A DNA stretch of 25,475 bases, from IMG/VR virus record IMGVR_UViG_3300044489_000041, positions 1 to 25,475 of that record. One strand, written 5' to 3'. The stretch is from a virus. The notes under the pieces were generated by a model, which saw nothing but the letters and a program-made list of their open reading frames with translations, made no database searches and was not told the DNA's origin. Position numbers and translations under genes: made by a program. How positions within the stretch are numbered: position 1 is the stretch's first letter; the number at the start of each line of letters is the position of its first letter. Below are positions 1 through 25,475 of the stretch, piece after piece.

Positions 1-531
1 GCACTGGCTCGGATAATCCAGACCAGGCCAGAGATGGCCCCGGATGTTTTCTGGGCCGCTGGACAGAGCCAGCCGGACGATATACGATAGCCGCGCGTTT
101 CGAACTGACATCGTGTCGTCTGGATTACACCTTCGGCAGTAGCCCCGTGCAAACACCGGGCATGCCGTTCGGGGTCGCCCTTCACCTGGATCGGGTGGGA
201 GCAGGGGTGGCCCCGAATGTTTTTCAGGCGGGCGTCATCCCTACAACGCCCGAACGGCCGGCAACCCCGCTCTCGCAACGGCTGCGGGCGCAGATAGAAA
301 CGCACTGGAGGTTCACCGCGTTCCCTCCTGCCGACCGAGGCGAAACACTACGCGGTGCGGGGCAGGTCGGTGGCCGCGGCTGATAATCGGGCCGGTCGGA
401 AGATCAAGGGAAGGCGAGTGTTTCCGCTTGCAGGGGGGTGGGGGCTTCCGTCCCGCGGGCGGCTGCTTTCAATTGAACCGCCCATGCCTGGCGCGCGCCG
501 CCTGCTGGGAATTGCAAAAGTGCCAGGGCTA
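1..531. other. Unassigned left region, no convincing gene
   Basis: No recognisable gene was found here. One plus-strand frame (3-383) is open from the window edge to a TGA. Its product is rich in Pro, Arg and Gly and matches no family I know, so it may be the end of an unknown gene or chance in G+C-rich DNA. Portal and terminase genes normally sit just upstream of a prohead protease, and neither is here. A 6-bp inverted repeat (457-462 with 478-483) and an 11-bp direct repeat (354-364 with 567-577) are also present. Confidence 0.5.
33..231 (+). repeat. Imperfect 26-nt direct repeat, two copies
   Basis: Positions 33-58 and 206-231 match at 20 of 26 bases. The shared core is TGGCCCCG, then ATGTTTT, then GGC. 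In different reading frames both copies would encode a similar peptide pattern (APDVF and APNVF). That could be a decayed coding duplication or chance. The function is unknown. Confidence 0.35.
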
Positions 532-560
532 TTGCACGCCGCGGCCAAAGGTGTAAGAAT
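532..560 (+). promoter_or_regulatory. Candidate late promoter
   Basis: A -35-like TTGCAC (532-537) is followed by a 17-base spacer and a -10-like AAGAAT (555-560). A TGn extended -10 element sits directly upstream (552-554). The nine bases AGAATCTAG (556-564) recur exactly at the minus-strand early promoter near 23558, which supports both calls. Predicted transcription starts near 567, just before a hairpin and an intrinsic terminator. This is a sigma70-type reading and the host's consensus is unknown. Confidence 0.45.
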
Positions 561-566
561 CTAGTC

Positions 567-610
567 GGTGCGGGGCAAGCCCCGCGACTTCGGGTTCAGG
601 TTGCCGACGA
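567..610 (+). ncRNA. Candidate structured leader RNA with 7-bp hairpin
   Basis: The RNA expected from the promoter near 560 begins almost at once with a tight hairpin: GCGGGGC (570-576), a two-base AA loop, and GCCCCGC (579-585). The intrinsic terminator follows 25 bases later. Together these would give a short RNA of about 75 nt. A promoter, a 5' hairpin and an early terminator ahead of late genes recall lambda pR'-tR' and the put RNA of phage HK022. Any antitermination role is inferred from layout only. Confidence 0.35.
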
Positions 611-640
611 GAGCGCCCAAATCGGGCGCTCGTTTGTTTT
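611..640 (+). terminator. Intrinsic terminator before the late operon
   Basis: GAGCGCCC (611-618) pairs perfectly with GGGCGCTC (624-631) across a five-base loop. The T-rich tract GTTTGTTTT (632-640) follows. It lies 12 bases before the protease start codon, so late transcription from upstream must read through it or be antiterminated. Confidence 0.8.
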
Positions 641-651
641 CCAGGGCAATC

Positions 652-1911
652 ATGGACCCAATCAACTTCGCAGAGCTCGAACGGCGAGTCCTCGACGAGG
701 AAGCCCGCGAGTTATCAGCGTTCCTTGCGGGTACGGGTGAGGCACCGGTCATCTACCGCTCCCATGAAGGCGCGGTCAAGGCGGTACCAGAAAACGAAGG
801 TCCCATCGAGTTCGTCTGCTCCGAGGAGTCCGACGACCGTGCGGGCGATCTCGTGCACGCCGATGGATGGGACCTCGCGGCGTTCAAGCGCAACCCCGTC
901 CTGCCCTGGTCGCACGACTACCGCGTGGCGCCGATTGGCCGGTGGCAGAAGGTTCACGTCGAGGGCAAGCAGCTACTCGGCCTGGCGACTTTCGACCGCA
1001 ACGACCCCTTCGCGGCGCAGATCGAGGCCAAGTACCGCGCGAAGTTCCTGAACGCCGTCTCGGTCGGCTTCCGGCCCATCGAGTTCGCAGAGCGCGAGGA
1101 GCGCAAGGACGCCAACCCGTTCAGGCGGGGCTACGAGTTCAAACGGCAGGAACTGCTCGAAATCTCCGCCGTCAGCGTGCCGATGCACCCGCGCGCGCTG
1201 CGCAAGGGGCTCGCGCTGGCGGACTCCGCTCCAGTGTGGGTGTTCATGCCCGGCGACGCGCCCGGACAGTTCAAGGCCGTGCAGCCAGCCGTGCAGCCCA
1301 CAGAACGCGGCGCGATCGGCTGGGCGCGAGCTCACCCGGATGGCACGCCCAGAGCGGCGCAGGACGCGCCGTGGGACGGTCCGGCAGAGGTCGCCGCGGC
1401 CTCGGTTGATGATCTGCGGGTCATGTCCGCGTGGGTGGACTCCGCGGACGACGAAAACAAGGCAGCGTACAAGTTGCCCCACCACAGGGCGGCCGGCGAG
1501 CATGCAGTGGTGTTCCGCGGGGTCGCGGGAGCGATTGCGGCCCTGAACGGCGCCCGTGGCGGAGTGGCGATCCCGGACGGCGATCGGCGGGGCGCGTACG
1601 CGCACCTGGCCCGTCACATGCGTGACGACTTCGAGACCGAACCACCGGAACTGCGATCGGCGGACGAGTGGGACGCGTGGCTCAAGGGCGTCGAAGCGGG
1701 GCTCGCGGTCCCCTGCGGTCGCATGCACGAAATGCCGACGACCACGGGTTCGACCGGTGCTATCACTCACATCACGGTCACATCACTAGGCGGGGACACG
1801 ATACCGCCCGCGGCTGAGCCTGTTCAGCCGAAGCGACCGCCAGAAGGCGGGCAGGGTGGCGAGGCGGGCATGTCCGCCGTTGTCGCGGCGCTCCGGCGCG
1901 TCCGCGAGTAG
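652..1911 (+). CDS. HK97-type prohead protease with extra C-terminal domain
   Basis: This serine protease of the U35/herpesvirus-assemblin type cleaves capsid scaffold during prohead maturation. Residues 50-185 carry the family pattern: DGWDLAAFKRNP (71-82), WSHD with the expected catalytic His88, SVGF (137-140) and ELLEISAVSVP (167-177), the last two holding candidate catalytic serines. At 419 aa it is about twice the usual length. Residues 218-330 form a separate domain with YKLPHH and ARGGVAIPD motifs that I recall from other phage protease or scaffold proteins; its function is not known to me. I chose ATG 652 over an in-frame GTG at 568, because the longer form would translate the leader hairpin and terminator. 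The ribosome site (AGGG) is weak. The capsid gene follows directly. Confidence 0.9.
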   Translation: MDPINFAELERRVLDEEARELSAFLAGTGEAPVIYRSHEGAVKAVPENEGPIEFVCSEESDDRAGDLVHADGWDLAAFKRNPVLPWSHDYRVAPIGRWQKVHVEGKQLLGLATFDRNDPFAAQIEAKYRAKFLNAVSVGFRPIEFAEREERKDANPFRRGYEFKRQELLEISAVSVPMHPRALRKGLALADSAPVWVFMPGDAPGQFKAVQPAVQPTERGAIGWARAHPDGTPRAAQDAPWDGPAEVAAASVDDLRVMSAWVDSADDENKAAYKLPHHRAAGEHAVVFRGVAGAIAALNGARGGVAIPDGDRRGAYAHLARHMRDDFETEPPELRSADEWDAWLKGVEAGLAVPCGRMHEMPTTTGSTGAITHITVTSLGGDTIPPAAEPVQPKRPPEGGQGGEAGMSAVVAALRRVRE

Positions 1912-1920
1912 GAGTTCACG

Positions 1921-3420
1921 ATGCCGACAGAGATCGACCAGGTAGTCGCCGAAGTCGCACAGATCAAGGACTTCGTCGCGCGCAAGGTGGAGGAGGGCAC
2001 CAAGCCGCTGCGCGAGGAGACATCGCGCATGGCGAAGGCGCTCGAAGACGCCCAGGCCGTCATCAACGAGCTGCGGCGCCAGCAGGTTGCGCGAGTCACG
2101 GAAAGCGGTCGCATCAAGGTAAGGGAAGGCAAGCTCGCGGGCTTTTCGGCCTTCGATCTCGCCATCGCGGAAGCAGCCCTCAAGCTGACGCTGAAGCGGC
2201 GCGGAGACGAGCGCTCGTGGCAGCAGACGAAACTCGGCACGCTCATCGTGGACGGCCGCAAGGCCATCCGCGGGGCAATCGGCTACGAGAGCGTCGACGA
2301 GTGGTCTGACATGGCGATCAGGGCAGCCAAGGATGCGACGCCTGGCGTCTCGACGCGGTCGATGCACCGGTACCACCAGAACGTGATGGCGTTCCAGGGC
2401 GAGATGCGCGAGGTCGTCGGCAAGGCGCTCGATTCGACCACGGCTGCCGCGGGTGACGAACTGGTCCCGACCTTCGAGTCCTCCGAGGTCTGGATGGATG
2501 TCAACCTGGCGACCAACGTGCTGCCCCTGCTGACGCAGGTGCCGATGCCGACGAACCCCTACGACCTGCCGCACGACTTCGGCGACACGAACTGGTACCC
2601 GATCACGGAGAACGTGCAGGTCACGACGACCGATCCGACGACAGCCAAGAACACGCTCACCGCCTACGGGCTGAAGACCGGCGTCCCCTTCTCAGACGAA
2701 CTGGCCGAGGACGCCATCATCAGCTTGGTGCCCACCCTGCGGGCTGGCCTCGTGCGCAACGCAGCCGAGGTCATCGATGACGTGCTGCTCAATGCCGACA
2801 CGACCGCGACGAACGGCATCAACTCGGACGGCGCGACGATCTCGGCATCGACCGCGGGCAAGGCCCAATGGCTGCTCGGCTTCGACGGCCTGATCCACCT
2901 GCCGCTCGTGGACAACACGGGGCAGAGGGTGGATTTGAACGCTGCCGTCGGCGCCAACACGGCCTACAACCGGGCCCTGCGGCTGCTCGGGAAGTACGCT
3001 GCACCGGCCCAGCGCGGGGATGTCGTCTTTATCGGCGACGTGAACACGATCATCGCCACCCTGGGCGAAGCAAACGTGCTCACGGTCGACAAGTTCGGCT
3101 CGCGGGCGACCATCGTGGCAGGCGAGCTCGCTAGCCTTTTCAGCATCCCGCTGATCGCCTCTGAGCAGATGAGGCTCGCTGATACCGATGGCAAGGTCAC
3201 CGATACGGGAAACGTGACGAGCACCGGTCGCATCCTCGCCTTCAACACGACTCAGTGGCGGGTCGGCTTCCGGCGCGGCATCACGGTCGAACCGGACCGC
3301 GACCCCGGCAAGGGCCAGACGGTGCTCTACGTGAGCATGCGACCCGCCCTGGTCGCACGTGGCACCCGGTCGTCGGCCACGCACACGAGCCTGATCTACG
3401 ACATCACCACCGTAACGTAG
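1921..3420 (+). CDS. Major capsid protein, HK97 family
   Basis: This is the shell-forming HK97-fold capsid subunit, 499 aa. Residues 1-65 are charged and heptad-like, matching the delta (scaffold) domain that the upstream protease removes. Residues 200-499 hold the fold, with ENVQVTTTDPT, a GVPFSDELAED segment around the spine helix, a DVVFIGDVNTI region in the A domain, and RVGFRRGITVEPDRD near the C-terminus. An AGGAG ribosome site overlaps the stop codon of the protease gene, so the two are translated in tandem. Position, length and domain order agree with the family. It may cleave near residues 110-170, but I cannot place the site. Confidence 0.93.
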   Translation: MPTEIDQVVAEVAQIKDFVARKVEEGTKPLREETSRMAKALEDAQAVINELRRQQVARVTESGRIKVREGKLAGFSAFDLAIAEAALKLTLKRRGDERSWQQTKLGTLIVDGRKAIRGAIGYESVDEWSDMAIRAAKDATPGVSTRSMHRYHQNVMAFQGEMREVVGKALDSTTAAAGDELVPTFESSEVWMDVNLATNVLPLLTQVPMPTNPYDLPHDFGDTNWYPITENVQVTTTDPTTAKNTLTAYGLKTGVPFSDELAEDAIISLVPTLRAGLVRNAAEVIDDVLLNADTTATNGINSDGATISASTAGKAQWLLGFDGLIHLPLVDNTGQRVDLNAAVGANTAYNRALRLLGKYAAPAQRGDVVFIGDVNTIIATLGEANVLTVDKFGSRATIVAGELASLFSIPLIASEQMRLADTDGKVTDTGNVTSTGRILAFNTTQWRVGFRRGITVEPDRDPGKGQTVLYVSMRPALVARGTRSSATHTSLIYDITTVT

Positions 3421-3504
3421 ACGGGGTGATCCTGGGGACAGGCGGGATGGTCAGCGGCTGCCCCGCCGCCCTGGTAACAATCCGCTGAGAGAAAGGATGG
3501 CCCA

Positions 3505-4002
3505 ATGGCCGGAACACTGAAGCGAACGGATCCTGTTGGCCTGCTCGTAAGGAACATGCTCCCTGCGGGCACGGCAGGCGCGGCTACGGCGGTAATCATG
3601 CCGTACAACGTCGTGCGGGTGAACGTGTCCCGAACGAGCACGGCGACGTCGAACCTCTCGTGGGTGAACCCGGAGTCCGGCACGATCGTGGCCCGCGTGA
3701 GTTACGTCGTGCAGGGTTCGGCCGGTACCGGCACCATCGACATCGGGCGGTCCGATGACGGCACCGGGTCGGGCGTGAACTGGTTCACGGCGGGCACCTT
3801 GACCGCGGGTGTCCAGATCAAGCGGACGTTCTTCGGCACGGCTGCCGCGTCGTTCGGTTCGGGCGCGGTCGCGCTGGAGTGGCTGATCCTGGGTCCGGGT
3901 GGCACCGGCACGGCGAACTCCATCGTGGGCCGACTGGCAGACACCACGACATCGACGATGGGCACGCTTCAGGCGATCATCGAGTATTACCTGATCCAAT
4001 AG
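3505..4002 (+). CDS. Hypothetical beta-rich protein, capsid-decoration candidate
   Basis: This 165-aa protein follows the capsid gene and has a good ribosome site (GAAAGGA, 3491-3497). It is rich in Gly, Ser, Thr and Val in alternating patterns typical of beta-sandwiches, with no signal peptide, membrane segment or cysteine. It ends in EYYLIQ. Genes placed between the capsid and head-tail connector genes often encode decoration or cement proteins, so that is the inferred role. I do not recognise the family. The 84-bp gap before it holds only a short GGCGGG/CCCGCC inverted repeat without a T tract. Confidence 0.7.
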   Translation: MAGTLKRTDPVGLLVRNMLPAGTAGAATAVIMPYNVVRVNVSRTSTATSNLSWVNPESGTIVARVSYVVQGSAGTGTIDIGRSDDGTGSGVNWFTAGTLTAGVQIKRTFFGTAAASFGSGAVALEWLILGPGGTGTANSIVGRLADTTTSTMGTLQAIIEYYLIQ

Positions 4003-4026
4003 CCCCGGTCGCAGGAGGGTCAGGCG

Positions 4027-4338
4027 ATGGCGCGGTTGTTCGCCCACTGGACGCATCAATACACGCATTTCGACGACCGTGGTCGTCGCACCGAGTACGT
4101 CATACCTGGCGGAGAGTGGCGAGAGGTGCCGCAGGACGTGGCCGACATGCTGGCGGCTGCGGCGCCTCAGAAGCTCGTCATCCTCGGATCCGGCGAGGAC
4201 AAGCCAGGGCAGGCGGTAGCGGCTGCCGAAGCTGCCGGGGAAACAGACGAGCCCGAAGCCTACGAGACGCGCGAGGTCGAGGAGCCTGAGGCAGATCGGA
4301 TGGCCAGGCCGAAGCGCAAGGGACGGAGAACTAAGTAG
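4027..4338 (+). CDS. Small hypothetical protein in the head module
   Basis: This 103-aa protein has a compact N-terminal part (residues 1-55, including HFDDRGRRTEYVIPGGEW) that looks like a small beta-strand module. A disordered, strongly acidic stretch rich in Ala and Glu follows (56-90), then a basic tail ending RPKRKGRRTK. Its TAG stop overlaps the GTG start of the next gene by one base, so the two are coupled. Small proteins like this are common between capsid and connector genes. I do not recognise a family, and a structural or assembly role is inferred from position only. Confidence 0.7.
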   Translation: MARLFAHWTHQYTHFDDRGRRTEYVIPGGEWREVPQDVADMLAAAAPQKLVILGSGEDKPGQAVAAAEAAGETDEPEAYETREVEEPEADRMARPKRKGRRTK

Positions 4339-4946
4339 TGGGTACCGCGACCCTGGGGACGCTGCGCCCGGTTTCCACGCCGGAATACCTGTCGCTCTCG
4401 CTTGGCGAGCACGGGACCGTCGCGGCGGGCAACCCCAACTTCGTCCGCACGGGCGGCAAGTACGTGGCCCAGCCGACTGCGGCGACCGCTAACGCCGATG
4501 TCATCGACTGGAAGGACGAGCGCGGGTACAGCATTCCGCACATTGGGCCGATCTCCGTCGTGACGGTGACGACGGGCGCGTCAGCGTCGACCGCGACAGG
4601 GACCATCGGCGGGGTGGCAGCGTTCGGGAACCTCACGATCACGTCCGATGTGTCGCTCGCGACCGGCGCGGTCGCAACGCTGAACCTGCTGATCGACAGC
4701 GACCTCGGCGCCTCGGGGACCTGGTGGAACATCGCGCAGTCAACCATCTACACGGCAACCGGCAAGTTTGCCCTCCAACTCACGGGCCCGCAGGGAACCG
4801 CGGTCGAGTCCACGCTGACGAGCGATGCGGGCGCGGGGACCTACCGGCAGGTGCAGTGGGCGAACAACCTGAGAATCCGCGCTGTCGTGTCGGGCACGGC
4901 CACGACTTCGGTCTCGGCGATCATTTACGTCAGCGCGGTGGCCTGA
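4338..4946 (+). CDS. Hypothetical beta-rich protein in the head module
   Basis: This 202-aa protein starts at GTG 4338, which overlaps the preceding stop codon as TAGTG. Residues 1-65 carry PEYLSLSLGEHG and YSIPHIGPI. The remainder is a Thr/Ala/Val/Gly-rich alternating sequence consistent with beta-sheet, much like the protein encoded at 3505, although I could not align the two. No cysteines, membrane helices or catalytic motifs are visible. A virion surface or decoration role fits its position before the connector gene, but the family is unrecognised. A 62-bp gap with a strong GGAGG site leads to the next gene. Confidence 0.7.
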   Translation: MGTATLGTLRPVSTPEYLSLSLGEHGTVAAGNPNFVRTGGKYVAQPTAATANADVIDWKDERGYSIPHIGPISVVTVTTGASASTATGTIGGVAAFGNLTITSDVSLATGAVATLNLLIDSDLGASGTWWNIAQSTIYTATGKFALQLTGPQGTAVESTLTSDAGAGTYRQVQWANNLRIRAVVSGTATTSVSAIIYVSAVA

Positions 4947-5008
4947 TGGGTGTGCCAGTCGTGGAGATCGCCTGTCACCGCATCCAGCCTCTATGACGTG
5001 GAGGAGTC

Positions 5009-5860
5009 ATGGCGGTTGCCTACGTATCCGTCGAGGTCCTGAAAGGCTCGCTCGTCATGCCGTCCACCGCGACGGCCAACGACACGAGACTTCGGGTGCT
5101 CGCGGAAGGCGTCTCTGAGCAGATCAACCGCTGGACCAACCGGCGGTTCGACCCGTACATCGCGACGTTCTTTTTTGGCGGGGACGCGTCGACCTCGATG
5201 CTGGTCCCCGATCTGGTCTCGGTCGCGTCTCTCAAGGAGGACTCGAACGAAAGCGGCACGTTCAGTTCGTCGTGGACCTCGACTGACTACGTGCTCCTGC
5301 CCTTCAACGCGGACCCGACCGCCGACTACATCCAGAAGCCTTACACGGAGATATGGGTCAGGAAGGCGACGGGCACGCAGGATGTCTTTCAGCGCGGACA
5401 GCGCAACTATGAGATCGTCGGCACGTGGGGCTACTCCTACGTGACCAAGACAGCCTCGGGTAGCGTCTCGGCGAGCTTCAACGCTACGACGACCACCGTG
5501 AACCTGGACGCTACGGCCGCGAACTTTGAGGTCGGCTGGACGATCAAGATCGACAACGAGTTGATGTACGTGACGAGCAAGGCTTCCGCGGGGACCTCGC
5601 TCACCGTCACGCGCGGCGTCAACGGCTCGACCGCGGCGACGCACGCTTCGGGCACCGCGATCTCGTATGTCCTGTACCCGCAGCCGGTGATCGAGGCGTG
5701 CGCGATGCAGGCCGCGCGGATCGTCAAGCGCTTCCAGTCAGGCTTCGTGAATCAACTGGGGCTGCCCGAGACGGGCGAGGTCGCGGTGTTCACGCCAGCC
5801 GCGGGACTCGACGCCGACATCCGGGCGATGCTGGCGCCATACCGGAGAATGGCGGCATGA
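5009..5860 (+). CDS. Head-tail connector (gp6-like adaptor) with inserted domain
   Basis: This protein joins the portal ring to the head-completion proteins. Residues 1-145 and 225-283 resemble HK97 gp6-like adaptors: a helical N-terminus with ISEQ-type INRWTNRRFDP (39-49), strands with VRKATG, the YEIVGTWGYS motif (134-143), and the C-terminal helix VIEACAMQAARIVKRFQ (227-243). Between them residues 146-224 form an extra beta-rich insert with DNELMYVTS and LTVTRGVNGS, a pattern that recurs in phage virion proteins. At 283 aa it is longer than usual because of this insert. It starts after a GGAGGAG site, and its stop overlaps the next start (ATGA). Confidence 0.8.
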   Translation: MAVAYVSVEVLKGSLVMPSTATANDTRLRVLAEGVSEQINRWTNRRFDPYIATFFFGGDASTSMLVPDLVSVASLKEDSNESGTFSSSWTSTDYVLLPFNADPTADYIQKPYTEIWVRKATGTQDVFQRGQRNYEIVGTWGYSYVTKTASGSVSASFNATTTTVNLDATAANFEVGWTIKIDNELMYVTSKASAGTSLTVTRGVNGSTAATHASGTAISYVLYPQPVIEACAMQAARIVKRFQSGFVNQLGLPETGEVAVFTPAAGLDADIRAMLAPYRRMAA

Positions 5861-6348
5861 CGGAAGCCAGGATTGAGTTGATCGGCGGCGAGGAGTTGAA
5901 GCGGTTGATGCGGGACAGCGAATTCGTGCGCGGGCCGGCCCAGGACTTCATCCGCACGGCCGCGTTCGAGGTGCTGGCTCACGCGCAGCAGAACGCGCCG
6001 GTCAACTCCGGGCGGCTGCGCAACTCGCTCACGGTGGATTTCAGGTCGCGCACCGGTGAGGTGGCAGCAACGGTAGGCAGCAACCTCGTGTATGCGAAGC
6101 CTGTGGAGTATGGCTCGAGGCCGCACTTCCCTCCGGTAGCCCCCCTCGAACTGTGGGCCAGGCGGAAGCTCGGAGTCCCGGCACGGCGCGCGCGGTCGGT
6201 CGCGTTCGCGGTGGCCCGCAAGATCGCCCGCCGCGGCACCCCCGCGCAGCCCTACCTGGGCCCCGCGCTCGAACAGTCCAAGGGCGCAATCGAGGCGGCG
6301 CTGGCCAGGCTCGGTGCCGACATCGAGCGGAACTGGAGCCGGGCGTGA
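5857..6348 (+). CDS. HK97 gp10-like neck/tail protein
   Basis: The 163-aa product matches the HK97 gp10-like family, small proteins encoded between the connector and tail-terminator genes. Typical features are QQNAPVNSGRLRNSL (residues 46-60), the VYAKPVEYGSRPH segment (74-86) and the C-terminal AQPYLGPALEQ motif. The central portion is Arg-rich. The start is ATG 5857, which overlaps the adaptor stop by four bases (ATGA); the longer open frame upstream lies inside the adaptor gene and is not used. A head-closure or tail-joining function is inferred from the family and position. Confidence 0.82.
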   Translation: MTEARIELIGGEELKRLMRDSEFVRGPAQDFIRTAAFEVLAHAQQNAPVNSGRLRNSLTVDFRSRTGEVAATVGSNLVYAKPVEYGSRPHFPPVAPLELWARRKLGVPARRARSVAFAVARKIARRGTPAQPYLGPALEQSKGAIEAALARLGADIERNWSRA

Positions 6349-6777
6349 ATGGCGTCATCGCTGGCCCAGATACGCTCCGGGCTGAAGGACCGGCTGGAGA
6401 CGATCACCGCGCTCGGAGACGTCCATGCCTACCAGGTGGACGCGGGCGCGCTGAACAAGTTCCCGACCGCGATCATGCTCATGGACGAAGCCGCGTACGC
6501 CCAGACTGCGATGGGCGGGACGCCGATGGAGGTCGGCTTCCGCGTGATCGTGCTGGTGGCGAGGGCGGACACGCCGGAGGGGTTTGAGGCGCTGGACGAG
6601 TTCATCGACGCGCAGGGGGCGAGATCCATAGACCGGGCCATCGAGGGCGCGCGGAACCTGGGGCTGACCGACGTGACCGCGGCTCTCGTGCGGTGCGAGC
6701 GCGTCGGCATCAAGGAGATCGGGCAGGGGCGTTTTTACGGCGGGGATTTTCTCGTGCGGGTGGTGAGGACGGGGTAA
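6349..6777 (+). CDS. Candidate tail terminator protein
   Basis: This 142-aa protein is encoded immediately after the gp10-like gene, with its ATG following the previous stop, and one base before the first tail-tube gene. That slot in siphovirus genomes normally holds the tail terminator (lambda gpU-like), which caps the tail tube. The sequence fits a small alpha/beta protein: an N-terminal helix (SLAQIRSGLKDRLETI), a strand-rich centre with VGFRVIVLVARAD, and a C-terminal strand GGDFLVRVVRTG. I see no diagnostic motif, so the call rests on gene order and size. Confidence 0.6.
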   Translation: MASSLAQIRSGLKDRLETITALGDVHAYQVDAGALNKFPTAIMLMDEAAYAQTAMGGTPMEVGFRVIVLVARADTPEGFEALDEFIDAQGARSIDRAIEGARNLGLTDVTAALVRCERVGIKEIGQGRFYGGDFLVRVVRTG

Positions 6778-6778
6778 C

Positions 6779-7528
6779 GTGCCGGTAACCGTCATCAAGG
6801 GCAACAAGCCCGTTTTCTACGTCCACAACGCCGATCTCGGTACCTACGGGCGACTCATCAATCCCGATCTGGCCGACGACGTGGTCGATGTCGCGGCGTG
6901 GGTCGACGGCGGTCACCGGTCGCGGCCAGGGTTGCAGAACATCACGGCGCAGTTCCGGGCACTGTTCGACGACACCTCTACGGCCTCGCACGCGGTGATC
7001 ACCGACCTGCTTGACAACGAGCGCGCGGCGTCGGTGTACGTCGATGGGGATGCCTCGTCATCCCCCGGCATCGGCCTGGGCTCTGTTCGGGCCCGCAACT
7101 ACGCGGGCGCGGGCAGCGTTGGCGACGTGTACGAGGTCTCGTGCGAGCTGTACCAGCAGAACACATGGGACACGCTGCGGTCGCTGGAAGCGCTCGCCAC
7201 CTACACCGCGGCGACCGCGACGGGCTCGATCCTCGATGATGGCGCCTCGAACACGTCCGGGGTCGGGTTCTACGTCCACGTGATGTCCAACTCGGCCTCG
7301 GGCGGCAACGCGCAGTGGATCGTGGAGGTCCACCACTCGACATCGACCACCGCGGCGTCCTTCGCTACCCTGACAGGCGCGGTGTTGACAGTACCGAGCG
7401 GCACCGCGACGGGCACGGTCCTGAGCATAGCGTCGGGGACGACCGTGAACCGCTACACCAGGGTCAAGATCGTTCGCGACGCCACGTCGGGCAATCTAAA
7501 GGTTCAGGCCGGCCTCGCGCGCCGGTAG
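6779..7528 (+). CDS. Major tail tube protein candidate with C-terminal beta-sandwich
   Basis: This 249-aa protein has a tube-like N-terminal domain (residues 1-135) with the pattern DDVVDVAA-WV-DGGHR (33-46) and PGLQN (50-54). Residues 140-249 look like a separate beta-sandwich (FYVHVMSNSASGGNAQWIVEV and NRYTRVKIVRD). I have seen similar tails in phage tube proteins, where they decorate the tube surface. The start is GTG 6779, with no strong ribosome site, right after the terminator candidate. The next gene encodes a paralogue without the C-terminal domain. Hexamer rings stacked along the tape measure would be the expected assembly. Confidence 0.75.
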   Translation: MPVTVIKGNKPVFYVHNADLGTYGRLINPDLADDVVDVAAWVDGGHRSRPGLQNITAQFRALFDDTSTASHAVITDLLDNERAASVYVDGDASSSPGIGLGSVRARNYAGAGSVGDVYEVSCELYQQNTWDTLRSLEALATYTAATATGSILDDGASNTSGVGFYVHVMSNSASGGNAQWIVEVHHSTSTTAASFATLTGAVLTVPSGTATGTVLSIASGTTVNRYTRVKIVRDATSGNLKVQAGLARR

Positions 7529-7540
7529 AAGGAGCAAGCG

Positions 7541-7975
7541 ATGGCAGTCTCAATATTGAAGGGCGACGGGGCGATCCTGCTCATCGTCGATTCGACCGGC
7601 GGCACGAAGTCGGTTACCGCCGACTGGATCGGAGGCCACCCCGACGTCTCGGACGATGTCGTGGACGTGGCGGCGATCAAGGACGGCGGGCACCGCATGA
7701 ATCCCGCCCTCCAGAACGCCTCGCTGCGGTTCTCGTTCCTGATGAACCCCGCGACCGCGGGCACGTCGGCGTGGGAGATTTGCTCTGGCCTCAAGAACAA
7801 CAACGGGTCGGTGCGCAACTTGGAGCACTACCCTGCCGGTACCGCCTCGACCAAGCCGAAGGTGACGATCCCGGCGCGCTGCACGCGCCTGGTCATCAAC
7901 GGCGCGGTCGGCGATGCCGAGACGTTCGACGCGGAGTTCTCCCTCGATGGCACGTACACTATCGGGACGGTCTAG
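7541..7975 (+). CDS. Second tail tube-like protein, paralogue of the preceding one
   Basis: The 144-aa product shares the signature DDVVDVAA-x2-DGGHR-x3-P-x-LQN (residues 39-59) with the preceding protein, at about the same distance from the N-terminus. This makes a tandem duplication clear. It lacks the C-terminal beta-sandwich, and its own C-terminus (ETFDAEFSLDGTYTIGTV) resembles the last strands of tail tube proteins. A good ribosome site (AAGGAG) precedes ATG 7541. Which of the two is the main tube protein is not decidable here. The shorter one, next to the chaperone gene, is in the usual tube position. Confidence 0.75.
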   Translation: MAVSILKGDGAILLIVDSTGGTKSVTADWIGGHPDVSDDVVDVAAIKDGGHRMNPALQNASLRFSFLMNPATAGTSAWEICSGLKNNNGSVRNLEHYPAGTASTKPKVTIPARCTRLVINGAVGDAETFDAEFSLDGTYTIGTV

Positions 7976-8090
7976 CGATTGCAGGAGCAGGCTTGGCTGG
8001 TCGCGCTCCTGGTCGCCGACCCTCCTAAGACGACTCCCGCGACTTGCTGCGGTGCGCGGGGCGACCAGCCGAACCACATGGAGGTGTGGC
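7976..8090 (+). repeat. Intergenic gap with perfect 10-bp inverted repeat
   Basis: GGCTGGTCGC (7995-8004) and GCGACCAGCC (8061-8070) are exact reverse complements separated by 56 bases. They fill most of the gap between the second tube gene and the chaperone. No T tract follows, so it is not a standard terminator. The arm ends 9 bases before the GGAGG site of the chaperone gene, so a fold could affect its translation or mRNA stability. Confidence 0.55.
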
Positions 8091-8471
8091 ATGGGACAGC
8101 CGTTCGGGACCGTGGCGGTGAAATTGCCGAAGGCCGACTACGGCCTCGACGAGGATGGCGTGATCTACGTCAGGACGCGCCTGTCGGTGCGGCACGCCCG
8201 CAAGTTCGTGGGCGGGGCCGAGCTGGGACTGGACGACCTGCTGCCGCTCGTCATTGCGGGCTGGTCCATCAAGGCCAACGGCATCGAGTTGCCCTACTCG
8301 GAGGACAACACGGCAGAACTGCCCGTCGAGATGCTGGAGGCGATCAACGAGCACATCCAGACCCCTTTAGCGGACTCGGTGCGATCTATGAACGGACGCT
8401 CAAGGGGCTCAGGCTCGCCGGCGCCGTCCGGCGCACCGGACGGCGCGAAGCCCTCGATGACGGCGCAGTAG
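8091..8471 (+). CDS. Tail assembly chaperone, short form (lambda gpG-like)
   Basis: This 126-aa protein is the unshifted product of the chaperone locus located just before the tape measure gene, as in lambda G/GT. Recognisable parts are RARKFVGG-like helix residues 35-42, the LLPLVIAGW segment (50-58) and LPYSEDNTAELPVEMLEAINEHI (67-89), typical of siphovirus chaperones. Beyond residue 93 the unshifted tail is Ser/Gly/Pro-rich and looks non-conserved, as expected where the functional extension is in another frame. ATG 8091 follows a GGAGG site. Chaperones of this type coat the tape measure during tail assembly and are not in the virion. Confidence 0.8.
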   Translation: MGQPFGTVAVKLPKADYGLDEDGVIYVRTRLSVRHARKFVGGAELGLDDLLPLVIAGWSIKANGIELPYSEDNTAELPVEMLEAINEHIQTPLADSVRSMNGRSRGSGSPAPSGAPDGAKPSMTAQ

Positions 8472-8680
8472 AGGCGCAGAGAGCGTTCGAGGTCTGGCGG
8501 ATGGCGAAGTTGCTGCACAAGTTTCCCTCCGAGATCGAGGAGATGGATGCCGAGTGGTTCTTCCGCGGCCTGGCGTGCGAGGCTTACGAGGCCGATCTGC
8601 AGAGGCGGGCACAGGCCGACGCGCAGCGTAACGGGCGACCGTTGCGCACGATGTCGGGCGACGAGTACATGAGGCGGTAG
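8091..8680 (+). CDS. Tail assembly chaperone, -1 frameshift fusion (lambda gpGT-like)
   Basis: A -1 shift at the slippery site 8363-8369 would join codons 8091-8369 to codons 8369-8680, giving 196 aa: 93 from the first frame and 103 from the second. The second-frame part begins SGLGAIYERTLKGLR and contains AFEVWRMAKLLHKFPSEIEEM and EWFFRGLACEAYEADL, a helical sequence typical of the T extension. It has no start codon or ribosome site of its own near its beginning, and it ends directly at the tape-measure start. Programmed frameshifting here is a conserved trait of siphovirus tail genes. Confidence 0.75.
8363..8369 (+). promoter_or_regulatory. -1 ribosomal frameshift slippery site
   Basis: The heptamer C CCT TTA fits X XXY YYZ exactly in the reading frame of the chaperone gene: CCT is 8364-8366 and TTA is 8367-8369. 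After slipping one base back, both tRNAs can re-pair on CCC and TTT, and AGC is read next. The overlap with the long second-frame sequence supports real use. Confidence 0.78.
8421..8446 (+). promoter_or_regulatory. Perfect 11-bp hairpin downstream of the slippery site
   Basis: GCGCCGTCCGG (8421-8431) pairs perfectly with CCGGACGGCGC (8436-8446) across a CGCA loop. It starts 51 bases after the slippery site, much farther than the usual 5-9 base spacer of frameshift stimulators. It lies inside the frame-overlap region. It may modulate the shift or mRNA decay, or may reflect coding constraint. Confidence 0.55.
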
Positions 8681-10465
8681 GTGGTTTTCGGCGGCGGGTC
8701 GCGGCGGCTGGAGGTCCTGCTTGAACTGCGGGACAAGTTCAGCGCGGCGATGGGGTCGGCGGGCGAACGCGTTGAATCGTTCACCGACACGCTCAAACGC
8801 CATCGCGTGCAGCTGCTCGCCGTCTCAGGCGCGCTCACCGGCGTCGCGGGAGTGTCGGTCAAGGCAGCCTCCGATCTCGGAGAGGCGCAGAACAAGGCCA
8901 ACGTGACGTTCGGAGAGGCCGCGAGCGTCATCCAGGAGTTCGCGGCTGCGTCCGCGGACGCGTTCGGCATCTCCCGGCGTGCGGCCAACGAGTACACGGC
9001 CACCCTGGGCAACATCCTGCAGTCCTCGGGACTCTCGCAGAAGGCTGCCGCCGAAATGTCGGTGGAGTTGACGAAGCTCGCCGCCGACCTCGCGTCGTTC
9101 AACAACATCCCGATCGACGAGGCGCTGATGAAGTTGCGGTCGGGCCTGGTCGGGCAGGCAGAACCGCTCAGGACGGTCGGCGTCCTGCTTTCTGAAGCCG
9201 CGTTGCAATCGAAGGCCCTTGAACTTGGCCTCGTCCGGCAGGGGCAGGAATTGACCGAGGGGGCGAAGGTCCAGGCGCGTTACGCCTTGATTCTGGAGCA
9301 GACGCGCACCGCGCAGGGTGACTTCACGCGCACGTCCGACCAGCTTGCGAACTCCACCCGCAGGATGCGGGCCCAGCTTGAGGACGCGGCAGCATCGCTG
9401 GGCGAGCAGTTGATACCGGCCGCGACGCGGGCCGTCACCGTGATCTCCAACCTGCTGAAGTGGTTTGATGACCTATCGCCGTCGGTCAAGGCAGGCATCG
9501 TCGCGGTCGGCGGGATCACGGCCGCGGTCGCGGCGCTCGGCGTCGTCATCCCTCCCGTCGTCGCGGGACTGGTGGGACTCGCGGCGGCGGTGTCGACGGT
9601 CGTGACCGTCGTGCTGCCTCTCACGGCCGCGGTCGCGGCAGCGGCGGCGACCGGCTGGCTGCTGGCTGCAAGCACCGAGGCCGTCATCAACACCTTCCTG
9701 AACTGGACGCGAGGCACCGAGTACGCCACCAATCCGCTGACGATCATGCGGAACGAGGCCGAACTGCTCACCGACGAGATCAAGAGTCTCATCATGGGCA
9801 CCCAGGACCTCACCGCGGACACTCACGGGTTGCAGGAGCGCATGGAGTTTGCGGCACAGGCCGCCACGCAGTCAGCCGCCGAATTGGAAAAGTACGGCGT
9901 GGCGCTCACCGGTGTCTCCGAGAAAACGAAGCGGCAGACCCGCGACGCGGGCGACCTTGACCAGAAGATACGCGAGCTTTCCGACACGGCGCGCGACACC
10001 ACGTTCCTCGAAGAGCGCATCATGCACCTCTACGAGAAGCGCATCGAGCAGATGCGGATATACGAGGGCGTCACGTCGCTGGCTGCCGAATCGGTCTGGA
10101 ACATCGGCGCCGCTACCCAGGCGGCCATCGCGCCCCTCACGAACCTCGAAGCGGCGCTCAAGGCCGACGCAGAGGAGATCGCCCGCATGGGGCGCGAGGC
10201 GCTCGCGACCTTCGACAGCATGACGAAGCTCGCGCAGGGCACCGTGACTGGCTCCTTCGCTGGCTTCCTGAACGTCAGGAATCCGACGACCGGGGCCACG
10301 ACGGGGGTGCTCGACGTGCCGCCGCTGCGGTGGAATCCCGCCTGGGGCGAGGCGCCGCCGGGCATCCCGATCATCAACATCACGATTCAGGGATCGGTGA
10401 CGACGCCGGACCTGACCGCGATCATTGCACGCGAAATCAGAGAGATCGAACGGAGGGGTTTCTAG
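8681..10465 (+). CDS. Tail tape measure protein
   Basis: This 594-aa protein sets tail length and is threaded through the tube. Residues 60-260 match the TP901-type core: AASDLGEAQNKANVTFGEAA, SADAFGISRRAANEYTATLG, SSGLSQKAAAEMSVELTKLA, and LRSGLVGQAEPLRTVGVLLS (152-171). Residues 271-332 are strongly hydrophobic and Ala/Val-rich, with helices that could insert in the host membrane. A coiled-coil region follows, then a Pro-rich end. It starts at GTG 8681, directly after the stop of the frameshifted chaperone. By the usual 1.5 angstrom per residue this predicts a tail of roughly 90 nm, which is short for a siphovirus. The next gene overlaps its stop by one base. Confidence 0.9.
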   Translation: MVFGGGSRRLEVLLELRDKFSAAMGSAGERVESFTDTLKRHRVQLLAVSGALTGVAGVSVKAASDLGEAQNKANVTFGEAASVIQEFAAASADAFGISRRAANEYTATLGNILQSSGLSQKAAAEMSVELTKLAADLASFNNIPIDEALMKLRSGLVGQAEPLRTVGVLLSEAALQSKALELGLVRQGQELTEGAKVQARYALILEQTRTAQGDFTRTSDQLANSTRRMRAQLEDAAASLGEQLIPAATRAVTVISNLLKWFDDLSPSVKAGIVAVGGITAAVAALGVVIPPVVAGLVGLAAAVSTVVTVVLPLTAAVAAAAATGWLLAASTEAVINTFLNWTRGTEYATNPLTIMRNEAELLTDEIKSLIMGTQDLTADTHGLQERMEFAAQAATQSAAELEKYGVALTGVSEKTKRQTRDAGDLDQKIRELSDTARDTTFLEERIMHLYEKRIEQMRIYEGVTSLAAESVWNIGAATQAAIAPLTNLEAALKADAEEIARMGREALATFDSMTKLAQGTVTGSFAGFLNVRNPTTGATTGVLDVPPLRWNPAWGEAPPGIPIINITIQGSVTTPDLTAIIAREIREIERRGF

Positions 10466-10701
10466 TGGCGACCTACTCGGTCAGATTCCTGCGCGACGGC
10501 ACGGCGGCGGCTGGACTCGAAGTCGTCGCGGTCGGCGAGCGGTTCTTTGGGACCACGAACGCGAGCGGCGTCATATCGGCCAATCTCGGCACGTACTCGA
10601 ACCCCGTCGGCGTGCACCTGATCGTGACGGGTTCGGGGATCAACTGGGGCGGCGGCCCGATGAGGCTGGAACCGAACGGCACGAAGGACGTGAACCTGTA
10701 G
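10465..10701 (+). CDS. Small beta-rich tail protein, hypothetical
   Basis: This 78-aa protein starts at GTG 10465, overlapping the tape measure stop (TAGTG), with a GGAGGGG site upstream. Its sequence (FLRDGTAAAGLEVVAVGERF, then TTNASGVISANLG) resembles a minimal Ig-like or carboxypeptidase-regulatory-type beta fold, where a G-x-x-V strand is followed by a T-x-ASG turn. No family is assigned with confidence. Its place between tape measure and tail-tip genes suggests a minor tail component. Confidence 0.65.
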   Translation: MATYSVRFLRDGTAAAGLEVVAVGERFFGTTNASGVISANLGTYSNPVGVHLIVTGSGINWGGGPMRLEPNGTKDVNL

Positions 10702-10705
10702 GCCG

Positions 10706-12199
10706 ATGTTCAACCTCCCGCTCCTGGTACTGAACAAGCAGAAGCTGACGGCGGCTGCCGCGAGCGTCACGTGGACGCTGAGCGACTACACTATCCCCAG
10801 CGGCACCCGGCATCTGGTGGTAATTGCCAACGCCCGAACAAACCAGGCTGCTGTCGTCGGGAGTGCAAACATCCGGTTGAATGGTGACGCCGGGCCTAAC
10901 TACAACAGGCAGTTTATAGAGGGAAGCGGTACAACCGCCTCGGCTGCCCGTGGAACTGGGTCTGGCGACTCCCTAATCCTAGTGTTTCCAGGGGCATCGG
11001 CAGCCGCCAATATATTTGGCGGCGGATTCGTACTCATACCTCATTACGCCAATACTGCCAATCATAAAGCTATGCTGAGTAAGACTGGATCGGGCGAAGA
11101 CCTCGTAAGGACCTGTGTTGCAAGGTGGGCCAATACAGCGGCGATTACCTCAGTAACAGTTCTTCCTGATATTGGCGGGGTAACCTTCGTTGCCAACTCC
11201 ATCTTCCTCCTTTGTGCCGTCGATGAGCGGTTCTTGGTGGAGGAAAAGAACCTCTCCGCCGATGGGACGGTCACGTTCAGCACGATCCCGCAGGCAGTCG
11301 CGGAGGACCTGGTCTGTATCGGCTACTGCCGGACGGACCGGGTCGCGGTGACGGACGATGTTGACTTGTCCGCGAACGCTGACACGACCGACGCGAACTA
11401 CGCGAGGCAGCGGTTGTCTGGCGCCAACACGACGACTGCCGCGGCTGCCGCGTCCGACCGGGCCGTCATCGAGCAAGTCCCCGGTGACTCGGCCACCGCG
11501 AACGCCTTCGGCGCCTTCGTCGTCTCAATCAGCCAGCACGCGAACGCGGTGAAGCAGCCACACATCGTCGTCGTATCTGGCTACCATGAGAGTTCTGGGC
11601 CGACCGCGAATGTGGCGGTCGCTTCAGGCCGCAGGGCTAACGTGGCCGCGTATACGTCTCTAGCGTTCAATCCAGGGGCGGGCGGAACGAACTTCAAGTC
11701 TGGCTCCTTGTTCTCGCTCTACTCCGCCCCGAAACGGCTGGTGGCGTTCAACAAGCTCACTGCCGACACCGCCTCCATCACCCACACCGTCCCCTCCGGC
11801 TATGAGGCCCTGGTGGAGTCGATCTTCACCCGTGGGGACGCCGGTGGCGACGCAATCGAGGGTGTAAACGTCTCCTTCAATAGCGACGTGACGGCGGCTA
11901 ATTATGATTACCAGCGGCTCTACGGAAGTGGCTCTACGGTGACTGCGGATCAGTCGGCGGCGGGCCGGGAGCTGACGACTATGCCCCGTGCTGGAGCGCC
12001 CGCCAATGTTTTTAGCGGGGGTTATGTGTTGATTCCGGTGTATGCCGAGACGGATCGGCACAAGCACACTCTAGTCATAGATGGGGCACCCATTACTGCT
12101 TCATACGTGCTTATACGTAGCACTCGGTGGGAGGATACCGCCGCTATTACAACAATTGCACTGACACCTGGCGCCAGCACCAACTTCAAGGGCAGTTAG
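10706..12199 (+). CDS. Three-repeat beta-rich tail protein, fibre/adhesion candidate
   Basis: The 497-aa product consists of three related modules of about 155-165 aa: residues 8-170, 177-340 and 345-497. Aligned landmarks in modules 1/2/3 are LNKQKLTA / EEKNLSAD / FNKLTADT at the start; NYNRQF / NYARQRL / NYDYQRLYG; ANIFGGGFVLIPHYA / ANAFGAFVVSISQHA / ANVFSGGYVLIPVYA; and TAAITSV / VAAYTSL / TAAITTI near the end. No catalytic or membrane features are seen. The DNA is visibly more A+T-rich in module 1 and late module 3 than in module 2, suggesting mosaic origin. A role as tail-tip or fibre protein is inferred from the position between tape measure and tail hub. Confidence 0.72.
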   Translation: MFNLPLLVLNKQKLTAAAASVTWTLSDYTIPSGTRHLVVIANARTNQAAVVGSANIRLNGDAGPNYNRQFIEGSGTTASAARGTGSGDSLILVFPGASAAANIFGGGFVLIPHYANTANHKAMLSKTGSGEDLVRTCVARWANTAAITSVTVLPDIGGVTFVANSIFLLCAVDERFLVEEKNLSADGTVTFSTIPQAVAEDLVCIGYCRTDRVAVTDDVDLSANADTTDANYARQRLSGANTTTAAAAASDRAVIEQVPGDSATANAFGAFVVSISQHANAVKQPHIVVVSGYHESSGPTANVAVASGRRANVAAYTSLAFNPGAGGTNFKSGSLFSLYSAPKRLVAFNKLTADTASITHTVPSGYEALVESIFTRGDAGGDAIEGVNVSFNSDVTAANYDYQRLYGSGSTVTADQSAAGRELTTMPRAGAPANVFSGGYVLIPVYAETDRHKHTLVIDGAPITASYVLIRSTRWEDTAAITTIALTPGASTNFKGS

Positions 12200-12200
12200 C

Positions 12201-12284
12201 ATGTCGAGCACCTTCCAACTGACCGCACTGGCGCCCGCGTTCCCCCGCAAGGCGTCATCTCGCAAGCGCCGGACGACGAAGTGA
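12201..12284 (+). CDS. 27-aa small ORF echoing the start of the next protein
   Basis: ATG 12201 to TGA 12284 exactly fills the gap between two large genes. The peptide begins MSSTFQLTALAPAFP, and the next gene's product begins VASVFQLDGLLPANG, so both share FQL-x2-L-x-PA. The rest is basic (RKASSRKRRTTK). It may be a remnant of a duplicated gene start, or a leader peptide that couples translation, since its stop lies two bases before the next GTG. No ribosome site of quality is visible. Confidence 0.4.
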   Translation: MSSTFQLTALAPAFPRKASSRKRRTTK

Positions 12285-12285
12285 C

Positions 12286-13869
12286 GTGGCCTCGGTCTTT
12301 CAACTCGACGGGCTGCTGCCCGCGAACGGCGAGGCCAACAACCTGCTCGCCCGCTACGAGCTACGCGTCGATTGGACTAACTCAGGCACCTTCGGCGGCA
12401 CCTCGGACAACATCTCTGACGATGTCATGTCCGTGTCCGTTACCTACGGGCGGGACTTTGCCAGCCAGCTGACCGGCAAGGCAATCGCGGGCCGCCTGTC
12501 GGCCGTCCTGGTGAACACGGGAGGCACCTACAACAGCTACAACTCGTCATCGCCTGTTTACGGCTCGATCCTGCCCGGACGCCGGGTGCGGCTGATCTCG
12601 CTCGTGCCCTACGCGCGCCCGATCTTCCAGGGGTTCTTGACCTCGATCGTTCCCCGCATGGACCAGCAGCGCAACCGCGTCGCCCACCTGGAGGCCGAGG
12701 GCCCGCTGTCCAAGCTTGACACGGACGCCCGGATCGCCATGCAGACGACGCTCACCACGGACGTCGCGCTGGGGTCGATCCTCGACGCCGTCAACTGGCC
12801 CGCGACCATGCGCGATCTCGACACCGGCAAGACGACGATGGTGAGGTGGTGGGCGGACGGCCTGCGAGCGCTCACCGCGGCACGCGAGGTCGAAGCCACC
12901 GAAGCGGGATTCCTGCGGGAGACTCGTGACGGGAAGATCGCGTTCGAGAACCGCCACGCGCGGATCAGCGGGACCGCTTCAACCTCGCAGGCGACCTACA
13001 CCGACTCCACCGGCGGGACCATCTACTACTCGGTGATCGAGCAGCAGGACTCATGGCCGCTCATCTACAACCAGTTCACCGCCGAGGTCCGCATCTTCGG
13101 CACGACGACGAGCACCGTGCTGTGGACGCACCCGGAGGGCAACTCGACCGGGTCGGCACCTGATTTTCAGCCGAGCGAGACCAAGGTGTTCTGGGCAGCG
13201 TATCCGAATCCGACCGCGACGCTGAACGCGGTCGGCGTCCATTCGTGGACCGCGCCATCGGCGACACAGGACTACAACTTCTTTTCGGACACGGCCGCGA
13301 CGGGCACGAACCTGAACGCGAACTTTGCCGTGACGGTGACGACGTTCGCGACCGCGGCGAAATACTCGATCCAGAATACCGGGACCGTTGTGGGGTATTT
13401 GACGCTCCTGCAGGCGCGCGGCGTGGGCGTCGTGCAGAACGACCCGGTGCAAGTGGAAGCACTCGACGCGTCGTCGACGGGAACTTACGGTCTGCGGCGG
13501 TTCCCGCGACCCGCGGAAGCGCGCTGGACGCCGGACACCGACGAGGCGCAGAACTGGTCCGACATGAACCTGGGCATCTACAAGAGCCCCAACCCGATCC
13601 TCACGGTCGGCATCAATGCCAACCGCGACCTGTTCCACATGCGGGAAGCGCTCAACCGGGACATCTCGGAACGGGTAACGGTGCTCGCCACGGGCACCGT
13701 GGTCCGACTCGGCATCGCGACCGCGTTCTTCGTGGAGGGGATACGGCATGAGATACAGCGTGACCGCTACCACAGGGTGACGTATGAGTTGTCCGCGGCG
13801 GCGGGGTATTCGGATTTTTGGCAAGTTTCAGTCTCGAAGCTAGGCATAAACACGCGCCCAGCTTACTGA
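12286..13869 (+). CDS. Tail hub/tip protein (gp27-like candidate)
   Basis: This 527-aa protein likely forms part of the tail tip. Residues 30-115 match a pattern common in phage tail hub proteins: VSVTYGRDFASQLTGK, then AGRLSAVLVNTGGTYNSYN, SSPVYGSILPGRRVRL, then FQGFLTSIVPR. This is followed by a segment with HLEAEGPLSKLD (about 140-151). The middle is beta-rich, and the C-terminal 110 residues include EALNRDISERV and GIRHEIQRDRYHRVTYEL, typical of the end of such proteins. The start is GTG 12286; upstream sequence is the 27-aa ORF. A terminator 35 bases past its stop ends this transcription unit. Confidence 0.75.
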   Translation: MASVFQLDGLLPANGEANNLLARYELRVDWTNSGTFGGTSDNISDDVMSVSVTYGRDFASQLTGKAIAGRLSAVLVNTGGTYNSYNSSSPVYGSILPGRRVRLISLVPYARPIFQGFLTSIVPRMDQQRNRVAHLEAEGPLSKLDTDARIAMQTTLTTDVALGSILDAVNWPATMRDLDTGKTTMVRWWADGLRALTAAREVEATEAGFLRETRDGKIAFENRHARISGTASTSQATYTDSTGGTIYYSVIEQQDSWPLIYNQFTAEVRIFGTTTSTVLWTHPEGNSTGSAPDFQPSETKVFWAAYPNPTATLNAVGVHSWTAPSATQDYNFFSDTAATGTNLNANFAVTVTTFATAAKYSIQNTGTVVGYLTLLQARGVGVVQNDPVQVEALDASSTGTYGLRRFPRPAEARWTPDTDEAQNWSDMNLGIYKSPNPILTVGINANRDLFHMREALNRDISERVTVLATGTVVRLGIATAFFVEGIRHEIQRDRYHRVTYELSAAAGYSDFWQVSVSKLGINTRPAY

Positions 13870-13903
13870 TCTAGGCTAGAATCGGCCTGTCAGACGCCGT
13901 CGG

Positions 13904-13931
13904 GAGCGTCCCCAGAAAGGGACGCTCTTTT
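13904..13931 (+). terminator. Intrinsic terminator after the tail hub gene
   Basis: GAGCGTCCC (13904-13912) pairs perfectly with GGGACGCTC (13919-13927) across a six-base loop, followed by TTTT. The stem resembles that of the terminator at 611-640, starting with the same GAGCG. A -10-like TAGAAT lies upstream (13877-13882), but I see no fitting -35. Confidence 0.85.
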
Positions 13932-13952
13932 CACATCCGGGAGGTTTTTGAG

Positions 13953-14339
13953 GTGGCAGAAGCGATCATCACGCACGAACACGCGAACCCGGAACCGTTT
14001 CTGGCGCACATGTTCGCCATTACCCGTTCGGCATTGCCAACAGCCGAGAAGGTCGCAGGCGAAGTGCTCGCCCGCGTCGATCACGGGCGATGGGTTGCCG
14101 AGTGTCCCGACGGCTGCCGGTGGGCGGTCATCGTCAGCGTGCAGACGCCGCTGTTCTTCTGCGGCTCGTGCCGGAACGCGAAGGTCGGTGGCAACTGGCG
14201 GAGGGTGGCCCTGCCCGCTGACCGGGACAAGATCGAGTACCACCTGCTGAAGCGCATCGGCACCGCGAACCGGTTCTGGAATCCCGGCGAGACGGTGGCG
14301 GACCTGATCCGCGAGAACGCGGCGCACGGGGTCGTGTAG
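13953..14339 (+). CDS. Zinc-ribbon protein, unknown function
   Basis: The 128-aa product has two cysteine pairs, CPDGC (residues 51-55) and CGSC (70-73), set on either side of strands WAVIVSVQTPLFF, which is the layout of a zinc ribbon. The sequence EVLARVDHGRWVAECP precedes it, and a basic helical region with KIEYHLLKRIG follows. GTG 13953 has a GGGAGG site. It is the first gene after the terminator at 13904-13931 and abuts the next gene with no gap. I do not know a function. Zinc-ribbon proteins in tail modules could be structural or regulatory. Confidence 0.65.
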   Translation: MAEAIITHEHANPEPFLAHMFAITRSALPTAEKVAGEVLARVDHGRWVAECPDGCRWAVIVSVQTPLFFCGSCRNAKVGGNWRRVALPADRDKIEYHLLKRIGTANRFWNPGETVADLIRENAAHGVV

Positions 14340-14651
14340 ATGGCGTGGACCGCGGTGCCTGCGACGAAGGTCGGGACGATGTACGACGCACCCGCGCTGA
14401 ACGTGCGGCTGCGCGACAACATGCTTGAACTCGACCAGCACGCCCACGACGGCGGTTCAGGTTCGGGCACGCGCTCGCTCGGAGCCACCGCGACCGGGCT
14501 GACCCTGCTCTACTTCCGGGACGGGACGGCGCCAGCCGCGCCGACCGGGACGATCACCGTCCTGTTCACGAGCGGCTCGATGCTCGGCCATCGGGCATCT
14601 GGCGGCGCGGCGTTGATGCTCACGAGCACCGCCCACACACACGGGTATTAG
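14340..14651 (+). CDS. Short tail-fibre-type protein, N-terminal paralogue
   Basis: The 103-aa product is a shorter relative of the one encoded at 15171. Shared landmarks are WTA near the start, LRDN, HDGGSGSGTR / HSGGSGSGTR, TGLTLLYFRDG / TGLVSIYLRDG, PTGTITVLFTSG / PTGTISVVYTTG, and SGGAALM / SGGTAVL. It ends at TAHTHGY where the relative continues for about 145 residues. It could be a genuine short structural protein, or a truncated duplicate. It starts directly after the preceding stop. The reversed HNH gene begins right at its end (stop codons overlap at 14648-14651). Confidence 0.65.
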   Translation: MAWTAVPATKVGTMYDAPALNVRLRDNMLELDQHAHDGGSGSGTRSLGATATGLTLLYFRDGTAPAAPTGTITVLFTSGSMLGHRASGGAALMLTSTAHTHGY

Positions 14652-15094
14652 GGCAATGACTTCCGGCGTAGACGAGCCGCCACTTGATTTCTGACGTGTT
14701 GAGGCGTCTTAGGTTTGCCTCGGAGATGCAGGCTGGCGTGCACAGATTGACTCGACAGCTTCTCCAGATTCTCAGGGCGGTCGTCATTTTTCACGCCGTT
14801 CCTGTGATGGATTACCTCGCCGTGCTTTATCGGATCATCGGGATGCGATGCGTCCCATACGACGTGCGAGCGCAGCACGCCGCCGATGTGAATATAGCCA
14901 AAGTCGTCTTTCCAGCCGCCCCGGTAGTTGTGGTTCTGGCTGCCAGCGCGTCCAATTCTCGCCCGAATCTCCGGTGTCATACGTCCTGGGGCGCGATTTG
15001 CACAAGGGCGGGAACAGTAACGTGGTGGCTTGCGCGCTGTATGGACGCGACTGAAAGAGCGGTGGCAGACAGGGCACTCGCTGATAGTTTTCAT
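14648..15094 (-). CDS. HNH endonuclease, probable homing type, inserted in the tail-fibre locus
   Basis: This 148-aa protein is encoded against the late genes. It has an N-terminal zinc-binding part (C7, C10, C27, C31: CPVC and YCSRPC). The HNH core has GEVIHHRNGVKNDDRPENLE (His96/His97, Asn99, Asn110) and VHASLH (His119). A basic tail follows. The DNA from 14652 to about 15130 is visibly less G+C-rich than both sides. It splits two related fibre genes and leaves the second without a standard start codon. ATG 15094 gives the natural N-terminus; the open frame upstream lies inside the fibre gene. No strong ribosome site is seen. Confidence 0.82.
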   Translation of the reverse strand: MKTISECPVCHRSFSRVHTARKPPRYCSRPCANRAPGRMTPEIRARIGRAGSQNHNYRGGWKDDFGYIHIGGVLRSHVVWDASHPDDPIKHGEVIHHRNGVKNDDRPENLEKLSSQSVHASLHLRGKPKTPQHVRNQVAARLRRKSLP

Positions 15095-15170
15095 GGCATG
15101 ACGAGTCCATGCTACCAGAAGGGGGCCTGCGATTAGCTGGACAGCCCCCCGGACATGGGTCGCGGACGAG

Positions 15171-15866
15171 GTGGTGACAAAGGCTCTCCTCGATACCCAC
15201 CTGCGGGACAACCTGAACGAACTCGCGCTGCACGATCACTCAGGCGGGTCGGGGTCGGGCACGCGCGCCCTTGGCGGTTCGGCAACCGGTCTCGTGAGCA
15301 TCTACCTGCGGGACGGGGCGGCGCCAGGGACGCCTACGGGCACGATCTCGGTGGTCTACACCACGGGATCGCGGCTCGCTATGCTGTCGTCGGGCGGCAC
15401 CGCGGTCCTGTTCGCAACCTCCGGTCACGAACACGCGGCAACGCTGGTCAGCACCGCGGGTTTCGGCACGGGCACGCACAACAGCGCGTATTCAACATCG
15501 GCCGAGTTCCAGTTCGGCACTGCAATTCCAAGCGCGTCGTTGACGACACTCGTTTCAACGGCGTTGGCGATTGGCGGCACGGGCCGGCGAGCGATTGCGT
15601 GGTACGCCAGCGTCGTGTACCTGAACACCACCGGGTCGTTTCGCAGCGGCACGATCCAGATAGAGCGCGACGGGACCAGCGTGTTCAACGGGCAGGGTGT
15701 CGAGCTCGCGGCGAGCAAGACGGGGTTTTTCGGCACGATGTCGCTGGACACGACGCTCGCCAGCGGAACGTACACTTACGCGCTGCGCGTTCGCATCGTG
15801 GAGGATGGCTCAACGGTCCGGCCGATCGCCGCTCGGGTGGCGTTGCACGAAGTCTCGGTGCCGTAG
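15171..15866 (+). CDS. Tail-fibre-type protein, start region disturbed
   Basis: From GTG 15171 the product is 231 aa: residues 1-85 resemble the short protein at 14340, and residues 90-231 form a beta-rich C-terminal domain (AIAWYASVVYLN, SGTIQIERDGTSVFNG, TYTYALRVRIVEDG) suited to receptor binding. The conserved N-terminus SWTAPRTWVADEVV is readable in frame upstream from 15135, so the true protein probably begins at about 15132. There the codon is ATT, preceded by an SD-like AGAAGGGGG (15117-15125). Either ATT is used, or an ATG was lost when the HNH gene arrived. I give the first standard codon as the start. There is no ribosome site for GTG 15171. Confidence 0.72.
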   Translation: MVTKALLDTHLRDNLNELALHDHSGGSGSGTRALGGSATGLVSIYLRDGAAPGTPTGTISVVYTTGSRLAMLSSGGTAVLFATSGHEHAATLVSTAGFGTGTHNSAYSTSAEFQFGTAIPSASLTTLVSTALAIGGTGRRAIAWYASVVYLNTTGSFRSGTIQIERDGTSVFNGQGVELAASKTGFFGTMSLDTTLASGTYTYALRVRIVEDGSTVRPIAARVALHEVSVP

Positions 15867-15906
15867 GCCGGGAGCATCCGTGTGCGTCTCGATTACGCGG
15901 GAGCAG

Positions 15907-16209
15907 ATGATGCCTGAAGATCAGTTCGTCCAATGGGCCATACAACTCGGAGGTCCGCCGTCCGTGATCTTCGGCGTGCTGTTCGCGTGGCTCAAGGTGG
16001 CGCGCTCGTCTCCTGAGAACACGATGAAGCAACTGCGCGGCGTCGATGAGAAGCTGATCCACCTCGACGCCAAGATCGAGGTCGAGAGCGCGCGCGCCGC
16101 GGAACGCTGGACTGCCATGAACGAACGAGTCGGTCGAATCGAGCGCCTGATCGACGCTCGCACGATCAGCGGTGCGGCCAACGGAGCCGAGCATGACGAC
16201 AGCGCCTAG
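15907..16209 (+). CDS. Small membrane protein with coiled coil, holin-like candidate
   Basis: The 100-aa product has a single hydrophobic segment (residues 11-31, IQLGGPPSVIFGVLFAWLKV) followed by a long charged heptad-like helix (38-85) and an acidic end. Placement after the tail fibres is where lysis genes often lie, so a holin or holin partner is possible but unproven. ATG 15907 has GGGAG just upstream; ATG 15910 and an earlier GTG at 15880 are alternatives. The next gene overlaps by 17 bases. Confidence 0.6.
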   Translation: MMPEDQFVQWAIQLGGPPSVIFGVLFAWLKVARSSPENTMKQLRGVDEKLIHLDAKIEVESARAAERWTAMNERVGRIERLIDARTISGAANGAEHDDSA

Positions 16210-17095
16210 CCCGCCGCCAGACGCGAAGGCCCTGCGGCTTCGCGTCGTCACCGACGTCTACGGCCACTTCGGCAAGCCGCTCGTCGAGAAGCTGGGGCCG
16301 AAGGGCGTCGCGGTCGTGGGGTCGCTGCTCGTGTTCGTGGGGGGCGGCACGGCGGCAGGCGAGGCTACCGGCACCTTCACGCCGGTCTCGTCCACGATCA
16401 GCGTGGCGCAATCGGTCGCAGGTGCCCCTCGCCAGGACGATGAGATCGCGACGATCCAGGCGGACGTGGCCGAGATCAAGCTCGCGCTCTCGCGACTGGT
16501 CGAGCAGCGCGGCGGAGCTTCGACGCAGACGCTCCGCAAGCTGCTGTCCGGGGCCCGCCTGGAAAAACTTGAGATCACCGACGTGAACGCGGGGCAGGGC
16601 TCCGGCGTTGCTCTCGCGCTCGAAGTGAAGGCGGACGCGGGTCAATACATCCGTGCCGAGACGTGCGTGGTCGACCAGCTCACGGCGCCAGCCCTCACGA
16701 TCTCCACGAGCACCGCCTACACGCTGACCCTCTCGAACACGGCTGCCGACGGCAACTCGCACGACTGGACCTCGTCTAGCACGGTGTCGCAGGTGAACGT
16801 CGGCTCGCTGCGCGGCGCGGGCTCGGACGTGACGACGGGCGGCGACTACGACCGGATCGTGATCGACGGCGGCAGCCAGGGCGCGACGATCAAGGAGCTT
16901 CGCCTCACGAGGATCCGCCTGTTCGGTGCCCCGGCCTCCATATCCAACCTCAAGTGCGGCGCGCTCACGCTGTCGAACCTGGTCATCGGCGACGGCGACG
17001 GGATCGCATCCGCCGACTTCGTGATCGATTCCACCGTGGCGGCGAACGTTTCGTCTGCCACCAGCACGGTCGAACGTGCGATAGACGTCAGGTAA
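16193..17095 (+). CDS. Membrane-anchored protein with beta-rich C-terminus, unknown
   Basis: The 300-aa product has a hydrophobic segment at residues 38-56 (GVAVVGSLLVFVGGGTAAG), a heptad-type stretch (80-106, DDEIATIQADVAEIKLALSRLV), then about 180 residues of beta-rich sequence containing DGGSQGATIKELRLTRIRLFG and a series of short strands like a small beta-helix. The stalk-and-blade look fits a surface or tail-spike-like protein, or one acting at the host envelope. I recognise no family. ATG 16193 is preferred, with GGAG upstream; a GTG at 16172 would add seven residues. It overlaps the previous membrane-protein gene, so the two are probably co-translated. Confidence 0.6.
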   Translation: MTTAPSPPPDAKALRLRVVTDVYGHFGKPLVEKLGPKGVAVVGSLLVFVGGGTAAGEATGTFTPVSSTISVAQSVAGAPRQDDEIATIQADVAEIKLALSRLVEQRGGASTQTLRKLLSGARLEKLEITDVNAGQGSGVALALEVKADAGQYIRAETCVVDQLTAPALTISTSTAYTLTLSNTAADGNSHDWTSSSTVSQVNVGSLRGAGSDVTTGGDYDRIVIDGGSQGATIKELRLTRIRLFGAPASISNLKCGALTLSNLVIGDGDGIASADFVIDSTVAANVSSATSTVERAIDVR

Positions 17096-17112
17096 AGAAG
17101 GAGAACGCCACG

Positions 17113-17334
17113 ATGAACGCCAACCCGCTCACCTGGATTCGCGGCTTCCTGCGGCGCGTGGTCGCTGCCGCGCTCGTGCTCTGCTCGGGGATCGTCATGG
17201 CCCTCGTGTCAGCGGTGAAGTCGTCGCTCGACGGCGAGTATTCCGTCGAGGACCAACTCGCGACCTCGGACGCCATCGCGGAGGCCGTCCGCAAGGGCAG
17301 CCTAGGCCTCGTGAAGGTGCCGAAGCGGTCCTGA
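17113..17334 (+). CDS. Small single-pass membrane protein, holin candidate
   Basis: The 73-aa product has a basic N-terminus (WIRGFLRR), one transmembrane segment (residues 16-36, VVAAALVLCSGIVMALVSAV), and a hydrophilic C-terminus ending VKVPKRS. Size and layout fit a small holin or an envelope protein, but there is no endolysin gene beside it to support the call. A clear AAGGAG ribosome site lies 9 bases before ATG 17113. It is the last plus-strand gene before the arms converge. Confidence 0.6.
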   Translation: MNANPLTWIRGFLRRVVAAALVLCSGIVMALVSAVKSSLDGEYSVEDQLATSDAIAEAVRKGSLGLVKVPKRS

Positions 17335-17352
17335 GTCCTGAGGCAGCGTCGA

Positions 17353-17375
17353 GGCAAGTCTGCCTAGGACTTGCC
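17353..17375. terminator. Hairpin at the convergent junction
   Basis: GGCAAGTC (17353-17360) pairs perfectly with GACTTGCC (17368-17375) across a seven-base loop. It lies where plus-strand late genes and minus-strand early genes meet and covers the last codons of the minus-strand gene. There is no T tract on either strand, so termination would be weak or assisted. Confidence 0.45.
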
Positions 17376-17687
17376 CGGCGTCTCGCGTGCCTCCTGGATC
17401 ATCGCAGGAGCCGCACCTAGGCCCTGGAGGACCGTCAGGGTCTCGGGCCACCGCTCGAGCCGGTCGAGGACCTCAGCGCGCCAGTGGAGGCGCGAGCTCG
17501 GCTGCGGGAGTCCGGGCGCGCACGATGACTCGTACCAGAAGCGCGTCCGAGCCTTGTTCGTCCTGAGCCGGAAGGTGACGGGCTCCGTCCAGTGGCCGAC
17601 GCCTATCCGAGGGCAGCGTTCCAGCCCGCAGCGCCCCTCGAACTCCAGGACCTCGGCCAGCCATTCCGGGGAGCCTGCGTCGGTCAT
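17364..17687 (-). CDS. Hypothetical protein, last gene of the early operon
   Basis: The 107-aa product contains EFEGRCGLERCPRIGVGHW and RTRFWYESSC, with three cysteines that do not form a clear zinc site. Its C-terminal half is helical (VLDRLERWPETLTVLQGL). No family is recognised. ATG 17687 overlaps the stop of the upstream methyltransferase gene by four bases (ATGA), so its translation is probably coupled. The position next to DNA-modification genes is the only clue to its job. Confidence 0.6.
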   Translation of the reverse strand: MTDAGSPEWLAEVLEFEGRCGLERCPRIGVGHWTEPVTFRLRTNKARTRFWYESSCAPGLPQPSSRLHWRAEVLDRLERWPETLTVLQGLGAAPAMIQEARETPGKS

Positions 17688-18340
17688 AGGGCCATCACCG
17701 ACTGCGCCATACGCTTCGCGGCGATCTCGCAGTAGCGTTCCTCGATCTCGATGCCGATGGCCCTGCGGCCTAAGTCCTTAGCGGCCCGCAGCGTCGTGCC
17801 AGAACCCATGAAGGGGTCTAGGATCGTTTGCGCTGCAGGAAAGAACCCTATGCACCAGCGGATTAGTTCAACCGGCTTCTGTGTCGGATGCTGATGGCCG
17901 CCACTCTTATTGGTCTGTGTCCACTCCCGCAACGCGGCATCCCGACTTGTCCACGCCAGTTCGCCATCTGAGAAGTCGCCGCCCATCAACTTCTGCCAAT
18001 AGAGCCACCCACGACTTACAGGCAACCGATCTGTGAAGTAGTTGCCTCCCCATATCACTGCATGGGGCGCAGCCGCCAGAACAAGGCGGAAAGTGTCTGG
18101 CGATGGAATGTCCCGATCCCAACCCATCTGCGGATACTTGCTATACCCCGGTACTCCGCGGGTGCGACATGCGCCGCCATCCTCGCCGATCCCATACGGC
18201 GGGTCGGTGAGCACCAGATCCACCTTCGGCATGAGCGGCAGCAGATCCCGACAGTCGCCGTGGTAGATCGTCACCGCGTCGTCCTGGTAGTAGGGCGCAG
18301 GCAGGCCCGCGGGTGGCCACGTAGAAGCGAGGTCTGTCAC
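17684..18340 (-). CDS. DNA methyltransferase, N6-adenine/N4-cytosine type
   Basis: The 218-aa product is a site-specific DNA methyltransferase that uses S-adenosylmethionine. Catalytic motif IV DPPYG is at residues 46-50, preceded by the VTIYHGDCRDLLPLM segment. HPTQKP (151-156) and the SAM-binding motif DPFMGSGTT (175-183) come near the C-terminus. DPPY ahead of the F-x-GSGTT motif is the beta-class order. GTG 18340 overlaps the resolvase stop as GTGA; the much longer open frame upstream is inside the resolvase gene and is rejected. No restriction enzyme is adjacent, so it is an orphan phage methylase that could protect phage DNA from host restriction or mark replicated DNA. Confidence 0.88.
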   Translation of the reverse strand: MTDLASTWPPAGLPAPYYQDDAVTIYHGDCRDLLPLMPKVDLVLTDPPYGIGEDGGACRTRGVPGYSKYPQMGWDRDIPSPDTFRLVLAAAPHAVIWGGNYFTDRLPVSRGWLYWQKLMGGDFSDGELAWTSRDAALREWTQTNKSGGHQHPTQKPVELIRWCIGFFPAAQTILDPFMGSGTTLRAAKDLGRRAIGIEIEERYCEIAAKRMAQSVMAL

Positions 18341-18888
18341 GCGCTCGTCCTGCCCTGGAACGTGACCGCGACCGCGAGGGCCGCCCACTCGTCCCCGGTC
18401 AGGCCCGCGAGAGGACCGGGCGGGATCCGCCACGCCGTCCCCGAGCAGTCGGCGCAGGGAGCCCTGTCGCGACCGCGCCAGCCCTGACCGTGGCACCGCT
18501 GGCACTTCTTGCCGCCGATCGCCTTTTCGCCGCCGTAGAAGTCGATGAGGCCCTGGCGGATGTTCGCGTCGGTCGCGTTCGCCCTGCCGCAGACGTGCAT
18601 CTTCGCCTGCATCCGCGAGACGGGCTTCCAGGACCCGCCCCATGCCTCGATCATCCTGCCGAGCTCCACGCAGGTATCTATCTCCTCCTGAGCCGTGGGC
18701 ATCCCTCTCGGGCGCATGTATTCGACCGCGAGGGTCACGAGCCCGCCCGAGTCAAAGAGCCGCGCCGCGCGCAGCCACTCGCGGACGTGGACGTTCGCGC
18801 CGGAGTAGCGGTTCGTCACCTGACCGTCAGGCGCGAGCTCCACGACCGAGGACTCAGACGAGCCGGGGTCCAGGCCGATCACGTTCAC
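18337..18888 (-). CDS. RuvC-like Holliday junction resolvase with zinc-binding insert
   Basis: The 183-aa product shows the RuvC-type RNase H fold: IGLDPG with Asp7, LAVEYM with Glu56, the DANIRQGLIDFYGG segment (107-120), and GDEWAALAVA with Asp166 as the last acidic residue. Residues 129-151 form a DnaJ-type zinc site inserted before the final helix (CQRCHGQGW, then PCADCSGTAW; Cys129, 132, 145, 148). It would resolve branched replication or recombination DNA before packaging. GTG 18888 has a strong GGGAGG site 8 bases upstream. A longer frame reaching 19128 is the remnant of the Dam gene in this frame, not a fusion. Confidence 0.82.
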   Translation of the reverse strand: MNVIGLDPGSSESSVVELAPDGQVTNRYSGANVHVREWLRAARLFDSGGLVTLAVEYMRPRGMPTAQEEIDTCVELGRMIEAWGGSWKPVSRMQAKMHVCGRANATDANIRQGLIDFYGGEKAIGGKKCQRCHGQGWRGRDRAPCADCSGTAWRIPPGPLAGLTGDEWAALAVAVTFQGRTSA

Positions 18889-19329
18889 GTCCCGCCTCCC
18901 TGCTTGCGGTAAATGACGATAGCCGATGGGAAGGGCGCAGAGTTCTTCTGGCCGCCGAAGCGCAGGCGCCCGCGAATGAAACGGACTGTCGCTGCGGGCC
19001 GCGTAGTCGTGCCACCATGCCGTGTCGGTGCGTGCTGGAATCAGGCAGACAACGAGATCGCAGTGAACCGACTCCTCCCACGCCTTCCGCATCCAACGCC
19101 CAATCTCGCGACCATAGGGCGGGTTCATAAATACCCGGCAGCCCGCCCACGATTGCGCTAGACCATCATCAGCACGCGTGAAGTATCAAGCGCACTTTGC
19201 GTTCTCGGCTGTTGCACAGGGATCTAGCGTGAACGGGCCGAACTCGGCGTTGAGCACGTCGAAGGTAGCCTGCGGAGTTGACCATTCCGCGGTAGCCGAG
19301 GAGCGTAGGCCGCCGTTGAACTTGCTCAC
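18885..19329 (-). pseudogene. Broken phage Dam-type N6-adenine methyltransferase
   Basis: Reading from GTG 19329 gives a typical phage DNA adenine methylase start (AEWSTPQATFDVLNAEFGPF, LDPCATAENAKCA). A TGA then falls at codon 48 (19188-19186), followed in the same frame by YFTRADDGLAQSW, VFMNPPYGREIGRW (catalytic NPPY) and LIPARTDTAWWHDY. Around 18985-18990 the frame shifts by one base, and the rest continues as VRFIRGRLRFGGQKNSAPFPS and AIVIYRK, the usual family ending. The locus is 445 bases, one more than a multiple of three, consistent with one extra base. Both ends still overlap the neighbours as GTGA. A CGA-to-TGA change would explain the stop. Sequencing error is possible at each point. 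Confidence 0.85.
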
Positions 19330-19715
19330 GACGCTCCCTGCTTGCGGTACTCGGCTAGGGCGGCTTGTAGACGCTTCCTATGAACCGCCGCGTCTTGGTC
19401 ACAGTCGCAGCCTTTGTGCTTCTGGCGATGCCATCGAAGGTAGCCGCCCAAGAAACGCATCGTGCCCCTCGTACGACTCGCCAATTTTCTACCCCGCTTC
19501 TGTTCAGCCTCCAATTGCCCCGCTTTCTCGTGCAGGAGATCGCCCGCCGTCTCGCGCTCGGACCTCAACATCTGTTCGGCGTACACCAGCTTGCCCTCGG
19601 CGTCCTGGCGGGCGGTACGCTCGGCGCGGAGGGCGGCGATGAGGTCTGCTAACTGTCGCTTTGTAGCTACGCCATCCGTCTCGATCTCTGAGATCTCAGC
19701 CTCGGTGAGCGTCAC
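19326..19715 (-). CDS. Coiled-coil protein, unknown function
   Basis: The 129-aa product is mostly one long charged helix (residues 5-85) with heptad spacing (ADLIAALRAERTARQDAEGK, YAEQMLRSERETAGDLLHEK), followed by a basic region WHRQKHKGCDCDQDAAVH and a short helix. The CDC pair with nearby histidines might bind metal. GTG 19715 overlaps the upstream stop as GTGA; the open frame upstream lies within the neighbouring gene. No family is recognised. It is coupled to the Dam locus downstream. Confidence 0.65.
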   Translation of the reverse strand: MTLTEAEISEIETDGVATKRQLADLIAALRAERTARQDAEGKLVYAEQMLRSERETAGDLLHEKAGQLEAEQKRGRKLASRTRGTMRFLGGYLRWHRQKHKGCDCDQDAAVHRKRLQAALAEYRKQGAS

Positions 19716-20017
19716 GGCGTACCTCCGAGGGCGGCTTCCCCCTCCGCGCAGATGATGTCCAGTTCCGCCACGTCGTAGTCCCCGCGGCGGCGGATGTCGG
19801 TGAGGGCGTTGAGGGCGTGTTGCAAACTCAGCCACACTCGGCCAGCCTTCTCCCGCTCGGCGGCTACGGCCTTGGCTACGTGGGCGGCGAGTTGGACTGT
19901 CCACACTTCTCGCAGGTTCGGTGACGGCGTAGTTGCGTCGACTTCCTGACGTAGGCGATCCATGAACCGCTGGATGAACTCACGGTCAGCCTCGGTCACG
20001 GTCGGTTGCTCAGGCAT
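19712..20017 (-). CDS. Small helical hypothetical protein
   Basis: The 101-aa product is helical and charged, with EADREFIQRFMDRLRQEVDA near the start and VWTVQLAAHVAKAVAAEREK in the middle. A C-terminal segment ends with DYDVAELDIICAEGEAALG. No motif or family is recognised. ATG 20017 lies inside the end of the upstream membrane-peptide gene (8-base overlap) without a ribosome site, so its translation probably depends on that gene. Confidence 0.62.
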   Translation of the reverse strand: MPEQPTVTEADREFIQRFMDRLRQEVDATTPSPNLREVWTVQLAAHVAKAVAAEREKAGRVWLSLQHALNALTDIRRRGDYDVAELDIICAEGEAALGGTP

Positions 20018-20159
20018 TGGCGAAGAACCTCCACGCCCACAGCAGAATCCATACAGCCCCCACGATCATTGCGGCAGCGGCCCATAGCCCCGCAACACAG
20101 ATGGCGAGTGCGATCAGTAGAGGCCCTGGCTCAGGAAAGGCCGGGCGCATCGGTGTCAC
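20010..20159 (-). CDS. 49-aa membrane peptide
   Basis: The peptide is almost entirely hydrophobic from residue 13 to 45 (LLIALAICVAGLWAAAAMIV, then GAVWILLWAWRFF), enough for one long or two short membrane helices, after a Pro-rich start. GTG 20159 overlaps the upstream HNH stop as GTGA, and the stop overlaps the next gene. Tiny membrane peptides in early phage operons sometimes act in superinfection exclusion or on host envelope functions. That is only a suggestion. Confidence 0.55.
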   Translation of the reverse strand: MTPMRPAFPEPGPLLIALAICVAGLWAAAAMIVGAVWILLWAWRFFANA

Positions 20160-20770
20160 GTCGTCTCTCCTGCCAGCTTGTCGGTGGCGGCGGCGTTCCG
20201 TCTGACGGCGTGGCTGTACGGGTTTCGCTTTCCTGCCGTCAATGACTGACACTCTTGCCCTAGCTGGGCGCTACAAGCGGGGCATATCACCGAACGGGCT
20301 GCGACAAGTGCCTGGCCTCGATTTCGATGCTGCCGCTGCTCGTCCGCCTTGCACCGTTTGCACTTCCGCTTCCGTGTACGAGTAGCAGCCGGATTCCTTG
20401 GATCGTGTCGGTGGCCGTTCACGCAGGTAGTCACGTTGCCGCTGATCCCGCGCATCGTGTTCGTCCTGTTATCAACGACTTCCATGTGGGCGGGATTGAC
20501 ACATGCACGATTGCGGCAAAGATGGTCGATCTGCCGATCAGTCGGGATCGGGCCGTATGTCGCTACGTAGGCGAAACGATGGGCCATGAACTGCCCTTGC
20601 CCCAGAAAGAACCGCCCGTAGCCCGTGTGCATGATTGTTCCGAGCCATCGCCAACAGGTAGTCGTTTTATCAACATTCAGCCAGAAGCGCGCCACCGCCT
20701 TCGGGGTAACGGGAATCGGTTTCGCTTCCCACAGCCGCGCACGCTTCTCGGCTACGTCGGCCTGCGTCAT
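20156..20770 (-). CDS. HNH endonuclease with two extra zinc-binding segments
   Basis: The 204-aa product carries the phage HNH pattern: CWRWLGT (39-45), GYGRF (50-54), MAHRFAY (62-68), GPIP (73-76), IDHLCRNRACVNPAHM (81-96) and NTMRG. A basic zinc-type stretch follows (C116, C137, C140). The last part (Cys163, Cys166, Cys174, His187: CPAC-x7-C, then SHAVR) is a small zinc-binding module I know as a free-standing or fused element in phage proteins. It overlaps the next HNH gene upstream by ATGA. Such nucleases are usually homing or nicking enzymes, and a DNA-processing role is also possible. Confidence 0.8.
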   Translation of the reverse strand: MTQADVAEKRARLWEAKPIPVTPKAVARFWLNVDKTTTCWRWLGTIMHTGYGRFFLGQGQFMAHRFAYVATYGPIPTDRQIDHLCRNRACVNPAHMEVVDNRTNTMRGISGNVTTCVNGHRHDPRNPAATRTRKRKCKRCKADEQRQHRNRGQALVAARSVICPACSAQLGQECQSLTAGKRNPYSHAVRRNAAATDKLAGETT

Positions 20771-21249
20771 GGGCGGGCCTCCGCTAGTTTCCAGCCAGCC
20801 TGGAGGCCGATCCGGGCCTTGTCAGTCCTGTACCAGCAAGGTCGGCACCGCTTCGCCGCGCGGCGGGCGAGAGGTCTACCGCAGTCGAGGCACTTCGGCT
20901 CAGGGCCCGCTCTTTCCCTCCTCGCGAGCACGGCTGCTGCTGTTGCATGGGGCTGGATGGCCCTGAGGCGGGCGACATCAATCCCTCCTCGCTGCACGGC
21001 GTCCCGGCCGTTGTCCTTCTGAGTCCCTGCGTAGAGATGGTCAGGGTTGACGCACCGCTTCACATCGCAGTGGTGAAGCACGTAGAGGCCGGGAGGGATC
21101 GGCCCGCGAGCGATCTCGTAGCTGAACCGATGGGCAGTGCTGCCGCAGAACTGACCATAGCCGTCCGGGTAGTTCAAGGAGCCCTGCCAGAGCCAACATC
21201 CCGCCGTTTTCTCGACGTGCCGCCAGAAGCGTTCTAGCCTGGTGATCAC
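20767..21249 (-). CDS. HNH endonuclease with C-terminal zinc ribbon
   Basis: The 160-aa product is a paralogue of the next protein downstream: CWLWQGS (18-24), GYGQF (30-34), TAHRFSYE (38-45), GPIP (49-52), LHHCDVKRCVNPDHLYAGT (58-76). Its C-terminal 45 residues form a zinc ribbon (Cys120, 123, 135, 138: CLDCGRPLARRAAKRCRPC). GTG 21249 overlaps the stop of the third HNH gene as GTGA. Two related HNH genes side by side suggest duplication within the operon. Homing or nicking activity is inferred from the family. Confidence 0.8.
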   Translation of the reverse strand: MITRLERFWRHVEKTAGCWLWQGSLNYPDGYGQFCGSTAHRFSYEIARGPIPPGLYVLHHCDVKRCVNPDHLYAGTQKDNGRDAVQRGGIDVARLRAIQPHATAAAVLARRERAGPEPKCLDCGRPLARRAAKRCRPCWYRTDKARIGLQAGWKLAEARP

Positions 21250-21623
21250 GCGATCAGCCCCAGCCTTCGCCCCAGAGCCGTGTCGTCCGAGATACGCGAG
21301 TGGCAGGCTCGGCAGAGCGCGATGAAGCGCTGGCCCTGAGCTCGCGCCTTCGCGTCGGGCAGGATCGAACCTCCGTGCGACCTCGGGACGTACTCATGGC
21401 AATCAGTCGCCCTGCCCCAGCAGCCCTCCAGTCTCGACTCGCACGATGGCCTCTCCCGCAGGAACGCGGCCACGAACTCCCGACGCTCGCGGGCTTCTGC
21501 CTCGCGGCGGGGAGAACGCGGTCGCAGGCTCGTCCTGGAGGCCGCTGGCCGCTCGTTTGCGCCCTGCCGAGCTACCCGCGGGGCCTGGAGCCCTGCCTGC
21601 CTTCTGAGTGGCGTTCGCTTCAT
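21246..21623 (-). CDS. HNH-type nuclease, third in tandem
   Basis: The 125-aa product begins with a very basic segment (MKRTPLRRQAGLQAPRVARQ and on to residue 48). The HNH-like core follows: C61, C68 (CESRLEGCWGRATDCHEYVP), the conserved RSHGGSILPD turn, and the metal site LCRACHSRISDD (Cys104, Cys107, His108). This subtype is different from the two downstream. Related proteins include phage recombination nucleases, but I cannot tell homing from recombination function. The start is ATG 21623; the open frame further upstream overlaps a small zinc-ribbon gene and the loader and is rejected. Confidence 0.75.
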   Translation of the reverse strand: MKRTPLRRQAGLQAPRVARQGANERPAASRTSLRPRSPRREAEARERREFVAAFLRERPSCESRLEGCWGRATDCHEYVPRSHGGSILPDAKARAQGQRFIALCRACHSRISDDTALGRRLGLIA

Positions 21624-21631
21624 TGCCGAAT

Positions 21632-21760
21632 CTACCCCGGTCGTACTGCTCTGGTGCTCGGCGGTAGCGGCACTACCCTCGCGGCGAGGAAGCACCCGCG
21701 GCAGAGCTTCCAGAGGTAGCGCCTGAGCGCGAACCGTCCGCAATCCGAACACTTGCCCAT
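21632..21760 (-). CDS. 42-aa zinc-ribbon protein
   Basis: The 42-aa product has two cysteine pairs, CSDC (residues 4-7) and CRGC (20-23), with a basic helix-like link FALRRYLWKL, then a short Pro-rich tail. An AAAGGAGG ribosome site lies about 12 bases before ATG 21760, and the start overlaps the helicase loader stop as TGATG, so it is translationally coupled to the loader. It is too short for most gene callers. It could bind nucleic acid or the replication proteins. Confidence 0.6.
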   Translation of the reverse strand: MGKCSDCGRFALRRYLWKLCRGCFLAARVVPLPPSTRAVRPG

Positions 21761-22719
21761 CAACGAGAGCCTCCTTTATCCGCCATCGCCGCCCGGACGT
21801 TCGTGGCCGGGTGCCACTGATAGACGCCGCACTGGTGCCCCACGAAGCGGGCGACGATCCGATCCCCGATGGCATCCTGCATCTGGCCGTCGTCTAGGTT
21901 CGATGTCAGCAGCGTCGGCAGTTCGGTGCGCAGGCGCTTCTGGATCACGTACTCATAGCCCTCGGACGCCACGTACGCGCTGCGGTCGGCGGTGCCGGCG
22001 CCTACGTCGTCCAGGATCAGCCAGGGCACCTTCGCTACACGCTGCCGGTACAGGCGCCAGTCGCTATTCATGTCCCGCAGGCTGTCAGCGAAGTCGGCGC
22101 CTGTGACATACCAGACCCCATCGCCGCGGGCGATCAGGGCCATCGCCGCGCCCTCGGCGAGATGCGACTTGCCGATGCCGGTCTTGCCGCGGATGACCAG
22201 CAGGGGAGGCGCCTGCCGGCCCAGCCATGCCGTGATGGCGCGAACCGCGCCCAGCGCCTTTTCCCGCTCCCGGCCTGCCGCGTGGCGGGTGATGTCGAAG
22301 CTCGCCAGCGTCGCGGGTCGCTGGCCGTCTGCGAAGCCCGCGGCAAGCAGCGTGCCCGCGGTCGGATGATTCAGCACGCAGGACGGGCACTTGGCAGATC
22401 GCCCGGTCGGGTCGACGATCCAGCGCCGATCACCGCAGGTCAGGCAGTCAGGTTCGTCGCGATCCAGCAGACCCACGATCTCAGCCCGCCGGTCGTCGCT
22501 GACGGGTCGACCGTCGCGCGCCTCGACGTTGGCAATGATCGCGGACAGCCGTGTGGCGACCCGCTGGGCCTTGGTGCCTTGTGCCTGCTCTGCCACGTCA
22601 GCCAGCCGGCTAATCTCGGCGGCTTGCTCCGGGGACCATGTGGCGGAAGTCTGAGAAGGGGTTGTCCACGCCTTCGTGAGCGATGTTGACAGGTGCGCGA
22701 TACCCTCGGCTTGTTCCAT
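21760..22719 (-). CDS. DnaC-like helicase loader, AAA+ ATPase
   Basis: The 319-aa product is a DnaC/IstB-type AAA+ ATPase that would load the replicative helicase at the origin. Residues 92-114 hold a zinc finger (CLTC and CPSC). The ATPase part contains Walker A GKTGIGKSH (178-186), Walker B WLILDDVG (233-240) and a sensor-1-like LLTSN (270-274), with an Arg-rich GDRIVARFVG segment (285-294) near the C-terminus. The N-terminal 60 residues are polar and may contact the initiator or helicase. ATG 22719 has a strong GGAGG site, and the gene overlaps the end of the initiator gene by 110 bases. No helicase gene is in the window, so it may load the host's. Confidence 0.87.
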   Translation of the reverse strand: MEQAEGIAHLSTSLTKAWTTPSQTSATWSPEQAAEISRLADVAEQAQGTKAQRVATRLSAIIANVEARDGRPVSDDRRAEIVGLLDRDEPDCLTCGDRRWIVDPTGRSAKCPSCVLNHPTAGTLLAAGFADGQRPATLASFDITRHAAGREREKALGAVRAITAWLGRQAPPLLVIRGKTGIGKSHLAEGAAMALIARGDGVWYVTGADFADSLRDMNSDWRLYRQRVAKVPWLILDDVGAGTADRSAYVASEGYEYVIQKRLRTELPTLLTSNLDDGQMQDAIGDRIVARFVGHQCGVYQWHPATNVRAAMADKGGSR

Positions 22720-23428
22720 TGCTGCCTCCGATCTTGTTTCGTTTCTGTTCCGATAGCGCCCAGTGGACGAACGTCAGGTCGGCACGCTTGTATCTGCCTT
22801 TCAAGTCCGCCCACTTGGACACAAGCGCGGTGGCGGCGAGCAGGGCGTCGGAGTCGGTGACTTGGTGTTCCGCCACTTTCACCATGACCGCCGCGTCCTT
22901 CAAGCAGGGCCAGGAGGGGATTTCGTGAAGGGCCGAGAGCCACTTCGGGTCGTCGGCGTGATCGCGGCTCATGAGTTCGACCTGAGAGGTTTGAAGTGAC
23001 TCCCGTCCTACGGGAGGGGGTTCTGATGGTTCTTCTTCTGACGGTTCTAACACTGATGATTGGGGTGACACAGCTCTGTCACCCGGATTGTCACCCGGTT
23101 GGGCACCGTTTTTGTCACCCGGCTGGACGCCTCCGGGTGACAAATTGTCACCCGGCTGGACAGTCATCTTGAGGCGGTATCGGTTTGGCAGCTGAAGCCC
23201 GGTCGCCTCGTCGCGTCGATGCTCAAGGGTCAAGAGTCCCGCCGCCGCGAACTCTTCGACGTGCCGCATTACTGTGCGGCGGTTCACGGAAGCCTTGTCC
23301 GCAACGCGCTCAAGGCTGGGCCAGCAGACGCCATCGTCGTCGGCGTGGTCGGCGATTGCTATGAGGATGAGTTTGGGTGTTGGTGCGATGCTCAGGGAGA
23401 ATGCCCAGTTGATGGCTCGAATGCTCAT
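22610..23428 (-). CDS. Replication initiator with winged-helix domain and origin inside the gene
   Basis: The 272-aa product has an N-terminal winged helix (residues 17-86: PKLILIAIADHADDDGVCWP, SVNRRTVMRHVEEFAAAGLL, then NRYRLKM), like phage replication initiators related to lambda O and DnaD/DnaB-type organisers. Residues 90-122 are a low-complexity QPGD-repeat linker encoded by DNA iterons. The C-terminal part (150-272) is helical and probably contacts the loader encoded next. ATG 23428 has GAGG upstream. The 118-base leader holds a second operator-like repeat arm. The order initiator, loader matches known phage replication modules. Confidence 0.8.
   Translation of the reverse strand: MSIRAINWAFSLSIAPTPKLILIAIADHADDDGVCWPSLERVADKASVNRRTVMRHVEEFAAAGLLTLEHRRDEATGLQLPNRYRLKMTVQPGDNLSPGGVQPGDKNGAQPGDNPGDRAVSPQSSVLEPSEEEPSEPPPVGRESLQTSQVELMSRDHADDPKWLSALHEIPSWPCLKDAAVMVKVAEHQVTDSDALLAATALVSKWADLKGRYKRADLTFVHWALSEQKRNKIGGSNGTSRGYRAPVNIAHEGVDNPFSDFRHMVPGASRRD
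23062..23155. other. Candidate replication origin: iterons and 23-bp palindrome
   Basis: TGTCACCCGG occurs forward at 23077, 23089, 23113 and 23146, and reversed at 23133; a degenerate reversed copy lies at 23062. The reversed copy and the last forward copy form a perfect 23-bp palindrome with a one-base centre (23133-23155). Copies at 23112 and 23145 share 17 bases. A more A+T-rich stretch (about 23020-23062) flanks the cluster. Iterons inside the initiator gene followed by A+T-rich DNA match the lambda O/ori arrangement. Confidence 0.7.
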
Positions 23429-23484
23429 CGCCTTGCCTCGCAGGGATTCCAGAGAAACAGAACCGCCCCGAATCGAACGCCGAT

Positions 23485-23579
23485 GGATGAGATCAGTGTC
23501 CGGTGCCGGGGCGGGTTCTGCGCGGCTCTGGGCCGCTCGTCTAGACGGCTAGATTCTACACCCGACACTGATCTCATCC
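23485..23579. repeat. Paired inverted operator-like repeat at the early promoter
   Basis: GGATGAGATCAGTGTC (23485-23500) and its exact reverse complement (23564-23579) form 16-bp arms. With flanks they reach 23 bp with two mismatches. One arm overlaps the -35 and spacer of the early promoter, and the other lies about 45 bases inside the transcript. This suits a repressor that binds both sites and loops the DNA. Confidence 0.7.
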
Positions 23580-23581
23580 AA
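23553..23581 (-). promoter_or_regulatory. Early promoter for the replication operon
   Basis: On the minus strand, TTGGAT (23581-23576) is followed by a 17-base spacer and TAGAAT (23558-23553), a close match to the sigma70 -10. The start would be near 23545, at a perfect 10-bp palindrome CGTCTAGACG (23538-23547). The bases AGAATCTAG recur at the candidate late promoter. An operator-like arm covers the -35 and most of the spacer. Confidence 0.62.
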
Positions 23582-23774
23582 CGCGACGGTAGCCTCTCCC
23601 ATGCCACGGCGTCAAGCAGCCTCATTCCGCGCATTCCGCAACCCACGAGGCGAAACTGTCCCTCGCAGTCCTGCGACGTAAACAAAGCTGCGGCGATTGC
23701 GGAACGCGGAGGAGCCAAGGATGGGTCACAGACACCCCCGGCCCCTCGTCCCAGGACCTCCCATCGGGAGGCAA
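23582..23774. other. Non-coding region between recT and the early promoter
   Basis: Open frames here do not look coding. Visible symmetric elements are TCGCAG-TC-CTGCGA (23663-23676), an inverted pair TTCCGCAA (23634-23641) with TTGCGGAA (23697-23704), and a CCTCCC-ATC-GGGAGG hairpin (23757-23771) without a T tract. They may be regulator sites. No transcription regulator gene is visible in the window. Confidence 0.45.
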
Positions 23775-23795
23775 GATAAAAGCGGGCCGCGCCCA
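23773..23795 (-). terminator. Weak terminator candidate after recT
   Basis: Just past the recT stop the minus strand reads GGGC-GCG-GCCC, then GC and TTTTAT. The stem is only four pairs, so this is at best a weak intrinsic terminator separating recT from the replication operon. Confidence 0.35.
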
Positions 23796-24875
23796 TCAGG
23801 CCGGGTCCCTGCGAGCGGGCTGGCTCATCGCTCCCCACGACTCCTCGACTTGCTTCTGAGCCTCGGCCTCCGCCGCGTCCGCGATCTGGCTCCAGTCCTC
23901 CTCGGTCCACTGAGGCCAGCCCTTCTTCGCCAGGGCCGGGAACCGCTGCCCGACCCAGACGTTCCGGGCCTCCTGGAACACCTTGGAGTCGGGCTCGTGG
24001 TCCCCGAACAGGCGGTCCAGCGCGAGGCGGGCGCGCTCGGACTGCTCGCTGCCCGTCGTGCGCGGGATCGCGGGAGCCTTGGCAGGAGCAGGCTTCTCGG
24101 CGCCGGCGTCCTCGGTCTCGGGCACGTCCACCTCAGGAGCGAACGCGTCCAGCTGGGCCTGCCCTGCGTCCGCGAGCTCGTCCGCGGTCACGAGGCGCTG
24201 GTCCTCCACGCTCATCGGGGCGAGCTTCGCGAGGCGCCGTAGCACCGTCTTCTTGGCCATCTCGTGGTAGTCAGTCACCCACGGCCCCTCTGAGCTCGCC
24301 CTGGACCGGCCGCGGACGCGCTCGATCTCGGCCCTGCTCATCACGTCGAAGAGCCTCGTCCCGTCCTTCATGTAGAGGATGGCGTAGGCGCTCGTGAGCA
24401 GCTTCTCGGGGTCGTTCGCTGGGCGGTGCGAGAGCTTGGGCGCGAGGCCGAGCTCGAAGTCAAACTCGTCGCCCTCTCTGACCACGGACGCGAACACCGC
24501 GGACACGCCGTTGGACCTGAGCATGAGCTGGACGAGGCCGCGGTAGCCGAGGATCAGCGTGCACTCGGTCGTGCCCGCCTTGCGGTCCCTGAACGGCACG
24601 AGGTAGGCGTGCCCGAGGCCGTTGTCCACCTCCAGGCCGACCGTCGCGGCCTGGAGCAGGCAGCGGATCAGGCTGACCGGCGTGCACTCCAGGAGCTTCG
24701 GGTTGCGGGAGAGGGACGTGAGCGCGACCGCGGCGAACCGCTCCGGCTTGATGATCGCGGGCAGCATGTTCCTGATGCGCTCGCGGAAGGTCGGATCGTT
24801 CACCCACGCCGCGACCTTGTCGGACGCGGCGGCGGATCGCTTGACGATCTCGCCCGAAGACGTTGTCTGCACCAT
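23796..24875 (-). CDS. recT: RecT-family single-strand annealing protein
   Basis: The 359-aa product is a RecT/RedB-type recombinase that anneals complementary single strands made by the partner exonuclease. Family features are ERIRNMLPAIIKPERFAAVA (32-51), LTSLSRNPKLLECTPVSLI (52-70), QAATVGLEVDNGLGHAYLVPF (75-95, in pieces), LILGYRGLVQLMLRSN (107-122), the EGDEFDFELG turn (134-143) and YHEMAKKTVLRRLAKLAP (203-220). Residues 230-359 form an acidic, Ala/Pro-rich tail with a final helical domain, longer than in typical RecT. It lies directly after a small zinc-ribbon gene and the exonuclease. ATG 24875 or the adjacent GTG 24872 may be used. Confidence 0.92.
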   Translation of the reverse strand: MVQTTSSGEIVKRSAAASDKVAAWVNDPTFRERIRNMLPAIIKPERFAAVALTSLSRNPKLLECTPVSLIRCLLQAATVGLEVDNGLGHAYLVPFRDRKAGTTECTLILGYRGLVQLMLRSNGVSAVFASVVREGDEFDFELGLAPKLSHRPANDPEKLLTSAYAILYMKDGTRLFDVMSRAEIERVRGRSRASSEGPWVTDYHEMAKKTVLRRLAKLAPMSVEDQRLVTADELADAGQAQLDAFAPEVDVPETEDAGAEKPAPAKAPAIPRTTGSEQSERARLALDRLFGDHEPDSKVFQEARNVWVGQRFPALAKKGWPQWTEEDWSQIADAAEAEAQKQVEESWGAMSQPARRDPA

Positions 24876-24879
24876 CTCC

Positions 24880-25017
24880 CTAAACCTCCTCCCCTGCGCT
24901 CGGCAGGTTCTCGTAAACGGGACACGGATCGGGCTTGCACCAGACGCAGATGATCTGGCGGCAACCGCGACATTCGATCTGCTCGCCGACTACGCGATGA
25001 CAGTGGGCACAGGTCAT
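24880..25017 (-). CDS. 45-aa cysteine-rich zinc-binding protein
   Basis: The 45-aa product has seven cysteines: CAHC (3-6), CRGC (16-19), C-x2-C (24-27) and C32, with His5 and His7 nearby, enough for one or two zinc sites, followed by an acidic end (NLPSAGEEV). ATG 25017 overlaps the exonuclease stop as ATGA, and its TAG is five bases before the recT start. It is therefore sandwiched between the two recombination genes and coupled to them. A role as a nucleic-acid or protein adaptor is inferred. It is short enough to be missed by gene callers. Confidence 0.62.
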   Translation of the reverse strand: MTCAHCHRVVGEQIECRGCRQIICVWCKPDPCPVYENLPSAGEEV

Positions 25018-25475
25018 GGCTTCGACCTCCTGAGTACCCTGAACTCTGCCGGGGCTACCGTGTAGCCGCTCCGCTTCTGCGTGCGGAGCGTGAACGCTCG
25101 GGAGCCGTCCGGGAACAGGGCGACCTCGGCGCCCGCGATGGCCGCCTTCAGGACGTTCTCAATCCCGTCAATGCGGTCCTGGAGGAGCCTCGCCTCCTGC
25201 TTCGCCTGGTCAAGCTCGCGGGCCCAGTCGTAAGCGTCTGCGGGCAGCACGACCGACTCGCCTACGGCGGTCACAGGCCAGAGCTTCGCTATCGCCTCGC
25301 TCGTGGCCTCGCTCGCGTCCGCGGGCGGCGGCGAGTCGTCCGTCACGTGCTGCCAGAACGTGCGGCACGCCTCCACGATCTCGCGGATCAGGACCTCATC
25401 GCGCTCCACGTCCGTCCACATGAAGCGATTACCGCCGACCAGGACTCCCACCGAGGCACGGGAAGCCCCGGTCAC
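25014..25475 (-). CDS. YqaJ-type recombination exonuclease, C-terminal part (partial)
   Basis: The window cuts this gene, and 153 C-terminal residues are visible. They resemble the end of YqaJ-like viral 5'-3' exonucleases: the strand VGVLVGGNRFMWTDVERDE, followed by LIREIVEACRTFWQHV, then PPPADASEATSEAI, a coiled segment (ARELDQAKQEARLLQDRIDG) and a final small beta unit (FPDGSRAFTLRTQKRSGYTV). The catalytic acidic residues lie outside the window. Together with RecT downstream it would form an exonuclease-annealase pair like lambda Red. The left edge of the visible frame at 25475 is not a true start. Confidence 0.75.
   Translation of the reverse strand: MTGASRASVGVLVGGNRFMWTDVERDEVLIREIVEACRTFWQHVTDDSPPPADASEATSEAIAKLWPVTAVGESVVLPADAYDWARELDQAKQEARLLQDRIDGIENVLKAAIAGAEVALFPDGSRAFTLRTQKRSGYTVAPAEFRVLRRSKP

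Follow-up and report, generated by a model that had tools for sequence, protein, structure and literature searches.

A promoter-terminator leader ahead of the capsid operon of a phage contig and its relatives in Chloroflexota genomes: a candidate for conditional termination

The question raised by this locus is whether positions 532-651, directly ahead of a phage prohead protease gene, form a leader in which transcription of the capsid operon is stopped by default and continued only under certain conditions. The window, as the whole stretch of DNA analysed is called here, is an entire IMG/VR record (25,475 nt, linear, GC 65%). The operon that follows the leader is ordered protease, capsid, head-tail adaptor, neck, tail terminator, major tail and tape measure, and the opposite strand encodes a DNA methyltransferase, two HNH endonucleases, a DnaC-like loader, an O-like protein, RecT and RecE. 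No portal gene was found in the window record, which is a fragment, and in three related contigs terminase and portal form a separate unit 5-18 kb upstream. The leader therefore heads the protease-capsid-tail unit and not all late genes, and its initial annotation as the leader of the late operon needs to be narrowed to that extent. The window begins 650 nt upstream of the protease start, and any upstream gene would lie beyond the record. Codon periodicity is absent across bases 1-650, and a candidate gene at 1-383, which also belongs to no family, was rejected. Elsewhere in the window, two HNH endonuclease genes, both assigned to family phrog_826, lie side by side at 20156-21249 on the minus strand, and residues 242-335 in the C-terminal part of the protease gene (652-1911) match Thermus and Moorella phage proteins, separately from the protease domain. 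The features on which the analysis is based are as follows.

60-88, plus strand: further promoter-like site, TGGACA-17-TACGAT (score 9.6, above that of the site at 532)
171-222, plus strand: strong hairpin (-28.7 kcal/mol) followed by GAATGTTTTT, a possible terminator of a first promoter-terminator unit
532-560, plus strand: sigma70-type promoter read from the sequence, TTGCAC-17-AAGAAT with TGn ahead of the -10 (score 6.5, weak)
570-585, plus strand: 7-bp inverted repeat GCGGGGC-AA-GCCCCGC at the expected RNA start
592-605, plus strand: GGGTTCAGGTTGCC, partner of 645-659 (the start-codon region) in predicted folds of the read-through RNA
611-640, plus strand: intrinsic terminator with an 8-bp stem, a 5-nt loop and a T-run at 633-640 (-16.1 kcal/mol)
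643-654, plus strand: AGGG (possible Shine-Dalgarno sequence, from the sequence) and protease ATG
652-1911, plus strand: prohead protease (Peptidase_S78), first gene of the operon
1921-3420, plus strand: major capsid protein, HK97-type

The promoter with an extended -10 that had been described at this locus is present, with the -35 TTGCAC at 532-537, a 17-nt spacer and the -10 AAGAAT at 555-560 preceded by TGT, and it occupies the same position as the strong promoters of relatives; its RNA start is expected near 567. The GC-rich hairpin described after it is likewise present, folding as RNA into 6 bp with a CAAG loop, and could be either an RNA hairpin or a DNA operator, a LexA-type palindrome being found at the equivalent place in six relatives. 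The terminator, with stem arms at 611-618 and 624-631, G632 and the T-run TTTGTTTT at 633-640, also has counterparts at the equivalent place in relatives. It lies just before the protease as annotated, the ATG at 652 being 11 nt past the T-run and consistent with the starts of relatives. Its T-run is interrupted by a G. A simple terminator scan of 3 kb found one terminator against 1.8 expected in shuffles. The terminator alone is therefore not special, and the promoter score of 6.5 is about the best that shuffled DNA yields. Among shuffled versions of 500-651, 7.9% contained a perfect 7-bp inverted repeat, 5.6% a promoter scoring at least 6.5, 2.9% a terminator no more than 35 nt from the ATG and 0.1% the three elements jointly. 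Each element of the window leader is thus unremarkable singly and has no individual significance; that of the leader derives mainly from position and conservation. The fold of the 74-nt RNA was moderately better than that of shuffles (z -2.0) and that of the 135-nt read-through RNA (566-700) far better (z -4.8, 0/200), and no competing antiterminator fold was seen among the predicted structures of the window. The sole near copy of the window, L002, shows 100% identity across 6444 nt and consequently provides no independent evidence. Further upstream, TGGCCCCGRATGTTTT occurs twice in the window, at 35-50 and 208-223 (chance expectation 0.03), and the second copy ends the strong hairpin at 171-222, which follows the promoter-like site at 60-88 at a distance of 82 nt; a tandem promoter-terminator unit may therefore precede the leader.

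Conservation was assessed with two successive searches, by the capsid and by a capsid alignment, which gave 22 and 62 viral loci. They also gave 42 loci in genomes, all of them Chloroflexota metagenome-assembled genomes (MAGs), mostly named Dehalococcoidia or SAR202. A DNA search of phage records with window positions 400-2400 gave no match, and neither did capsid tblastn against phage records. Most loci with sufficient upstream DNA have an intrinsic terminator before the protease and a sigma70-like promoter ahead of it, so that the order promoter, terminator, protease is kept in relatives despite unrelated leader sequence. For counting, capsids were clustered at 80% identity into 34 lineages, and a strict module was defined by a terminator of -14 kcal/mol or better, a promoter scoring at least 8.5, a spacing of 15-160 nt and a distance of no more than 400 nt from the protease match. 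The elements, with their order and position, are conserved in many lineages, the strict module being found in 15/34 against 1/170 dinucleotide shuffles and 0/179 regions upstream of other ORFs; the window itself fails this test because its promoter is weak. Across 43 leaders the best promoter 5' of the terminator scored 11.2 on average (shuffled 5.7), with 40/43 at 8.5 or above, whereas the best one 3' of the terminator averaged 4.0 (shuffled 4.6), with 0/40 reaching that score. There is thus no promoter between terminator and gene, and operon transcripts must cross the terminator. A protease-alignment search identified further, independent phages that carry the module (L215, L216 and L219) and others that lack it, namely those in which a large upstream ORF, in the place of the portal, abuts or overlaps the protease (L220, L222, L223, L229, L235-L237, L253 and L255), a pattern indicating that the module is found where a transcription unit begins with the protease. 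In some distant relatives by capsid, the terminator is missing and a promoter lies almost immediately ahead of the ATG; the terminator is therefore not essential to the family.

A distinct form of the leader was characterised in the SAR202 genomes, where it recurs at scattered phage genes. A portal gene was found in 19/20 genomes with a capsid cluster, mostly at another place: it lies 0.1 to >1 Mb from the capsid on the same contig in G015-G018, G020, G022 and G024, and near the capsid cluster in G011 and G014. Upstream of the portal in G013, G017 and G023 the same leader type is present, consisting of a TTGACA promoter and a GGGAC-type hairpin that starts 6-10 nt past the -10 and carries a T-run. 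The promoter plus GGGACnnACC pattern gave 38 matches in 20 genomes (0 with the reversed pattern), and terL, terS, portal and the major tail protein gene are among the genes directly 3' of such leaders. Leaders of these phage genes (terL, terS, portal and tail) were used to build a covariance model of the hairpin, which matched 36/39 genomes sampled from the family of G013 (E 0.01). In 19 genomes examined closely, all 15 matches of at least 36 bits were at phage genes, and those of the weaker matches that were looked at were mostly ordinary terminators lacking a good promoter. In the hairpin alignment 96% of cells are paired, changes on both sides affect 22 cells, compared with 5.8 for shuffles (0/500 as high), covariation is 0.358 against 0.147 shuffled, and G-U wobbles number 33 against 11 A-C mismatches; the T-run was a scan criterion and hence was not counted as independent evidence. 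The SAR202 hairpin covaries, and these patterns indicate that it is constrained as RNA. For the window, no known Rfam family was found at the gathering threshold and nothing credible at a relaxed one. The window is not a member of the GGGACnnACC family, as its hairpins lack the motif and only the architecture is common, and the window and its phage relatives have no common leader sequence.

Several further observations were made in these genomes. G011 contains eighteen promoter-hairpin leader copies (L137, L146, L150, L153 and L155-L168) that resemble a dispersed repeat; at least two precede terS-like genes, and many are found ahead of ordinary host genes, ruvB in one case, at a distance of 400-700 nt. 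In G017, terL is present in six nearly identical copies of about 470 codons (L135, L144, L151, L154, L169 and L170), each behind the same promoter-GGGGACTGACC leader. Throughout G011-G030, packaging, capsid and tail genes occupy separate chromosomal loci (for example, capsid L037, L043 and L053 versus portal L123, L124 and L126), usually with one portal gene per genome. In G026 (C64:10534-11545) the portal gene is split by in-frame stops, and that element may be decaying.

We interpret positions 532-651 as a conditional-termination leader of the capsid operon, a reading considered marginally probable. RNA polymerase would start near 567 and stop by default near 640, releasing an RNA of about 75 nt and leaving the protease, capsid and tail genes off; in the active state, a trans-acting factor (phage- or host-encoded) or a modified polymerase would allow transcription past 640, and in the read-through RNA of the window a hidden start codon could provide a second layer. 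Promoter use, efficient termination and regulated read-through are what we infer from the sequences. The conditional-termination reading is supported by the strict module counts, the promoter positions, the divergent neighbours described below, the independent phages, the leaders of other genes and the covariation, as well as by a known gene transfer agent (GTA) cluster with a promoter, a terminator and the antiterminator GafZ (PMC11150451). Counted against it are the weak promoter of the window, its G-broken T-run and its failure in the strict test, and the terminator-less distant relatives; moreover, no known antiterminator was found, nor one gene family beside all leaders. The antitermination-Q profile PF06530 matched 0/7 records, including the window, G001, G002 and longer related records, consistent with the earlier remark that no antiterminator is visible in the window. 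No single gene family adjoins all leaders: in the SAR202 group the neighbour is hesB/erpA, whereas some phages encode small zinc-binding proteins of various kinds there. The gene just 5' of the leader is of the CGNR zinc-finger type in L003, and small genes for Mu Com-like zinc ribbons (PF10122) lie directly 5' of it in L216 and L219; such genes are only a lead. The late-gene switch proposed in the initial annotation thus stands as a conserved promoter-hairpin-terminator leader with read-through as the best reading, and could be Q-like, put-like or of another type. Recurrence in related phages and Chloroflexota clusters suggests that the capsid genes are kept off until something allows polymerase past the stop.

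Alternatively, the short RNA could itself be the product of a small-RNA gene, for which the 6S RNA of phage lambda is a parallel, with the operon read by leakage or from further upstream. The SAR202 hairpins are constrained in sequence (GGGACnnACC) besides pairing, beyond the need of a plain terminator, and the G011 copies before ordinary host genes also favour a small-RNA gene. However, nearly all strong cases have the leader close before phage genes, transcription from further upstream would likewise have to cross the terminator, and no leader sequence is common to the window and its phage relatives; this explanation is considered unlikely.

Plain attenuation or insulation, in which a constitutively leaky terminator protects the operon from upstream transcription or determines its expression level and no dedicated antiterminator takes part, was also judged unlikely. 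It would require no extra factor, in keeping with the PF06530 result, and in L003 a second terminator stands immediately before the promoter. Against level setting, the strongest pairs of relatives, with promoter scores up to 14.8 and hairpins to -39 kcal/mol, would be wasteful. Against shielding, the upstream neighbour is divergent at 14 loci, where the capsid cluster adjoins a hesB/erpA-like host gene, and likewise in L009 and L020, leaving no same-strand upstream transcription to shield from. At these same 14 loci, L009 and L020, a terminator serving the upstream gene is ruled out.

Control could instead be mainly translational, the Shine-Dalgarno sequence and ATG being held in the long stem formed by 592-605 with 645-659 until a Com-type RNA-binding protein opens it. 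The fold of 566-700 and the Com-like genes beside the leaders of L216 and L219 would fit, but the long stem is not clearly common to relatives, the window has no known Com-like gene and none lies upstream in the SAR202 loci, and translational control as the main mechanism appears very improbable.

The hairpin at 570-585 was further considered in the light of LexA-type operators. Several host recA and lexA promoters bear boxes of the type AGAACATnnGT(T/G)C, and the capsid promoters of G025 and G026 have a box nearly identical to that of their own recA. Nine leaders score at least 10/12 for the LexA box compared with 7/2000 random segments, a count that leaves out L114, whose promoter is not credible. 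In G017 (C1, ~747300-747600; L148, L174), a tail-gene leader is divergent from recA and the two have a common LexA-type box, GAACATCAGTTC. In the window no LexA box was found, the best match of 6/12 being at background level compared with scores of 10-12 in nine relatives, and its leader does not belong with late promoters under LexA/SOS control. That the palindrome is a repressor's DNA operator, and the hairpins of little weight as RNA, is suggested by the six relatives with LexA-type palindromes at the same place that match host boxes before recA and lexA, but is the least credible explanation, since the window palindrome is not a LexA box, the terminators of relatives stand beside the operators and not in their stead, and the SAR202 terminator hairpin covaries as RNA.

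Returning to conditional termination, a broader and more tentative reading, which we regard as possible but doubtful, is that the SAR202 set comprises dispersed packaging, capsid and tail genes, possibly of a GTA, under one leader type of which the phage of the window carries a diverged version. The common leader would combine, in part of the set, a LexA-type operator with a start-proximal covarying hairpin-terminator. The split, host-anchored chromosomal clusters are possibly a gene transfer agent, although separate portal and capsid loci and anchoring at hesB/erpA are also compatible with multi-prophage explanations. No literature on GTA or prophage control in SAR202 or Dehalococcoidia was found in a search of partial coverage. 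To our knowledge, a few systems, mostly proteobacterial, have been described in which phage structural genes are controlled by read-through; here, the same architecture is found in Chloroflexota phages and chromosomal clusters, with a hairpin family outside Rfam. The leader, its promoter and the LexA box offer a handle on the control of phage or GTA-like particles in a little-studied phylum, and the leader can serve as a sequence probe for the other genes of the system, including the missing read-through factor.

Among known systems, put of phage HK022 makes RNA polymerase resistant to terminators in cis and without a phage protein, and resembles the leader in anatomy, each placing stem-loops in the 5'-terminal part of the nascent transcript. 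The com/mom system of phage Mu is a translational switch, to which the start codon in a predicted hairpin and the Com-like zinc ribbons directly 5' of the leader in L216 and L219 bear some likeness; however, the target gene is different, a Com-like gene is not known from the window and the stem is not clearly conserved. In lambda pR'-tR' with Q, and in the AlpA system of Pseudomonas aeruginosa, a promoter, a short leader and an intrinsic terminator precede the late genes, a short RNA is the default product and the late genes can be read solely by passing the terminator (PMC6606751, PMC9371919). Window positions 532-651 and the relatives similarly have a promoter and then an intrinsic terminator before the first gene, and on the best reading, judged by anatomy, the window leader would work like lambda pR'-tR'. 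It differs in that no Q or AlpA homologue was found here (PF06530, 7 records), and from lambda in that it precedes the protease and not all late genes, belongs to another phylum and is unrelated in sequence. In the GTA cluster of Caulobacter crescentus, control is exerted by a promoter and a terminator that GafZ lets RNA polymerase bypass; the terminator, terGTA, lies after the first gene and consists of three 150-bp repeats, and further accessory promoters are dispersed, which is another point of likeness (PMC11150451). While the window is a contig of phage origin bearing genes for replication and recombination, both are phage-derived structural clusters under a promoter and a terminator, and the Caulobacter GTA cluster is the nearest worked-out parallel.
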